A stretch of 64,000 nucleotides of DNA from Porticoccaceae bacterium (lineage in GTDB: Bacteria; Pseudomonadota; Gammaproteobacteria; Pseudomonadales; Porticoccaceae). Under the pieces are notes generated by a model. The model had not been told where the DNA came from. It did no database searches and was given only the letters and a program-made list of their open reading frames with translations. The DNA lies in assembly GCA_902557735.1 (NCBI GenBank), contig CACEBC010000010.1:1-64000 (forward strand), in the 5' to 3' direction. How positions within the stretch are numbered: the first letter of the stretch is position 1; each line of letters starts with the position of its first letter. This document shows, one piece after another, positions 1 to 64,000 of the stretch. Both the position numbers and the translations under genes were made by a program.

Positions 1-264
1 TTCCCACTCCCTTTTATAAAAGATCAGAGATCAGTTCAACCAGCTTTATTCTTTGATGCGGGCAATATTTTCAATTCCAACTGTGGTGCAACCCAAGCCA
101 ATTGTTTTAAACCAGAGTTTGGTGAATTGAGATATTCAATTGGATTGGGAGCGACTTGGCTGAGTGGTTTTGGTCCAATAACCTTCAGTATTGCCAAACC
201 CTTTAATAAGAGCGAATATGATGAGACTGAGATATTTCAATTCAGTCTTGGTAACCAGTTTTAA
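1..264 (+). CDS. bamA: BamA, C-terminal 87 residues only (gene split by a rearrangement)
   Basis: This is the 3' end of the gene for BamA, the outer-membrane beta-barrel assembly protein. The open frame starts at base 1 and reads FPLPFIKDQRSV, then a typical last-strands segment (FFDAGNIFNSNC, LGATWLSGFGPI) and ends FSLGNQF. The terminal Phe is the outer-membrane assembly signal. The rest of the same protein lies on the opposite strand at 6304-8335. That piece ends about 20 residues before this one should begin, so roughly 60 bases are missing and would lie just left of the window. skp follows 21 bases downstream, the normal bamA-skp order. Identity is near certain; why it is split is not known. 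Confidence 0.9.
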   Translation, partial: FPLPFIKDQRSVQPALFFDAGNIFNSNCGATQANCFKPEFGELRYSIGLGATWLSGFGPITFSIAKPFNKSEYDETEIFQFSLGNQF

Positions 265-285
265 TAAATTTTTAGGAGAAAAATT

Positions 286-801
286 GTGCAAAAAATTAAG
301 GCACTCATTGTTGTTGTGCTAGGCGTCATTCTTACGGTGCCAGCTTTAGCAGATGAAAAAATAGCTGTTCTCGACGTCCAACGCTCTGTATTTGCATCAT
401 CTTATGCGCAAAGCGAAGGAAAATCATTGGAAGAGAGCGCTGATTTTGTTGCATTAGTAGCAAAATTAGAGGGAGCCGCTTCTGATTTTCAGGCACTCGC
501 GAAAGAACTTGAGGAGAAACGTTTAACATGGTCTTCAGAGCAAATTGCGGAGCATCAAAAAAAGATGACTTACAAAAAAGAAGATGCAGAACTCGCTAAT
601 AAAAAGGTTCAAACTGAAAGACAGCAGCTTGCTCAACGTATAATGCAAAAAGTTCAACCAAATTTAGACGAAGCCGTGAAAGAACTTATTGAAGAAGAGG
701 GCATCACTATCTTGCTTCGTGCTGAGGCGACTTTATTTAGAGGTCCGGACAATGATATAACTGCTAAAGTTGCCGACCGTTTGAATAAAAAAATGCCCTA
801 G
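286..801 (+). CDS. skp: Periplasmic chaperone Skp/OmpH
   Basis: Skp is a periplasmic chaperone that keeps unfolded outer-membrane proteins soluble on their way to BamA. The 171-residue product has a signal peptide (MQKIKALIVVVLGVILTVPALA, cut before DEK). The mature part is long, charged and helical, with a conserved start (KIAVLDVQRSVFASSYAQ) and a central Lys/Glu/Gln-rich coiled coil at about residues 50-130, as expected for the tentacles of the trimer. The start is GTG at 286, chosen for the AGGAG at 274-278. It sits between bamA and lpxD, as in most gammaproteobacteria, and is probably co-transcribed with them. Confidence 0.93.
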   Translation: MQKIKALIVVVLGVILTVPALADEKIAVLDVQRSVFASSYAQSEGKSLEESADFVALVAKLEGAASDFQALAKELEEKRLTWSSEQIAEHQKKMTYKKEDAELANKKVQTERQQLAQRIMQKVQPNLDEAVKELIEEEGITILLRAEATLFRGPDNDITAKVADRLNKKMP

Positions 802-810
802 TGAATCCCA

Positions 811-1833
811 ATGAATATTGAGTATCACCTCTCGGATATCTTGAACTTTCTCGGCGCCGAGGCAAGTGATGCGAAGGATGTTTTGATCACAGGCCTGGCC
901 TCTCTAGAAAATGCGAACAGAGGCGATATATCGTTTGTTGCGAATACGCGCCACGCAAAATCTCTTGCTGAGTGTAATGCGACTGCCGTTATAATGCCTC
1001 GCGGTTATGAAAATGATTATTCAGGTGTATGCGTCTTCTCGAAAGATCCTTATTTGAGTTACGCAAAGCTCTCCAAATGGTTTGACACTGCTGTTAAGCG
1101 GCCTGCTGGAGTGCACCCTACCGCGATCTTAGCCGGTGACGCCACTATTGGCGCTGACGTTTCTTTGGGTCCTAATGTCGTCATTGAATCTGAAGTATTA
1201 ATATCTGATGGTTGTCAAATAGGCGCTAATACCTTCATTGGTGCCCGTTCTCGTGTAGGCGCAAATTGTCTGATTGAAAGTAACGTCTCAATTTATCATG
1301 ATGTTTTAATTGGCGACTCAGTTACCATTCATAGCGGTGCAGTAATAGGTTCAGACGGATTTGGTTTTGCCCCTAATGGTGAAGGCGGCTGGCAAAAGAT
1401 ATACCAGTTAGGCGGCGTGTCAATTGGGGATCGAGTCGAAATTGGAGCTTGTTCTACCATAGACAGAGGAGCTCTTGATGATACGATAATTGGTGATGGT
1501 GTCATCCTAGATAACCACGTAATGATTGCTCACAATGTAAGGGTCGGGGATAACACCGCGATGGCTGCATTTGCCGGGATCGCTGGGAGTGCGAAGATAG
1601 GAAAGAATTGTTTTTTCGCGGGCGACGCAGCATGCTTGGGCCACTTAGAAGTGGCGGATAACGTTCAAATAACGGCGCGCTCCTACGTGACCAAATCTAT
1701 TAAAAAATCGGGATCCTATTCAAATGGAGGTCTCCCGCTTATGGAATCTAGGAAATGGCGACGCAATGCTGTGAATTTTGGCAAATTAGCTAAGATTGTA
1801 AAACCCGTAACGGATAAAGAACTAGACGGATAA
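811..1833 (+). CDS. lpxD: UDP-3-O-(3-hydroxyacyl)glucosamine N-acyltransferase LpxD
   Basis: LpxD adds the second 3-hydroxyacyl chain, from acyl-ACP, to UDP-3-O-acyl-glucosamine in lipid A synthesis. The 340-residue length is usual for the family. An N-terminal uridine-binding domain (about 1-100) is followed by left-handed beta-helix hexapeptide repeats (about 105-300, for example IGADVSLGPNVVIE) and a C-terminal helix. The expected catalytic histidine is His241 in MIAHNVRVGDN. The gene starts 9 bases after skp and is followed by fabZ, lpxA and lpxB, the standard lipid A cluster. Confidence 0.96.
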   Translation: MNIEYHLSDILNFLGAEASDAKDVLITGLASLENANRGDISFVANTRHAKSLAECNATAVIMPRGYENDYSGVCVFSKDPYLSYAKLSKWFDTAVKRPAGVHPTAILAGDATIGADVSLGPNVVIESEVLISDGCQIGANTFIGARSRVGANCLIESNVSIYHDVLIGDSVTIHSGAVIGSDGFGFAPNGEGGWQKIYQLGGVSIGDRVEIGACSTIDRGALDDTIIGDGVILDNHVMIAHNVRVGDNTAMAAFAGIAGSAKIGKNCFFAGDAACLGHLEVADNVQITARSYVTKSIKKSGSYSNGGLPLMESRKWRRNAVNFGKLAKIVKPVTDKELDG

Positions 1834-1893
1834 TAATAAGAATCTTCTTCTCAAAAATTTTATATCTAAACAAGTCTATGGGGATTAGTGGTA

Positions 1894-2343
1894 ATGATGA
1901 ACGTCAACGATATTATGCAGCTACTGCCTCATGAATACCCCATGCTGATGGTCGATCGAATTCTAGAAGTTAAGCCGGGTAAGTCTATTTTAGGCTACAA
2001 AAATATCTCTATTAACGAGCAACTTTTTGTAGGACATTTTCCCAGAGCGCCAATTTTTCCTGGTGTATTGATAATTGAAGCAATGGCCCAAATATCCGGG
2101 ATATTGGGCTTTGTGACAACTCAGCAATCATCAGATGATGGAATGCTCTATCTGTTCGCTGGTATAGATAAAGTTCGTTTTAAACGGCCAGTTGTGCCAG
2201 GAGATAGGTTGATGTTGACTTCGGAAGTTTTATCTGTAAAGCGTAATATTTGGCGTTTCCGTACCCAAGCAAAAGTTGAAGAGGAATTGGCAAGCACGGC
2301 AACTTTGATGTGCGCTTACCAAGACAAGGAAAGTCTGGAATGA
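1894..2343 (+). CDS. fabZ: 3-hydroxyacyl-ACP dehydratase FabZ
   Basis: FabZ dehydrates 3-hydroxyacyl-ACP in fatty acid elongation. It competes with LpxA/LpxD for 3-hydroxyacyl-ACP, which fits its place between their genes. The product is a hot-dog fold protein of about 149 residues with LLPHEYPMLMVDRI at the N terminus. The active-site pair is His48 (VGHFP) and Glu62 (IIEAMAQ), counting from ATG 1894. A GTG at 1888 is also in frame, but ATG 1894 sits at a better distance from the GGGG at 1880-1883. The stop overlaps the lpxA start (ATGA), indicating translational coupling. Confidence 0.95.
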   Translation: MMNVNDIMQLLPHEYPMLMVDRILEVKPGKSILGYKNISINEQLFVGHFPRAPIFPGVLIIEAMAQISGILGFVTTQQSSDDGMLYLFAGIDKVRFKRPVVPGDRLMLTSEVLSVKRNIWRFRTQAKVEEELASTATLMCAYQDKESLE

Positions 2344-3107
2344 TCCATCCGACGGCAATAATTGATTCGTCTGCTCAACTTGGGAAAAACGTTAAGGTTG
2401 GACCATGGAGTCAAATTGGAGCAGATGTGAAAATTGGCGACCATTGTGAAATAGCTTCACATGCTGTTATCAAGGGTCCCACTATAATCGGAGAAAAAAA
2501 TAAGATATATCAATTTTCCACCATCGGAGATGATACGCCTGACTTAAAATATCAGGGCGAAGCAACAGAGCTTTTAATTGGCGATAATAATGTAATCAGG
2601 GAAGGGGTGACGATACATAGAGGTACGGCGCAGGATAGGGGAGAAACTTATATTGGAAGCAATAATCTGTTGATGGCCTATGTTCATATCGGCCACGATT
2701 GCGTGGTGGGTGATCACACTATCTTGATAAATAATGCAAGTCTCGCTGGTCATGTCTCGCTTGGTGATTGGTCAATTCTCTCGGGCTACGTGCTAGTTCA
2801 CCAGTATGTTCATATCGGGCCCCATTGTTTCATTGGCCCAAGTGCTATTATCCTCCACGATGTGCCAGCCTTTGTTACGGCATATGGTAGTCCAGCCGAG
2901 CCGCGTACCATTAATCGGGAGGGTTTAAAACGGCGAGATTTTAGCAGTGATCAAATAGCTTTAGCTAATAGAGCTTATAAGCTTTTATATCGAAGAGGGC
3001 TGCCCCTAAGAGAAGCCACAAAAGAAATAGCGGCACTCGGAGATGACGAGGTCATCTGCATGTTGTTAAAGTCAATTGAAAGCTCCACGCGCGGTATAAT
3101 CCGTTAA
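2340..3107 (+). CDS. lpxA: UDP-N-acetylglucosamine acyltransferase LpxA
   Basis: LpxA does the first step of lipid A synthesis: transfer of a 3-hydroxyacyl chain from ACP to the 3-OH of UDP-GlcNAc. The 255-residue product begins MIHPTAIIDSSAQLG and is built of hexapeptide repeats, with a C-terminal helical domain from about residue 190. His119 (HIGHDCVVGD) matches the E. coli catalytic His125. The start at 2340 overlaps the fabZ stop (ATGA), and GGAAAG in the fabZ end serves as ribosome binding site. The longer upstream frame starting at 2310 is inside fabZ and is not used here. Confidence 0.96.
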   Translation: MIHPTAIIDSSAQLGKNVKVGPWSQIGADVKIGDHCEIASHAVIKGPTIIGEKNKIYQFSTIGDDTPDLKYQGEATELLIGDNNVIREGVTIHRGTAQDRGETYIGSNNLLMAYVHIGHDCVVGDHTILINNASLAGHVSLGDWSILSGYVLVHQYVHIGPHCFIGPSAIILHDVPAFVTAYGSPAEPRTINREGLKRRDFSSDQIALANRAYKLLYRRGLPLREATKEIAALGDDEVICMLLKSIESSTRGIIR

Positions 3108-4244
3108 ATGACTGAATCCCCAGTTTTTGCAATTGTAGCCGGCGAGGCCTCGGGTGACGCTCTCGGCGCAGATCTCATAGATAACCTTAGGAAACACTTT
3201 CCGCAGGCCTTATTTGAAGGAATCGGTGGCTCTCTCATGCAAGAAAAAGGTTTTCAATCTCTTTTCGACATCGAACGACTATCAATAATGGGATTGTTTG
3301 AACCTCTCAAGAGGTTACCCGAATTAATATCCATGCGTCGAATGCTTGTGCGACGATTCCTCAAAAAGCGACCGATGGTATTTATCGGCATAGATTCTCC
3401 AGATTTCAACTTACATATCGAGCTCAAATTGCGGGCAGCGGGTGTGAAAACCGTGCATTATGTAAGCCCCTCAGTTTGGGCCTGGCGGAAAGGAAGAATA
3501 AAAACTATTAAAAAATGCGTTGACCTGATGTTGACTTTATTTCCATTTGAAAATGATTTCTTTGAACAAAACCACATTCCAGTCAAATATGTTGGGCATC
3601 CTTTGGCCAAAAAATTCAGCATGAGTTCTCATGCGGACCGAGCAAGGCGACTTCTGAATTTAGATGCTGCGGCACCGACTCTAGCTGTTATGCCAGGAAG
3701 TAGGTTGTCCGAGATAAAAATGATGACTCACTTATTCCTGGACGTGGTCCTGCATCTCAGGAATGACATGCCAAATCTGCAGGTTGTTTTACCGGCAGCA
3801 AACGATACCCTTTATCTCGAACTTCAGAAAATTATATCCGAGCACTCGGTTAAGAACATTAAGCTTCTAAATAAACAATCTCGGTTAGCAATGACAGCTT
3901 CTGATGCTGTATTGCTTACGTCCGGGACCACATCTCTTGAGGCGATGCTTTTAAAGAAACCCATGGTTGTAGCCTATAAAGTGGGGTTCCTCACTTACTG
4001 CATCGTAGCACCATTTATAGATACCCCCTATATATCGATACCAAATTTACTCTCTAATAGCATGCTGGTGCCTGAATTAATTCAGGCGAACGCAAATAAG
4101 GACAAAATGCAAGTAGAAGTCAAAAAAATGTTTGAAAATAAATTTAGTGATCGCTTGATACCACACTATAATCGTCTCCATAGACAATTGAATAGGGAAT
4201 CTGGCGCTTTGGCGGCCGAGGCTATAGTTGATTTGGTCAAATGA
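3108..4244 (+). CDS. lpxB: Lipid-A-disaccharide synthase LpxB
   Basis: LpxB joins UDP-diacylglucosamine and lipid X to form the lipid A disaccharide at the inner membrane. It is a 378-residue GT19 glycosyltransferase with the family signatures AGEASGDALGADLI near the N terminus, GIDSPDFNL, SPSVWAWR and, in the C-terminal half, MPGSRLSEI and LTSGTTSLEAML. The ATG follows the lpxA stop with no gap, and the stop overlaps the rnhB start, so lpxA, lpxB and rnhB are tightly coupled. Confidence 0.96.
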   Translation: MTESPVFAIVAGEASGDALGADLIDNLRKHFPQALFEGIGGSLMQEKGFQSLFDIERLSIMGLFEPLKRLPELISMRRMLVRRFLKKRPMVFIGIDSPDFNLHIELKLRAAGVKTVHYVSPSVWAWRKGRIKTIKKCVDLMLTLFPFENDFFEQNHIPVKYVGHPLAKKFSMSSHADRARRLLNLDAAAPTLAVMPGSRLSEIKMMTHLFLDVVLHLRNDMPNLQVVLPAANDTLYLELQKIISEHSVKNIKLLNKQSRLAMTASDAVLLTSGTTSLEAMLLKKPMVVAYKVGFLTYCIVAPFIDTPYISIPNLLSNSMLVPELIQANANKDKMQVEVKKMFENKFSDRLIPHYNRLHRQLNRESGALAAEAIVDLVK

Positions 4245-4831
4245 GTATCTGGATTTGCCCCCACAACGTTTGTCATCTGGCGGGTGTCGACGAGGTTGGA
4301 AGAGGTGCCCTTGCTGGTGATGTCATAGCTGCCGCTGTCATATTACCGATCAATCACCAAATAGATGGCCTGATTGATTCAAAGCGTCTGTCTGAAAATC
4401 GCAGAATCGCTCTCTACAAAGACCTTATTGAGGCAGGGGGTGATTTTGCAATCGGGCATAGTTCTGCCCGAGAAATTGATTCGAAAAATATCTTAAACGC
4501 GACCCTTATTGCCATGAAGCGCGCCGTGGATGCACTTCCTATTACGCCTGATTATGTGGTTGTTGACGGAGATCAACTCCCGTCTTGGAACTATCGATCT
4601 GAAGCCATCATTGGCGGGGATAATCTGATTCCGCAGATTAGCGCAGCATCGGTCATAGCAAAAGTAATTCGTGATCATTTTATGGCTCTTTATGAGAGTT
4701 TATACCCTGGTTATGATTTTGTATCTAACAAGGGATATGGGACAAAAACACATATTGAAGCTTTGTCTATTTTGGGGCCTACTCCCATCCATAGACTTTC
4801 TTTCGCGCCGTTGCGACATAAAATTAAATAA
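4241..4831 (+). CDS. rnhB: Ribonuclease HII
   Basis: RNase HII cuts RNA in RNA-DNA hybrids and starts removal of single ribonucleotides from DNA. The 196-residue protein shows AGVDEVGRGALAGDV, with catalytic Asp17 and Glu18, then VVVDGDQ and KVIRDHFM carrying the other two acidic ligands. It begins inside the lpxB stop (ATGA). In the usual gene order rnhB is followed directly by dnaE; here a KAS III gene comes between. Confidence 0.95.
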   Translation: MSIWICPHNVCHLAGVDEVGRGALAGDVIAAAVILPINHQIDGLIDSKRLSENRRIALYKDLIEAGGDFAIGHSSAREIDSKNILNATLIAMKRAVDALPITPDYVVVDGDQLPSWNYRSEAIIGGDNLIPQISAASVIAKVIRDHFMALYESLYPGYDFVSNKGYGTKTHIEALSILGPTPIHRLSFAPLRHKIK

Positions 4832-4942
4832 TTGGCTATACACCTCTGTCACATAGAATATAATTCTTTGTGTTTTAAATCTCGCTATGTATTTGTTGGC
4901 ACAATTAACGTTGCGGTTCCTATTTATAGAGGATTTTGAATT

Positions 4943-6019
4943 TTGAGTTACGCTGAATTTGTGGGCTGGGGAAGGTATCTCCCGTCATTGGTCGTTGAGA
5001 ATAAGGATCTCGTGCGTTTTGTGGATACCACAGACCACTGGATAAAAACTCGAACGGGAATCAAAGAAAGGCGTTATAGTCATGTATCTACTGCAGAAAT
5101 GGGATGGTTGGCTGCAGAAAGAGCGCTAGCCAGCGCTGATATGCTATCCAATGATTTGGATCTGATTATCTTGGGATCTACCACTGCCAATGAGGTATGT
5201 CCTAACACGGCTAGTTCTATAAAAAATAAGTTAAAAGCATACTCAGCCGCGGCAATCGATCTGAACTCAGCATGCACCAGCTGGCTATATGGGGTATCTA
5301 TGATATCCGATATGATAAAAGCAGGTAGCATAGAAACAGGAATGGTGATTGGATCTGAACGTTTATCTTTGGGGTTAGACTGGAATAAACGAGAATCATG
5401 TTGTTTGTTTGGTGACGGAGCAGGTGCCGTAATCCTAAAAAAATCTCATGATGAGCGTGGAGTTATTGCCTTTCGAATTAGTTGTGTACCAGATAGTCGA
5501 GAGTTTTTGGCGATTCCAAAGTGGGGCATTCAACCAGCTATTCACACCAACGATTTGCACCTTTCAATGAACTTTGATGGGGCGGCCATTTTTAAACGAG
5601 CTGTTAAATCAATGAGTTTTGATTGTGAATTTGTTCTGGATCGAGCCGGTCTTTCAATAGAGGATATAGATGTCTTTATACCGCATCAGGCCAATATCCG
5701 CATAATAAACGCTGTTGGTTCAAAACTGGGGATTGATCCAAAAAAGACGGTCGTTACGATTGATAAGTATGGCAATACTTCCGCTGCATCTATACCAATT
5801 AGTCTTTGTGAAGCGCTGAAAAACGATATGATCAGAGGAGGTGAAACTATTCTAATCGCCAGTTTTGGAGCGGGATTAAGCTGTGGTGCAGCTGTAGTAA
5901 AGTGGGGGGATAGCACTAAAAATATCAGAGACACGGCATTTTCCATACCGGCTTATCAAGGAGACGTGCATAATTTATTGGAAGACAGTTTCTCTTACCA
6001 TGGCATTAGCTATAATTAG
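4943..6019 (+). CDS. 3-oxoacyl-ACP synthase III (FabH/KAS III-like)
   Basis: This is a thiolase-fold condensing enzyme of the KAS III family, 358 residues. The catalytic triad is complete: Cys111 (NSACTSWLYG), His248 (IPHQAN) and Asn278 (YGNTSAAS), close to the E. coli FabH positions. KAS III enzymes condense an acyl-CoA with malonyl-ACP to start fatty acid synthesis; some relatives make specialised ketoacyl products. The start is taken as TTG 4943, preceded by AGAGGA at 4928-4933, because no in-frame ATG precedes the conserved N terminus. The position between rnhB and dnaE is unusual for fabH, so this may be a second FabH with a special role. Its substrate cannot be read from sequence. Confidence 0.85.
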   Translation: MSYAEFVGWGRYLPSLVVENKDLVRFVDTTDHWIKTRTGIKERRYSHVSTAEMGWLAAERALASADMLSNDLDLIILGSTTANEVCPNTASSIKNKLKAYSAAAIDLNSACTSWLYGVSMISDMIKAGSIETGMVIGSERLSLGLDWNKRESCCLFGDGAGAVILKKSHDERGVIAFRISCVPDSREFLAIPKWGIQPAIHTNDLHLSMNFDGAAIFKRAVKSMSFDCEFVLDRAGLSIEDIDVFIPHQANIRIINAVGSKLGIDPKKTVVTIDKYGNTSAASIPISLCEALKNDMIRGGETILIASFGAGLSCGAAVVKWGDSTKNIRDTAFSIPAYQGDVHNLLEDSFSYHGISYN

Positions 6020-6033
6020 CTTTCAAAAACTAA

Positions 6034-6303
6034 ATGTATCCCTCTTTCATTCACTTAAGGCTTCATACCGAATTTTCTCTAATAGATAGCTGCATTCGTC
6101 TGGATTCATTAGTGCGAAAAGTTAAAGAGGAATCAATGCCCGCAGTGGCGATAACCGATTTCCATAATCTTTTTGCCTTGGTAAAGTTTTATAAAAAAGC
6201 TCGTTTGGAAGGCATCAAGCCTATTATCGGAGTTGACTTCTCTCTCCAAGAGACTGAATCGCAGTCTCAATCAACCAATATCTTGTTGTTAGCTCAGAAT
6301 CTG
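6034..6303 (+). CDS. dnaE: DNA polymerase III alpha subunit, N-terminal ~90 residues (truncated at a junction)
   Basis: This is the beginning of the replicative polymerase DnaE. The frame reads MYPSFIHLRLHTEFSLIDS, the typical start of the PHP domain, then AITDFHNLFALVKFYKKA and PIIGVDFSL. After about residue 90 (NILLLAQN) the similarity to DnaE stops and the following bases are the antisense of bamA, so only ~90 of the expected ~1150 codons are present. The exact end is uncertain by about 10 bases. The remainder of dnaE is not in this window. The dnaE2/imuC gene at 59972-63115 is a different polymerase and complete in itself. Confidence 0.85.
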
Positions 6304-6315
6304 GATCATCATAAT
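6292..6315. other. Rearrangement junction joining dnaE to antisense bamA
   Basis: Left of this point the plus strand codes for the DnaE N terminus (last clear residues LLLAQN). Right of it the minus strand codes for BamA (last clear residues GTVFYYDDPD). The two readings meet within about 20 bases, so any shared microhomology is only a few bases. No insertion sequence, recombinase site or repeat is seen. The partner junction, expected to join the bamA 3' part to the rest of dnaE, would lie about 60 bases left of base 1. Confidence 0.8.
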
Positions 6316-8335
6316 AAAACACTGTTCCTGGTGGTGGTGGCGTGTCTTGCGGTCCCAATGTGTTTCGTTTGAATCCACGAACAGAACCGAATCCACCACC
6401 ATAGAAGTTTTTGAAGAATGGCAACTGACTAGTATCTCCATATGCATCGCCATAACCGAGGTCTGTTCGGAGCTTGAGGGTTAATGATCGCGTTAAGCCC
6501 TTAAAATACTGCGCCGCATAATATAATTTGTAATATTCAAGCCCGGAACCAGGAATTGAAATATCCAAACCTAATCGCTGAGACGACCCGCGTGTTGCAA
6601 ACATGCCACGGTTGAGAGTTGATCTTATCCAGTTAATATTAAAATTAATCGTGTCGAAGTCAGTTCCGTTCTGCGCTTCAAACTCAGCAATCTCGGCGGA
6701 GGCGTAACTCCCCGTTTTCAAGCTTAAGTTTTCGTAACCAAATCCAAATCCGATTCGTTCAATCTCAGAAACTGGATATCCCCAATTTACCGCAGCCCCA
6801 TAGCTATTGGTCGAGAAACTCGCCACGTTGATCTCATCATAATCAGTCTTTCTTCCAAACAGCGAATATCCAACGCTTACCCCATCTACAGTATAGTATG
6901 GCTCTGTATAGCTGAAATTTATCGCAGTTTGGTATCGACTTCTATTAACCCCGACACCAATCTGTTTTCCAGTTCCAAGAAAATTATTTTCTTGAAGATT
7001 TGCACCTAAAATGAGACCCGTACCCTGCGCAAATCCTAGACTTGCTCCAACAGAACCAGAGGGTTGTTCCTCCACGGAGTAGATCACATCTATCTGATCG
7101 TTGGTTCCCGCGACAGGGATATTTTCCACATTTACCTCTTTAAAGTAGCCCAATCGCTCCAATCTTACCTTTGAGAGTTCTATTAACGCATTATTGGCGG
7201 AACCTCCTTCCATTTGACGCATCTCCCTCCTTAGAACGGTATTTGCGGTCTTTGTATTCCCTCGGAAGTCAATTCGTCGAACATACGCACGCATTCCTGG
7301 TTTAACCAAGTAAGTGATATTAGCAGTTTTTTCTGCTTCATTAATATCTGGATAGCCCTCCACTTCGGCAAAGGTATAACCTTCGTTCCCCAGTCTTTTG
7401 GTGATGTATTCGCTAGATGCTGTCATCAATGCTTGAGAAAAAATCATGCCCTCTTCTAGTACGACTAGAGATCTGAGGTATTCCTCATCCAATTTCAATT
7501 CACCAGCAAAATCAACTGTTTCGACAGTATAGGTTTCTCCTTCAGAGATATTAATGGTGATGTAAACTGAATCTTTTTCTGGACTTATGGAGACTTGAGT
7601 GCTGTCTATAGCGAATGTCAAATACCCCCGATCCAGGTACCATGACTCGATAGTTTGAAGGTCCCCAGATAATTTTTCTCGAGCATACTTATCGTCACTC
7701 TGAAACCAAGATAACCACCCTGTTTCTTGTTGTTCGAATTGGTCTAGCAGCTCTTCTTCCGAGAATGCTTCATTACCCACAATATTAATATGTCTAATTT
7801 TAGCCACATCGCCTTCGTCGATATCTATGTTAACCGCTACCCGATTTCTCGGTAATTGTTCGATTTCGGTCTTGACAATAGCGCCGTATCGTCCTTGAGA
7901 CACATACTGTCGCTGAAGTTCCTGCGACATGCCCTCCAATATAACTCGACGAAAGATTTGGCCCTCCGCAAGGCCATTATCTCTGAGGGCTGAGAGTAGT
8001 TGTTCTGATTCGATAGCTTTGTTACCCTCTAAATTTATAGCAGTTACCGCAGGTCTCTCCTCTACACCCACGACCAAAACGTCGTTATCAGCAGCTAAAA
8101 TAATATTTGAAAAGTACCCTGTTCTAAATAGGGCTCGCGTCGCATTTCGCGCATCTGTCTCACTGATTTTATCTCCTACGCTTAAGGGCAAAGCGGCAAA
8201 GACCGTTCCAGCGGACACCCTTTGCAAACCCTCAATCCTGATATCGCGAATCTTAAAATCGTAATTGGCCATCAAATTTGAAGAGATAAATAAAAGTGTT
8301 AGAAATCCACACCGCAGACGAATCAATAGGCTCAT
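6304..8335 (-). CDS. bamA: BamA, N-terminal ~675 residues (truncated at a junction)
   Basis: BamA is the central component of the machine that inserts beta-barrel proteins into the outer membrane. This part has a signal peptide (MSLLIRLRCGFLTLLFISSNLMA), five POTRA repeats (about 24-425; for example FKIRDIRIEGLQRVSAGTVF) and most of the barrel, including NFYGGGFGSVRGF near the end. The frame stays open to 6224, but the residues after DDPDSE come from antisense dnaE and are not BamA. This piece plus ~20 missing residues plus the 87 at 1-264 gives about 780, the normal family length. ATG 8335 is preferred to TTG 8350 because it gives a clean signal peptide. The gene lies 28 bases after rseP. 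Confidence 0.92.
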
Positions 8336-8363
8336 CGTTTTTTGACCCAAGTGTTAAAGTGTT

Positions 8364-9725
8364 TCACATGAAAGCTCGTGTAAGATCATTAAACGTAGCA
8401 ACGATCATGAATCCGAAAAGAATCGCCACACCCACCTTTAACCCAAACACCTGCATTTTTTCAGAGACCGGTGAGCCTTTCCCTATTTCAATCATATAAA
8501 AGATTAAGTGCCCGCCATCCAAAACAGGGATAGGAAGCAAGTTCATTACGCCAAGCATTATACTTAGAATTGCAGTAAAACGAATAAAATTGTCGAGACC
8601 AGCTCTAGCGGAATCTCCCGCTGCCTTGGCGATCCCTATAGGACCACTGAGGCTCTTGGCTGATAGTTCTCCTTTGAAAAGCTTTATGATGGATTTAACA
8701 ATGAAAAAAACGTAATCGCTTGTCTCAGAGAGGCTGCGAATTGCAGCACTGAAGATGTCATGTTCAATTGAATACAACATATCTTCAGGATAGGTCCCTT
8801 GCGGGGCCAATTGCACCCCGATTTGACCATAATTTAATCCGTCCCTAAGGACAGCATCGGGTGTCACTTCAAAAGTCATGTTCACGCCATTCCTGAGTAA
8901 ATCAACCATCACAACTTCATTGGCATTAGATTCAATTTCGTCAACGAACACTCCAACGGAATCAATATTCAAACCGTTTATTTTTGTGACGACATCACCG
9001 ATTAAAAGGCCTGCTTTGTCTGCAGCACCGCCATCCATAATTGTTCCAAGGTTTAATTGTTTAAAGATATATTTTTGAGTTAATCCTAACTCATATATTG
9101 GATGAGGCTCTGTTTGATCACGTAACCATTTCTCAACTGGGACATATAGTTTGAGCTCATCAAGTGAATTTGGGTGCTCAACCAAAAATTTTAAGCTACC
9201 AGTTGTTCCAATAGAAGAAAAAAGTGCCTTAGATACATCACTCCAATTTGGTGTTAACTCGTCATTCACTGATAAAATCGTCATCTCAGATACAAATCCA
9301 GCGGCCTCTGCAGGGGAATCAACTTCTATATGCCCAATGACCGGTCTAACTCCAGTTTCTCCATTCAAGAAAAGCATCCAAAAGGCAAAAACGGCGAGCA
9401 GGAAGTTAGCAAAAGGACCAGCGATTGTGATAGCAATCCGCTTCCAGACGTTTTGACGACCAAATTCTCTTTCATGCATTTCCTGAGGCACGGGACCATT
9501 TCGAGAATCAAGCATCTTGACGTAGCCACCCAGCGGGAGGGCCGATATCACAAAGTTGGTTCCATGGCGATCAGTCCAACCTATGAGCGGCGAGCCAAAC
9601 CCAAGCGAGAATCGTTCCACAAAAACGCCGCACTTTCTGGCCACAATAAAATGTCCATATTCGTGAACAACTATCGCTACCCCAAGGGTCAGCAATGTAT
9701 ACAGAATGGTTTCGAGAATATCCAT
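8364..9725 (-). CDS. rseP: Site-2 zinc protease RseP
   Basis: RseP is an inner-membrane protease that cuts the anti-sigma factor RseA inside the membrane and releases sigma-E under envelope stress; it also clears leftover signal peptides. The 453-residue protein has the zinc motif HEYGH (residues 21-25) in the first membrane segment, two PDZ domains (about 115-300), and a C-terminal membrane segment carrying NLLPIPVLDGG, which supplies the third metal ligand. Three bases separate it from dxr upstream. The order dxr-rseP-bamA is conserved in gammaproteobacteria. Confidence 0.95.
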   Translation of the reverse strand: MDILETILYTLLTLGVAIVVHEYGHFIVARKCGVFVERFSLGFGSPLIGWTDRHGTNFVISALPLGGYVKMLDSRNGPVPQEMHEREFGRQNVWKRIAITIAGPFANFLLAVFAFWMLFLNGETGVRPVIGHIEVDSPAEAAGFVSEMTILSVNDELTPNWSDVSKALFSSIGTTGSLKFLVEHPNSLDELKLYVPVEKWLRDQTEPHPIYELGLTQKYIFKQLNLGTIMDGGAADKAGLLIGDVVTKINGLNIDSVGVFVDEIESNANEVVMVDLLRNGVNMTFEVTPDAVLRDGLNYGQIGVQLAPQGTYPEDMLYSIEHDIFSAAIRSLSETSDYVFFIVKSIIKLFKGELSAKSLSGPIGIAKAAGDSARAGLDNFIRFTAILSIMLGVMNLLPIPVLDGGHLIFYMIEIGKGSPVSEKMQVFGLKVGVAILFGFMIVATFNDLTRAFM

Positions 9726-9728
9726 GTG

Positions 9729-10907
9729 TTACTTTACTGCTGCTTTAATGAGTTTGGAACTGAGTATTCTAGCTCGGGCGTCAGATTCTTCTACCTCTTC
9801 TATCGTATCGATTGGGCTAAAAATAGAATTAGTTAGAGTATCGCGAACGATTTCAGAGATTTGTGTGAATTTTATCCTGGAATTTAGAAAGGCATCAACT
9901 GCGGTCTCATTAGCCGCATTTAAAATCGTGGTGGCATCACCGCCTGATGTCAAAGCATCATAAGCGGTCTGTAAACATGGGAAATTCTTATGATCGGGGA
10001 GTGAGAACTCAAGATCAGATACAACAGAAAGATCAAGAGTTTTCACTCCTGATTTAATGCGCTTGGGCCAAGCCAACGCATGTGCTATCGGCACACGCAT
10101 GTCTGGCACACCCAAGTGGGCCAAAGTGGATCCGTCAGTGTAATGCACAAACGCATGGACGATACTTTGAGGATGAATGAGCACTTCGATCGAATCAGCC
10201 GGCATTTCAAAAAGAAAACTCGCCTCGATTACTTCTAATCCTTTATTCATCAGCGTCGCAGAATCTACCGAAATTTTTCGCCCCATTTTCCAGTTTGGAT
10301 GCGCACATGCTTCATCAGGAGTAACATCTCGCATTTGTTTTGCTTGCCAACCCCGGAACGGCCCCCCAGAGGCTGGGAGGGTCAGCTTGGTAATAGTTTC
10401 ATTAACACTCTGGCGATTATCTGAGAGGCACTGAAAAATTGCATTATGCTCGCTATCGATAGGCAATAAGGTGCATCCTGATCGCAAAACAGCTTGCTTA
10501 AATAAACGTCCTGCCATGACTAATGATTCTTTATTGGCAAGCAAAACTTTCTTGCCTGATTCCACTGCTGCCATTGTTGATCTAAGTCCGATACTTCCGA
10601 CAATTCCTGCTATCACAATGTCAACGGTTGATTCCTGGGCGACTAGGTTTAAGTCTTCCGCCCCACATAAAACTTGTGTATTACAACCCTTAGATCGGAG
10701 TACAGATGTTAATTTTTGGGCGATATTTTGCTTCATCACAACGGCATAGGAGGGGTTATACTTCGCACATTGATCCGCAAGTGTCTGGTATGCCACGTTA
10801 GCGGTGAGGGCGAAGATTTTAAAATCTTCAGGATGCCGGCTAATCACATCTAATGAACTAACACCGATACTTCCCGTTGAACCGAGGATTGTCACTTGTT
10901 GACTCAT
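9729..10907 (-). CDS. dxr: 1-deoxy-D-xylulose 5-phosphate reductoisomerase
   Basis: Dxr (IspC) converts deoxyxylulose phosphate to methylerythritol phosphate, the committed step of the non-mevalonate isoprenoid pathway. The 392-residue protein shows the NADPH-binding start TILGSTGSIGVSSLDVI, the metal/substrate region LLPIDSEHNAIFQ, LPASGGPFRG, and KISVDSATLMNKGLEVIEA. It sits between cdsA and rseP with 3-base gaps on both sides. The cytosolic isoprenoids it supports feed UppS, encoded two genes upstream. Confidence 0.96.
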   Translation of the reverse strand: MSQQVTILGSTGSIGVSSLDVISRHPEDFKIFALTANVAYQTLADQCAKYNPSYAVVMKQNIAQKLTSVLRSKGCNTQVLCGAEDLNLVAQESTVDIVIAGIVGSIGLRSTMAAVESGKKVLLANKESLVMAGRLFKQAVLRSGCTLLPIDSEHNAIFQCLSDNRQSVNETITKLTLPASGGPFRGWQAKQMRDVTPDEACAHPNWKMGRKISVDSATLMNKGLEVIEASFLFEMPADSIEVLIHPQSIVHAFVHYTDGSTLAHLGVPDMRVPIAHALAWPKRIKSGVKTLDLSVVSDLEFSLPDHKNFPCLQTAYDALTSGGDATTILNAANETAVDAFLNSRIKFTQISEIVRDTLTNSIFSPIDTIEEVEESDARARILSSKLIKAAVK

Positions 10908-10910
10908 AAT

Positions 10911-11738
10911 CTATATAGGCCGAAAAAGAAGTATCAAACCAAAAAGAGGCAGAGCCGCCATATATCCATCTATGCGGTCAAGAACGCCTCCATGCCCAGG
11001 CAATAGATTACTGCTATCTTTAAATCCGGAATTTCGCTTGATCATGCTTTCAAAAAGGTCTCCAATTACAGAAAACAAGGCAACAGGAATAACCAACAAC
11101 ACTAAAGTTTCTAAAAACCGACTTTGTGGGAAAAAATATACAAACGTCAATGCTACTGGCACCTGACAGATTAGGCTGCATGCAAAGCCCTCCCTTGTCT
11201 TTCCCGGGCTGAGACTCGGAGATAATTGATGGTTGCCAAATAACTTACCTCCGAAATACCCTCCAGCGTCTGCCGCCACCACGATCAAAATACCAAAAAC
11301 CAGTATAAGACGACCCCCTGCATGTCCCAGAATGATAACGACGGATGACCAAGTCAAAACAATAATTAACGCCCCCAAAAGGCTAAAAATATGCCGGTGC
11401 GACCAAAACGCAGTGCGAGATGGGTATAGCTTGAGAAAAACTGAATTTAGAAGCCAGAGGAAAATCGCAAAAATTAGAAGAGCCTTTCCCGCCGAAAAAT
11501 CTATGGTTCCAAAAAAATTTAAAAAATAACCTACCACGCAAATAAGCAACAAAATAAGCATTAGAAAGGCAACTTGACGATGGGTCTTTTTGATCTTGGC
11601 TAAGTTGCTCCATTCCCATCCTGCAACCAATACCACTGGCACCAAAGCCGCTAAAAAAAATTGCGCGGGCAGCGTATAAAGACTGGTTAAAAAGGTCACC
11701 ACTATAATCGCTGCGGTCAATAATCTATGTTTTAGCAA
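10911..11738 (-). CDS. cdsA: Phosphatidate cytidylyltransferase
   Basis: CdsA makes CDP-diacylglycerol from phosphatidic acid and CTP, the precursor of all the cell's phospholipids. It is a 275-residue multi-spanning membrane protein. The family signature is complete near the C terminus: SMIKRNSGFKDSSNLLPGHG followed by GVLDRIDGYMAALP. It lies 2 bases after uppS and 3 before dxr, so the genes are very probably translated from one message. Confidence 0.95.
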   Translation of the reverse strand: MLKHRLLTAAIIVVTFLTSLYTLPAQFFLAALVPVVLVAGWEWSNLAKIKKTHRQVAFLMLILLLICVVGYFLNFFGTIDFSAGKALLIFAIFLWLLNSVFLKLYPSRTAFWSHRHIFSLLGALIIVLTWSSVVIILGHAGGRLILVFGILIVVAADAGGYFGGKLFGNHQLSPSLSPGKTREGFACSLICQVPVALTFVYFFPQSRFLETLVLLVIPVALFSVIGDLFESMIKRNSGFKDSSNLLPGHGGVLDRIDGYMAALPLFGLILLFRPI

Positions 11739-11740
11739 TC

Positions 11741-12499
11741 TCAGTCCTCACGCGATCTTTTAAGGCCCATTTCAGCATGTCGATGTCCAAAACGTCTTTT
11801 ACGAGAATAATATTCATCGATTGCCCTATCCAATAATTCGGGACCAAAGTCAGGCCAAAAGCAATTACTTACATATAATTCGGTATAAGCCAAGTGCCAT
11901 AAGAGGAAATTGCTTATTCGTTCCTCGCCGCCGGTCCGTATACATAGATCTGGATCAGGCAACTCACCGAGCTGCAATTTTTCAGAAAACATTTCCTCAG
12001 AAATTGTCTCAGGGTGCAAATCGCCCGATTTAGCCTGAAGGGCTAATTGTCTAGCAGCTTCGAGAATATCCCACCGGCCTCCATAATCAACACAAAGCAC
12101 AAGTGTGAAATGACCATCAGCAGTCTGTTGTTCGGCCTTGTTGATTAATCGGCAAAGATCATTATTAAAATTGTTTCTATTGCCAATAATTTTTAACCGC
12201 ACACCATCAGCCTTGAGAGCATCTATTTCTTTTAACAGGTAATTAGTGAACAACTCTATCAGCCCGGAGACTTCACTGGCAGGTCTGCGCCAATTTTCAC
12301 TGCTGAATGCAAAAAGCGAAACTACCTCAATCCCATGGGATTTTGCCGATGACAAGATACCTCGAATTCTTTCAACGCCCGCTTTGTGGCCTGAAAGACC
12401 AGCAAGCCCTCGCAATGTCGCCCATCGATTATTGCCATCCATGATAATGGCTAAATGTTTGAGAGGATGATAATCGTCGCTTGAGACTATTTCGATCAT
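11741..12499 (-). CDS. uppS: Undecaprenyl pyrophosphate synthase
   Basis: UppS extends farnesyl pyrophosphate with eight isopentenyl units in cis to give the C55 carrier lipid for peptidoglycan and O-antigen. The 252-residue length is standard. Seen motifs are AIIMDGNNRWA (catalytic Asp), FAFSSENWRRP, and the C-terminal DLCIRTGGEERISNFLLWH with ELYVSNCFWPDF. It is followed by cdsA after 2 bases and preceded by frr after 21. Confidence 0.96.
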   Translation of the reverse strand: MIEIVSSDDYHPLKHLAIIMDGNNRWATLRGLAGLSGHKAGVERIRGILSSAKSHGIEVVSLFAFSSENWRRPASEVSGLIELFTNYLLKEIDALKADGVRLKIIGNRNNFNNDLCRLINKAEQQTADGHFTLVLCVDYGGRWDILEAARQLALQAKSGDLHPETISEEMFSEKLQLGELPDPDLCIRTGGEERISNFLLWHLAYTELYVSNCFWPDFGPELLDRAIDEYYSRKRRFGHRHAEMGLKRSRED

Positions 12500-12520
12500 A
12501 ATTTCCCAAGTATTTTTTTG

Positions 12521-13078
12521 TTATATATCCATTAAATCTTTTTCTTTTTCAGTTAAAAGAGCGTCAACATGAGCTACAAATCTATCTGTTATGATTTGAA
12601 CTTGGTCCTGAGCACGGCGCTCTTCATCTTGGCTAATGTCTTTCGACTTTTCAAGCGACTTTAAAGTTGACAGCACATCCCGTCTAACATTCCTTACTGA
12701 TACACGTGCTTTCTCGGCCTCTTGTTTTGCTTGCCTACCAAAAGCTTTGCGAGACTCTTCGGTTAGTGTCGGCAGCGGAACTCTGATGACAGCACCAGCA
12801 GAATTAGGATTGAGCCCAAGATCGGACCTGAGAATAGATTTTTCGATTTCAGGCACAAGATTATTGTCCCAAACTGTGAGCGCAAGCGTGCGAGCATCCT
12901 CTACAACAATCGATGTAACTTGCGAAATTGGCGTGTCTGCACCATAGTAATCTATCGAAATCCCGTCCAGTAGACTTGGGTGAGCTCTACCCGTTCGGAT
13001 TCTGTTAAAAGCTTTTCTCAGAGCGTCAAGAGATTTCTCCATCCGCTCCTCTGACTCTCGCATGTGCTCATCAATCAT
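12521..13078 (-). CDS. frr: Ribosome recycling factor
   Basis: RRF works with EF-G to split post-termination ribosomes. The 185-residue all-helical/beta hairpin protein shows the hallmark FNRIRTGRAHPSLLDGI, YYGADTPISQVTSI and the C-terminal long helix RRDVLSTLKSLEKSKDIS. It lies 6 bases after pyrH, in the usual tsf-pyrH-frr order. Confidence 0.97.
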   Translation of the reverse strand: MIDEHMRESEERMEKSLDALRKAFNRIRTGRAHPSLLDGISIDYYGADTPISQVTSIVVEDARTLALTVWDNNLVPEIEKSILRSDLGLNPNSAGAVIRVPLPTLTEESRKAFGRQAKQEAEKARVSVRNVRRDVLSTLKSLEKSKDISQDEERRAQDQVQIITDRFVAHVDALLTEKEKDLMDI

Positions 13079-13084
13079 AACAGT

Positions 13085-13819
13085 CTACTCTGGTCGAATT
13101 AATGTTCCCTCGTCGTATCCCATGATTACTTTCAAAAGTGCTCCAGTTTTAGACATTTTAAATACACCAACCGGCATCCTATGCTCTCGACACAAACATA
13201 TCGCAGTAAGATCCATTACTGAAAGTTTTTGCTCGATCACCTGATCATAGGATAGCTTTCGAAATAACTTGGCATCGGGATCCTCAAACGGATCTGCAGT
13301 ATAAACCCCATCCACTTTGGTGGCCTTCAAAACTATATCTGCGCCAATCTCTATGCCACGCAGACACGCTGCTGAGTCCGTTGTAAATAGTGGGTTGCCG
13401 GTTCCGCCCGCAAATAAAACCACTTCCCCTTGTTTTAGATATTTCATGGCCTTACGTCTATCATAGGGCTCCACAACGCCTGTCATAGGAACTGATGACA
13501 TCAATTGCGTAGAGATATTTTTTCTTTCTAAAGCATCACGCACAGCCATTGCGTTCATAAGCGTAGCAAGCATTCCCATATGATCCCCGGTGACCCGATC
13601 CATGCCAGCAGCGCTCAAAGCGGAACCTCTAAACAAGTTACCACCACCTATAACGATACCAATTTGAACCCCTATACCGACCAATTGACCCATTTCAAGC
13701 GCAATGTTGTCAAGAATTTTGGGGTCAATGCCTAAATTTCTTTCGCCAAGAAGTTCTTCTCCGCTCAATTTAAGTAAAATTCGCTTATATCTGTTGCCGT
13801 TGTGATCGGCCGACATCAC
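13085..13819 (-). CDS. pyrH: UMP kinase
   Basis: PyrH phosphorylates UMP to UDP in the cytosol; the bacterial enzyme is a hexamer of the amino-acid-kinase fold, activated by GTP and inhibited by UTP. The 244-residue protein shows [51 protein letters not shown] and [11 protein letters not shown]. Two in-frame ATG codons start the gene (13819 and 13816); either is possible. It is 11 bases after tsf. Confidence 0.96.
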
Positions 13820-13830
13820 AAAGTCCTCAT

Positions 13831-14694
13831 TTAAGTGCTGTTTTTGAGTTGTTCGGCAACCTCTGCTGCGAAATCAACTTCCTCGATGGTGACCCCCTCT
13901 CCCACCTCAAACCGCTCAAAGCACATAACTTCAACATTATGCCTCTTGACAAGCTCTCCAACGGTAATGTCACCATCTTTCACAAATGGTTGGTCCATCA
14001 GGCTATTTTCTTTAAGGAATTTCTTTAATCGCCCGGAAACCATCTTTTCAATTATTTTGTCTGGTTTTCCGGTTTCTCTTGCCTGGGCGGCATAAATTTC
14101 CTCCTCCGCGGCGAGCAGGTCGGATGGCATATCTTTGGATTCAACAACAACAGGATTTACAGCCGCTATGTGCATTGCTATATCTTGCGCAAGATCATGA
14201 TTGTCTCCACGTAAGCCTACCAGAACTCCAATTTTATTATTGCTATGCAAGTAAGATCCTATTATGGGCGCTTCAACACTCGAGGCTCGACGTGGTAAGA
14301 CATTTTCTCCAATTTTTTGAATTAATGCTTGTCTCGCATCCTCTAAATTTTCTTTTGAAAATAGGCTATTTAAATCCGTAGTTTTGTTGTCAAATACAGA
14401 TTCCAAAACAGCTTCTACAAAATTATTGAAATTGTCATCTCGAGCCACAAAATCAGTTTCACTGTTTATTTCACAAATAACTCCATAGCTTCCGGCAGTC
14501 TTGATACCAATAACACCTTCAGCCGCGGTTCGACCCGCTTTTTTTGCCGCTTTCAAGCCGCTGGTTTTCCGCAACTCATCGATTGCTTTCTCGATATTAC
14601 CATTACAATCCACCAAAGCCCGCTTGCATTCCATCATTCCAAGCCCTGTGCGATCCCGAAGTTCTTTTACGAGACTGATTGCTATTTTCGCCAT
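13831..14694 (-). CDS. tsf: Elongation factor Ts
   Basis: EF-Ts is the nucleotide exchange factor of EF-Tu. The 287-residue protein has the N-terminal UBA-like domain ([19 protein letters not shown]), the central dimer region with [12 protein letters not shown], which contacts EF-Tu, and a coiled-coil part near [20 protein letters not shown]. It is downstream of rpsB across an 84-base gap that contains a hairpin terminator or attenuator. Confidence 0.97.
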
Positions 14695-14721
14695 ATATTA
14701 ACCCCTTGAAAATTTTGAACA

Positions 14722-14746
14722 TTAAAAAGGGGGCTGCAGCCCCCAA
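14722..14746 (-). terminator. Intrinsic terminator/attenuator between rpsB and tsf
   Basis: The sequence GGGGGCTGCAGCCCCC (14729-14744) is a perfect palindrome. Read on the minus strand it is followed by TTTTT at 14728-14724, the form of a Rho-independent terminator. It lies after rpsB and before tsf in the same transcription direction. A partial terminator at this site, giving more S2 than EF-Ts, is known in E. coli; the same role here is inferred. Confidence 0.7.
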
Positions 14747-14778
14747 TTCTTTTCAGTGAAGAACTACCGGGTTTGACT

Positions 14779-15585
14779 TTATTCAGTCCCATCTTCCGAC
14801 TCATTTTCTTCTTGAGCTTGCGAGTCTACGACCTTTTTAGTCTTATCTTCACTAGGCAAATCTGATATCTCTATGAATTCGTCTTTACTCGCAGAGGACT
14901 CTATTTGCGATTTTCCTCTCAAAATAGAATCTGCTATAGAGGCCGCGTATAATTTAATAGCTCGGATTGAGTCATCGTTGCCGGGAATAACATGATCAAT
15001 GCCATCAGGATCACTATTTGTATCGACGATACCAACTACAGGTATCCCCAACTTATTAGCTTCTTTTATAGCGATACGTTCATGTTCAACATCGACTACA
15101 AAGAGTACGTCTGGAAGGCCATTCATGTCTTTGATGCCGCCGATAGCGTTATAAAGCTTGTCTTTCATTCTTGATCTTAACAACACTTCTTTTTTAGTCA
15201 GCTTGTCAAAAGTACCGTCTTTCTCCTCTTCCTCTAACTTTCGAAAACGTTTTATTGACTCTCGAATAGTTTTATAGTTCGTGAGCATACCGCCAAGCCA
15301 ACGATGGCTTACATAGGGCATCGCGCATCTCTCAGCTTGTTCTTTTATAATTTTTTGTGCAGCACGTTTGGTGCCCACAAACAGAATTTGGTTTCCGCGA
15401 GACGCTTCGAGCGCAATCATTTCAAGAGCCTCGTTAAAGGCTGGGACAGTGTGTTCGAGATTAATCACATGAACTTTATTTCTCGATCCAAAAATATATT
15501 CTCGCATTTTTGGATTCCAAAACCGAGTCTGATGCCCAAAGTGCACACCAGCTTGCAGCATGTCTCGCATACTTACAGACGACAT
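14779..15585 (-). CDS. rpsB: 30S ribosomal protein S2
   Basis: S2 binds the small subunit near the head-body junction and is needed for bS1 binding. The 268-residue protein has [20 protein letters not shown] at the N terminus (one residue short of the start of the fold), [26 protein letters not shown] and [20 protein letters not shown]. The tail after about residue 225 is Glu/Ser/Asp-rich and low in complexity, longer than in E. coli (241 residues). It is the first gene of the translation/envelope block on the minus strand and is divergent from map. Confidence 0.97.
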
Positions 15586-15921
15586 AACTTTTTCCTATAA
15601 TGGGTTAAGCCTCCACAAACCCCAACAACTAACTCTGAGCCCTTTAAGTGGCTATACGCGAGCACCCAAATTGCTGTGACGGTATGTGTGAGTAATCCTA
15701 AATAAATTTAAATTCTGAACAACATCATGCGGTGTGCTTTATACCATATATAGCAAGTCGTTTTAAAGAGCAACAGATACAAAAAAAAAATTCCGCTCAA
15801 ATTCCCGACTATGTTAACACAAATCTATTCATAGTTTGTTTGCCAAATCAGTTACTGGCATATTCTGAATATGAGACTATAGATGTACAATATATCCTCT
15901 AATTTTTAGTTCGGAAACATT
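15586..15921. other. Divergent intergenic region rpsB / map (336 bases)
   Basis: This stretch holds the regulatory regions of rpsB (minus) and map (plus). The rpsB message would have a ~145-base leader if the promoter at 15738-15766 is used; such leaders bind S2 for feedback in related bacteria, but no specific fold was proven here. On the map side there is a perfect 7-base inverted repeat with one central base (CATATTC-T-GAATATG, 15859-15873) and a possible -10, TACAAT, at about 15886-15891, without a convincing -35. No coding sequence is seen. Confidence 0.5.
15738..15766 (-). promoter_or_regulatory. Probable rpsB promoter
   Basis: On the minus strand TTAAAA (15766-15761) and TATAAA (15743-15738) are separated by 17 bases. 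The -10 is preceded by TGG, giving the extended form TGnTATAAA, and is followed by the GC-rich stretch GCACACCGC, a discriminator type common in ribosomal promoters under stringent control. The -35 match is 4 of 6. Position and form support a promoter; no experiment is implied. Confidence 0.45.
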
Positions 15922-16692
15922 ATGCCTGTCAATATTAGATCCAAAGAGGATCTGGAAAAGATGCGCATAGCCGGAAAGCTGGCTGCGCAGGTTCTCGAAA
16001 TGATTGAACCATTTGTTGAGCCTGGCGTTTCGACAGAACACCTAGATTCGCTTTGCTTCCAATACATTACCAGACATCAAAGGGCTATACCTGCTTGCTT
16101 GGGTTATAGAGGTTTCCCCAAAACCATTTGCACTTCTATAAACCAAGTTGTGTGTCATGGAATACCCTCGGAGAAAAAAATTCTCAAAAATGGCGATATT
16201 ATTAATATCGACGTGACTGTCATTAAAAATGATTGGCACGGAGATACTAGTAAAATGTTTATCGTTGGAAAAGCTCAAAATCACGCAAAACGTCTTGTAA
16301 AAATATCGAAAGATTGTCTCTATAAGGCTATCGAAATAGTTCGGCCAGGAGTAAAGCTTGGTGATCTTGGGCATGTAATTCAGTCATATGCCGAATCAAA
16401 CCATTACTCAGTGGTGCGTGAGTATTGCGGTCATGGCATCGGGAAGCAATTTCATGAAGAACCACAGATCTTGCATTACGGAAGCCCAAATACGGGTCTT
16501 ACCCTGGAGGAGGGAATGACTTTTACGATAGAACCAATGCTTAATGCGGGCAGGCCCGGCACCAGGCTAAAGCGAGACGGTTGGACTGTAGAAACAATTG
16601 ATGGCAGATTATCATCTCAGTGGGAACACACTATAGCGGTAACTGCTAGCGGTTGCGAGGTATTTACCGCTCGATCTGACGAAATCTTTTAA
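15922..16692 (+). CDS. map: Type I methionine aminopeptidase
   Basis: Map removes the initiator methionine from new proteins in the cytosol. The 256-residue protein has all five metal ligands: Asp97 (NIDVTV), Asp108 (WHGDTSKMF), His171 (YCGHGIGKQFHEEP), Glu204 (FTIEPML) and Glu235 (QWEHTI), plus His79 in VCHGIPS. map is commonly divergent from rpsB. Here it leads the plus-strand run map-glnD-dapC-nth-arsC-like-dapD. Confidence 0.96.
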   Translation: MPVNIRSKEDLEKMRIAGKLAAQVLEMIEPFVEPGVSTEHLDSLCFQYITRHQRAIPACLGYRGFPKTICTSINQVVCHGIPSEKKILKNGDIINIDVTVIKNDWHGDTSKMFIVGKAQNHAKRLVKISKDCLYKAIEIVRPGVKLGDLGHVIQSYAESNHYSVVREYCGHGIGKQFHEEPQILHYGSPNTGLTLEEGMTFTIEPMLNAGRPGTRLKRDGWTVETIDGRLSSQWEHTIAVTASGCEVFTARSDEIF

Positions 16693-16706
16693 GATTATCA
16701 TTTATC

Positions 16707-19403
16707 ATGTCCGTGTTTGATTCAGCTCCGATTTTTTTTGACCAAAAGCGTTTTTCGAGTGATCTAAATAGCCAAGATCCTGTGCGAGTATTCAAAAACG
16801 CGCTAAATGCAGCTGATAACCATTTCAATAATAGATTCAATGAGGGAGACGAAGCCCACAGACTAGTGAGAGAGAGGGCAGCATTTGTCGATTTAATGCT
16901 TCGGTATGCATGGAAAAATTACAAGTGGGATCCCAAAATTTGTCTAATTGCTGTCGGCGGTTATGGTAGAGGACAATTGCATCCGCATTCGGATATAGAT
17001 CTCCTCATCCTCGCGGATAAAAAAGTAGCTCACAAATACAAAAAAAGCATTGAACAGTACTTAGCTTTTCTATGGGACACGCGCCTGCAGATTAGTCATA
17101 GCGTCCGTTCTATTAGACAATGTGTCGACGCCGCAAAACGAGATATCACGATAGCCACCAATTTAATGGAGACACGCCTAATCTGTGGGGATTTAGTAAA
17201 TCACCAGAAACTTGTTCAAGCGACAGGCCCCGACCATATATGGAGTTCTGCTGATTTTTATGCGGGCAAACTTAAAGAGCAGAGAGCACGCCATAAAAAA
17301 CACGACGACACTGAGTACAACTTAGAACCAAATGTTAAAGATGCGCCCGGTGGTCTTCGCGACGTGCAACTTATAGATTGGACTGCAAAACGACACTTTA
17401 ATGTGAGCAGACGTTCGCAGCTAGTTGAAAAAGGCTTCCTGCTCCAACACGAATACTTAAAACTTTACTCGGACGAGGAATTTTTATGGAGGGTAAGGTA
17501 TGGTCTTCATCTGATAGCCAATAGAGCCGAAGAACGGCTTTTATTTGACCATCAGAGAAAATTAGCCCTAATGCTCGGTTATGAGGATGTGAGGGGCAAA
17601 CTGGGTGTTGAAAACTTCATGCAAAAGTACTACCAAACGGTTCTATCAATAAGAGGATTGAGTGACGTTCTTCATCAACATCTTGATGAATCAATATATC
17701 GAGATAATAAAACAAAGCACAATATTAAAATTAGTGAGCATTTTGTCGTACGAGACGGCTTGATAGATGCGGCCTGCGCCAGCACTTTTTCAAATTACCC
17801 CTCAGGGTTGATAGAAATATTTGTCATCCTTGGAGAAAGCAATGAAATTGAGGGAATCAGGGCTTCAACTATCCGTCAAATCCGGCATTCAACTCACTTG
17901 ATCGATGACGGCTTTCGAATGAATCCGAAAAATACAAAATTATTTATGCGCCTGTTGAATGCACCATACAAGCTATCTTTTCAGTTAAATCGAATGAACC
18001 GCTACGGGATTCTAGGCAAATATCTGCCCGAATTTGGGAAAATCGTTGGACAAATGCAACATGATCTTTTCCATATTTATCCAGTCGATGTGCATACTCT
18101 TGAGGTCATCAAGAATATACGGAGATTGGCAAGGCCCGAAATTGCCAGACAATTTCCAATACCCTCTCACATATTCAAAAACTTGGCCAAACCTGAACTC
18201 CTAATAATTTCAGCTCTGTATCACGATATCGCTAAGGGGAGAGGCGGTGATCATTCGTCACTAGGAGCTGATGATGTCGCTGATTTCTCTAAGAGACATG
18301 GATTAGAGGAAAATGAAACTAAGTTAGTGCGATGGCTTGTTGAGAACCACTTAATCATGTCTTTCGTTTCGCAAAGAGAGGACATCTCTGATCCCCAAGT
18401 GATCCATCGTTTTGCAGAGCAAGTCGGTGATCAAATGCATCTGGATTACCTTTATGTTCTTACTGTTGGCGATATCAATGCCACAAATCCGAATTTGTGG
18501 ACCGAATGGAAAGGATCACTCCTGCAAAATCTCTATATTCAAACCAAACGAGCCTTGGAACGGGGGCTAGGTATACCTATCGACAAATCAAAATGGGCTC
18601 AGAACGCAAAAAGCGTGATATGCAAAAACCTGCTTGAGCATGAAATCGCACCCACGGAAGCTCAAATGATATGGGGAGACATGGGCGATGAGTTTTTCCT
18701 CAGAGAGACGGTCGATGATATAACCAGATATACAGCCGCGATAGCGCAACATAAACAGCGGCCTAGGGATCACAAAAACAAGCTGATGCCCGTCGTTTTA
18801 TTAAAAGATGTTGGTGTCGAAATAGCGGTAGCGACGCAGATTTTCGTTTTTTCTCAAAACGAACACAATACACTTTCGATAGCCGCAGCAACATTGGACA
18901 AACTCAATCTAAATATTCAAGACGCAAGATTGCATACAAATAGCGAAGATAACTCATTTGACGTATTCTATGTCTTAGATGTCGACGGCGCGCCCGTAGG
19001 AGGAAATGCAGTTTTAAGCAAACAAATATGCTCTTCCCTGCGATCAGCGATTTTGAACCCTGAATCAATTGATTTCGACATAAAGAGGCGAACGTCGCGG
19101 CAATTAAAAAGTTTTACACAACAGACAACTGCAAACTTTAAGATGGACGTAGAGACAAATTCCAGTTGGTTGGAAGTAATTACACCTGATAGACCCGGTC
19201 TTTTGGCTCGTATAGCAAACATATTTTATAGATTTAATCTCCGAGTAATGACTGCCAAAATTTCGACTTTAGGTGAGCGGGTGGAAGATGTTTTCCACCT
19301 AACAGATGCATCACGGGGTCCGATTGCTGATATTGACATCGTGAGACGTGTTGAAAAAACAATATGTGAAGAGCTGGGCGACATCAGCCAAACTACCGAC
19401 TAA
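16707..19403 (+). CDS. glnD: [Protein-PII] uridylyltransferase / uridylyl-removing enzyme
   Basis: GlnD senses glutamine and adds or removes UMP on PII proteins, so it controls glutamine synthetase and nitrogen genes. The 898-residue protein has a nucleotidyltransferase domain (GGYGRGQLHPHSDIDLL, residues 84-100), an HD hydrolase domain for UMP removal (ALYHDIAKGRGGDHS, near residue 505), and two C-terminal ACT domains (about 710-790 and 820-895; the second starts WLEVITPDRPGLLARI) that bind glutamine. It begins 14 bases after map. The map-glnD-dapC order matches Pseudomonas. Confidence 0.96.
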   Translation: MSVFDSAPIFFDQKRFSSDLNSQDPVRVFKNALNAADNHFNNRFNEGDEAHRLVRERAAFVDLMLRYAWKNYKWDPKICLIAVGGYGRGQLHPHSDIDLLILADKKVAHKYKKSIEQYLAFLWDTRLQISHSVRSIRQCVDAAKRDITIATNLMETRLICGDLVNHQKLVQATGPDHIWSSADFYAGKLKEQRARHKKHDDTEYNLEPNVKDAPGGLRDVQLIDWTAKRHFNVSRRSQLVEKGFLLQHEYLKLYSDEEFLWRVRYGLHLIANRAEERLLFDHQRKLALMLGYEDVRGKLGVENFMQKYYQTVLSIRGLSDVLHQHLDESIYRDNKTKHNIKISEHFVVRDGLIDAACASTFSNYPSGLIEIFVILGESNEIEGIRASTIRQIRHSTHLIDDGFRMNPKNTKLFMRLLNAPYKLSFQLNRMNRYGILGKYLPEFGKIVGQMQHDLFHIYPVDVHTLEVIKNIRRLARPEIARQFPIPSHIFKNLAKPELLIISALYHDIAKGRGGDHSSLGADDVADFSKRHGLEENETKLVRWLVENHLIMSFVSQREDISDPQVIHRFAEQVGDQMHLDYLYVLTVGDINATNPNLWTEWKGSLLQNLYIQTKRALERGLGIPIDKSKWAQNAKSVICKNLLEHEIAPTEAQMIWGDMGDEFFLRETVDDITRYTAAIAQHKQRPRDHKNKLMPVVLLKDVGVEIAVATQIFVFSQNEHNTLSIAAATLDKLNLNIQDARLHTNSEDNSFDVFYVLDVDGAPVGGNAVLSKQICSSLRSAILNPESIDFDIKRRTSRQLKSFTQQTTANFKMDVETNSSWLEVITPDRPGLLARIANIFYRFNLRVMTAKISTLGERVEDVFHLTDASRGPIADIDIVRRVEKTICEELGDISQTTD

Positions 19404-19432
19404 CGTGAAAAGAACTACCCGCAGGGAAAAAT

Positions 19433-20629
19433 ATGCATCCAAGTTTGCTTAAGCTTAAAGCATATCCCTTCGAGCGCCTAAAGGACGCGCTAGCTGATAT
19501 TTCGCCTCCCAGGAATACTACCCATCTATCATTTTCGATCGGAGAACCAAAACATCGCTTCCCAAGTTTCTTAAAACAAGTATTGAATGACTCTATCCAT
19601 GGGTTTAATTACTACCCATCGATCAAAGGAACAGAATATTTTCGACACGCTGCTGCAGATTGGCTAATCACGCGGTACGGATTGGATTCGAATGCCATCG
19701 ACATTGACTCTAATATTCTCCCAATTAATGGGTCAAGAGAAGGACTTTTTGCCTTTACACAATTTCGGATTGATCCAACAAAGGATCCGTTGATTGTAAC
19801 AAGTAACCCTTTTTACCAAATATATGAGGGTGCTGCGATAATCGCTGGTGCGCGAATCAAATTTATTAATTCTGTAGCCGAAAATAATTTTTCACCCGAT
19901 TTCAGTAGGATTTCAGAAAATGAATGGCGACGATGCCAGATACTTCATCTGTGTTCGCCAAATAATCCTACTGGGACGGTCCTTAGTACCGAACAAATCA
20001 CCGAAGCAATTGAATTAGCGCTTAAGCACGACTTTACAATCGTGAGCGATGAGTGCTACTCGGAGATTTATCTTGACGAGGATTTTCCTCCGCCAGGCTT
20101 GCTGGAGGTTTGCAAAACGATCGGTAACGATAAGTTTAAAAACTGCATCGTATTTCACAGCTTATCTAAAAGATCTAACGTTCCAGGACTAAGGTCTGGC
20201 ATAGTAACTGGAGATGCTGAATTGATCACCCAATTTTTGCGTTTCAGAACTTATCATGGTTCTTCGATGTCTCCGACTGTGCAAAAGATTTCGGAGGCAC
20301 TATGGCAAGATGAAACGCACGTTTTGGAGAACCGGGCACATTACAGAAACAAATTTTCTGCCGTGATTGAAATTCTAAAGCCGGTAATGTCTTTTCCAGA
20401 TCCAAAAGCTAGTTTTTACCTTTGGCCAAAGACTCCGATCGACGATATAGCTATGACCCGTGATCTCTACTCAAAGCAAAATCTCACTGTACTTCCGGGG
20501 CAGTTCATGTCTCGTCTCTCGGACGGCACCAATCCCGGGAGAAATCGGCTTAGACTTGCGTTAGTAGCGCCCGTCGCAGAATGCAGGGAAGGTGCTAACC
20601 GAATAGCATCCTACATCAAAGAACTCTGA
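19433..20629 (+). CDS. dapC: N-succinyldiaminopimelate aminotransferase DapC
   Basis: DapC is a fold-type I PLP aminotransferase that converts N-succinyl-2-amino-6-ketopimelate to N-succinyl-diaminopimelate, for lysine and peptidoglycan. The 398-residue protein begins with YPFERLKDALADISPP and SIGEPKH, has CSPNNPTGTVL, and the PLP lysine in FHSLSKRSNVPGLRSG. The specific assignment rests on the context between glnD and dapD, as in Pseudomonas; sequence alone would also allow a general class I aminotransferase. Its stop overlaps the nth start (TGATG). Confidence 0.87.
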   Translation: MHPSLLKLKAYPFERLKDALADISPPRNTTHLSFSIGEPKHRFPSFLKQVLNDSIHGFNYYPSIKGTEYFRHAAADWLITRYGLDSNAIDIDSNILPINGSREGLFAFTQFRIDPTKDPLIVTSNPFYQIYEGAAIIAGARIKFINSVAENNFSPDFSRISENEWRRCQILHLCSPNNPTGTVLSTEQITEAIELALKHDFTIVSDECYSEIYLDEDFPPPGLLEVCKTIGNDKFKNCIVFHSLSKRSNVPGLRSGIVTGDAELITQFLRFRTYHGSSMSPTVQKISEALWQDETHVLENRAHYRNKFSAVIEILKPVMSFPDPKASFYLWPKTPIDDIAMTRDLYSKQNLTVLPGQFMSRLSDGTNPGRNRLRLALVAPVAECREGANRIASYIKEL

Positions 20630-21282
20630 TGCTGAAAGCCGAAAGAGCAGCTTATATTGAAAAAAAACTGGATGAACTCTATCCAAACCCGCCCATCCCA
20701 CTAAAACATAAGACTCATTATCAGTTGCTCGTAGCTGTCTTGTTAAGCGCTCAATGCACGGATGAACGAGTAAATCAGGTAACCCCTATTTTATTTGGGA
20801 TTGCACCCAACCCTGAAGAGATGAGAAAACTGGGAGCAGATGAAATATATCAAGTGATTCGTCCTTGTGGCCTTGCACCAAAAAAATCAAGAGCAATAGC
20901 AGAGCTCTCCGACATACTCATTAGAAACTTTGATGGAAAAGTGCCTGATGAGATTAATGTGTTAGAAACACTACCTGGAGTCGGGCACAAAACTGCGAGT
21001 GTCGTTGTTGCTCAGGGTTTTGGAAAACCCAGTTTTCCCGTGGATACTCATATTTTTAGATTATCGCAGCGTTGGGGTTTGACCCGCGGTAAAAATGTGG
21101 CAGTGGCAGAAAGGGATTTAAAACGGGTCTTCCCAAAAGCAAGATGGAATGACTTGCATTTGCAAATTATTTTCTATGGAAGAGAACATTGCACGGCTCG
21201 AGGGTGCGACGGTCGTGTATGTGAAATTTGTCAACACTGTTATCCGAATAGAAAAACACCTTTCACTGCGATTAAAGCCTAA
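20629..21282 (+). CDS. nth: Endonuclease III (DNA glycosylase/AP lyase)
   Basis: Nth removes oxidised pyrimidines and nicks the resulting abasic site. The 217-residue protein has the helix-hairpin-helix LPGVGHKTASVVVAQGFG with the catalytic Lys, and PVDTHIFRLSQRWGL with the catalytic Asp. The C-terminal iron-sulfur region reads CTARGCDGRVCEICQHC. Relative to the E. coli spacing C-X6-C-X2-C-X5-C, cysteines 1, 11 and 17 are kept, position 8 is Gly, and extra cysteines stand at 6 and 14, so one ligand seems to have shifted. It is translationally coupled to dapC, which is unusual for nth. Confidence 0.93.
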   Translation: MLKAERAAYIEKKLDELYPNPPIPLKHKTHYQLLVAVLLSAQCTDERVNQVTPILFGIAPNPEEMRKLGADEIYQVIRPCGLAPKKSRAIAELSDILIRNFDGKVPDEINVLETLPGVGHKTASVVVAQGFGKPSFPVDTHIFRLSQRWGLTRGKNVAVAERDLKRVFPKARWNDLHLQIIFYGREHCTARGCDGRVCEICQHCYPNRKTPFTAIKA

Positions 21283-21316
21283 ACATTGTCCAAACAACTA
21301 TGAGGTATAAACAATT

Positions 21317-21664
21317 ATGACGACTATAGTTTATGGGATAAAAAATTGTGATAGCGTGAGAAATGCAAAAAGTTGGCTGATTGAAAACAATATCGAGTTT
21401 TCATTTCATGATTTCCAGAAGAATGGACTCGAGGAACAAATTGCCGCCAGATGGATTAAGAAAGTTCAATGGGATTCACTTTTGAACCGTCGCGGAATTA
21501 CTTGGCGTGGAATTGATCAGAAAACAAAAGATCAGATTGATAAGGTTACTATCGTGAACTTTTTATGCAACCACCCTATCGTTATTAAGCGCCCCATTTT
21601 GGAGCATGGTGAGTTATTGCTAGTAGGTTTCAATGAAACGAACTATCAGAAGCTATTCAATTGA
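21317..21664 (+). CDS. ArsC/Spx-family reductase-like protein (YffB type)
   Basis: This is a thioredoxin-fold protein of 115 residues of the ArsC family. It starts MTTIVYGIKNCDSVRNAKSW, with a single Cys in the N-terminal motif, and contains NRRGITWRGI and IKRPILEHGELLLVGF, typical of the YffB branch rather than true arsenate reductases. Genes of this type lie next to dapD in Pseudomonas and other gammaproteobacteria. The biochemical role is not known; a glutathione-dependent reductase activity has been suggested for relatives. A GAGGT at 21302-21306 is the likely ribosome binding site. Confidence 0.85.
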   Translation: MTTIVYGIKNCDSVRNAKSWLIENNIEFSFHDFQKNGLEEQIAARWIKKVQWDSLLNRRGITWRGIDQKTKDQIDKVTIVNFLCNHPIVIKRPILEHGELLLVGFNETNYQKLFN

Positions 21665-21699
21665 GCGCTTCTGATATTCGAGCAACGAGAGATTAAATT

Positions 21700-22728
21700 A
21701 TGAAAAATATATATGGTTTTGGTTTCGGCATCGGCACCAAAAATTCAAACGATGAATGGCTTGAAGTTTTCTTCCCATCACCAAAAGTCAATCTAACGTT
21801 ATCACAAAGTAATCTTTTCCGATCCCTTCTTGGTCGAGGCACGTTTGATCTCGAGCTCACGAAAACTAAACATAACAAATTATTTAAAGAGTTATCAGAA
21901 GCCCGCTTGGATGACATCGCTCAATCTTTATGGGCATTAAAAGACATGGGTGGAACTTTATTAGTAACGGTGTTGGCAGAGGATCAGGCGCCAAAATCCG
22001 TACCGCAGGCTTACTTGAAACTCCAATTACTTAGTCATCGGCTTGTAAAACCAAATGAAACGAATTTGAAGGGAATATTTGGACTTTTAAAAAACATCGC
22101 ATGGACAGATATTGGTCCTATCGATATCACGGAGCTTCCAGCGAAGATGCTTGAAGCTAGAAAAAACGGAAAGATGATAACCGTTCACTCTGTCGACAAA
22201 TTTCCTAAAATGACTGATTACGTGATCCCCTCAGGTGCACGAATCGCAGATGCCTCCAGAGTCAGGCTTGGCGCCTATATTGGAGCAGGTACAACAATCA
22301 TGCATGAGGGCTTTGTCAACTTTAATGCCGGCACAGAAGGAGCCGCCATGATTGAGGGCAGAATCTCGGCTGGGGTTTTCTGCGGGGAAGGATCCGATAT
22401 AGGAGGAGGCGCCTCAACCATGGGTACCCTATCAGGCGGTGGTGATGTAGTCATTTCTATAGGTCGAAATTGTCTATTAGGTGCCAATTCGGGACTCGGA
22501 ATACCTCTTGGAGACCGATGCACCATCGAAGCCGGTCTCTATGTAACTGCGGGAACTGTAGTCACTCTTATGAACGACGATGGTAGCGAAAATATTAAGC
22601 TCAAAGCGCGTGAGTTAGCATTTAAAAATGACTTGCTTTTTCGTCGAAATTCAACAAATGGTCGGGTTGAATGCCTTAGAAATAAAAAAGCAATTGATCT
22701 TAATGAAGAGCTTCATAAAAGCAATTAA
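21700..22728 (+). CDS. dapD: Tetrahydrodipicolinate N-succinyltransferase DapD
   Basis: DapD transfers succinyl from succinyl-CoA to tetrahydrodipicolinate, the entry to the succinylase route of lysine synthesis. At 342 residues it belongs to the long DapD type found in Pseudomonas, not the ~274-residue E. coli type. An N-terminal domain (about 1-170) precedes hexapeptide repeats (about 175-310) with VNFNAGTEGAAMIEGRIS and GGGDVVISIGRNCLLGANSG. Its presence with dapC shows the succinylated branch of diaminopimelate synthesis. It is the last gene of the plus-strand run; no clear terminator follows. Confidence 0.93.
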   Translation: MKNIYGFGFGIGTKNSNDEWLEVFFPSPKVNLTLSQSNLFRSLLGRGTFDLELTKTKHNKLFKELSEARLDDIAQSLWALKDMGGTLLVTVLAEDQAPKSVPQAYLKLQLLSHRLVKPNETNLKGIFGLLKNIAWTDIGPIDITELPAKMLEARKNGKMITVHSVDKFPKMTDYVIPSGARIADASRVRLGAYIGAGTTIMHEGFVNFNAGTEGAAMIEGRISAGVFCGEGSDIGGGASTMGTLSGGGDVVISIGRNCLLGANSGLGIPLGDRCTIEAGLYVTAGTVVTLMNDDGSENIKLKARELAFKNDLLFRRNSTNGRVECLRNKKAIDLNEELHKSN

Positions 22729-22801
22729 ATCATGGATCAATATGAGCAATATGAAGATATAGATATAACATAGATTCAAAGAATTGAATTAAAGCTAACT
22801 G

Positions 22802-23716
22802 TTATTTTGCATTCTCCGCGATAAGCTCGGCAAAACGTTCGAGAAGTTGGAGAGGGAGGTTGTGTCCCATGCCGGGAAAAACCACCAGACGAGAGTTTCG
22901 GATATGCTTAGCTGTGTCAATACCGGCACTTAACGGAACTAGTAAGTCTTCTCGACCATGGATAATCAAAGCAGGTATTTTCAAGGAGTTCAATAAATGC
23001 ACTCTATCTGGGGCGGTGTTTATAGCAGCCATTTGACGGAGATAGCCGGCAGGATTACTGCCCCGTCCGAACTCTAGCTCAGCCATCGCTCGCACGATAG
23101 AATCACTTACAGGGTATCCAGGGCTACCTAAGAATTGCAGAATTTCAACAGTATTATCTATTCTAGATTGACCTCTTGACGGTCTTTTCAGCATTTGCAT
23201 TGACGCTTTCCATGACGGTCTTCCTTTTTTCAAAACCCCACTCGTAGACATTATGGAGGTGAGAGAAAAAGCTCTGCTAGGGTAACGAGCAGAGGCAATC
23301 TGACAGATCATACCGCCCATGGACATGCCTACAAAGTGGGCCTGTTCTATACCCAAAGCATCTAGGATACCCACGGTATCGGCTGCCATATCGTCGAGAC
23401 TATAGGGTACCTTTACCGGAATCCCAAACCGAGACTTCATTACCTGACGAATAATGCCTGGGGCCTCCTTTCCAGTCATCCAATCACTAAGACCGATATC
23501 TCTATTGTCGAAACGGATAACAAAAAAATCCCTTGAGGCAAGATTCTGACAAAAGGCCTCCGGCCACCGAACCATTTGATTATACAAACCGGCCACCAAA
23601 ATTATCGCAGGTTGAGATTTCTTACCGAACGTTTCATAAGCAAACTTGAGCCCGTTTGAATTAATATACTTTGTCTCCTGATCGCGAGAATCAGACAATC
23701 CGTCTCGACGCATCAT
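22802..23716 (-). CDS. Alpha/beta hydrolase (RdmC/esterase-like)
   Basis: This is a single-domain alpha/beta hydrolase of about 304 residues. It has the oxyanion region ILVAGLYNQMVRWP, the nucleophile elbow GMSMGGMICQIAS (Ser of G-x-S-x-G), HGREDLLVPLSAG with the acid, and FPGMGHNLPLQL with the His. The stretch VIRFDNRDIGLSD is typical of the RdmC-like methylesterase and EstB-type group. There is no signal peptide. The substrate is unknown. ATG 23716 is chosen over TTG 23725. It ends 73 bases from dapD, convergent. Confidence 0.8.
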   Translation of the reverse strand: MMRRDGLSDSRDQETKYINSNGLKFAYETFGKKSQPAIILVAGLYNQMVRWPEAFCQNLASRDFFVIRFDNRDIGLSDWMTGKEAPGIIRQVMKSRFGIPVKVPYSLDDMAADTVGILDALGIEQAHFVGMSMGGMICQIASARYPSRAFSLTSIMSTSGVLKKGRPSWKASMQMLKRPSRGQSRIDNTVEILQFLGSPGYPVSDSIVRAMAELEFGRGSNPAGYLRQMAAINTAPDRVHLLNSLKIPALIIHGREDLLVPLSAGIDTAKHIRNSRLVVFPGMGHNLPLQLLERFAELIAENAK

Positions 23717-24132
23717 TGATTCCAAAAATTACTTTTCTCATAACTTAACACTCATTACACCAACTTCTAAAATTCGGAATTCATCTACATACGTTTTTGA
23801 AACGTGACGATTCCAATTGATTATTCTCCTATCTCACTATAGAAGATAATATTGGCTTGACTTGGGAAAAACAAACGGATCTCTCAGCTCAATCAATGGC
23901 CTAAAGCTCGCCTTCCTGAGGGATTCACTTGACGGCCAAATGGCGCCTTGCCATTCTTTTTCTTAGCAACTAAATCCAGCTGACTTTGACGCTTCCCACG
24001 CTTACCACTATCGCTTGAGTTTATTTTTTAAACTAAAATTCTTGCCGGTTAAACGCCGACCCTTGAATAAAAAATATAAAGAGTATCTCTATCTTTTAGA
24101 TGCACCAAGCATTGTATATCCAAAATAAATTG
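23717..24132. other. Intergenic region (416 bases), possible gene remnant
   Basis: No complete gene is seen. On the minus strand between about 24030 and 23898 there is an open frame of about 44 codons without a usable start codon. It codes for a very basic peptide (KRGKRQSQLDLVAKKKNGKA followed by PFGRQVNPSGRRALGH) and looks like the end of a lost gene rather than random sequence. The part next to the hydrolase gene should hold its promoter; no clear -35/-10 pair was found. No terminator hairpin with a T-run is seen after the alkylsulfatase gene. Confidence 0.4.
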
Positions 24133-26103
24133 CTACGGTGTAACAATATTAAAGCTCGGGTTTTTTCCGTCAAAGAGCCTGAAAAATTGCAGCAAGGCAA
24201 TGAAGCTACCCTCAATTGCGAGCTCGTCAGACATCAAAGTATCTGCAAAGCCTGCCTTGTCAGTAAGCATATCAACAAAGAGGCTGTGGGTCAGCTTGAT
24301 GGACGCATCGGCCGAAAGCTGCTCATCAGTTTCACGAAAATGTAAAACAGAATTTCTGATGAATAATAGAAAAGTTTTATCCTTGTCTGTAAATTCTACC
24401 TTTACACTAATAGCCTTCCCTGAGGCAATCTCTGGATCTATATTTGTGGCCAGTGATAGCATGAAACTATCAAGAGAAACTTCTTGAATAAACGCTGAGG
24501 CAAGGCCAATATCGTTCCGACTATAGTTATTACCTTGCCTCAACTCTTTGGCTGCAGAGAGAAAAATATCCCGCCACACGCCAGACTCAGCTTGATATCC
24601 CATTTGGGTGTATGAATAAGCTAAAAGATCATAAGCTCTGGTCTTAGAGACACCTGAAAACATAAGATGGTTTAGCAGCTCTGCGGCCCAACGATATTCC
24701 CCATTATCCACCGCTTCCTCTGCATGACCTAGCACTGCTTCAACTCCTCCCATGAGTGTTATATATCGAGATGCAGTTTCAACGGCTGGAAGTTGATCAA
24801 GATGCACAGGATTACCGTCATACCAACCAAAATAATATTGGTAGACTGCTTTTACATTATGGCTAAGGGTTCCATAGTAACCTTGAACATGGCTCGCATC
24901 CGCCAAATTTGGGGGCAAATGCAGTTCTTCAGCAATTTCTCTGGGAGTCAATCCCTTATTGGCGAGACGTAGTGTCTGGTCATGGATAAAACGGTAAAGA
25001 TCTTGCTGTTGCTCGAGCTGTTGGATGATTCTGCCATTGCCCCACGTGGGCCAATGATGGCTTATAAACAAGGTTTCAACTTCAGGCAAGCGATCTATGA
25101 TAGAACCGATGTACTCGCTCCATCGATAGGCATCACGAACTTTAGCACCGCGCAAGGTAAGTATATTGTGCATGGTACGAGAGATTACTTCGGCGCCGCA
25201 AAATGCACGCTTCTCAGGCAGATAAAAGGTCATTTCAGCAGGCGCCTCTGAGTCAGGCATATTAAAAAAAATGAAACTTACTCCATCAATGATGAGAGGT
25301 TCCTCCGATTTATTGATTTCTATCGTGGGTTTTGCGATTGATGTGCTTCCCGATATAACTCGCTTCCCAAGCCCCGAATCGACATGCCCAAATACCGAAG
25401 TGTCTAGCTCGAAACCCATCATGTATGATGCCCTTCTTGCCATCGCGGGGCCGGCCAATATATTTTCACTAGTTGCTTCATACAAAAAGCCCGACGGAGC
25501 GATAATAGGAAGATCATCATTATTGGATCGAGCGATCAGATTTTGCACCCCACCAAAATGGTCTATGTGACTATGAGAAATAATGATAGCGGTGGGAATA
25601 ATAGCGCCGAGGTGAAGTTCAGCGAATTCGATGGCAGCCCGCGTCGACTCAATCGTTGTCAGCGGATCTACGATGATCCAGCCGTTCTCGCTTTTGATCA
25701 GGGTCATGTTTGCAAGATCAAAACCTCGGATTTGAAAAATATCATCTTCAACCTCAAACAAACCTCTAAAGGAATTTAATCTCGCTTGTCTCCATAGACT
25801 CGGATTCACGGTTGGGGGTGGCTCGACTCCAGTAAATATCGTGTCACTAGGACCCCAAATGGGCTGACCGTCATAGCCAAGTGGACCAATATTGGGCGCC
25901 AGCGCGATCAAACCTCGTTTTGCGTTCACGAAGTCATCATGCAGATTTAATAATCCTCGATCGGCAAAAGGTGCGTTCGCGAGAAGCGTATGTTCACTAG
26001 CGGCACGTGAAAAAACAAAGTCTTTCGAATTCAATTCTAAATCTCTGTCACAACCCCATAAAATAAGGAATACAAATAGCAGGCCACAGTTGAAGCTTTT
26101 CAT
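24133..26103 (-). CDS. Alkylsulfatase-like metallo-beta-lactamase protein
   Basis: The ~656-residue product has the layout of SdsA1/BDS1 linear alkylsulfatases, which free sulfate from alkyl sulfates. An N-terminal metallo-beta-lactamase domain has IISHSHIDHFGGVQNL (HxHxDH), AEVISRTMHNILTLRGAKVRD and FISHHWPTWGNGR. A dimerisation region (YYGTLSHNVKAVYQYYFGWY) and a C-terminal SCP2-like domain follow. The N terminus (MKSFNCGLLFVFLILWGC) looks like a lipoprotein or export signal, though Trp at -2 of the lipobox is unusual. ATG 26103 is favoured over the upstream TTG by GAGGTG six bases before it. The exact sulfate ester is unknown. Confidence 0.88.
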   Translation of the reverse strand: MKSFNCGLLFVFLILWGCDRDLELNSKDFVFSRAASEHTLLANAPFADRGLLNLHDDFVNAKRGLIALAPNIGPLGYDGQPIWGPSDTIFTGVEPPPTVNPSLWRQARLNSFRGLFEVEDDIFQIRGFDLANMTLIKSENGWIIVDPLTTIESTRAAIEFAELHLGAIIPTAIIISHSHIDHFGGVQNLIARSNNDDLPIIAPSGFLYEATSENILAGPAMARRASYMMGFELDTSVFGHVDSGLGKRVISGSTSIAKPTIEINKSEEPLIIDGVSFIFFNMPDSEAPAEMTFYLPEKRAFCGAEVISRTMHNILTLRGAKVRDAYRWSEYIGSIIDRLPEVETLFISHHWPTWGNGRIIQQLEQQQDLYRFIHDQTLRLANKGLTPREIAEELHLPPNLADASHVQGYYGTLSHNVKAVYQYYFGWYDGNPVHLDQLPAVETASRYITLMGGVEAVLGHAEEAVDNGEYRWAAELLNHLMFSGVSKTRAYDLLAYSYTQMGYQAESGVWRDIFLSAAKELRQGNNYSRNDIGLASAFIQEVSLDSFMLSLATNIDPEIASGKAISVKVEFTDKDKTFLLFIRNSVLHFRETDEQLSADASIKLTHSLFVDMLTDKAGFADTLMSDELAIEGSFIALLQFFRLFDGKNPSFNIVTP

Positions 26104-26311
26104 AAAACACCTCGAATACAAGTCATGAGACCTGCGTTGGTTGATTCCGCGTCGTTGAATGTTATGTGTCGTTACTTAACGGCTCGATTATGAGGTTATT
26201 AACTCAAATCGCAAGATATACCTCAAACAAGATCTTGAAAGCGCCAAGTATACTGTGCACGGGGCATCGGACAGAAAGTGAGAGTAATGAGCTTTTCATT
26301 GTCAAAGCTTC

Positions 26312-27145
26312 CTACTCGAGAATCGATTTCGGGAGAAATCTAGTATACGAGACAGGGAAAAATCGGCTAATCAAATCGAGGAACCAAGCCCCTTTTCCAA
26401 CATGGATTCGAATTTTGCCTTTGCTCACACCGGAAAGAATATGCCTAGCGGCTTCATCGGGTTGCGACCAAAACCAGGGTTCCACTCTTTGCCGTTCCTT
26501 ATCCGCCGAACTATCGATTCCGGCTGGAATAACTATCTTTGAGTTAGCCAGGATATTTGTCTTTATGCCGGAAGGGAACGCGCATGAAACTTTGATTCGA
26601 TTGCCAATCAAATGAAAATCGTGCCTAAGTGAATCGCTAAAACCCCTGACAGCGAACTTTGAACTGCAATAAGCAGACACTCTAGGCCCCGATACCAGCC
26701 CAAGAACGCTAGAGATATTAACAATATGTCCCTCATCTGCGCGCTCCAAGAGGGGGAGAAATACCTTGCAGCCATAGACGACCCCCCAAAAATTGGTATC
26801 AAAAAGTTCTTGCATATCTTTCAAGCTACAGTCTTGAAAAAAAGCTCCAAGACCAATACCTGCATTATTAATAAGGAGATCGACTTTGCCAAATTCAGAT
26901 TCAACGAAAAAAGAAAACGCTTTCATTTGTTCGTAATCAGAAACATCTGCCACAAATGTTTTTGTAGTCAAATTTCGATGGTAACTCGATTTTATGAGAT
27001 CAGCACGCACGGTTTCCAAAGAACCTTGGTCTATATCAGAGAGTATCACATGGCACCCCTGGCTACTGAGCGCATGTGCTAGGGCCGTGCCAATCCCGGA
27101 TCCAGCACCTGTTATGACTGCCCGTTTATTGGCGAAAGACTGCAT
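26312..27145 (-). CDS. Short-chain dehydrogenase/reductase
   Basis: This is a classical SDR of 277 residues with the NAD(P) motif VITGAGSGIGTALAHAL, DVSDYEQM, LLINNAGIGLGAFF and the catalytic Ser/Tyr/Lys (VNISSVLG, YCSSKFAVRGF). The C-terminal tail is rather long and hydrophobic (GAWFLDLISRFFPVSYTRFL), as in SDRs associated with membranes and often placed near lipid or alkane oxidation genes. The substrate is unknown. It lies 63 bases downstream of the thiolase gene on the same strand. Confidence 0.82.
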   Translation of the reverse strand: MQSFANKRAVITGAGSGIGTALAHALSSQGCHVILSDIDQGSLETVRADLIKSSYHRNLTTKTFVADVSDYEQMKAFSFFVESEFGKVDLLINNAGIGLGAFFQDCSLKDMQELFDTNFWGVVYGCKVFLPLLERADEGHIVNISSVLGLVSGPRVSAYCSSKFAVRGFSDSLRHDFHLIGNRIKVSCAFPSGIKTNILANSKIVIPAGIDSSADKERQRVEPWFWSQPDEAARHILSGVSKGKIRIHVGKGAWFLDLISRFFPVSYTRFLPKSILE

Positions 27146-27208
27146 GCTTCGTTCTCTAGTTAGACCGTCTGAATCAGAGAAGTATGATGAACCATTCCCT
27201 TCGCGCGC

Positions 27209-28390
27209 CTAAGCAACTTCAAATAATCCGGCAGCGCCCATTCCACCTCCAACACACATCGTCACAACCACATATCGCTCTCCGCGACGCTTCGCTTCCA
27301 TCAGTCCATGCATTGACATTCGCGCACCACTCATGCCATAGGGGTGACCAATCGATATTGCTCCCCCATTTACATTCAAACGCGCTGGATCTATTCCTAA
27401 CCTATCCCGGCAATAAATCACTTGCACGGCAAAGGCTTCGTTTAGCTCCCATATCCCAATGTCGTCTACTTTCAAACCATTACGTTCCAACAATTTGGGA
27501 ACAGCAAAGACCGGACCGATTCCCATTTCGTCTGGCTCGCAACCAGCTACAGCCATGCCTCGATAGATTCCAAGTGGTTCAAGGTTACGTTGTTCGGCCA
27601 TTTTACTATCCATGAGAACCACCGCCGCGGCCCCATCAGATAATTGTGATGCGTTTCCAGCGGTTATGGTGCCTCCTTCTCTCACCACTTTCAGGCCTGA
27701 AAGAGACTCGAGAGTGGTGCCGGGACGGTTACCCTCATCTTTCGACAGCGTAACAACTTCTTCGCTGACTTCGCCAGTTTCTCTGCTTGTGACCAATTTT
27801 GTGGCAGTGACGGATATTATTTCATCAGAAAATTTTCCGGCTTCTTGTGCTGCTGCCGTTCGGGCCTGAGACTCGACAGCATATTCATCCTGTTTTTCGC
27901 GAGCTATGCCGTATCTCTTGGCAACGACTTCGGCAGTGTCAATCATAGGCATATGAATAGCAGGAGCATTTTTCACTGCAAGTGGATCCATGGCTCTGTG
28001 TGCATTCATATGCTGATTTTGTACCAAACTGATCGACTCGCAACCTCCAGCAACCACCGTAGAGAAACCATCAAATGCAATTTGCTTCGCTCCAGTTGCA
28101 ATACTCATAAGTCCAGAGGAACATTGTCTGTCGACAGTCATTCCAGCAACGCTAACTGGCATACCTGATGCCATTGCAGCCTGTCGACCGAGGTTTGCAG
28201 TCTGTGTCCCTTGCTGCAGAGCGGCGCCAATAATGCAGTCATCCACTTCAGCAGGGTCTACACCAGCACGTGCGAGAGCGCCCTTTATCGCATGAGACGT
28301 CATAGATGGGGCTTCAAGGTTATTAAACGCTCCTCTATATGCTTTACCAATCGGTGTCCTTGCTCCAGATAATATCACTGCTTCCGACAT
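27209..28390 (-). CDS. Acetyl-CoA C-acyltransferase (thiolase)
   Basis: Thiolases cleave 3-ketoacyl-CoA with CoA, the last step of beta-oxidation, or run backward to condense acetyl-CoA. The 393-residue protein has the nucleophilic Cys in [11 protein letters not shown] (about residue 89), His in [18 protein letters not shown] and the acid/base Cys in [12 protein letters not shown]. The start is ATG 28390 with AAGGAAA upstream; the frame extends farther but without similarity. It follows an SDR and a MaoC gene, so a catabolic role is likely. The chain-length preference cannot be read. Confidence 0.9.
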
Positions 28391-28439
28391 AATATTTTTC
28401 CTTAATAAATTTACATATATTTTTGAATTATATATTTTT

Positions 28440-29366
28440 TTATTGGTTACTTTGCAAAGATTGAACATAGGTCATGGCTTTACTAATAAATTTTTCAGTT
28501 TCCTTTCCTGCTGACTCAAAAGGCACATTTAACGTAGTGTCATTTATTGATTTTAAGCTCTCAAAAACCTTCTCTGGCGTTTGTTCACTGGGTGAAAGAA
28601 AAATCCCATCAGTTTCAAACATCTTGATACTAGCGTAACCGCCTGCTGCTGCCGCGAGAATCATTCTATTAGGCGCTTCATCATGACACAAAATTAGCGC
28701 GCCAGCCGTAACTGCTTCAATCGTCATTAACTTTAACACTGGCGGCGGTAAAAGATCCTCTGTCATTCTTGTCCCCGCAGTAGGAGCTAAGGCATTTATA
28801 TGGATATTATATTTACTTCCCTCCAACACAAGCGTGTTCATGAGCCCGATGACCGCCATTTTTGCCGCGCCATAGTTAGTTTGACCAAAATTCCCGAATA
28901 GCCCGCTAGGCGAAGTTGTCATGACAATTCGACCGTAATTTTGATCTTTCATTATTTCCCACACTGCCTTACTGCAGTTGACAGATCCCATCAAGTGAAC
29001 ATCCATGACTAACCTAAAATCATCTAGATCCATTTTGGCAAATGATTTGTCACGCAATATACCGGCATTGTTTATTAAAATATCAACTCGACCCCATTTA
29101 TCCATTGCCGCGTTTACCATAGACTCGACTTCGGCATAGTCTGCAACATTTGCACCGCTTGCAATTGCTTCACCACCAGCGGTCTCGATAGTCGAGACTA
29201 CCTCTCTTGCAGCGTCACTCGACTCACCGATACCGTGTCTATCACCGCCCAGATCATTAACAACTACCTTGGCTCCCCTAGCAGCAAGAGCCAAAGCATG
29301 CGACTTACCCAATCCATTCCCTGATCCAGTCACAATGGCTACTTTTCCATCAAAACTTACGCTCAT
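28440..29366 (-). CDS. SDR dehydrogenase resembling the peroxisomal multifunctional enzyme 2 domain
   Basis: This is a 308-residue SDR with [50 protein letters not shown] and [19 protein letters not shown] (Ser, Tyr, Lys). The NDLGG and AGILRDKSF signatures are typical of 3-hydroxyacyl-CoA dehydrogenases of the HSD17B4/MFE-2 type, which act on (R)-3-hydroxyacyl-CoA. With the MaoC-type hydratase upstream and the thiolase downstream it forms a plausible hydration-oxidation-cleavage set. A regular FabG-like role is a weaker alternative. Confidence 0.85.
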
Positions 29367-29445
29367 AGCTAACCTCTATTAACGATGATAAATAACATTT
29401 AAATCCCTATGTGTAGCGAAAAAAGATGCAAATTATGTTCTATTC

Positions 29446-29904
29446 TCATGCAACCATCTGCACGGTTAACCATTCCGCAACAAGAGCAGGCTTTTCTTCA
29501 CCCTTGATTTCAATGGTAACCTCCAGTTTGAACTCGAACTGACCTGATTTTTTTTCTTCAATGGATAGAACCTTGCCTTGGCCACGAATGTAACTACCAA
29601 CTTTTACTGGGGCGACGAAACGAGCTCTGTCCAAACCTTTATTTACCCCCATATAGATACCCTTTATTGTCAGATTAAAACTTATGGAAAAATACGAAAT
29701 CATTGACAGCGTAAGAAAGCCGTGTGCGACAGTCGTTCCAAAGGGCGTTTGTGCAGCCAGTTCTGGGTTTACATGAATAAACTGCCGATCTAGCGTGCAG
29801 TCTGCAAACTCATTGATTTGATCTTGGGTCACCTCAAACCATTCAGAGGGCTCAGTAACAAATCCGATGTAATCGCTAATTTCATCTCTTTCGATTGGCT
29901 TCAC
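29446..29904 (-). CDS. MaoC-like (R)-specific enoyl-CoA hydratase
   Basis: This is a hot-dog fold hydratase of 152 residues. It has the signature DRQFIHVNPELAAQTPFG, with Asp and His of the D-x-[NQ]-x-I-H motif, followed by TTVAHGFLTLSMISYF. Proteins of this type hydrate trans-2-enoyl-CoA to (R)-3-hydroxyacyl-CoA. The start is GTG 29904, chosen because of CAGGAGG eight bases upstream. It heads the minus-strand set MaoC-SDR-thiolase-SDR and is divergent from the acyl-CoA dehydrogenase pair at 30191; the 286 bases between must hold both promoters. Confidence 0.87.
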   Translation of the reverse strand: MKPIERDEISDYIGFVTEPSEWFEVTQDQINEFADCTLDRQFIHVNPELAAQTPFGTTVAHGFLTLSMISYFSISFNLTIKGIYMGVNKGLDRARFVAPVKVGSYIRGQGKVLSIEEKKSGQFEFKLEVTIEIKGEEKPALVAEWLTVQMVA

Positions 29905-30190
29905 TCTAGTATCCTCCTGTCTGAAATTGCACAAAATCTGGGAAGTGGTTAACGGAGGCGCATTTTACACTACCCAAACGATTGGAACTATCCATTGTTG
30001 GTTATTAATTTATAACGGAGTCTTCTCGATATTTTGGCTCTATCTCGAATTCTTGTAATAAAATAAAAAGCCCTAACAGGAGATCTTGATCCTTTAACTT
30101 AAGTTGCAGCTATTACTATTCACAAGCAGATACATTAACCAAAATAAGTGTGAGACAATACAGGTCCAACACAAGTTTGGGGCAGAATTA

Positions 30191-31408
30191 ATGACAAACG
30201 AACTAAGATATGATGAGACGGATATCGATGAGTTTCGGAAAGAAGTCAGTGCATGGCTACAGGCAAATAAACCTCGTGACCCAGGGTTTCTTCTACCTCA
30301 AACTTTTCTTGAGATAGGTTCTGAGGAGGTTCTGGACTTTTTACGTGAATGGCAGTTTAAGGTGTGGTCCGCTGGATATCTTGGCATGGCTTGGCCCAGA
30401 GAATATGGTGGTGGCGGGCTTCCTATCATTTATCAGCAAATTGCGGACGAAGAAATGAAACGCCTCCGAGTTCCCATACTTTTCAACGTGATTGGATTGG
30501 GCTGGGCTGGACCTCTGATTATCAACATGGGAAACGATTATGAGAAAAAAACCTATCTTAAAAATATCCTGAGTGCCGAGGACATATGGTGCCAAGGATT
30601 CTCTGAGCCAAATCATGGATCAGACCTTGGGAGTATTCAAACACAAGCGAAGCGAGAAGGAGATGAATACATCATAAATGGTAATAAAATATGGACTACT
30701 CTTGGCAACTTTGCAAAATATATGATCTTACTAGCAAGAACGGAACCCAAGACAGAACGCCGTTATGATGGGTTATCTTTTTTTCTCGCACCCATGAAAG
30801 TTAAGGGAATTTCGACCAAACCAATTCAAAAACTTACTGGTGAGTATGGTTTCACCGAGACCTTTTTTGAAGATGCTCGGATACCGGCAAGTAGTCTGAT
30901 GGGCGAAGAGGGATGGGGTTGGAGAATCGCCATGCTTACCCTCCAATATGAGCGCGGTGCGGAGGCCGGGGCGGCTGGTGGTCCAGCTATGACACCTATA
31001 TATATGAGCGATTTGATCGCTATGACGCGTAAAATTACGCGCGAAAATGAACCACTAATTAGTGATCCAGTCACTCGCGATGAACTTGTAAAGTTCATGA
31101 TCGAGGAAAAAGCGATATTACTGGGCGAAAAACGAGCAAATGTCCCTCAACTATGCTCAGATTATCCGCGGTCGCTTTCGTTATCCCATAAACTCCGAAC
31201 CAGTGAGCACTTTAGAAAGATGAGACAGTATGCCATTACCCTTCAAGGAGCTAAGGGAGGACTTTATGTTGGCGATGACGAAGCCATTCAAGGAGGATTT
31301 TGGCAAAGAGCCTATCTCAATAACTTTGGTATCACGATAGGTGGAGGAACGAGTCAAATTCAGACTAATATAGTAGCGGAACATGTCCTCGGACTCCCGA
31401 AGGATTGA
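30191..31408 (+). CDS. Acyl-CoA dehydrogenase, probable catalytic (alpha) subunit of a pair
   Basis: This is an FAD acyl-CoA dehydrogenase of 405 residues, with WPREYGGGGLPIIYQQI, CQGFSEPNHGSDLGS, NGNKIWTTLGNFAKYMILLA and, near the end, ITIGGGTSQIQTNIVAEHVL. The Glu usual in Y-E-G-T of MCAD is Gly here; the likely base is the Glu in QYERGAEAG, the position used by IVD and by mycobacterial FadE alpha subunits. The next gene, 32 bases on, encodes a shorter ACAD lacking that Glu, so an alpha2beta2 enzyme is inferred. ATG 30191 is chosen because the upstream extension has no family similarity. Such pairs act on steroid side chains or branched acyl-CoAs. Confidence 0.87.
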   Translation: MTNELRYDETDIDEFRKEVSAWLQANKPRDPGFLLPQTFLEIGSEEVLDFLREWQFKVWSAGYLGMAWPREYGGGGLPIIYQQIADEEMKRLRVPILFNVIGLGWAGPLIINMGNDYEKKTYLKNILSAEDIWCQGFSEPNHGSDLGSIQTQAKREGDEYIINGNKIWTTLGNFAKYMILLARTEPKTERRYDGLSFFLAPMKVKGISTKPIQKLTGEYGFTETFFEDARIPASSLMGEEGWGWRIAMLTLQYERGAEAGAAGGPAMTPIYMSDLIAMTRKITRENEPLISDPVTRDELVKFMIEEKAILLGEKRANVPQLCSDYPRSLSLSHKLRTSEHFRKMRQYAITLQGAKGGLYVGDDEAIQGGFWQRAYLNNFGITIGGGTSQIQTNIVAEHVLGLPKD

Positions 31409-31440
31409 AAACATAATTCTCGGCCATAGGCGGCGACCGC

Positions 31441-32568
31441 ATGAAAAATACAAACTTGGAACTTGCATTCACAGAAGAACAATCCATGGTTATGGATGCT
31501 GCCAAGGAATTTTGCAGAGAAAACTCAGATATTAAGACGGTAAGAGCTCTTCTGTCATCAGAACTTGGCTTCAATATGGAGATCTGGACAAAAATGGTAG
31601 AGCTTGGTTGGAGTGGTATAACCATACCTGAGAGTTTTGGAGGGACAGACCTTGGAATAAGCGCACTGATTCCTGTCGTCGAGAATATGGGACATTATCT
31701 TCTTACTGCCCCGCTCATAACCTCAGCAATCGCCGCTCAAGCAATTTTGCATTGCGGTACAACTGAGCTCAAAGATATCTGGCTCTCGCGCTTGGCAAAA
31801 GGTTGTATTGGAACTTTAGCGATATTGGAAAATGAAGACATCGGCTCAGCAGTAACAATGACCGCAATTGACAAGGGCGGCAAAATTGAACTTCGAGGAC
31901 GTAAGATTTTGGTTTCAGACGCGGCCGCTGCAGATTTCTTTCTAGCGCTCTGTAAATTTGAAACTGATCTAGTTCTAGTCCTCGTTTCATCCGACCAAAT
32001 CAAATCAGATTGTATATTGGAAAGAAAGCTTATAGATGAAACAAAACGAGCTGGGGATATTGATTTTAATGGAGTCGTCGTAGATGCAAATGCCATGGTG
32101 AAAGTTACGCCACGGTCGATTAAAGATTTGAAACTTATTGGTGCCCTGCTGCATGCCGCCGAGGCTACCGGCTGTTGTTCGGCAACTTTAGATAATATAG
32201 TCAGTTACTTGACGACGAGGACTCAGTTTGGACGGCTCATAGGCTCCTATCAGGCACTGAAGCATCCTACCGCAGAAATCTTGATTCAAATGGACTCCGC
32301 AAAATCGCTAATCTATCATGCGGCTACCCTGACAAGTAGCTCAAACTTTTGCATCGATACGGAGATCGCCTGCCGAATGGCGAAAGCACAAGCCAACGAC
32401 GCTCTGCTGTTTGCCGGTGACCGAGCGGTGCAATTTCATGGTGGAATGGGTTTTACTTATGAGTGCGATGCGCAACTATATATTCGACGAGCCCAATGGG
32501 CACAGCATCAATACGGAGATTCACAGCACCATCGTTTTCATCTTGCGGAGCTATTACTGAAAGATTGA
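31441..32568 (+). CDS. Acyl-CoA dehydrogenase, probable beta subunit of a pair
   Basis: The 375-residue protein has LELAFTEEQSMVMDAAKEF, WSGITIPESFGGTDLGISAL, and the C-terminal FAD/dimer segment VQFHGGMGFTYECDAQLYIR. In place of the catalytic helix-G Glu there is LLHAAEATG, aligned with no acidic base at the active position. This matches the non-catalytic partner in alpha2beta2 acyl-CoA dehydrogenases. It is on the same strand just after the 30191 gene. That the two associate is an inference. Confidence 0.84.
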   Translation: MKNTNLELAFTEEQSMVMDAAKEFCRENSDIKTVRALLSSELGFNMEIWTKMVELGWSGITIPESFGGTDLGISALIPVVENMGHYLLTAPLITSAIAAQAILHCGTTELKDIWLSRLAKGCIGTLAILENEDIGSAVTMTAIDKGGKIELRGRKILVSDAAAADFFLALCKFETDLVLVLVSSDQIKSDCILERKLIDETKRAGDIDFNGVVVDANAMVKVTPRSIKDLKLIGALLHAAEATGCCSATLDNIVSYLTTRTQFGRLIGSYQALKHPTAEILIQMDSAKSLIYHAATLTSSSNFCIDTEIACRMAKAQANDALLFAGDRAVQFHGGMGFTYECDAQLYIRRAQWAQHQYGDSQHHRFHLAELLLKD

Positions 32569-32709
32569 TGAGTCATGCCAATTCGAATGTCTCACGATAC
32601 AAAAAGATCTTCACTGTTTCCAGATTCGCTGCAATACAGATCAATGACGTGTCTTTCAAACCCCCAACCCCCGTCTCGCCATTGATCCGCGGACTATGAA
32701 TTGGAATTA

Positions 32710-34614
32710 ATGGAATTGAAAAAAAAATTATTACTTTTTTTAGCATCCTTGGCCGGCGTAGTTTTAATTTTGGTCACGAATGAGACCAAAGTCTTAATAA
32801 GTAAAGATCCTCAGGCCTCGCCAAAACTGTCAAGAATTATCGAGCCTGCAACCTTGAGAGCGACTGAACATGGACCCATAGTTGGTTCTAACGACAAAAA
32901 TGATACGCATGTTTGGTTTGGAATACCCTACGCTAGACCGCCCATTGGGAAGCTGCGATGGCGAGAACCTCAAACGGTGCAGGCTTGGTCAAAGGAATTT
33001 GAAGCCCTTTATAGGCAGCCGGGGTGCCTTCATTCCAGAACCTTTATAGATCTTAAGTCGGGAAAAAAACAAGTTTTTGCCGGAGCAGAGGACTGCCTCT
33101 ATATAGATATTTGGGCACCTCGTTCTGCAGCTGAAAATGCCGCACAAACCGAGGAGCAACTTCCAGTTGTGATTTGGTTAAATGGGGGCGGTGATAAAAT
33201 TGGGGCATCAAGCTATGTGAGCGGCTATGGATTTGCGGGAAGCCAGCAAGTCGTTTTTGTATCAGTAAACTATCGCCTAGCGCACCTCGGTTTTTTTTAT
33301 CACAGAGCCACAAGAAATACCGCCGAAACTTCAGGCGAGAGATCAGGTAACTATGGGCTCCTCGATATAATTTACGCGCTCAACTGGGTGCAAAACAATA
33401 TCGCAAACTTCGGTGGTGATAGCAAAAACATCACGGTCATCGGTGCGGCGGATGCGGGTTCCCACGCATCTGCACTCATTGCATCGCCATTCGCAGAGGG
33501 ATCTTTTCAAAAAGCGATCATTCAGGGCGGATCCATGAAATCCCTCTCAAAATCAGAGGCTGAGCATTTTCATGATGATGATGTACCTGGAGCTAGATCT
33601 AGTTCAAATGAAGTCATTTTAGATCTTCTCCTACTTCGAAAAGTCGCTGCAGACAGAGATGAAGCGAGGAGCGATATCAACACTATGAGTGATGAAAGTC
33701 TTAGAGCTTTTCTCGAAGGACAATCTGCAGAATCAATAATCGGTGTCGATGATGATCACCGAGGCGAGACAGGAGAGCTCCATAGTCTTGTTCCACTTCC
33801 TATCAGAGATGGTTTTGTTATTCCGGAAATGAGCCTCTATGAACTTTTTAGCGATCCGATTAGCTATAACAATGTACCCATGATAATAGGGTCAAATCTC
33901 GATGGCGTGAAATCTGTCATGTTGTTTGAACCAGATTATGTTGCCTGGATCCTTAATCGTGTGCCTATAATTAAGGATCGAGACTTTTTTAAAATGATGT
34001 CTAAATTACAATCTGATTTAAAATTCATTTTAGGTGTCCAAGAGCCGGTAAAACTGCTTACCAGAAGTCGAAGAGATGTTCAGGCGCTGCCCAATATCTT
34101 CGTCTATCGCTTCGACTGGTCTAATATTCAATCCAACCTCTTTGGAAATTGGAGCCAATTATTGAGGGCGAGTACTTCACTCGAGCTTGATTTCGTGCTT
34201 GATAATTTTCATCAGAGGGAAGGACTCTCCATCTGGTCGAGTGAGACAAACGATTCAGAGCGATACGCGCTATCAATGTCCATAATGGATTATTGGGGTA
34301 GTTTCGTTTACACCGGAAACCCCAGTCGTGGCCGATCGGGGACTCTTGAAGAATGGGTGCCTTGGCAAGACCGCTCAAAAAACACCCTGTTGTTAGATAA
34401 CCCGCTTAAAGGCCAGATACGCATGGAGGAGCTTCGGTATGAGATCGAATCATTCAAAAACAGAGTCATATCGTTACTCTCAGAGGTCAAAACAACCAGA
34501 AAGTGTAAAGTAGCCGCAGAAACACTCCAGAAATCAACGGCATCGAGCGCGCTAGTGCCGGACTATTCAAAATGGATCTCTTACCCCTCGCTTTGTCTCG
34601 ACAACCAGCAGTGA
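32710..34614 (+). CDS. Type-B carboxylesterase-like protein without the catalytic serine
   Basis: The ~634-residue protein has the cholinesterase/carboxylesterase fold: VWFGIPYARPPIGKLRWREP, EDCLYIDIWAP, VSVNYRLAHLGFF, NYGLLDIIYALNWVQNNIAN. The nucleophile elbow, normally G-E-S-A-G, reads AADAG (GAADAGS at residues 245-251), so Asp248 stands at the Ser position. The usual His in G-x-x-H-x-x-E-L is Thr489 (RASTSLELDFVL), the oxyanion motif HGGG is NGGG, and the Glu region is GSNLDGV. It is thus probably not a normal esterase. An N-terminal hydrophobic segment (KKKLLLFLASLAGVVLILV) suggests a membrane anchor or export signal. ATG 32710 is preferred to TTG 32701. Confidence 0.82.
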   Translation: MELKKKLLLFLASLAGVVLILVTNETKVLISKDPQASPKLSRIIEPATLRATEHGPIVGSNDKNDTHVWFGIPYARPPIGKLRWREPQTVQAWSKEFEALYRQPGCLHSRTFIDLKSGKKQVFAGAEDCLYIDIWAPRSAAENAAQTEEQLPVVIWLNGGGDKIGASSYVSGYGFAGSQQVVFVSVNYRLAHLGFFYHRATRNTAETSGERSGNYGLLDIIYALNWVQNNIANFGGDSKNITVIGAADAGSHASALIASPFAEGSFQKAIIQGGSMKSLSKSEAEHFHDDDVPGARSSSNEVILDLLLLRKVAADRDEARSDINTMSDESLRAFLEGQSAESIIGVDDDHRGETGELHSLVPLPIRDGFVIPEMSLYELFSDPISYNNVPMIIGSNLDGVKSVMLFEPDYVAWILNRVPIIKDRDFFKMMSKLQSDLKFILGVQEPVKLLTRSRRDVQALPNIFVYRFDWSNIQSNLFGNWSQLLRASTSLELDFVLDNFHQREGLSIWSSETNDSERYALSMSIMDYWGSFVYTGNPSRGRSGTLEEWVPWQDRSKNTLLLDNPLKGQIRMEELRYEIESFKNRVISLLSEVKTTRKCKVAAETLQKSTASSALVPDYSKWISYPSLCLDNQQ

Positions 34615-34769
34615 ATATACCAGCAAAAAAACGTCAGAGACGCTCTCAGACGATCTAGTTCCTGTAAATTTAGCAAATGTAGCTCATTGAGAAGCTGCAC
34701 CAACGACCACAGTGGCAGGCGTATTATCAAGGATCAAGATTTGGGACTGATTATCTTGACATGGAAACA

Positions 34770-35168
34770 CTAAAGTATCGCGAAAGCGATGTTACACCCC
34801 AGTATCACAAGGGTCAGAGATACACTAATTCGATGTAATAGCTTAAATCGACTTTCGTCCCCGTTATCACGGCTTCTATTTGTCATTGGAATCAATACAT
34901 ATGCAAGAAGTGCCAGAATCATTGACGCGATAGGCATTGGAATAAGCTCTGCTTGATCGCTATAGATCACAATCATCGCATTAACTGCGCTTAGAAAAGC
35001 GATCAGTAAAAAGAATAATGGAAATATCTTTCTTAGAAACAAGGAGGCATCTGGCCCTGAGAGAACAGTAAAAACAGCCGGGGCTGTAACGGCTGTTTGA
35101 AAGATTATTATTCCGATAACACAACCGCTTAAAATAAAAGGGAGATTTTCCATAAAGTTTCCAATCAT
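34770..35168 (-). CDS. TMEM205/DUF4149-like membrane protein
   Basis: The product of about 132 residues has four predicted membrane helices (for example NLPFILSGCVIGIIIFQTAV, IFPLFFLLIAFLSAVNAMIV, ASMILALLAYVLIP, ISVSLTLVILGCNIAFAIL). The layout, with a conserved early part (FQTAVTAPAVFTVL) and NRSRD in a loop, fits the DUF4149 family, whose function is unknown. Start at ATG 35168 or 35153. It is the third gene of the minus-strand trio after yccA and a 68-codon gene. Confidence 0.7.
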   Translation of the reverse strand: MIGNFMENLPFILSGCVIGIIIFQTAVTAPAVFTVLSGPDASLFLRKIFPLFFLLIAFLSAVNAMIVIYSDQAELIPMPIASMILALLAYVLIPMTNRSRDNGDESRFKLLHRISVSLTLVILGCNIAFAIL

Positions 35169-35193
35169 TCTAGATGTTCCGCCACATGACCTG

Positions 35194-35400
35194 TTAAAAC
35201 AATATTGTTGAAAGAGCAATCGTCGCTGCTAAAGCCAGACTGATCAGGATTATTTTCCACAGAGAGAATTGCCTTGTAGACCAATCGATGCGGTCTTCTC
35301 TGTCAAGTTGTTTTTTGGACGCCTTGAATCTGCCCAGGTAAAAGAAGACACCCAGGGACAGAAGCGCAACACTGCCAAAGATTAATGTGTTAAGTTCCAC
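35194..35400 (-). CDS. Small hypothetical membrane protein (68 aa)
   Basis: The frame overlaps the yccA-like stop: TAG and a GTG start share bases (TAGTG at 35402-35398). The peptide has a first hydrophobic segment (LNTLIFGSVALLSLGVFFYL), a charged loop (GRFKASKKQLDREDRIDW) and a second hydrophobic segment (WKIILISLALAATIALSTIL). No known family is recognised. The two-helix pattern, the coupled start and the absence of other genes on either strand here support a real gene. An upstream extension of the frame inside yccA is not needed. Confidence 0.55.
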   Translation of the reverse strand: MELNTLIFGSVALLSLGVFFYLGRFKASKKQLDREDRIDWSTRQFSLWKIILISLALAATIALSTILF

Positions 35401-36194
35401 TAACGACTTCGAAGTTTCATCAGTAAACGCAGAATCTCGAGGTAAAGCCAGATCAGTGTTACCATAAGGGAGAACGCACCGAACCACTCCATATATTTGG
35501 GTGCATTATACTCGGCGCCTTGCTCGATGAAATCAAAATCTAGTACTAGGTTAAGAGCAGCTATAGCGACCACAAACAAACTGAAACCGATACCAAAAAG
35601 ACCATTTGAATGAATAAACCCGATACCCGACCCAAAAAAGCTCATAACAAAACTCACTAAATAGAGGACACCTATGCCCATGGTGGCAGAAACAATCATA
35701 AGTCGGAAGTTTTCAGTAGGCTTAATAATACCCGTCTTATAGCAAAATAAAAGTGAGGCCAATGTGCCAAAAGTCAGACCAATTGCCTGGATTACAATAC
35801 CAGGAAATTGAGCTTCAGCAATCGCAGAAATACCTCCCATAGCTAACCCTTGGCCTAACGCATATATCGGAGCTGTAATTCCTGCCCAATGCTTTTTAAA
35901 AATTGTTATTAGGGCCATTACGAATCCAACGACACTGCCAATAATCATAAAGGGAGCTGCAGCGGCAGGATTTCCGGAACTGAAAAAAAGATTCCAAGGC
36001 CATGAAGCGGATATCAGAACTAGCAGCAACAGGATACCAGTCTTATTAACGGTACCCTCCAGAGTCATGAATTGAATTTCCGTATCCATAGATGCGTCGG
36101 CGAAGCCAGCAGGAGGTTCCTCACGGAAGGTGGCATCGCTCATGGCCGGATTTCCAGAGCGGCCAAACATCTCCAATGCACGATGATTTGACAT
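35400..36194 (-). CDS. Bax inhibitor-1/YccA family membrane protein
   Basis: The protein of about 264 residues has a ~50-residue cytosolic N terminus with a family-like start (SNHRALEMFGRSGNPAMSD), seven hydrophobic segments (for example TGILLLLVLISASWPWNLFF, MIIGSVVGFVMALITIF, FGAFSLMVTLIWLYLEILRL) and the conserved LDFDFIEQGAEYNAPKYMEW near the C terminus, which carries acidic residues linked to ion passage in BI-1 proteins. In bacteria the YccA branch modulates FtsH; others leak calcium. ATG 36194 is chosen because AGAGGA is 8 bases upstream. Confidence 0.87.
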   Translation of the reverse strand: MSNHRALEMFGRSGNPAMSDATFREEPPAGFADASMDTEIQFMTLEGTVNKTGILLLLVLISASWPWNLFFSSGNPAAAAPFMIIGSVVGFVMALITIFKKHWAGITAPIYALGQGLAMGGISAIAEAQFPGIVIQAIGLTFGTLASLLFCYKTGIIKPTENFRLMIVSATMGIGVLYLVSFVMSFFGSGIGFIHSNGLFGIGFSLFVVAIAALNLVLDFDFIEQGAEYNAPKYMEWFGAFSLMVTLIWLYLEILRLLMKLRSR

Positions 36195-36389
36195 AAGCAT
36201 TTTCCTCTTAAATTTAATTTCTCAAGTACAACGATCTATAATATTTATTATACGAGGGGCAAATGGAAATGGACAATTAACACCAGGAAAATGATAATCA
36301 TTTTTTATAGCTCAATTACAAAATTTGTACTGAGTCTCAGCCAGCACACGTTATACTGTTTCAATAGAACTATCTAACTGGATCAAATT

Positions 36390-37367
36390 ATGAAAACGCG
36401 AATCACTGAACTCTTTGGTATCGAACACCCAATTATACAAGGTGGCATGCATTACGTTGGGTATGCAGAACTAGCGGCAGCCGTCTCCAATGCGGGAGGT
36501 CTCGGCATAATTACTGGACTGACCCAAGGAACGCCGGAAAAACTATCATCTGAGATAAAACGTTGCAATGAGCTAACCGATAAACCTTTTGGGGTTAATA
36601 TGACTTTCCTGCCCTCTATGACTCCACCGGATTACCCTGGCATGTTCCAAGCAATTATCGATGGTGGAGTTAAAATAGTTGAGACTGCCGGAAACAATCC
36701 TCAAAAATGGATGCCTGTAATGAAGGAGGCCGGTATCAAGGTTATTCACAAGTGTACCTCCGTTCGCCATTCTCTAAAGGCCCAAACAATCGGTTGTGAT
36801 GCAGTCTCGGTTGATGGCTTTGAATGCGGGGGTCATCCAGGTGAAGACGACATACCAAACTTCATCTTACTTCCGCGAGCAGCTGATGAGCTTGACATAC
36901 CATTCGTTGCTTCTGGTGGGATGGCCGATGCGCGCAGTCTCGTTGCCGCGTTATCACTTGGAGCGGAAGGCATGAATATGGGAACTCGATTCATTGCAAC
37001 CAAAGAAGCTCCCGTGCATGAAAATGTAAAACGAGCAATTCTCGAAGCATCTGAACTTGATACCCGCCTTGTGATGCGACCGCTCAGAAATACGGAGAGG
37101 GTGTTAACAAACCCTGCCGTAGAAGATCTGCTTCAGAAAGAAAAAGACCTCGGAGATGCCCTCCAATTCTCTGATATCATTGATCAAGTAGCTGGTGTCT
37201 ATCCAGATATCATGATAAACGGAAATATGGATGCTGGTGCATGGTCTTGTGGAATGGTGGCAGGGTTGATTTATGATGCGCCTGCTGTGGCCGATTTAAT
37301 AGGTCGAATAATGTCAGAGGCAGATGAATTAATAGCTCAGAGACTCAATTCGGTCTTGAACGCATAG
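36390..37367 (+). CDS. Nitronate monooxygenase-like FMN protein
   Basis: This is a TIM-barrel flavoprotein of 325 residues with TELFGIEHPIIQGGM, AELAAAVSNAGGLGIITG, VDGFECGGHPGEDDIP, the phosphate-binding region FVASGGMADARSL and GAEGMNMGTRFIATKEAP. Class I NMOs oxidise propionate-3-nitronate and other nitronates; many annotated relatives have unknown substrates, and some are enoyl reductases. It stands alone on the plus strand, divergent from yccA and convergent with a hydrolase. Its place among acyl-CoA genes may indicate a lipid or cyclic ketone role, but this is only context. Confidence 0.82.
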   Translation: MKTRITELFGIEHPIIQGGMHYVGYAELAAAVSNAGGLGIITGLTQGTPEKLSSEIKRCNELTDKPFGVNMTFLPSMTPPDYPGMFQAIIDGGVKIVETAGNNPQKWMPVMKEAGIKVIHKCTSVRHSLKAQTIGCDAVSVDGFECGGHPGEDDIPNFILLPRAADELDIPFVASGGMADARSLVAALSLGAEGMNMGTRFIATKEAPVHENVKRAILEASELDTRLVMRPLRNTERVLTNPAVEDLLQKEKDLGDALQFSDIIDQVAGVYPDIMINGNMDAGAWSCGMVAGLIYDAPAVADLIGRIMSEADELIAQRLNSVLNA

Positions 37368-37393
37368 GCCTTTGCTTAAAGTTAAGACATGTT

Positions 37394-38464
37394 TCAGGAT
37401 GCGGAATGCGTCTGACAGAATTGCGCAATTTCATCTAGCGCTCGGGTAGCTGAACTCAAACTTGGATGAAATATCTGAAATACGTGTGGCATGGATTGCC
37501 ATCGTTGCAAGCATACAGGTGAACCCGCTTCTCTCGCTTTGTTTGCATAACGACACGCGTCATCAAACAGCATCTCATTGTCACTGACTTGTATTAGCAA
37601 AGGCGGCATTTTTGACAGATCCCCCAGCAAAGGAGAGACTGATGGATCATGAATCGAAATTTTGTTAGTCAAAAAGAATAATAAACCGTAGAGAAATGAG
37701 GGAACCCGATTTAATAATTTAAAAAGTGTCTTAAGGATCAGGTCCGACGAAAAGTTATCAGTAAAACTTGGGCTATCAAGTGTCGAATCAGTAAGAGGAG
37801 ACATTGCGACAACAGCGTGAGGAACTTGCCATCCCGAATCGCGAAGCCAAGCCATCAGCGATAATGTCAAATTCCCTCCTGCCGAATCGCCGCCGATAAA
37901 TACAGTCTTTGCCGGAGTCCTGCCATCAGGGCCATTGTCCAATAGAAATCGGTAGGTGTTTCTGCAATCCAGCATTGCATCTTGTCTATCATTCTCAGGC
38001 ATCAAACGATAGTCAATGGACAACACCGCGCTGCCGGTAACTTCAGACAACCTACTTGTGATGGAGCGATGGCTTAGCGGACTACCTGCGCAAAATGCAC
38101 CACCATGTATATACAAGAAACGCTTTTTAGGATCAATATTCCCTGTTAGCACCCATTCTGCTGACACACCATTTGCGTCGATTTGGTTTATGTCACTGTC
38201 AATTTTCACATCAGCAAAAAAACTGTCCATCACTCCACGAATCGCACTTATACGTTTTCCGACAGACAAACCATCCATGGTTGCAGATACGGATTGCAGT
38301 CGAGATGAGACCGATGATAAATTTTGTACATCATCAGGGTCTAAAGCGAAAAACTCTCCAGACAGATAATCGTATCGCCTAAGCTTTTGACGCACAACTG
38401 CCCCTCTGGATAGCTTCAACAAGATTAGCAATGTTAGCAGCGATCCCATCTCCCAGAATAGCAT
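37394..38464 (-). CDS. HSL-family (type IV) esterase/lipase
   Basis: This is an alpha/beta hydrolase of 356 residues of the hormone-sensitive lipase group. It has the oxyanion motif YIHGGAFCAGSP (HGGA), nucleophile FIGGDSAGGNLTLSL, acid in QVSDNEMLFDDACRYA and His in SMPHVFQIF. An N-terminal hydrophobic segment (GSLLTLLILLKL) probably anchors it in the membrane. Enzymes of this group hydrolyse short to medium acyl esters. It follows two acyl-CoA dehydrogenase genes on the same strand, 14 bases away, so it is probably in their operon. Confidence 0.87.
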   Translation of the reverse strand: MLFWEMGSLLTLLILLKLSRGAVVRQKLRRYDYLSGEFFALDPDDVQNLSSVSSRLQSVSATMDGLSVGKRISAIRGVMDSFFADVKIDSDINQIDANGVSAEWVLTGNIDPKKRFLYIHGGAFCAGSPLSHRSITSRLSEVTGSAVLSIDYRLMPENDRQDAMLDCRNTYRFLLDNGPDGRTPAKTVFIGGDSAGGNLTLSLMAWLRDSGWQVPHAVVAMSPLTDSTLDSPSFTDNFSSDLILKTLFKLLNRVPSFLYGLLFFLTNKISIHDPSVSPLLGDLSKMPPLLIQVSDNEMLFDDACRYANKAREAGSPVCLQRWQSMPHVFQIFHPSLSSATRALDEIAQFCQTHSAS

Positions 38465-38478
38465 TTTTGTTTACTCTC

Positions 38479-39630
38479 TTAGGTTTTGTAGCTCAGCTCA
38501 TTGAATCTCTTTTGATGAAAATCAGCATCACCAAATAACGTCGTAATGGAGATGAGTCTCTTTAAATAATGACCAATATTTAGATCGTCTGTCATGCCCA
38601 TACCGCCATGGATTTGCACAGCCTCCTCTCCAACTGTTTTAGCCGACTTTGCAATTACGACCTTCATAGCGTGCAAAGATCGTAGGCGCTCATTCTGATC
38701 ATAAGCCTCCTCATCAGCATAAGTACAAAGACCTCTGTAAAGCATCGACCTTGATTGCTCGACTGCCATGAAATTATCGACCATTCGGTGCTGTAAAACT
38801 TGAAAAGAACTTATAGGAGTTCCAAACTGACTTCTGGTTTTTGCATAATTGACCGTCAGTTCATTTAAGACAGTCATTACGCCAAGAGCTTCTGCACTCG
38901 AGGCAAGTATGACGAGGGGAATAACCGCTTCCACGAGCTCGGTGCCTGCATCCACAGTACCGAGTACATTAGAGTGAGGTATTAAAACGTCTTTAAAAAC
39001 CATATTTGCTGCCATCTGACCATCCATCATTTGATAGGAGGTTGTTTCAATACCCGGCGTATCTGACTGCACTAAAAGCACGGTCACCCCATGCCGATCG
39101 CACTGCTGACCCCCTGTGCGCACAGTAATTGCTATCACATCAGCATTCCCACCATTAAATACAACGGCTTTCTCTCCATTAACTCTATAGTGATCACCCT
39201 GCAGAGTGCCCGTTGTCTTAATATCAGTTACCTCATATCTTGCTTGTCGTTCCAGAAAAGCAAACGCGCCGAGGCAGCTGCCATCAATTATTTTTGGAAT
39301 ATATTCTGATTTAAGCAATTCATTCCTACTTAGTGATAGAAGTTGGCCGAACATAACTACCGTTGGTATGTATGGTTCGACAATAATCCCTCGACCCATC
39401 TCCTCCATGACGACAGCAACATCTTCTATCGTCCCATCCAAACCTCCATACTCGTCGGCGAAGGGTATCGACAGCCAACCGAGTTCTGCGAACGTGGCCC
39501 AGCAATCTCGGCTATACCCTTCTGATAACTTCATTACCTCTTTTCTCATATCGAAATCATACCGCTCGCGAATGAATCGACTAACGCTCTCCTTTAACAT
39601 GGATTGCTCTTCGGATAGTTTAAAGTTCAT
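38479..39630 (-). CDS. Acyl-CoA dehydrogenase, probable beta subunit of a second pair
   Basis: The 383-residue protein starts MNFKLSEEQSMLKESVSRFI and has LGWLSIPFADEYGGLDGTIE, VQIHGGMGMTDDLNIGHYLK. The helix-G Glu of the active site is not seen (VILASSAEALGVM), as expected for the non-catalytic subunit of an alpha2beta2 dehydrogenase. Its start overlaps the stop of the upstream ACAD gene by 4 bases (ATGA), which couples the two in equal amounts. Confidence 0.85.
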   Translation of the reverse strand: MNFKLSEEQSMLKESVSRFIRERYDFDMRKEVMKLSEGYSRDCWATFAELGWLSIPFADEYGGLDGTIEDVAVVMEEMGRGIIVEPYIPTVVMFGQLLSLSRNELLKSEYIPKIIDGSCLGAFAFLERQARYEVTDIKTTGTLQGDHYRVNGEKAVVFNGGNADVIAITVRTGGQQCDRHGVTVLLVQSDTPGIETTSYQMMDGQMAANMVFKDVLIPHSNVLGTVDAGTELVEAVIPLVILASSAEALGVMTVLNELTVNYAKTRSQFGTPISSFQVLQHRMVDNFMAVEQSRSMLYRGLCTYADEEAYDQNERLRSLHAMKVVIAKSAKTVGEEAVQIHGGMGMTDDLNIGHYLKRLISITTLFGDADFHQKRFNELSYKT

Positions 39631-40811
39631 ACGCCCAACACCATTTTTGCAATGACATTTCGTTGGACTTCGTTTGAACCACCATAGATACTGGCGGCAC
39701 GTCCATACATGTAATTTACTCTCGCCTGCGAAGCGAAATCATGACCCAACACGCCCGGGTCAAGGTTACTATCAAGTGCACCACCATAATAGCCCACCAA
39801 CTGCAGCGCTAACTCACTAATAGCTTGTCTTATTTCGGTTCCCTTAATTTTAAGAAATGAACTCTCAGGGCCCGGCATTCCGCCGTCGGCCATAGATGCT
39901 AAAGCTCTTAGTTCAGTGTATTCAAGCGCCATAAGTTCTGTCTCAATATCGGACAATCGCATTTGAAAAACAGGATCTTCGATAATTGCAGCCCCTCCAC
40001 TAGTTTCGGCGGCAGCCTGCGCTTTGAGAGAATTGAGACTGCTCCGCGAGTCAGCCACTTCGGCAATGCCTGCTCTCTCGTGAATTAGTAACGCCTTGGC
40101 GTAAGTCCAACCTTTGTCTTGTTCGCCTATCAGGTTTTCAATTGGTACCTTCACATCATCAAACAGAACTTCATTGAGACTATGCTTGCCATCAATGGTA
40201 ATAATCGGTTTGACAGTGACCCCGGGGCTATTCATATCAATGAGAAGAAAGCTGATCCCCTGCTGTTTTCTGATCTCTTTTGACGTCCGGACCAGACAAA
40301 AAATCCAATCAGCAAACTGAGCAAAGGTTGTCCAAACCTTTTGACCATTCACAATGTAATCCTCACCCACTAATTCTGCGGAGGTCTGAAGTGAAGCCAG
40401 ATCGGAACCAGCACCAGGTTCGGAATAGCCCTGACACCACCAATCGTCGCTGCTGAGGATTCGAGGTAGAAATCTTTCTTTTTGCTGCTGATTTCCGAAG
40501 GTATAAATTACAGGACCAACCATTTTCAGCCCGAAAGGTATTGCGTCGGGTATACCCAATCGACCCCTCTCAGATTCAAAAATGTAACGTTGGGTAACAG
40601 TCCATCCGGAGCCACCATACTCCGTTGGCCAAGCTGGTGCGATCCATCCTTTTTTATGCAGCTTTTTTTGCCATGCTACGATCGCTGACTTATAATCATC
40701 AGACTTATCATTTAAGACTTGTTTAGCCAAATCGAAGTCATATTCTTCCTCAAAAAAAGCTCTAACCTCATCACGGAACATCAAATCTTCTCTGGTAAAC
40801 TTCACATCCAC
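39627..40811 (-). CDS. Acyl-CoA dehydrogenase, probable alpha subunit of a second pair
   Basis: The 394-residue protein has WPTEYGGSGWTVTQRYIF, CQGYSEPGAGSDLASLQT, NGQKVWTTFAQFADWIFCL, a Glu in LLIHERAGIAEV at the position of the helix-G base, and ASIYGGSNEVQRNVIAKMVL near the end (no Y-E-G-T). It is similar in type to the 30191 gene and pairs with the overlapping downstream gene. The substrate is unknown; relatives in mycobacteria act on steroid side chains, other relatives on branched acyl-CoAs. Confidence 0.87.
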   Translation of the reverse strand: MDVKFTREDLMFRDEVRAFFEEEYDFDLAKQVLNDKSDDYKSAIVAWQKKLHKKGWIAPAWPTEYGGSGWTVTQRYIFESERGRLGIPDAIPFGLKMVGPVIYTFGNQQQKERFLPRILSSDDWWCQGYSEPGAGSDLASLQTSAELVGEDYIVNGQKVWTTFAQFADWIFCLVRTSKEIRKQQGISFLLIDMNSPGVTVKPIITIDGKHSLNEVLFDDVKVPIENLIGEQDKGWTYAKALLIHERAGIAEVADSRSSLNSLKAQAAAETSGGAAIIEDPVFQMRLSDIETELMALEYTELRALASMADGGMPGPESSFLKIKGTEIRQAISELALQLVGYYGGALDSNLDPGVLGHDFASQARVNYMYGRAASIYGGSNEVQRNVIAKMVLGV

Positions 40812-40950
40812 TGAAACGTCTCCTTCTAATGCATATTAAATTCTTCGTCAAAAGACTTACCTAAATTACGTCTTGAATCAGGCGAAAGCTCATCAACAAA
40901 GGACATAATTCTTCACAATCGATCGCCTCTTTATTTAAATACAAAGTTAA

Positions 40951-41562
40951 CTATATCGATGTCGCCTTTATAAAGGCAGGGCGTGATTTTAGCCGCTCAT
41001 AATATATGTTTGTATTCTCTTTGAACCCATCCCGCAACCCGAGGTGCTCCGCTAGGTATAGCGCAAAACCAACACATATATCGGCTATTGTAAACCGGTT
41101 TGCACAAAGATACTGCCTATCCGCTAGAGCCCGCTCAACTGAGCGCAATCGAGAAAAAAACCACTGAGTGTAATCTTTGACAGCCTGAGGCAATCGCCTT
41201 TCTTCTGGTTCCAACTGTGTATAGCGTAAAACAATTGTTTGCGGAAAGGTTAACGTCGCATCACTTCGATGGATCCAGTTTAAGTACAATCCATACTCGG
41301 GCTCATCCTTCGCTACCGCTATATCAGAGGGGCCATAACGATCTACCAGATACTGAGATATCCCAGCGGATTCTGTCATTTCAAGATTGCCATCGGTAAA
41401 AAACGGTACCGTACCAATCGGATTTATATCTGTGTACCCAGGGTGAAGAAAACGAGGTGGGAACTTCATAACCTCTATCTCATACTCAAGCCCCATCTCC
41501 TCCATGGTCCACAGCGGTCTGATTGAGCGGGCCGCTTGACAGTGCCATAATTTTAACTGCAT
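40951..41562 (-). CDS. Glutathione S-transferase family protein
   Basis: The 203-residue protein has an N-terminal thioredoxin-like domain (LKLWHCQAARSIRPLWTMEE, then GTVPFFTDGNLEMTESAGIS with the glutathione-binding cis-Pro and Glu-Ser) and a C-terminal helical domain with NRFTIADICVGFALYLAEHL. The substrate is not known. It lies between the acyl-CoA dehydrogenase pair and the carboxylase operon on the same strand, with GGGAGAGAG before the start. It could belong to either unit. Confidence 0.87.
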   Translation of the reverse strand: MQLKLWHCQAARSIRPLWTMEEMGLEYEIEVMKFPPRFLHPGYTDINPIGTVPFFTDGNLEMTESAGISQYLVDRYGPSDIAVAKDEPEYGLYLNWIHRSDATLTFPQTIVLRYTQLEPEERRLPQAVKDYTQWFFSRLRSVERALADRQYLCANRFTIADICVGFALYLAEHLGLRDGFKENTNIYYERLKSRPAFIKATSI

Positions 41563-41604
41563 TTCTCTCTCCCTATATCATGACCGGGTAATAATATCGA
41601 TTAT

Positions 41605-43596
41605 TTAGTTCGTTTCAATATCAATCAATAGCTGATCAGCAGCCACCTGGTCACCAGGAGACACATGTACCTCAGAAACCAAACCATCCAAATCAGAAGA
41701 GATTTCATAATGCATCTTCATGGCTTCTAGAACTGCAACGGTTTGACCCTTCTTGACGGATTCGCCGACCTCAACTAGTACTTTCAAAAGTAAGCCATGC
41801 ATGGGCGCCTTCGTTCGACCCTCCCCAACCGAATCTGACCTGAGTCCCTCTTTTTGAATCAGGTCTCGATATAGAGCCTCTCGGCCTTCGATAGACATAT
41901 AAGTAAAGCCCCGCTCGGAGGACTGATGTTTAACCGCGTAACGCCTGTTTCCTATCGAAACAACTGAATCGAAATCATCGACACGATGGACTTTAATTTC
42001 GACTGATTGCTCTTCTCCTTGAACTAGATATCTCTCTTTCCTGTCGATAGATGACACATGCAAATCATAGATTACTTCGTCAAATTTATAGTACTTGCGC
42101 GATGCGAGAACACCAACATTTGTCCAATCCTTTAACTCAGGCGACACGAATACACTAGACTGATGATATTTCCTGTAATCAATCACCAGTTCGATCACAG
42201 AGGCAATCGCAACATGTTTGAAGGTTGGCCTATGTTTCTCGAACGATTCGCCTTCAAACGCCTCAGAAATAAATCCAGTTGTGGCATTTCCATCGATGAA
42301 TGTTTCATTTTCTAAACAATCGATAAGGAACTCTCTATTATTAGATATTCCAAACAACGCGGTTTCTTTCAAGGCACTCACTAGCTGTTTTCTAGCTGTT
42401 TCCCTGTCGGAGCCCGAGCAGATAATCTTCGCTAGCATGGGGTCATAAAATGGTGATATGTTCTGACCGCTCTTTATCCCCTCATCAATACGGATATTTA
42501 ATCCCTCTGCTGGAGACCACAAATCAATTTTCCCAGTTGCTGGCAAGAAACCTCTGGAGGGCTCCTCAGCATACAGGCGAGCCTCTATTGAATGGCCATT
42601 AAAATTTACTTCCTCTTGAGTCAATGGAAGGGTTTCTCCCTGAGCCACACTGATCTGCAAAGCAACCAGATCAAGACCAGTTATAATCTCCGTCACTGGA
42701 TGCTCAACCTGAAGCCTAGTGTTCATCTCGAGAAAATAAAATTTTTCAGATTCATCGAGCAAAAATTCCACAGTACCCGCACCCGTATAATTGACGGTTT
42801 TGGCAACTTTAATGGCGGCCCTGCCCATGATTTCGCGAAGTTCTAGCGTAATGACCGGGCATGGTGCCTCTTCTATGACTTTCTGATATCTCCGCTGGAC
42901 AGAGCAATCACGCTCACCCAAGTGAATCATATTGCCGAACTCATCCGCAAAAATTTGTATCTCGATATGCCTAGGGCTTTCTATCACTTTTTCAAGAATT
43001 AGCGTATCTGAGCCGAAAGCAGATTTAGCTTCCGCACGAGCAAGAGCGAGCCCGTTGATCAGCTGATCTGGACTATCTATTTGACGCATTCCCCGGCCAC
43101 CTCCACCAGCGGCTGCTTTGATCATTATGGGAAATTCAATTCCACTACTAGCGTTAACGAACGCTGAGTCCGTTTGATCTTCGCCTTGGTAACCAGGAAT
43201 ACATGGTACTTGAACATCTAACACTCGTCTCTTTGATTGAGCCTTGTCCCCCATAATCGCGATAGCTTCGCTCGTCGGACCTATAAAAATCAGCCCCTTA
43301 TCATTGCAAGCTTCTGCGAAAGCGGCATTTTCGCTCAAGAAACCATAACCAGGATGAATTGCGCCTGCCCCGCTGTCTAAAGCAGCGTTTATGACCGCTT
43401 CATGCTCCAAATATGATTCTGAGACTGGTCCGGGTCCTACTCTAAAAGCTTGATCAGCAAGGTGCACGTGCGGAGCATTCGCGTCAGGATCAGAATAAAT
43501 CGCGACAGTCTTATAACCGAGCGTTTTCGCAGATCGTAAAATCCTGCAAGCAATCTCACCTCGGTTGGCCACCAAGATACTGTCAAAGCGTTTCAT
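41605..43596 (-). CDS. Acyl-CoA carboxylase, biotin carboxylase/biotin carrier subunit (AtuF/LiuD-like)
   Basis: This subunit carboxylates biotin with ATP and bicarbonate. The 663-residue protein has the biotin carboxylase domain (RFDSILVANRGEIACRIL, ATP grasp KAAAGGGGRGMR, EMNTRLQVEHPVTEII), a linker BT domain (about 450-580), and a C-terminal biotinyl domain with EAMKMHYEIS. The size fits the alpha subunit of methylcrotonyl-CoA or geranyl-CoA carboxylase. The start is ATG 43596 with AGGAA seven bases upstream; a longer frame lies inside the hydratase gene. It follows the hydratase after 4 bases and works with the carboxyltransferase at 44459. Confidence 0.9.
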   Translation of the reverse strand: MKRFDSILVANRGEIACRILRSAKTLGYKTVAIYSDPDANAPHVHLADQAFRVGPGPVSESYLEHEAVINAALDSGAGAIHPGYGFLSENAAFAEACNDKGLIFIGPTSEAIAIMGDKAQSKRRVLDVQVPCIPGYQGEDQTDSAFVNASSGIEFPIMIKAAAGGGGRGMRQIDSPDQLINGLALARAEAKSAFGSDTLILEKVIESPRHIEIQIFADEFGNMIHLGERDCSVQRRYQKVIEEAPCPVITLELREIMGRAAIKVAKTVNYTGAGTVEFLLDESEKFYFLEMNTRLQVEHPVTEIITGLDLVALQISVAQGETLPLTQEEVNFNGHSIEARLYAEEPSRGFLPATGKIDLWSPAEGLNIRIDEGIKSGQNISPFYDPMLAKIICSGSDRETARKQLVSALKETALFGISNNREFLIDCLENETFIDGNATTGFISEAFEGESFEKHRPTFKHVAIASVIELVIDYRKYHQSSVFVSPELKDWTNVGVLASRKYYKFDEVIYDLHVSSIDRKERYLVQGEEQSVEIKVHRVDDFDSVVSIGNRRYAVKHQSSERGFTYMSIEGREALYRDLIQKEGLRSDSVGEGRTKAPMHGLLLKVLVEVGESVKKGQTVAVLEAMKMHYEISSDLDGLVSEVHVSPGDQVAADQLLIDIETN

Positions 43597-43600
43597 AGAA

Positions 43601-44431
43601 TCATTCCTGAACAGATTCTGCAGCCCAATAAGGTTTTCGTTTGTGAACGAAGGCCGCAACACCCTCAATACCCTCTTTGCTGAGCATACAGTTTGCAAAA
43701 CTTTCGGCCGCATGATCTAGCACTTCTGATCGCGGCTGCCTCAGGGATTCGAATAAGATGTTTTTAGTGGCAGCGTTTGCCCCTGGAGCACAAACCGCTA
43801 CTTGTGAAAGAATTTCATTACATTTTTCTTCAAGTCCCTCACAACTCGACACGACAAAATGTGCTATCCCCAGTGCGGCCGCCTCCCGCCCATTTAAACG
43901 AGCTCCGGTAAGCATCAGGCGACGAGCATTAGTCAGACCAATACGTTCTCGCACAAAAGGAGCGATTTGCGCAGGCGGGATACCAAGGCTTGTTTCACTG
44001 AGTCTGAAACGCGCATCTGCTGTCACAATAGTAATGTCACCGACACACGCCAGCCCAAGCCCGCCTCCAATAGCAGCTCCCTCAACAAGCATAATGGTCA
44101 CCTGAGGTTGCTCATTTAGCTGGCTCATCAAATAACCGAATGACCGGTTACCTTTCGCAATCAAACCCGCATCAGCCAGCTGTGTATCTGATTTAAAATC
44201 TTTGATATCAGCACCTGCGCAGAAAATACCCCCTATCCCTCTAATAACGATTGTTCGGATACCTCTATCGTCTTTTACGAGTTTAAGTAACTTTGCAAAC
44301 TCATCAATCATAGCCGCCGAGAGCGCATTTTTTGCCTTCGGACGATTAAACCAAATCCTAAGAACGCTTTTCTCGCGTTTCGTGATTATCGTTTCATTCT
44401 CCAGCAAACTAATATCCTCAGAAACACTCAT
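43601..44431 (-). CDS. Enoyl-CoA hydratase (isohexenyl- or methylglutaconyl-CoA hydratase-like)
   Basis: This is a crotonase-fold protein of 276 residues, with FNRPKAKNALSAAMIDEF, FCAGADIKDF (oxyanion loop), EGAAIGGGLGLACVGDITI and ETSLGIPPAQIAPFVRERIG. The last motif is like those of AtuE/LiuC hydratases, which act on the product of geranyl-CoA or methylcrotonyl-CoA carboxylase. The place between the two carboxylase subunits supports that role. AAAGGAGAC precedes the start. Confidence 0.87.
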   Translation of the reverse strand: MSVSEDISLLENETIITKREKSVLRIWFNRPKAKNALSAAMIDEFAKLLKLVKDDRGIRTIVIRGIGGIFCAGADIKDFKSDTQLADAGLIAKGNRSFGYLMSQLNEQPQVTIMLVEGAAIGGGLGLACVGDITIVTADARFRLSETSLGIPPAQIAPFVRERIGLTNARRLMLTGARLNGREAAALGIAHFVVSSCEGLEEKCNEILSQVAVCAPGANAATKNILFESLRQPRSEVLDHAAESFANCMLSKEGIEGVAAFVHKRKPYWAAESVQE

Positions 44432-44458
44432 TTAAGTCTCCTTTATTCATCACTCTCA

Positions 44459-46081
44459 CTACAATCGTGAGACCCCATAACTATTAGGTCGAATGATTCG
44501 CCTTCGAGCTTCAAATACGGTTTCCAGCAGCATACCTAAAGTGTTTCTTGTTTGACGGGGATCTATCATTCCATCATCCATAAGATGCCCCGATGTATAA
44601 AAAGCATCTGACTGATCATCAAATTTCATCGCGAGCATTTTTTCCTGTTGCGCAAGCAACGCTTCATCAATCTGGATGCCCGAGGCATCTGCCTTGCCGC
44701 GAGCAACGATGGACATAGTTTTAGCCGCTTGCTCGCCACCCATGACCCCGGTAGACGCATTTGGCCAGGTATACAAAAAGTCAGGCTCGAATGCTCGACC
44801 ACACATACCATAATTCCCTGCACCAAAACTGGCTCCCGTCATCATAGTAATTCGAGGAACCTCTATGTTTCGGACTGCCTGAATCATCTTGGATCCGTGC
44901 TTAATCATTCCTGATTGTTCAGATTTAGTGCCTACTATGTATCCCGTTGTATTTTGCAGAAAAATCACAGGAATATTTGCCTGATCAAGTAACTGCATGA
45001 ATTGGGTCGCTTTATTAGCCCCTGCGGGATCTATAGGCCCATTATTGCCGATGATGCCGCATGCATGACCAAAAATTTCGGACTGTAAGCAAACCGTAGA
45101 AATTCCTATTTGAGGCTTAAAATCTAGGAAATCCGATTTATCCACAACGCGGGCAACCACTTCACGCATATCATAAGCAACGCGGTAGTCTACTGGTACC
45201 ACTCCTGCTAACTCATCAGGATCATATATGGGCGGTGAGCTGTTTCTCCCCTTAATTTCTTCGGCACTTTCGTTCCACGCCAAGCGTTTAACTACGTCTC
45301 GCGCAATTTGTATACCATGCCCATCATTTTCTGCCACATAATCTACAAGACCTGATACTCTCGCATGCATTTCAACGCCGCCCAGCTCCTCTTCTAAAGC
45401 AATCTCGCCCGTCGCTGCTTTTAACAATGGTGGTCCTGCCAGAAAGGCACGGCCATTATTTTTCACACCGATTACATAGTCACTAAGCCCAGGCATATAG
45501 GCACCTCCAGCAGTGGACGAGCCGTGCAAAATGGAAATAACAGGGATGCCTGCCTTACTGAGCTTTGCTAAGCCTCCAAACAATGCACCACCTTCACTAA
45601 AACCTTCAACTGTATAATTCAGCAGGTCCCCACCAGCACTCTCGACAAGATGCACAAATGGTAACTTCTGTTCTAATGATATTTGTTCTGCGCGACGAAT
45701 CTTATAACCCCCTGCCGCAGTCATTGAACCGGCCATAATCCCGCTGTCGTCAATAACAATCATACAACGGGTTCCAAAAATAAAGCCGACACCAGCTATC
45801 ACGGTAGATCCGGGTATTGATTTTTCGGGGTTTTTTGTATCCATTAAATATCCGGATAGATTTCCAATTTGCAAAAAGGGCATGCTGGGGTCCAAGAGCC
45901 TGGCAAGCCTATCACGCGGGGTCAATTGTTTACGCGCATCAAATCTTGCCTTCCTTTGCTCAGAAAGATCTGCTCCTCGGGCGTTTAGTTTCTCCAACTT
46001 TTGAACCAGCTCAAGCATCTCCAGCCGATTTCTTTTAAAACCTTCGGATTGCCGCTTCACTTTCGAATTGAATACTGCCAT
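44459..46081 (-). CDS. Acyl-CoA carboxylase, carboxyltransferase subunit (AtuC/LiuB-like)
   Basis: This subunit moves the carboxyl group from biotin to an enoyl-CoA. The 540-residue protein has TPRDRLARLLDPSMPFLQIG, LVESAGGDLLNYTVEGFSEG, SSTAGGAYMPGLSDYVIGV, AGPPLLKAATGEIALEEELG and TKSEQSGMIKHGSKMIQAV. The size and order resemble the beta subunits of 3-methylcrotonyl-CoA and geranyl-CoA carboxylases. The AtuA-like gene next door tips the balance toward a geranyl-CoA-type substrate, but this cannot be settled by eye. It starts 1 base after the AtuA-like stop. Confidence 0.88.
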   Translation of the reverse strand: MAVFNSKVKRQSEGFKRNRLEMLELVQKLEKLNARGADLSEQRKARFDARKQLTPRDRLARLLDPSMPFLQIGNLSGYLMDTKNPEKSIPGSTVIAGVGFIFGTRCMIVIDDSGIMAGSMTAAGGYKIRRAEQISLEQKLPFVHLVESAGGDLLNYTVEGFSEGGALFGGLAKLSKAGIPVISILHGSSTAGGAYMPGLSDYVIGVKNNGRAFLAGPPLLKAATGEIALEEELGGVEMHARVSGLVDYVAENDGHGIQIARDVVKRLAWNESAEEIKGRNSSPPIYDPDELAGVVPVDYRVAYDMREVVARVVDKSDFLDFKPQIGISTVCLQSEIFGHACGIIGNNGPIDPAGANKATQFMQLLDQANIPVIFLQNTTGYIVGTKSEQSGMIKHGSKMIQAVRNIEVPRITMMTGASFGAGNYGMCGRAFEPDFLYTWPNASTGVMGGEQAAKTMSIVARGKADASGIQIDEALLAQQEKMLAMKFDDQSDAFYTSGHLMDDGMIDPRQTRNTLGMLLETVFEARRRIIRPNSYGVSRL

Positions 46082-46082
46082 C

Positions 46083-47954
46083 TCATGACCTTTTAAATAA
46101 TTGGCGAGAGGATTTCATCTCTTGGGATTGTGAACAATTCGTCATGTCAAAGATAGATTGACTAACCGGAATCTCTACGTCAAGCAACAGTTGTGAAAAT
46201 CCTTTACCTTGAGCATCATTGCGAATGCTTGCCACACCGCCTCCTCCTAGCACCTCATGAATGAGAAAGTTAACTCCATTACATCCTGGCATCAAAAAAC
46301 GTTCAACATCAGAAGGATTATCAATCGTTGTTCGATCTGGAAGAAAATGCGCAAGCCGATTAGCCACGATCCTTTCGGTCAATTCGTAATAAATATAGGG
46401 AAGGTATTCGGGACGTCTGGCAATTATACCAACATTCGCCTTGTCGCCTTTATCCCCACTACGCGCAAATGCCAGTTTTATCAGCGGCACTTTTACTGGC
46501 TTCTCTTGAGACGGAAATGACGGTGGGCTTGGCCTGACAATAGGTTTATTCGGAACAGTTTCGTCTATCGGTTCTGGGCATTCACAAACGAAATCGTCAA
46601 TTTTAATTGAAATATTGACAAAATTTTTTGGAAGCAGAAAAGAGTATAATCTGACAACAGGGGACGGTTTCGGTCTGCCTCCCTGAAAACCTGATAAGCC
46701 CGGCGGTGTCGCGAGCCCGAGACCAACTATTTCCCTCAGTAATATCCCTATCCCCGCTGAAACAGGATGCTTTGCAGCCACTTTGATGGCCACTTCTCGA
46801 GGGCTGATTACAGAGGCATGAGACCCATACTGACTTTCTGCTCCTATTATTTCTGTGCTCATCTCAGAATACTCTGCTAATCCACTCATTTTGCAAGCTT
46901 CGCAGGCAGCCGCTAGTGCCGCATCAGCAAATTTTTGAGCTTTTTTGGCAGCATCCACACCGTAAAACGTCATTGTTGTACCGCCGCGAAATCCGTCCAA
47001 ATAGGTCGCACATACCTTGTAATTTTTGGGAGCGGCTCGACCCAAGGCCCCGGACACCATGACTTCATTTTTGTTTAATTGTTTCAACGTTACATTTGAA
47101 AAGTCACAAACGACATCGGGAAGGATGTAGGCTTGAGGATCGCCAATCTCGTAAACCATTTGCTCTGATATAGTTCCCACGGTAACCAATCCTCCGCTAC
47201 CCGCGGGCTTTGAACAGACGAAGTTGCCATGATCATAGATTTCTATAATCGGATAACCAATGTGAGCCAAATCAGACACCTGATCCCAGTCTGTAAAATT
47301 TCCGCCGGTAGCTTGTGGTCCGCACTCAAGAATGTGCCCTGCAAGAGCGCCCATGGCAAGTCGATCTAGATCCTCTCGTCTCCAACCAAAGGCATCAATG
47401 CATGCTCCTAAGGTTACCGCGCTGTCTACGCACCTGCCTGTGACAACAATATCGGCCCCTGCGGCCAAGGCTTTTGCTATAGGAAATGCGCCCAAATAGG
47501 CATTGATACTTGCAACATCAGAGATGGAGGGAAAGGGTTCTCCTGAAAACATCTCGCAAATATCCGAGCCATAAAACTGGTCTCGAAAATCAAATAGGTC
47601 GTCACCTAAAATGCAGGCAACTTTGAGATCGAGTCCCTGCTCCGCAATAATGCCTCTCAATTCCGTTACACATGATCTAGGATTAACGCCTCCGGCATTC
47701 GATATAATCTTAGTGCCTTGCCTTGCAATTTCTTTTAAGTTTGGCTTCATTGCTCCTGTCAAAAAGTCTGAAGCGTAGCCGGCGTCCTCATCCTTCACTC
47801 GAGCCCTCGCCATAATAGACATGGTGATCTCAGCCAGATAGTCATAAACGATGACGTCGAGACTGCCCGTTTTCAACAGCTGGTGTGTGGCCCGAGCTGC
47901 ATCCCCCCAAAAGCCGCTTGCACCACCAATTCGAAGCTGTTTTTTCTCTTTCAT
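46083..47954 (-). CDS. Acyclic terpene utilisation protein AtuA-like (DUF1446)
   Basis: The product has about 623 residues. An N-terminal DUF1446 domain (IGGASGFWGDAARATHQLL, DVIVYDYLAEITMSIMARA, NAGGVNPRSC) is followed by a C-terminal AtuA-like ferredoxin-fold domain (LAFARSGDKGDKANVGIIAR). AtuA is essential for citronellol and geraniol growth in Pseudomonas, but its reaction is unknown. The start is taken at 47954, where GGTGAG is six bases upstream; ATG 47960 overlaps that site. It heads the operon with carboxyltransferase, hydratase and biotin subunit. Confidence 0.88.
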   Translation of the reverse strand: MKEKKQLRIGGASGFWGDAARATHQLLKTGSLDVIVYDYLAEITMSIMARARVKDEDAGYASDFLTGAMKPNLKEIARQGTKIISNAGGVNPRSCVTELRGIIAEQGLDLKVACILGDDLFDFRDQFYGSDICEMFSGEPFPSISDVASINAYLGAFPIAKALAAGADIVVTGRCVDSAVTLGACIDAFGWRREDLDRLAMGALAGHILECGPQATGGNFTDWDQVSDLAHIGYPIIEIYDHGNFVCSKPAGSGGLVTVGTISEQMVYEIGDPQAYILPDVVCDFSNVTLKQLNKNEVMVSGALGRAAPKNYKVCATYLDGFRGGTTMTFYGVDAAKKAQKFADAALAAACEACKMSGLAEYSEMSTEIIGAESQYGSHASVISPREVAIKVAAKHPVSAGIGILLREIVGLGLATPPGLSGFQGGRPKPSPVVRLYSFLLPKNFVNISIKIDDFVCECPEPIDETVPNKPIVRPSPPSFPSQEKPVKVPLIKLAFARSGDKGDKANVGIIARRPEYLPYIYYELTERIVANRLAHFLPDRTTIDNPSDVERFLMPGCNGVNFLIHEVLGGGGVASIRNDAQGKGFSQLLLDVEIPVSQSIFDMTNCSQSQEMKSSRQLFKRS

Positions 47955-48002
47955 ACGCATCTCACCAAAAATAATTGCCTGAAGTCATTTACTATGGTGA
48001 AG

Positions 48003-48056
48003 ATAGTAGTCTATGCGCAAAAAAAGTTGTTTGCTCTTTTAAGCATAGGCTACTGT
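48003..48056. repeat. Long imperfect inverted repeat upstream of the AtuA-like operon
   Basis: The arms are 48003-48016 (ATAGTAGTCTATGC) and 48043-48056 (GCATAGGCTACTGT). They pair over 14 positions, twelve by Watson-Crick and two as G-U in the plus-strand RNA. A second short stem (GCAAA 48017-48021 with TTTGC 48030-48034) lies in the loop. It stands between the MFS stop and the AtuA-like start, both minus strand. No T-run follows, so it is not a typical terminator. It may be an operator or a leader hairpin. Confidence 0.5.
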
Positions 48057-48106
48057 CCTCGTAAAATAGATTCTTTTGCATGACCGAATAGATCTTTCCG
48101 CCAACA

Positions 48107-49423
48107 CTAAACATATTTATTATCGCAACGATTAGTCGAGATTTTGCGACGCTCGATATGAATAGATGCAATGTAAAAACAGGGAATTGTCAGGGCTCCT
48201 AATAAATCGCATACTAACAAACCATATGTATAAGGTGTCGATACTCCCATGTCCCGCATAATATCGGATGACATACCAAGAATAAGCGCTCCAGATCCAA
48301 CCCCGAGAAAATTCATCGCTAACAACGCAACCGCCGTCATTGTACCCCTGCTCCAAGGTGGACTTAAATCCTGTACCAGAGAAAATGCAGGTCCAAAGAA
48401 GGCACCTCCAAAAATTAAAATAGCACTTAACCCTATGTAGAAAAAAATAGATTCAGGATCCCAAAACCGAAATCCAATGGTAAAAGGTGTGAGAGCCAGC
48501 ATGAAGAAGGCCAAAAATCGGGCTCGCCCCCCGCGAAAGTATCTAGTGTACACATCGCTCAAATATCCGCCAGAAAGCATGCCGATTGTCATAAATATAG
48601 TAGAATAAATTCCATAAATAATTGCAACGGATTCATCAAAACCGCGCTCATTTTGCATCCAAATCATATTGAATGCACCTGCTCCAATCGGGATATGGAT
48701 CGCGATCGAGGCGAGCAAGATCCAGATAAGTGCCTGAGATCCTTTGAGAATCTCGAGAATGTTTAATAATCCCTCCTTAATTGAGGCTTTGCTATTATTC
48801 CTTTGATTTTCTGTAAAATCTGTATCCCATATGCCTCTGGGAGGATCTTTGAGAGCAAGCAAAAATAATGTCGCACCTATACCGATCGCACCAAGGAGAT
48901 AGAAGCAATTTCGCCATCCCCAAATGGGTCCTAGTATACCGGCTATAAAAAAAGCGCCACCAGCTCCCAAAGGTATTCCAAGGTAATAAATTGCCGCAGC
49001 AACACCGCGTTTTTCGTTCGGGAACAAATCTGCGATCATTGATATTGCAGAAGGCGTCATAACTGATTCCCCAATACCAATGAATAGTCTTGCAACTCCT
49101 ATTTGGTAAAAACTTTTTGCAGCGCCAGAGACGGCCGTCAGTCCGCTCCATATAATCAATCCAGCAGATATCAGCCTTACTCGATTTACCCGATCTGCCA
49201 AAGTTCCCATCAACAGGCCAAAGAAACAGTAAAAGGTGTTGAAAACAAAACCAGTTAAAAGTCCATACTGAGTGTCGCTTAGCTCGAGGTCATCAATAAT
49301 TTGGGGACCGAAAGCAATTAAAAGTGTGCGATCAAGCATATTCAGAATATTTAGCAATAGGAGAAAAAACAGTATCCAATACGACCTTAAAGACCAAGCT
49401 TTGTCATGCGGAGTTATTTTCAC
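48107..49423 (-). CDS. MFS transporter
   Basis: This is a major facilitator of 438 residues with about 12 membrane helices. The loop 2-3 motif region is GLLMGTLADRVNRVRLISAG, and ARLFIGIGESVMTPSAISMI and PNEKRGVAAAIYYLG follow, typical of the spinster-like/anion-sugar acid group in bacteria. The substrate is not known; the next gene downstream (AtuA-like operon) and the upstream kinase-like gene suggest uptake of an organic acid or isoprenoid acid. The distance to the phosphotransferase gene is 18 bases. Confidence 0.85.
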   Translation of the reverse strand: MKITPHDKAWSLRSYWILFFLLLLNILNMLDRTLLIAFGPQIIDDLELSDTQYGLLTGFVFNTFYCFFGLLMGTLADRVNRVRLISAGLIIWSGLTAVSGAAKSFYQIGVARLFIGIGESVMTPSAISMIADLFPNEKRGVAAAIYYLGIPLGAGGAFFIAGILGPIWGWRNCFYLLGAIGIGATLFLLALKDPPRGIWDTDFTENQRNNSKASIKEGLLNILEILKGSQALIWILLASIAIHIPIGAGAFNMIWMQNERGFDESVAIIYGIYSTIFMTIGMLSGGYLSDVYTRYFRGGRARFLAFFMLALTPFTIGFRFWDPESIFFYIGLSAILIFGGAFFGPAFSLVQDLSPPWSRGTMTAVALLAMNFLGVGSGALILGMSSDIMRDMGVSTPYTYGLLVCDLLGALTIPCFYIASIHIERRKISTNRCDNKYV

Positions 49424-49441
49424 GTATCTGTTTCATTAATC

Positions 49442-50506
49442 CTAAAGTGAAGATCGGTTGATGAGATTTTGACAATGGCGTCCAAGATTTGCGGCTCCTT
49501 CCCCGTATTTGGCAAAACGTGGATCGCGTGTTTGTTTATTGACAAATCGATAATATAACTGCTGAGATATTACAGCCAATCGAAAATATCCATAAACCTC
49601 ATAAAAATCCCAGTGCTTTGTTTCAAAGCCTGTTTTATTGGAATAGTATTCCAAAATCTCGCCTCGCCTCATCATTCCATGTGCGTCCGACGGTTGATTT
49701 TTCATTGCTCGAAGCTCATTTGGATCATCATTCTGAAACCAGTATGCCAGGGAATTGGCCAGATCCATCAAAGGATCGCCTAAGGCAGCCATCTCCCAAT
49801 CTAGGACAGCCACAACATTGAATGGGTCATCTTTATCGACCATAACATTATCAATGCGAAAGTCTCCATGAACTAGCGACTTTGGACTCGTCTCACCTGG
49901 AATTCGCGCTTCTAACCAAGCCCGTACATCCTTAAAATCAGGAACATCTCCAGTTAGAGAAGCAAGGTAACGTCGATTCCAACCAAGAATTTGTCGTTCT
50001 GCATAACCTTCTGGGTTTCCAAACTTATTTAAACCTGCAGCTGAATAGTCGAGAAGATGGAGCTCAATCAGCTTGTCAAAAATGACTTGACAGAATTTAT
50101 AACGCTTGGCATCGTTAAAATTCCAAATCCGTGGGAAATCTTTTTTTATCAAAACTCCTTCAACTTTTTCCATTAAATAAAATTCGGAACCGAGTAACGA
50201 TTCATCATCCGTGTAGAAAATCATGGTTGGAATGGATTTGTATACACCATTTAAACCAGTGAGCACTCGGTATTCCCTCGACATAGAATGCGCGGATATA
50301 GCTTTTTTACCAAACGGCGGTCTTCGAAGTACGAGTTCTCTATTTGGGTAGCTAATCAGATATGTCAAATTGGAGGCCCCTGACGCATATTGTGTCACGG
50401 ATGGATAGCCAGAAAGTGAAGGGATTATCTTTTTCAACACCTCATCTAATTTGATCAGGTCAAGCTCTTCTCCCTTTCGCATCGCTATTGTAGGGTTCGA
50501 TTCCAT
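49442..50506 (-). CDS. APH-family phosphotransferase (ACAD10/11-like)
   Basis: This is a kinase-fold protein of 354 residues, with the catalytic loop LVHGDFRIDNVMVD and metal motif AVLDWEMAALGDPLMDLA, and NLTYLISYPNRELVLRRPPFGKK in the N lobe. Such proteins, fused to or next to acyl-CoA dehydrogenases (human ACAD10/11), phosphorylate 4-hydroxyacyl-CoAs before dehydration to enoyl-CoA. The location in an acyl-CoA gene set fits that reaction. It is the first gene of a minus-strand run with the MFS and AtuA-like genes. Confidence 0.86.
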   Translation of the reverse strand: MESNPTIAMRKGEELDLIKLDEVLKKIIPSLSGYPSVTQYASGASNLTYLISYPNRELVLRRPPFGKKAISAHSMSREYRVLTGLNGVYKSIPTMIFYTDDESLLGSEFYLMEKVEGVLIKKDFPRIWNFNDAKRYKFCQVIFDKLIELHLLDYSAAGLNKFGNPEGYAERQILGWNRRYLASLTGDVPDFKDVRAWLEARIPGETSPKSLVHGDFRIDNVMVDKDDPFNVVAVLDWEMAALGDPLMDLANSLAYWFQNDDPNELRAMKNQPSDAHGMMRRGEILEYYSNKTGFETKHWDFYEVYGYFRLAVISQQLYYRFVNKQTRDPRFAKYGEGAANLGRHCQNLINRSSL

Positions 50507-51043
50507 TAGCTACTCTTCAAAAACCATGCCTTCAATTTTGCGATCGGTGGAATCATCAACTTCCTCACTTTTAGATAGTCGTAATCGAAATATCCTTTAT
50601 TAACTGGAATAGTCCTCGACGTTACAATGCAAAATCATAATATTAAGTGATTAAATCTTTCCATGATATAAGCACGAATCTATTATCAATTGCACCGTAT
50701 ATCGAAACTTTGTTCAAAGTCAGCACCAAAATCAACAAAGCTTTGAACTAGTATAACTGAAGAATTCATTGTCTACTTGTTTCCCAAGATTTAGATAGCG
50801 ATTTTAATTATTTAGGGTATTGAGAAGTTAAATGTAAGACTCACGTGACTTCATCAGGAATCCATCAAATTTTAAACTCGACTGGTACCAAATCATTGCC
50901 CAATAGATAAAAATCATCAGATAAAAATCTATTATGACTTGATTTTCAGTTGCTCCATTCTTACAGTTAGTCTGCGTTTGTTTTCTCGTAAATTAACGCA
51001 CTTAACTTTTCGTGCAATCATATTAGACAAAAGGAAAACTCTA
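50507..51043. other. Divergent intergenic region (537 bases)
   Basis: No gene is seen. The stretch separates the phosphotransferase (minus) and SCP2 (plus) genes. It has an 8-base inverted repeat with a 21-base spacer (GTTCAAAG 50712-50719, CTTTGAAC 50741-50748), and a direct repeat of AGATAAAAATC (50905-50915 and 50919-50929) in AT-rich DNA. Either could be a regulator site, but neither matches a known operator. AGGAAA at 51032-51037 is the SCP2 ribosome binding site. Confidence 0.4.
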
Positions 51044-51343
51044 ATGTCATTAGAAACTGTAACAGCCGGGTTACAAGAAAAGATAGGGTCAGATTGCGGG
51101 CTGGGAGCCAGCGTAAAATTTGACTTTGGTGACGACGGTTGCTTATTTCTCGATGCTACCCAATCTCCAAATGTTATCAACAATGAAAATGCGGATGCGC
51201 AATGCACCATGATAATTAGTCTTGAAAACTTTATGGAAATGGCATCAGGTAATTTAGACGGCACAGCCGCTTTTATGTCGGGAAAGCTCCGGATAGACGG
51301 GGATATGAGTATCGCAATGAAACTTGGGCCTATCCTTGCCTAA
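51044..51343 (+). CDS. SCP2 sterol/lipid-binding domain protein
   Basis: The 99-residue protein consists of one SCP2 domain: MSLETVTAGLQEKIGSDCG, VKFDFGDDGCLFLDATQS, CTMIISLENFMEMASGNLDG and AFMSGKLRIDGDMSIAMKLG. SCP2 domains bind lipids or acyl-CoAs in a hydrophobic tunnel, and single-domain bacterial forms are often near steroid or fatty acid degradation genes. The start ATG 51044 is preceded by AGGAAA. A hairpin follows the stop. Confidence 0.9.
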   Translation: MSLETVTAGLQEKIGSDCGLGASVKFDFGDDGCLFLDATQSPNVINNENADAQCTMIISLENFMEMASGNLDGTAAFMSGKLRIDGDMSIAMKLGPILA

Positions 51344-51360
51344 TTGGAATATATTTTTGA

Positions 51361-51392
51361 GGCCTAAAGCAAATCTTTAGGCCCATTGTTTT
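51361..51392 (+). terminator. Probable intrinsic terminator after the SCP2 gene
   Basis: A 9-base perfect stem, GGCCTAAAG (51361-51369) with CTTTAGGCC (51375-51383), has a 5-base loop and is followed by the T-rich CATTGTTTTCTTT. It lies 17 bases after the SCP2 stop. The T-run is interrupted, so efficiency may be modest. Confidence 0.6.
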
Positions 51393-51476
51393 CTTTGAGT
51401 CTCTAGCTAACCCTTATTCTCATCACCAGCGACTCAAGGTTGATCATGTTAATGGTATCAACGCATTTGATCTGGG

Positions 51477-52649
51477 TTATAACCCGAATTGCCTCGTCGC
51501 AAGATCACGCATAACTTCTTCAGACCCTCCACCTATTGCATTAACTCGCACCTCACGATAAATCCTCTCGATTCGACTGCCTCGCATATACCCAATGCCT
51601 CCGAGAATTTGCATCGCCTCTCGTGCACAATACTCCATCGTTTGGCTACATTGCACTTTAAGAAGAGCAATATCGCCAGCGCTCTCAAAACCCTCAGCGA
51701 CCTGCGCACAGATGACTTGAAGATATGCGTTCGTCGCGTTTATTCGTTGCTTCATTTCAGCAATCTTGTGCCGAATTACCTGATGGTCACAAAGCCTTTT
51801 TCCAAATGTTTTGCGATTTCTAGACCATTCTGCTGCATCTTCGAGGCAGACTCGCGAGAAGGCTTCCATCGCCGCGGACATAGCTAAGCGCTCTGAATTA
51901 AAGTTCGTCATAATCACTCCAAACCCTTTGTTTTCCAGACCGATAAGGTTTTCCTCGGGCACTAAGACATTATCAAAATAAATTGTTGCAGTATCTGAAC
52001 ACCACCAGCCCTGTTTCCTATCCAGCAATCTCCTTGAGACTCCTGGGAGATCCGCAGGAATCAAGAGCGTCGATACGCCTGAAGCTCCAGCATCTCCGGT
52101 CCGAACTGCTGTTGTGAACCAATTAGCATTCATTCCTCCAGTTATATACATCTTCGAACCGTTGACCAGATAATGGCTGCCCTCTAGACGGGCCGTGGTC
52201 TGGATTTGGGCCACATCCGAACCGGCGGTTGGCTCCGTTACTGCGAGGGATATTCTTTTCTTCCCATTCAGAACCTGAGGTATTATCTCTTGTTTTAGAG
52301 ATTCACTCGCATAGTTTACTACAGGAGGTAGCGCTATACCGTGAACCATCAGCGTCGCACTTATCCCACCGACACCAATCCGTGCAAGTTCTTCGTTAAG
52401 AATCATCTGATGCCAAATATCAATACCCTCTTCGATGCCGCCATACTTTTCCGGATATCCAAGGCCCAAAATACCCACCTCTGCGGCCTTTGGCCAAAGC
52501 GTCTCGGGAATAGCACCCTCCTCGTCCCACTCCTCTGCATATGGAATAACCTCTCGATCAAAGAACCGTCGCACTTGCGTGCGCCATTCGTCATGTTCGC
52601 TTGTAAGATATGGATTCGCTAGGCGGGCACTGTCAAAGTCTAACGACAT
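51477..52649 (-). CDS. Acyl-CoA dehydrogenase (IVD/long-chain type active site)
   Basis: This is an FAD acyl-CoA dehydrogenase of 390 residues with LGLGYPEKYGGIEEGID, AVTEPTAGSDVAQIQTTA, NGSKMYITGGMNANWFTTAV and GGIGYMRGSRIERIYREVRV. The MCAD catalytic Glu position is Gly (NAIGGGSEEVMRDL), while Glu is present in FNSERLAMSA, the base position of isovaleryl-CoA and long-chain dehydrogenases. This fits branched substrates such as isovaleryl- or citronellyl-CoA (AtuD-like), which would suit the carboxylase operon nearby. ATG 52649 is chosen for AAAGGAGAG upstream. Confidence 0.88.
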   Translation of the reverse strand: MSLDFDSARLANPYLTSEHDEWRTQVRRFFDREVIPYAEEWDEEGAIPETLWPKAAEVGILGLGYPEKYGGIEEGIDIWHQMILNEELARIGVGGISATLMVHGIALPPVVNYASESLKQEIIPQVLNGKKRISLAVTEPTAGSDVAQIQTTARLEGSHYLVNGSKMYITGGMNANWFTTAVRTGDAGASGVSTLLIPADLPGVSRRLLDRKQGWWCSDTATIYFDNVLVPEENLIGLENKGFGVIMTNFNSERLAMSAAMEAFSRVCLEDAAEWSRNRKTFGKRLCDHQVIRHKIAEMKQRINATNAYLQVICAQVAEGFESAGDIALLKVQCSQTMEYCAREAMQILGGIGYMRGSRIERIYREVRVNAIGGGSEEVMRDLATRQFGL

Positions 52650-52730
52650 TAGTAACTCTCCTTTCTGTATAGAAATACTCAATAAGCAAGCTATAAATAA
52701 TAGGTATGAGATTGTTCTGGGTAAAGATAA

Positions 52731-53724
52731 TCAACACCAAATTTTACGAATGAACAGCAAATAAAAGTCTTCATGCATCCTGAAAATGTCTTGGCCAAAC
52801 ACCATGCCGCTTCTTGAATGCATTTTAGAACGCTCCTTGATCAGCATAACATTCAAGAAATTGGTTCGACGATCGGCTAAACGACGTTGTAAAGTTCGCT
52901 GGGAGGAATTGAGTTTGTTTACTGCTTTATCGATCGAAACCCCGTCTTCTTGCAAATTCGGTATAACACACTGTTTTAACATACTCATCAAACGATGGTA
53001 CGGGGGTCCATTGTCAAAAAGCTCCTGGAGAGGTTCATCACGATCAGGACCTTCACAATAATCTTGTTGCGATAAAGGATAATTCAGTGCCTTTGCATCA
53101 AAAAAAATGCTGCTATATTCCTTTTCGAAAAAAATATTATCATCATAATATTATTTCCGATTTAGTGATATCCATCGGATTTTCACATGTTGAATACGTC
53201 TTTATAACGGGAATTTCAATTATACAAAGAGAACGTACAGTCGCAGTAGCAGCGGATAACATCCCATGACTGAAGAAAAGTTCAAGATCTGTGTTCTGCA
53301 AGAGTGGTTCCCAACGTAGGTCTAACAAAGTACTGCGACGATAGGAGCTGATTCGCCGTATATCGCTTCGCAAATTTAAAACGATAGCAATATGACTTAG
53401 ACAATCTCTAAGATGGTTTGAGAATCCTGTAACATATAGCCGTAAATTTATGGCTTTAAGGGCGACAATCCTGCCGACTAGCGAGCCAATATCCTAGTTG
53501 CCTTTTTCATCAGCAGCTGCCTGATACAATCTGAAATACTGTTGAACAGAGCATCTTTTATTGGGAAGACTTAGAATTTCAATATCAAGATCGATATCTG
53601 CCAATAATTCCTCTTGATCCAATTCTATCTGCTCTGCAGTGTGTAAAATAGCAATTAGTGGCTCTGCAAATATAGTCCGGTGCGCATCTGTTTTTGCTGT
53701 GAAAGGAGCTTTCTGACATGCCAA
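52731..53724 (-). pseudogene. Decayed AraC-family transcription regulator
   Basis: Three stretches of one AraC-type protein can be pieced together. The first (53724-53497) has the arabinose-binding-like start EILSLPNKRCSVQQYFRLYQ and ends at a TAG after DEKGN. The same frame goes on past the stop (DIGSLVGRIVALKAINLRLY) to 53143. After further stops it shifts frame and gives FFDAKALNYPLSQQDYCEG and the first helix-turn-helix, KAVNKLNSSQRTLQRRLADR. The second helix-turn-helix is absent. At least one in-frame stop, one frameshift and a 3' loss make it a pseudogene. Confidence 0.78.
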
Positions 53725-53843
53725 TTGACATCAATTTTACCATATAGATTCAAGTCTAATTCTTGATGATCTATTGAACTAACCCTAGATTTTTTATAAT
53801 TTTAGGGCATCGATACTGATATATAGTTTATTAAAAAATATGA

Positions 53844-53888
53844 GTGACTTTTTCACCTATACTGTATATATTAACAGTATAGGTGAAA
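53844..53888 (+). promoter_or_regulatory. imuA promoter with LexA box inside a 15-bp perfect inverted repeat
   Basis: The LexA core CTGTATATATTAACAG is at 53862-53877 (CTGT-N8-ACAG). It is part of a longer inverted repeat with perfect 15-base arms, 53851-53865 and 53874-53888. A -35-like GTGACT (53844-53849) and -10 TATATT (53867-53872), 17 bases apart, place the core on the -10, as expected for SOS repression. The right arm also contains the AGGTG (53881-53885) that serves as ribosome binding site for ATG 53892. Confidence 0.85.
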
Positions 53889-53891
53889 TTT

Positions 53892-54626
53892 ATGCATGAT
53901 TCTGAAATACTCAATAACCTGCTATTAAATCGCTCTATCTGGCGTGGTAGTAAACCCACATCAGAAAAACATATTCCAACTGGTCACCCAAATCTTGATG
54001 TATTACTTAATGGCGGTTGGCCAAAAGCTGCATTGGTAGAACTGGTTAGCCATCAAGAAGGGATTGGGGAACTAAATTTGCTGCTACCGACCTTGGAAAA
54101 TCATACCCAAAGTGATGGACTCTGTGTCCTACTCAATCCTCCTCATCAACCTTATGCGCCCGCATGGGAAGAAGCAAATATTAATTTACGGCAAATATTA
54201 ATAGTACGAAGTCAAAATTATGATGAATGGTTATGGACAGCAGAGACAACAATTCGTCATGGTGCTTTGTTACTAGCTTGGGTTAGCCGGTATATTCCTC
54301 GTTATAGCGATCTACGAAAGCTAAAACTTTCAGCATTACATAATAAACAAAACATTTTTTTATTTAATAAGGTAAACACCCTATCTTTAGCATCACCTGC
54401 CTCTTTACGTATAGAGATGTATAGTTCAATGCTACATGAACTCTTCATTATCGTGCGTAAATCAAAAGATAATTGTAACGGGAAAAGTATAAAGATTAAG
54501 CAAACAGGAGCTCCTATTCAATATACTTCGTTGAATAAACTGGTGGCTCCCATCTACTCTGCCTTTCCTGATAAGGATTTATCACAAAAGCCAAATGATA
54601 GCGTAAAAACTCTCTCGAACACATGA
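53892..54626 (+). CDS. imuA: Translesion synthesis-associated protein ImuA
   Basis: ImuA is an SOS-induced RecA/SulA-related protein that works with ImuB and ImuC in error-prone bypass of DNA damage. The product of about 244 residues begins MHDSEILNNLLLNRSIWRG and has HIPTGHPNLDVLLNGGWPKA, ALVELVSHQEGIGELNLLLP and the later WLWTAETTIRHGALLLAWVS, the family pattern. ATG 53892 is chosen over GTG 53883, since the GTG lies in the operator arm and AGGTG is spaced correctly for the ATG. imuB starts 1 base after its stop. Confidence 0.88.
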   Translation: MHDSEILNNLLLNRSIWRGSKPTSEKHIPTGHPNLDVLLNGGWPKAALVELVSHQEGIGELNLLLPTLENHTQSDGLCVLLNPPHQPYAPAWEEANINLRQILIVRSQNYDEWLWTAETTIRHGALLLAWVSRYIPRYSDLRKLKLSALHNKQNIFLFNKVNTLSLASPASLRIEMYSSMLHELFIIVRKSKDNCNGKSIKIKQTGAPIQYTSLNKLVAPIYSAFPDKDLSQKPNDSVKTLSNT

Positions 54627-54627
54627 C

Positions 54628-56130
54628 ATGATACAAACATCGAAATCTAAGTCTAATAGAATTGGTTCTAAAGGGACCAAAAAGAAAATCGAAATCTGGG
54701 TTTATCTCTGTTTTCCACAACTTGCACTGGATGCTTTGTTAAGCCAATTAGTTAAACAAGCATGTAACAAACCTCTTGCTGTTATTTTCCAAAAACAGCA
54801 GACAAAACGCATCTATTGCTGTAGTACTCTGGCTGAAAGATATGGTATTGAAACCCACATGTCATTATCTACTGCACTCGCTTTATGCCCCGATCTACAC
54901 ATAAAAACTCGTGAGGTAAGTAAAGAAAGATACCACTTGGAACGATTGGCATTAATTGCCTACCGGTTTACTTCTACAGTAGCGTTCTATGGTCAATTAG
55001 GTCTCATAATAGAAATATCCCGATGCAAGAAGTTATATGGTAGCTACGACAATTTATTGCAGCAACTATACTTTCAAATGAGTAAGTATTCATCGAAACT
55101 AATCAATGGCATAGGACATACACCTCTGTCAGCGCATTTGAATTGTCAATCTAATTATCAAATACATATTCCGGATATCGGTGGTTTAACAGCACAGTCA
55201 CATACCATAAAGCTGGATGAATTCAAACTTAGTCAAAGAAATCATAAGCATCTTAAACAGCTAGGTTTGCATACAGTAGCTGATATCTTAAGGTTACCGC
55301 GCAGTACGATCAGCAACAATTTTGACAACGAGCTAATATCTCAGCTTGACCTATTAACTGGTGTAAAACCTGATTTATATACACTTTTTACTTTACCTAA
55401 TAAATTTAGCGATTACATGCAAAATCCTGATGGAATTTATAACAAAGATGCCTTGCATGTGCCGATGAAAACTCTGCTACTCCGACTTTGTGAATATTTA
55501 AAGAGCAGAAATTATCTATGCCAAGAAATTCAATGGTATTTCTTCCCATTGCTTGGCGAATCAGTATCTATGCATGTAAAGTTTTCCAAGGCGCATCGCA
55601 ACAAAAACAATTTTTTCTCCATTAGTCGTTTGCAACTAGAGCAGCTAAAACTACCTTATAGTGTCACAGAGATTTTATTAGAGAGTGATAAATTTATCTC
55701 AGCATTTAATTGTAATTTTGATTTTTTTGATGGCAATAATGTTTCGAGAAAGAATGAACTGATAGATCAACTTACTGCCAGATTGGGTAAGACATCTCTT
55801 TCGCAACCTTCCATACAAGCAGAATATTTACCTGAGCAGGCTAATTTGGTCCATGAAAAACAATTCTTAGCACCACGAAGCAGTAAAAAAAATAACTTTA
55901 GGCCGCTCTGGTTGTTGGCTAGCCCGCTACCAATAAAACAGAACGAGAATAAATTATTCTGGCATCGACCTCTGTCAATATTAAGTGGCCCAGAGCGGCT
56001 TTGCGATAACTGGTGGAGAAGTGATCAACAAAGAGATTATTACCTAGCTCATGATATGAAAGGTTCACGCTACTGGTTGTATCGAGATGTCCGAAGTAAG
56101 CGTTGGTTCATACATGGTATGTTTGCATAA
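54628..56130 (+). CDS. imuB: Y-family polymerase-like protein ImuB
   Basis: ImuB is a Y-family polymerase relative without polymerase activity that links ImuC and the beta clamp. The 500-residue protein begins, after a basic stretch, with IWVYLCFPQLALDALLSQ; KPLAVIFQKQQTKRIYCCST and YGIETHMSLSTALALCPDL follow. The acidic residues used for catalysis in active Y polymerases are not present (GLIIEISRCKKLYGSYDN). The helix-hairpin-helix part is LKQLGLHTVADILRLPRSTI, and the end WFIHGMFA is typical. It is coupled with imuA and convergent with the ligase gene, with a 7-base gap. Confidence 0.92.
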   Translation: MIQTSKSKSNRIGSKGTKKKIEIWVYLCFPQLALDALLSQLVKQACNKPLAVIFQKQQTKRIYCCSTLAERYGIETHMSLSTALALCPDLHIKTREVSKERYHLERLALIAYRFTSTVAFYGQLGLIIEISRCKKLYGSYDNLLQQLYFQMSKYSSKLINGIGHTPLSAHLNCQSNYQIHIPDIGGLTAQSHTIKLDEFKLSQRNHKHLKQLGLHTVADILRLPRSTISNNFDNELISQLDLLTGVKPDLYTLFTLPNKFSDYMQNPDGIYNKDALHVPMKTLLLRLCEYLKSRNYLCQEIQWYFFPLLGESVSMHVKFSKAHRNKNNFFSISRLQLEQLKLPYSVTEILLESDKFISAFNCNFDFFDGNNVSRKNELIDQLTARLGKTSLSQPSIQAEYLPEQANLVHEKQFLAPRSSKKNNFRPLWLLASPLPIKQNENKLFWHRPLSILSGPERLCDNWWRSDQQRDYYLAHDMKGSRYWLYRDVRSKRWFIHGMFA

Positions 56131-56137
56131 AAGAACG

Positions 56138-57676
56138 TCACTTTTCAGAGAGCTGTTCTCTGAGAACAAACTTCTGAACTTTGCCAGCGGGATTACGCGG
56201 TAAGACATCTACTATGTGCAATCTACTAGGAAGCTTGTATCGAGCCAGTTTGGATTCCGAATATTTTCTGAGCTCTTCCAAACTAATATCTGTGTTAGGA
56301 TTCAAAGCAATCACTGCTACCACCGCCTCGCCCCACTTTTCATCAGGCATACCTACCACCGCAACCTCAGCAATAGCATTATGACCATAGAGGATATTTT
56401 CTATCTCTGCCGGATAGACATTCTCACCGCCAGTGATAATCATATCTTTTACCCTATCACAGATGTATAAAAATCCTTCCTGATCTAAGTACCCTATGTC
56501 GCCACTATGGAACCAGCCCTGGTCGTCAATAGCTTCCGCTGTTGCTTCAGGTCGATTCCAATAACCTTTCATCACGTTTGGTCCCTTGATACAAACCTCT
56601 CCCCTCTCATAAGCGGCGAGAGCTTTGTTATCATTATCGACAATTCGTAAATCAGTATACATAGGAGCAAGACCCGCTGATCCTATCTTTTTTGTGGCCA
56701 GATCACTTGGTAGTATACTTGCAAAAGGCGCGGTCTCCGTAAGGCCATACCCCTGGCAGAAACTCACCCCTTGTGCAGCATATGTCTCAATCAGCGGAAC
56801 AGGGACCGGCGCGGCACCGCATGTAACAGAGATGATGCTACTAAAGTCTGTAGTCCCAAAAGCCTCGTGTTGGGACATCATCAAGAACATTGTAGGTGCA
56901 CCAAACATCGTGGAAATTTTATATTTTTCAATGTCCTGAAGAACACGGCCCGGATCGAAGCTTCTGTGGAGCACAACCTCAATGCCTTTGGCAAGCGACG
57001 CATGAGTGGTAACATTAAGACCGCCTATATGAAAAAGAGGAGCACAGGTCAGTGACGCACCTTTCATATTTTCTTCGATAAAACATACGTTAACGGTATT
57101 CCAAAAAATATTACCATGAGTCAACATCGCACCTTTTGGCAGGCCTGTGGTACCCGACGTATACATGATAAGTGCAATATCATCCTCACCCACATGCTCA
57201 AGCAGGTTCAAAGGTTCTCGATCACTCAAAAGAGTCTCCAGTCTCTCCCATCCAACCGCCTCATTCTCTATCGAAATATAACGCCTACAATGAAGGTGAT
57301 CTTTTTCATCATCAATCAGAGGTATAAAATTAGCATCAGCCATCATTGTTTGAATACCTGCATCATTTGCGATAAATCGAACTTCCGAACCTGTCAATCT
57401 AAAATTCAGTGGAACGAAAATCGCCCCAAGACATCCACATGCATAAAGTGTTTCCAAAAAGCAGGGGTGGTTTAATCCTATATAGCCAACTCGATCACCT
57501 TGACAGACGCCACCATCTCTCAACATCCCAGCTACTCTTCTTATTCGCTCTCCGAATTGAGCAAAGGTCTGTGAATATCCTTCAAAAGTCAGCGCTGCCG
57601 CGCATGGAGAAAGTTGCGCTCGTTTGAGTATAGAATGCGCCATTCCGATGTTTGTCTTATTCTTTTGAGACATCAT
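56138..57676 (-). CDS. Long-chain fatty acid/acyl-CoA ligase (AMP-forming)
   Basis: This is an ANL-superfamily enzyme of 512 residues. It has the P-loop IMYTSGTTGLPKGAML, QGYGLTETAPFASIL, GWFHSGDIGYLDQEGFLYIC, DMIITGGENVYPAEIE, and the catalytic C-terminal Lys in PAGKVQKFVL. It activates a carboxylic acid to the CoA ester by an acyl-AMP. Chain length is unknown. It separates imuAB from imuC and may be part of the catabolic set rather than the SOS genes. Confidence 0.88.
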   Translation of the reverse strand: MMSQKNKTNIGMAHSILKRAQLSPCAAALTFEGYSQTFAQFGERIRRVAGMLRDGGVCQGDRVGYIGLNHPCFLETLYACGCLGAIFVPLNFRLTGSEVRFIANDAGIQTMMADANFIPLIDDEKDHLHCRRYISIENEAVGWERLETLLSDREPLNLLEHVGEDDIALIMYTSGTTGLPKGAMLTHGNIFWNTVNVCFIEENMKGASLTCAPLFHIGGLNVTTHASLAKGIEVVLHRSFDPGRVLQDIEKYKISTMFGAPTMFLMMSQHEAFGTTDFSSIISVTCGAAPVPVPLIETYAAQGVSFCQGYGLTETAPFASILPSDLATKKIGSAGLAPMYTDLRIVDNDNKALAAYERGEVCIKGPNVMKGYWNRPEATAEAIDDQGWFHSGDIGYLDQEGFLYICDRVKDMIITGGENVYPAEIENILYGHNAIAEVAVVGMPDEKWGEAVVAVIALNPNTDISLEELRKYSESKLARYKLPSRLHIVDVLPRNPAGKVQKFVLREQLSEK

Positions 57677-57909
57677 CTCGATCCCTGAAAATATGCGGTT
57701 TATTCAACTATGTTGCGTAGCAAATACTTTGGCATTTTAAGGTAACCCATTATCCAGTGTCGAGGAGGTTCAAGCATGTTGGTTAAACCAACTCATACGC
57801 GTTATTCAGGAAAAGAATAACATAATTCACGTCTAAGCTTTGACATTATAGGGAGTCCCCACACAATAACTAGCTACCTGAGAAAACTTAAGTATGCAGA
57901 AGACGCATA

Positions 57910-59156
<1,247 letters not shown>

Positions 59157-59218
59157 GCCCTCCCTGCCGCCAAGACCTCACAACAAATAACTTAACCAAC
59201 CAGATAGGCTGTGACGAG

Positions 59219-59806
59219 CTATTCCACGATTTTTTTAGCTCTAATTAGAGAGTGTCTCGTCGCATCGGATTCCGCCATGTCGGTCAATTGATTTTGATTA
59301 AGGGTACCTCGTGTGTGAGCTTCCAGTTTTTCGCCATCATAGGTGATGTATTTTTCAGGCCTCACTTCAATTACAACTCTCAAAGGAGAATCCAGTTTCT
59401 TTAGGAAATCTGCGGCGGCGGCATGATCGCCATCACAGCGTCTCAAGGCAAATAAAGGATAAAACCAATTCTTAATTTCGCGACTATTATGAACTATGCA
59501 AGTACCCTTTATAGTGACAGTTTTATTGGCCCCCAAAGAAGTTCCTTTGCTACTCAGCACAACTGATACTTTTGGATTTCTCCGCACAGCAGACACGCGG
59601 TGACGCTGTTCGGCGCAGGTTAACCATGCTTTACCTTCGTGCCACAACATCGTCATGATGACTCCCATTGGCCAACTATCCTTGGTACACCAGTTAAAAA
59701 CACATTCACGTTGAACTTGCAAGAGTTGTTCACGTTGTTGTTGATCTAGGCCATAAATCGATACTTTTTCGAAATCCTTTGGTGGTTCCATTAAATATAG
59801 TCCCAT
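59219..59806 (-). CDS. Pyridoxamine 5'-phosphate oxidase-family protein
   Basis: This is a split-barrel flavin-binding protein of 190-195 residues: WPMGVIMTMLWHEGKAWLTC, RVSAVRRNPKVSVVLSSKGT, KTVTIKGTCIVHNSREIKNW, and a C-terminal PLRVVIEVRPEKYITYDGEK. The pattern fits the PNPOx-like/F420 or FMN-binding group. The true substrate is unknown. ATG 59806 or 59791 may be the start. It is divergent from imuC, so the 111-165 bases between include both promoters. Confidence 0.75.
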   Translation of the reverse strand: MGLYLMEPPKDFEKVSIYGLDQQQREQLLQVQRECVFNWCTKDSWPMGVIMTMLWHEGKAWLTCAEQRHRVSAVRRNPKVSVVLSSKGTSLGANKTVTIKGTCIVHNSREIKNWFYPLFALRRCDGDHAAAADFLKKLDSPLRVVIEVRPEKYITYDGEKLEAHTRGTLNQNQLTDMAESDATRHSLIRAKKIVE

Positions 59807-59917
59807 TTGTATGAATGCGAGAGAGGTACTTTTGAAATATCATTCATCTAAGCCTCAGAAGCGTCATGGTAAAACAATTTTTTATTTTTAGTATATTTAG
59901 AAATCATAGCTGATGCA

Positions 59918-59967
59918 TTATTCTACCAAAATAACTGTATAAAAATACAGTTATTTTGGTAGAATAA
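59918..59967 (+). promoter_or_regulatory. imuC operator: LexA box inside a 23-bp perfect inverted repeat
   Basis: The LexA core CTGTATAAAAATACAG is at 59935-59950. It is the centre of a perfect inverted repeat with 23-base arms, 59918-59940 and 59945-59967, and a 4-base AAAA centre. The arms extend 17 bases beyond the LexA core on each side. A -10-like TATAAA (59938-59943) overlaps the core; no good -35 is seen. The right arm ends only 4 bases before ATG 59972, where a ribosome binding site would be; no Shine-Dalgarno is seen. Confidence 0.85.
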
Positions 59968-59971
59968 AAGA

Positions 59972-62900
59972 ATGAGCTATGCTGAATTACATTGCGTGAG
60001 CCACTACAGTTTTTTACGTGGCGTATCACATCCTGCTGATTTGATTAATACGGCTAAGATCCTAGGTTATCAATCATTAGCAATTACTGATGAATGCTCT
60101 CTAGCTGGGGTAGTTAAAGCACATGTAGCTGCTCAAGAGTCTGGCTTACATTTAATCCTTGGCAGCGAATTCAAACTCGATGGACACCGATTAATTACTT
60201 TGGTGACAAACCAGCAATCATATTCTGAATTGTCCTCTCTTATTACTTTGGCACGCAGACGAAGTGAGAAAGGAGAGTATCAGATAAAATGGTCTGATAT
60301 CAAATATAACCTAAATAATAGTCTGATAATCTGGCTTCCATCAAAACATTCAGAAAATGACAATCAAACTGCCACAAAATTAAGCAAATGGTTTAGTGGA
60401 CGCTTATGGATTGGAGTCGAGCACTTGTTAAGTGGTGCTGAATCAGCAGATTATGCCTATTTGTACAATCTAGCTAATTTATGGAAAATTCCAATGGTAG
60501 CCTCTGGTGATGTTCACATGCATTGTAAACAACGTCGAGCACTTCAGGACACCTTAACTGCTATCAAACATAATTGTTCTGTTATGGAGCTAGGTCTACG
60601 GCGCTTTTCCAATGCAGAGCGGTATCTAAGACCCTTGTCATACTTAAAAAAAATCTATCCATCTTCGTTAATCACAGAAACATTAAAAATCGCTCAACGT
60701 TGCACTTTCTGTCTGGACGAACTGCGTTATGAATACCCAAAAGAAGCAGTAGCAGAGCATCTAACTCCAACGCAACAACTTAAACATTTAGTAGAAATAG
60801 GAGTAACAAAACGTTGGCCTCAAGGGGTAAGTTCGAAGATTCTAAAACAAATAGCATATGAATTAAAAATCATTGCCGAGCTTGGTTATGAATTTTATTT
60901 TTTAACAGTCTATGACATAGTTGATTTTGCTCGTAACCGAAATATTCTTTGCCAAGGCCGCGGATCTGCTGCTAATTCTATAGTTTGCTATTGTTTATTT
61001 ATTACCGAAGTTTCTCCCGAACAAGTCTCATTATTATTTGAAAGATTTATTTCTAGGGAACGCAATGAACCTCCTGATATAGATATCGATTTTGAACACG
61101 AACGTCGTGAAGAAGTTATTCAATATATATATAAAAAATATACTCGTGAGAGAGCTGCGTTAGCAGCTACTGTAATCACTTATAAGCCACGCAGTGCTGT
61201 TCGGGATGTCGGCAAAGCATTGGGCCTAGACCCTCTCTTTATTGAACAACTGAGTCAATCCATGTCCTGGTGGGAAAAGAGTGAAGAACTCACTGAACGT
61301 TTTAAAGAAATAGGACTTGACCAAAGTGGACGCCTATCGAATTATTTTTATCGCTTGTTAAAAGAAATTATAGGTACACCCAGACATCTTTCTCAACACG
61401 TTGGTGGTTTTATAATTACTGAAAATCCAATAAGTACACTTGTACCTGTAGAAAATGCAAGCATGCCTGATCGCACTGTCATTCAATGGGATAAAGAAGA
61501 TATAGAGATACTTGGGCTATTAAAAATAGATATCTTAGGGCTAGGAATGCTAACAGCTATTCGTCGCTGCTTGAATCTGGTAAATGAGCACCAAAAAAGC
61601 ACTGTACTATCATTAGAATCCATACCCAAAGAAGATAAGGTAACCTACGATATGCTCTGCAATGCAGACAGCATTGGCGTCTTCCAAGTAGAGTCACGTG
61701 CGCAGATGGCTATGTTACCTCGCCTCAAGCCTCGATGTTTTTATGATCTGGTAATTGAAATAGCTATTGTTCGACCTGGACCTATCCAAGGTGAGATGGT
61801 TCATCCTTACCTGCGGAGACGTCAAGGTCTCGAAAAAATTAAGTATCCAAGCTCGGAAATTAAAACAGTTTTGAAACGCACACTGGGCGTTCCAATATTT
61901 CAAGAGCAAGTTATTAAGTTAGCCATGGTAGCAGCAGGATTTTCTGGAGGGGAGGCTGACCAATTACGTCGCTCCATGGCCAGTTGGGGGAAAAACAATA
62001 AGCTTTATAACTTTGAAAAAAAACTCATTAAAGGAATGCAAGATAAAGGCTACTCATTAGAATTCGCGCAACGCTTATTTAAACAAATTCAGGGATTTGG
62101 CGTATATGGTTTTCCTGAATCCCACTCGGCAAGCTTTGCTCTGCTCGCCTATTTTTCTGCCTGGTTAAAGTGCCACCATCCAACTGCTTTCTATTGCGCT
62201 ATTCTCAACAGTCAACCCATGGGGTTTTACAGCCCCTCACAATTAGTTCAGGATGCTTTACGCCATAATGTCGAAGTGCGACCAATAGATGTAAACCATA
62301 GTAATTGGGAGCATACTCTAGAAGAGAATCCTGAAAACGCATCCCAACTATCCCTGAGACTTGGTTATAAGTTAATCAAGGGAATGTCTCAGAATGTCGC
62401 CCAGCGAATTGTGAGCGCCCGGAAATCAGTCTCCTCCGACAAATTCTATTTCACTAGTGTACGGGATTTTTCAGAAAAAACTTCTATATCAGCTAATGTT
62501 CTAACACTATTAAGTTCCTGTGGAGCTTTTGACTCACTATCTGAGCATCGTCGTGAAGCATATTGGAATTCGCTTGAAACGACCCACCAATACCCGATCC
62601 TAAGTGCCATAAATAAGATACCGTCTACAAGTTTACAACGGGATATCGATCCACTCTATAGTAATTATCCTAAAGAGCAGCTTTCACCTTCTAATGAAAT
62701 AGAAGACTTGCATGCTGATTATCATAATATGGGAATGACGTTAGGACGACATCCCTTAAGCATATTAAAAGAAAAATTCTCAAACCTGAGAAAATGCTGC
62801 CGCCACATTGAACTATCGAAACTAGAGAACCAAAGCTGGGTCAGTATTATTGGTATCGTAACTGGACGTCAACGTCCCGGAACCAAATCCGGCGTTATCT

Positions 62901-63115
62901 TTCTCACCCTAGAAGATGAGACCGGTAATAGTAATATTGTAATCTGGAAGAATGTGCAGAAAAAGTATCGCCCAGCACTCTTGAAGGCTCAGCTACTAAT
63001 GGTCAAGGGTACCATCGAAACTGATGGTCCAGTAACCCACATAATTGCTAGGGAATTGGTTGACTGCAGCGAACTTTTATATAAAACGAAAATTCGTTCT
63101 CGGAACTTCCATTAA
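59972..63115 (+). CDS. imuC: Error-prone DNA polymerase ImuC (DnaE2)
   Basis: ImuC is the second, error-prone C-family polymerase, induced by DNA damage and used with ImuA and ImuB. The 1047-residue size is typical. It begins MSYAELHCVSHYSFLRGVSH and has AITDECSLAGVVKAH in the PHP domain, catalytic acids in EPPDIDIDFEHERREEVI, GVFQVESRAQMAMLPRLKP, FYDLVIEIAIVRPGPIQGEM, and a C-terminal OB fold (WVSIIGIVTGRQRPGTKSG). It is separated from imuAB by about 3.8 kb with three other genes but has its own LexA site. It is convergent with sucD, 22 bases apart. Confidence 0.94.
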   Translation: MSYAELHCVSHYSFLRGVSHPADLINTAKILGYQSLAITDECSLAGVVKAHVAAQESGLHLILGSEFKLDGHRLITLVTNQQSYSELSSLITLARRRSEKGEYQIKWSDIKYNLNNSLIIWLPSKHSENDNQTATKLSKWFSGRLWIGVEHLLSGAESADYAYLYNLANLWKIPMVASGDVHMHCKQRRALQDTLTAIKHNCSVMELGLRRFSNAERYLRPLSYLKKIYPSSLITETLKIAQRCTFCLDELRYEYPKEAVAEHLTPTQQLKHLVEIGVTKRWPQGVSSKILKQIAYELKIIAELGYEFYFLTVYDIVDFARNRNILCQGRGSAANSIVCYCLFITEVSPEQVSLLFERFISRERNEPPDIDIDFEHERREEVIQYIYKKYTRERAALAATVITYKPRSAVRDVGKALGLDPLFIEQLSQSMSWWEKSEELTERFKEIGLDQSGRLSNYFYRLLKEIIGTPRHLSQHVGGFIITENPISTLVPVENASMPDRTVIQWDKEDIEILGLLKIDILGLGMLTAIRRCLNLVNEHQKSTVLSLESIPKEDKVTYDMLCNADSIGVFQVESRAQMAMLPRLKPRCFYDLVIEIAIVRPGPIQGEMVHPYLRRRQGLEKIKYPSSEIKTVLKRTLGVPIFQEQVIKLAMVAAGFSGGEADQLRRSMASWGKNNKLYNFEKKLIKGMQDKGYSLEFAQRLFKQIQGFGVYGFPESHSASFALLAYFSAWLKCHHPTAFYCAILNSQPMGFYSPSQLVQDALRHNVEVRPIDVNHSNWEHTLEENPENASQLSLRLGYKLIKGMSQNVAQRIVSARKSVSSDKFYFTSVRDFSEKTSISANVLTLLSSCGAFDSLSEHRREAYWNSLETTHQYPILSAINKIPSTSLQRDIDPLYSNYPKEQLSPSNEIEDLHADYHNMGMTLGRHPLSILKEKFSNLRKCCRHIELSKLENQSWVSIIGIVTGRQRPGTKSGVIFLTLEDETGNSNIVIWKNVQKKYRPALLKAQLLMVKGTIETDGPVTHIIARELVDCSELLYKTKIRSRNFH

Positions 63116-63137
63116 AACTAAAATCTACTTGAATGCA

Positions 63138-64000
63138 TTACCAACCGGCCACTTCTTTGAGCGCTGACCCAATCTCGGCCAAGCTCCTAACGGTCATGAC
63201 CCCTGCATCATGAAGGGCTGCAAATTTCTCCTCAGCGGTACCTTTACCACCAGATATGATGGCTCCTGCGTGCCCCATCCGTTTTCCGGGTGGGGCTGTT
63301 ACACCTGCAATATAAGACACAACAGGTTTGTCGACATGATCTTTTATAAATGCGGCAGCCTCTTCTTCTGCGGTTCCTCCGATTTCGCCAATCATAACAA
63401 TAGCTTCCGTGTCAGGGTCTTGTTCAAACAAAGCTAAAATATCTGTAAAACTAGACCCGGGGATCGGGTCACCGCCAATTCCAACGCAAGAAGACTGCCC
63501 AAAACCATGATCAGTAGTTTGTTTGACAGCTTCATATGTTAAAGTTCCTGAGCGTGATACTATTCCAGTCTTTCCAGGGACATGGATGTGACCTGGCATT
63601 ATCCCCATTTTACATTCACCCGGGGTAATAACACCCGGGCAGTTCGGACCTATCAAGCGAACGCCTAATTGATCACATACGACTTTACATTCCAGCATGT
63701 CCAGTGTTGGTATGCCTTCCGTTATACATACAACTAAGTCCACTCCTGCATTTGCCGCCTCAAGAATGGAGTCTTTGCAATACGGAGCAGGAACATAGAT
63801 AACTGAAGCCTCAGCGCCAGTCTCCCCCACAGCTTCATTTACCGTATTAAATACAGGAAGACCCAGATGTGAAGTCCCTCCCTTACCCGGTGTAACGCCT
63901 CCGACCACTTTAGTGCCGTATGCAATGGCCTGCTCAGAGTGAAAAGTGCCCTGGCTGCCAGTAAATCCTTGACATATAACTTTGGTATTTTTGTTTACAA
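63138..64000 (-). CDS. sucD: Succinate-CoA ligase alpha subunit (start just outside the window)
   Basis: SucD with SucC converts succinyl-CoA to succinate in the TCA cycle, making ATP or GTP. About 287 residues are visible, from [20 protein letters not shown] to the stop; only about 2-5 N-terminal residues should be missing. It has [20 protein letters not shown] (CoA-binding), [32 protein letters not shown] and the active-site His in [19 protein letters not shown]. It is on the minus strand; sucC would be expected right of the window. Confidence 0.96.

What the first reader, a model, noticed from the sequence alone, without database searches (positions are those of the whole stretch)
32710..34614. 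Carboxylesterase-like protein with Asp in place of the nucleophilic Ser and Thr in place of the His
The elbow reads GAADAGS instead of GESAGG, so Asp248 lies at the Ser site. The His site is Thr489 and HGGG is NGGG. The rest of the fold is well kept and the frame is intact over 634 codons, so the gene seems maintained. It could be a binding or adhesion protein, like neuroligins in animals, or an enzyme with an Asp nucleophile as in haloalkane dehalogenases, though the missing His speaks against the latter.
Basis: partly seen in the sequence, partly recalled or inferred. Interest (0 to 1): 0.55.

Follow-up and report, generated by a model that had tools for sequence, protein, structure and literature searches.

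The report
Bacterial carboxylesterase that lost its catalysis
In one genus of marine bacteria an ester-cutting enzyme has lost its catalytic residues but is still kept intact by selection, so it probably now works by binding something rather than cutting it.

Summary
The gene is real: 32710-34614, 634 aa, with a confidently predicted carboxylesterase fold. Thr489 at the His site and Asn158 in HGGG hold; the acid is lost too (Gly399).

This is a property of the locus. The gene sits in the same place in 11 of 14 genus genomes; in two of the other three the contig ends there. His survives in 1 of 11 and Ser in 7 of 10. Ten syntenic orthologues in a neighbouring genus, including SAR92 bacterium H231, keep both. 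His-less but Ser-keeping orthologues are under purifying selection about as strong as intact ones (dN/dS 0.09-0.15 versus 0.085-0.12). In the window's own subclade it is weaker (0.33, 95% 0.19-0.61, C-terminal half only). Ser was lost at least twice (p-AU 0.001).

Best reading: a maintained, membrane-anchored pseudo-carboxylesterase that binds without hydrolysing. The Asp-nucleophile idea is not supported; neuroligin is an analogy only. Ligand, partner and function are untested.

The parts
32710..34614 (+). Triad-less type-B carboxylesterase homologue, 634 aa, ATG start (an in-frame TTG lies at 32701)
   Evidence: AlphaFold model mean pLDDT 89.5, pTM 0.91
32713..32796 (+). N-terminal hydrophobic helix, residues 2-29: likely membrane anchor or signal (inference)
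   Evidence: helix 2-29 in the model; Lys-rich start followed by a hydrophobic stretch
33112..33159 (+). Residues 135-150, WAPRSAAENAAQTEEQ: loop conserved in this clade but variable outside it; candidate interface
   Evidence: mean entropy 0.20 in clade A versus 1.36 outside for the 12-mer that starts at 135
33181..33192 (+). Residues 158-161, NGGG in place of HGGG (oxyanion loop)
   Evidence: His in 8 of 10 clade-A rows and 95 of 106 outgroup rows
33442..33459 (+). Nucleophile elbow, residues 245-250, GAADAG: Ala247 at the Ser site, Asp248 at the following (Ala) site
   Evidence: structure boundaries
33904..33906 (+). Gly399 at the triad acid column
   Evidence: Glu 98 and Asp 5 of 103 outgroup rows
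34174..34176 (+). Thr489 at the triad His column
   Evidence: codon ACT
30104..32568 (+). Two acyl-CoA dehydrogenase genes just upstream on the same strand (30104-31408, 31441-32568); next to the esterase in SAR92 H231 as well
34770..36200 (-). Flanking genes used as synteny markers: DUF4149 (34770-35219) and Bax-inhibitor-like BaxI_1 (35400-36200)
41605..47960 (-). Neighbouring acyclic-terpene-utilisation-like genes: biotin carboxylase, enoyl-CoA hydratase, carboxyl transferase, AtuA
   Evidence: pathway name recalled

Best explanation
The gene encodes a maintained pseudo-carboxylesterase. Its ancestor was an ordinary Ser-Glu-His type-B carboxylesterase next to an acyl-CoA dehydrogenase pair and, in this lineage, terpene-catabolism-like genes. 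At the base of this genus the protein shifted (polar residue in place of the Ala after the nucleophile, loss of Trp438, a newly conserved surface loop). After that the His, then in some lineages the Ser and acid, were lost. The protein keeps its fold, its likely membrane anchor and most core residues. SHOWN: triad loss in the window protein; same-locus orthologues with the triad; purifying selection on orthologues without His; Ser lost at least twice. INFERRED: it no longer hydrolyses esters as a serine esterase (near certain for the window protein, less so for the Ser-keeping orthologues); it is anchored in the inner membrane facing the periplasm; its job is now to bind a ligand in the old pocket (for example a hydrophobic ester, alcohol or acid) or a protein partner through the conserved surface, without chemistry.
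For: Ser-His-acid all replaced in the window protein. Same locus in 11 of 14 genus genomes. His kept in 1 of 11, Ser in 7 of 10 genomes with that region (G006 counted once), while 10 of 10 syntenic orthologues in genus g10 keep His and Ser (the Ser of L151 was seen). dN/dS of five His-less (Ser-keeping) pairs 0.094-0.152 versus 0.085-0.118 in four intact pairs. Two variants co-assembled in G006: dN 0.025, dS 0.219 over 207 codons. Window versus G005, both without Ser and His: 60.8% aa identity and no stop in either, against a neutral maximum of 22.0% and a minimum of 15 stops in 200 simulations. The His column differs (Q, K, K) among G003, G006 and G010, which are about 93-95% identical, so that site alone is free. 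Model pLDDT 89.5; VIA Z 41.7 to 8wdm_A, rmsd 2.4 over 455 residues.
Against: No ligand, partner, expression or assay data. In the window's own subclade selection is weaker (G005/G011 C-half dN/dS 0.325, bootstrap 0.19-0.61), and the window protein departs at 45 of 142 sites conserved outside the clade (37 in G005, 16-22 in six other clade members). The gene has the lowest identity to G005 of the 11 genes compared (61% versus 69-94%). One orthologue (G012) is split by a frameshift. Loss of His in one event is not rejected (p-AU 0.116). G004 keeps Ser, Glu and His and may still be active.
Confidence: 0.62

Rival explanations
1. A pseudogene in slow decay: the esterase became dispensable in this genus and the intact frames are leftovers.
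For: Lowest identity among 11 genes compared with G005; weaker constraint in the window's subclade; G012 copy frameshifted; the ACAD pair and AtuA are missing from several of these genomes.
Against: dN/dS of 0.094-0.152 in the His-less, Ser-keeping group, as low as in intact orthologues. G005/G011 upper bootstrap bound is 0.61. Window versus G005 has no stops where neutrality gives at least 15. The gene is present at the locus in all 11 genomes where it is assembled.
Confidence: 0.15
2. A repurposed enzyme: the pocket catalyses something else without the serine triad, for example with Asp248 or by oxyanion stabilisation alone.
For: The residue after the nucleophile is polar in all clade-A rows (Ser 7, Asp 2, Asn 1, Thr 1 of 11) and Ala in 104 of 108 outgroup rows; HGGG is kept in most orthologues.
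Against: No residue at 247, 248, 399 or 489 is conserved across the clade; Asp248 is not at the nucleophile position; no His at the base position.
Confidence: 0.12
3. A protein-protein module working like neuroligins or other cholinesterase-like adhesion proteins, or as the inactive partner of an active esterase.
For: Neuroligins are type-B fold proteins without a working triad (PMC5943944, passages); clade-specific conserved loop 135-150; neuroligin structures match with Z about 39.
Against: The Z of neuroligin is no better than that of active esterases. The anchor is N-terminal. The active esterase gene next door (abhyd3, 37394-38464) is missing at the locus from the G003/G006/G009/G010/G012 group, so it is not a constant partner.
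Confidence: 0.1
4. Alignment or assembly artefact: a nearby Ser and His form the real triad, or the substitutions are sequencing errors.
For: Ser251 lies near the elbow; the genome is a draft estimated 69% complete.
Against: Pattern shared with independent genomes at the same locus; the gapless alignment and structure boundaries fix position 247; Ser251 is at a column that is Arg in 10 of 11 clade-A rows.
Confidence: 0.02

Closest known systems
Syntenic carboxylesterase of SAR92 clade bacterium H231 (L047) and its g10 relatives
   Same: Same locus next to the same acyl-CoA dehydrogenase pair, same length and N-terminal helix, 37% identity
   Different: Full triad: GESAGA elbow, RDE acid, GAGHGLE His
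Bacterial type-B carboxylesterases: pNB esterase (1c7i), Thermaerobacter esterase (8wdm), fumonisin B1 esterase (8s6d)
   Same: Whole fold
   Different: They are described as esterases; the window protein lacks Ser, His and acid
Animal cholinesterase-like proteins without a triad: neuroligin, neurotactin, glutactin, gliotactin, thyroglobulin C-terminal domain
   Same: Type-B carboxylesterase fold kept without a functional triad (PMC5943944, passages)
   Different: Bacterial, N-terminal anchor, separate origin from an intact bacterial locus; no partner known
Haloalkane dehalogenases (Asp nucleophile)
   Same: alpha/beta-hydrolase fold with Asp near the elbow (recalled)
   Different: Asp is one residue past the nucleophile position and the His is missing

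Membership tests
Pfam PF00135 COesterase (homology family) | Profile score above the curated cut-off | tested here: met
   260.3 bits versus cut-off 27
Pfam PF00135 COesterase (homology family) | Type-B carboxylesterase fold | tested here: met
   Model pLDDT 89.5; 8wdm_A Z 41.7, 455 aligned, rmsd 2.4
Active serine carboxylesterase | Nucleophilic Ser in GxSxG elbow | tested here: not met
   Ala247
Active serine carboxylesterase | Catalytic His | tested here: not met
   Thr489
Active serine carboxylesterase | Catalytic Glu or Asp | tested here: not met
   Gly399
Active serine carboxylesterase | Hydrolysis of an ester | not testable with these tools
   Needs an assay
Pseudoenzyme (triad-less homologue kept by selection) | Descent from an enzyme with intact residues | tested here: met
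   Intact syntenic orthologues in g10; clade A within A+g10 at support 100/99
Pseudoenzyme (triad-less homologue kept by selection) | Purifying selection after loss | tested here: met
   dN/dS 0.094-0.152 in Ser-keeping His-less pairs; 0.325 (0.19-0.61) in the G005/G011 C-half
Neuroligin-type adhesion protein | Ectodomain with a C-terminal transmembrane anchor (topology recalled) | tested here: not met
   The long hydrophobic helix is N-terminal, residues 2-29
Neuroligin-type adhesion protein | Binding to a partner on another cell | not testable with these tools
   Needs a binding experiment
Asp-nucleophile hydrolase (haloalkane dehalogenase type) | Asp at the elbow tip | tested here: not met
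   Ala247 at the tip; Asp248 follows
Asp-nucleophile hydrolase (haloalkane dehalogenase type) | Catalytic His | tested here: not met
   Thr489

The most novel reading that the evidence does not exclude
A bacterial counterpart of the animal cholinesterase-like non-enzymes: in one genus a same-locus carboxylesterase switched to a binding role at the base of the genus and then lost its triad residues piecemeal and repeatedly, giving a living series from full triad (G004; intact orthologues in g10) through Ser-only (G003, G006, G009, G010, G012, G013) to none (window), under sustained purifying selection.
Probability: 0.45. Interest if true: 0.68.

Novelty: new variant of a known kind. Interest (0 to 1): 0.5.

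Why it matters
Triad-less members of the carboxylesterase family are known mainly from animals. Here the change can be followed within one bacterial genus, at one locus, with intact orthologues next door and intermediate states alive in nature. That makes the question 'does the new role come before or after the loss of catalysis?' directly testable. It also warns against annotating these genes, which pass the COesterase profile, as esterases.

Tried and rejected
Asp248 as the nucleophile: rejected by alignment and structure boundaries. Ser251 as a displaced nucleophile: its column is Arg in 10 of 11 clade-A rows. A Ser-Lys dyad in the K-bearing orthologues: near-identical species carry Q at that site. 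A tie to the terpene pathway as a general explanation: AtuA was found in 8 of 14 genus genomes and is missing from G003, G006, G009, G010 and G012, which keep the gene; the first ACAD was found in 2 of 9 genomes searched. Absence in G001 and G002 as gene loss: their contigs end at the locus; G007 lacks the neighbour NPD too at the threshold used. Faster evolution in the window than in G005: significant with 1 of 6 outgroups. A single loss of His: not rejected, p-AU 0.116; one-codon parsimony favours His at the base of the clade, 8 versus 10 steps, which is weak evidence. IQ-TREE codon models gave no omega in the parsed output, so pairwise NG86 values were used. Viral contigs held one partial relative, not followed. 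Neuroligin Z is tied with many esterases and says nothing on function.

Literature: searches brought no title on a triad-less bacterial type-B carboxylesterase. Searches returned nothing; one search listed 15 of 272. Only listings were seen except PMC5943944 (passages). Exact-word searches of one open-access library cannot show absence from print.

Full report
What is there. Window 32710-34614 (+) is an open frame of 634 codons that matches Pfam COesterase with 260.3 bits against a cut-off of 27 and, by sequence, pNB esterases and other type-B carboxylesterases of known structure. An AlphaFold model built on the window protein and 55 relatives has mean pLDDT 89.5 and pTM 0.91. It matches carboxylesterases and cholinesterases over the whole domain (Foldseek; VIA Z 41.7 to 8wdm_A, 455 residues, rmsd 2.4). 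Residues 2-29 form an N-terminal hydrophobic helix, probably a membrane anchor or signal (inference).

The catalytic site. This holds in HMMER and MAFFT with 119 relatives and fits the strand and helix limits of the window model (strand to 246, helix from 249) and of the intact orthologue L047 (strand to 247, helix from 249, Ser248 between). His is Thr489, the acid is Gly399, and HGGG is NGGG. In 108 outgroup rows Ser is kept in 108 of 108, His in 97 of 97 with a letter, Glu or Asp in 103 of 103, and position 248 is Ala in 104 of 108. That outgroup contains 79 of the 80 loci kept from the genome-contig scan or more, plus loci from related genomes; the scan used patterns outside the triad and kept the best 80 of at least 589.

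It is a property of the locus. Of the 14 genomes held for the genus, 11 have the gene, each beside the same flanking genes. In G001 and G002 the contig ends at the locus. G007 shows no match to the flanking NPD gene at the threshold used. In the 11, His is kept only in G004; the others have Q, K, R, N or T. Ser is kept in 7 of the 10 genomes where that region is present, and is Ala in the window, G005 and G008. Position 248 is never Ala (Ser 7, Asp 2, Asn 1, Thr 1 of 11 rows, G006 counted twice). Trp438, kept in all 10 g10 orthologues, is lost in all 9 clade-A rows of that alignment.

Where it came from. A search of 112 family genomes brought ten orthologues in another genus of the same family (g10, L144-L153), all next to the second ACAD gene, as in the window. 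All ten have His; nine show Ser in the alignment and the tenth in its other open frame. L150 is identical to L047, named SAR92 clade bacterium H231, Porticoccaceae, so the window comes from a genus of that family (rpoB identity 84% to H231). The tree puts the window's clade (support 100/99) beside the g10 orthologues. Ser was lost at least twice: holding the three Ser-less rows together is rejected, p-AU 0.00098. For His a single loss is not rejected (p-AU 0.116), although the best trees nest His-bearing G004 inside the clade and one-codon parsimony prefers His at the base (8 versus 10 steps). Both groups were named after seeing the tree.

Is it maintained? For five pairs of His-less, Ser-keeping orthologues dN/dS is 0.094-0.152; for four pairs of intact g10 orthologues it is 0.085-0.118. 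Two variants co-assembled in G006 give dN 0.025 and dS 0.219 over 207 codons. The window's own subclade lacks Ser and His. Window versus G005 is saturated at silent sites (dN 0.288, dS 1.80) but keeps 60.8% aa identity and no stops, where 200 neutral simulations gave at most 22.0% identity and at least 15 stops. G005 versus G011, C-terminal half only, gives 0.325 with bootstrap 0.19-0.61: weaker, still below 1. In the three His-less full pairs tested by halves, the C-half is less constrained than the N-half; among three intact pairs this holds in one. G003, G006 and G010, about 93-95% identical, differ at the His column (Q, K, K), so that column is free while the protein is not.

Against the reading. 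The gene is the least conserved of 11 compared between the window and G005 (61% versus 69-94%). The window protein departs at 45 of 142 sites conserved outside the clade, G005 at 37, six other clade members at 16-22. A relative-rate test is significant with 1 of 6 outgroups. The G012 copy is split by a frameshift, real or from assembly. Functional decay in the window's branch is therefore not excluded.

What it may do. The window copy follows two acyl-CoA dehydrogenases and lies near a set with AtuA, a carboxyl transferase, a biotin carboxylase and an enoyl-CoA hydratase, which resembles acyclic terpene utilisation (pathway recalled; related papers seen only as listings). An esterase that feeds such a pathway is a plausible ancestor (inference). 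But five genomes that keep the gene have no AtuA match, and the first ACAD was found in 2 of 9 genomes searched, so the present role is not tied to that pathway. Residues 135-150 became conserved in this clade (entropy 0.20 versus 1.36 outside for the first 12) and are a candidate interface. I commit to a membrane-anchored binding protein derived from an esterase. The ligand or partner is unknown.

Comparison. Animals have type-B fold proteins without a working triad: neuroligin, glutactin, gliotactin, neurotactin and a thyroglobulin domain (PMC5943944, passages). The window protein works like them in the sense of a kept fold without catalysis, but is not a member: it arose separately from a bacterial locus and has an N-terminal anchor. 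My searches listed no paper on a bacterial case, in one open-access library and with exact words only.

Noticed in passing
L139:8739-10443 (-), genome G012: The orthologue is split into two overlapping frames by a frameshift; real break or assembly error cannot be told.
   Followed up: partly
L135:1-627 and L136:11400-12026, genome G006: Two contigs overlap over 627 bases at 93.6% identity inside this gene, and contigs of G001, G002, G006 and G011 end in or beside it; this may reflect strain variation at the locus.
   Followed up: partly
L129:8222-9088, L130:7743-8630, L132:7924-8835, L133:9512-10375: In G004, G010, G003 and G013 a frame that looks by eye like an XRE-type helix-turn-helix regulator lies between MaoC and the esterase, where other members have the ACAD pair. 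No family search was made.
   Followed up: no
window 41605-47960: AtuA-like, carboxyl transferase, biotin carboxylase and enoyl-CoA hydratase genes in an acyclic-terpene-utilisation-like arrangement; AtuA matched in 8 of 14 genus genomes.
   Followed up: partly
window 37394-38464 (-): A second, unrelated esterase gene (Abhydrolase_3-like by eye, GDSAGG elbow) beside this locus; missing at the locus from the G003/G006/G009/G010/G012 group.
   Followed up: partly
window 24133-26121 (-): An alkyl-sulfatase-like protein with dimerisation and C-terminal domains (Pfam Alkyl_sulf_dimr, Alkyl_sulf_C).
   Followed up: no
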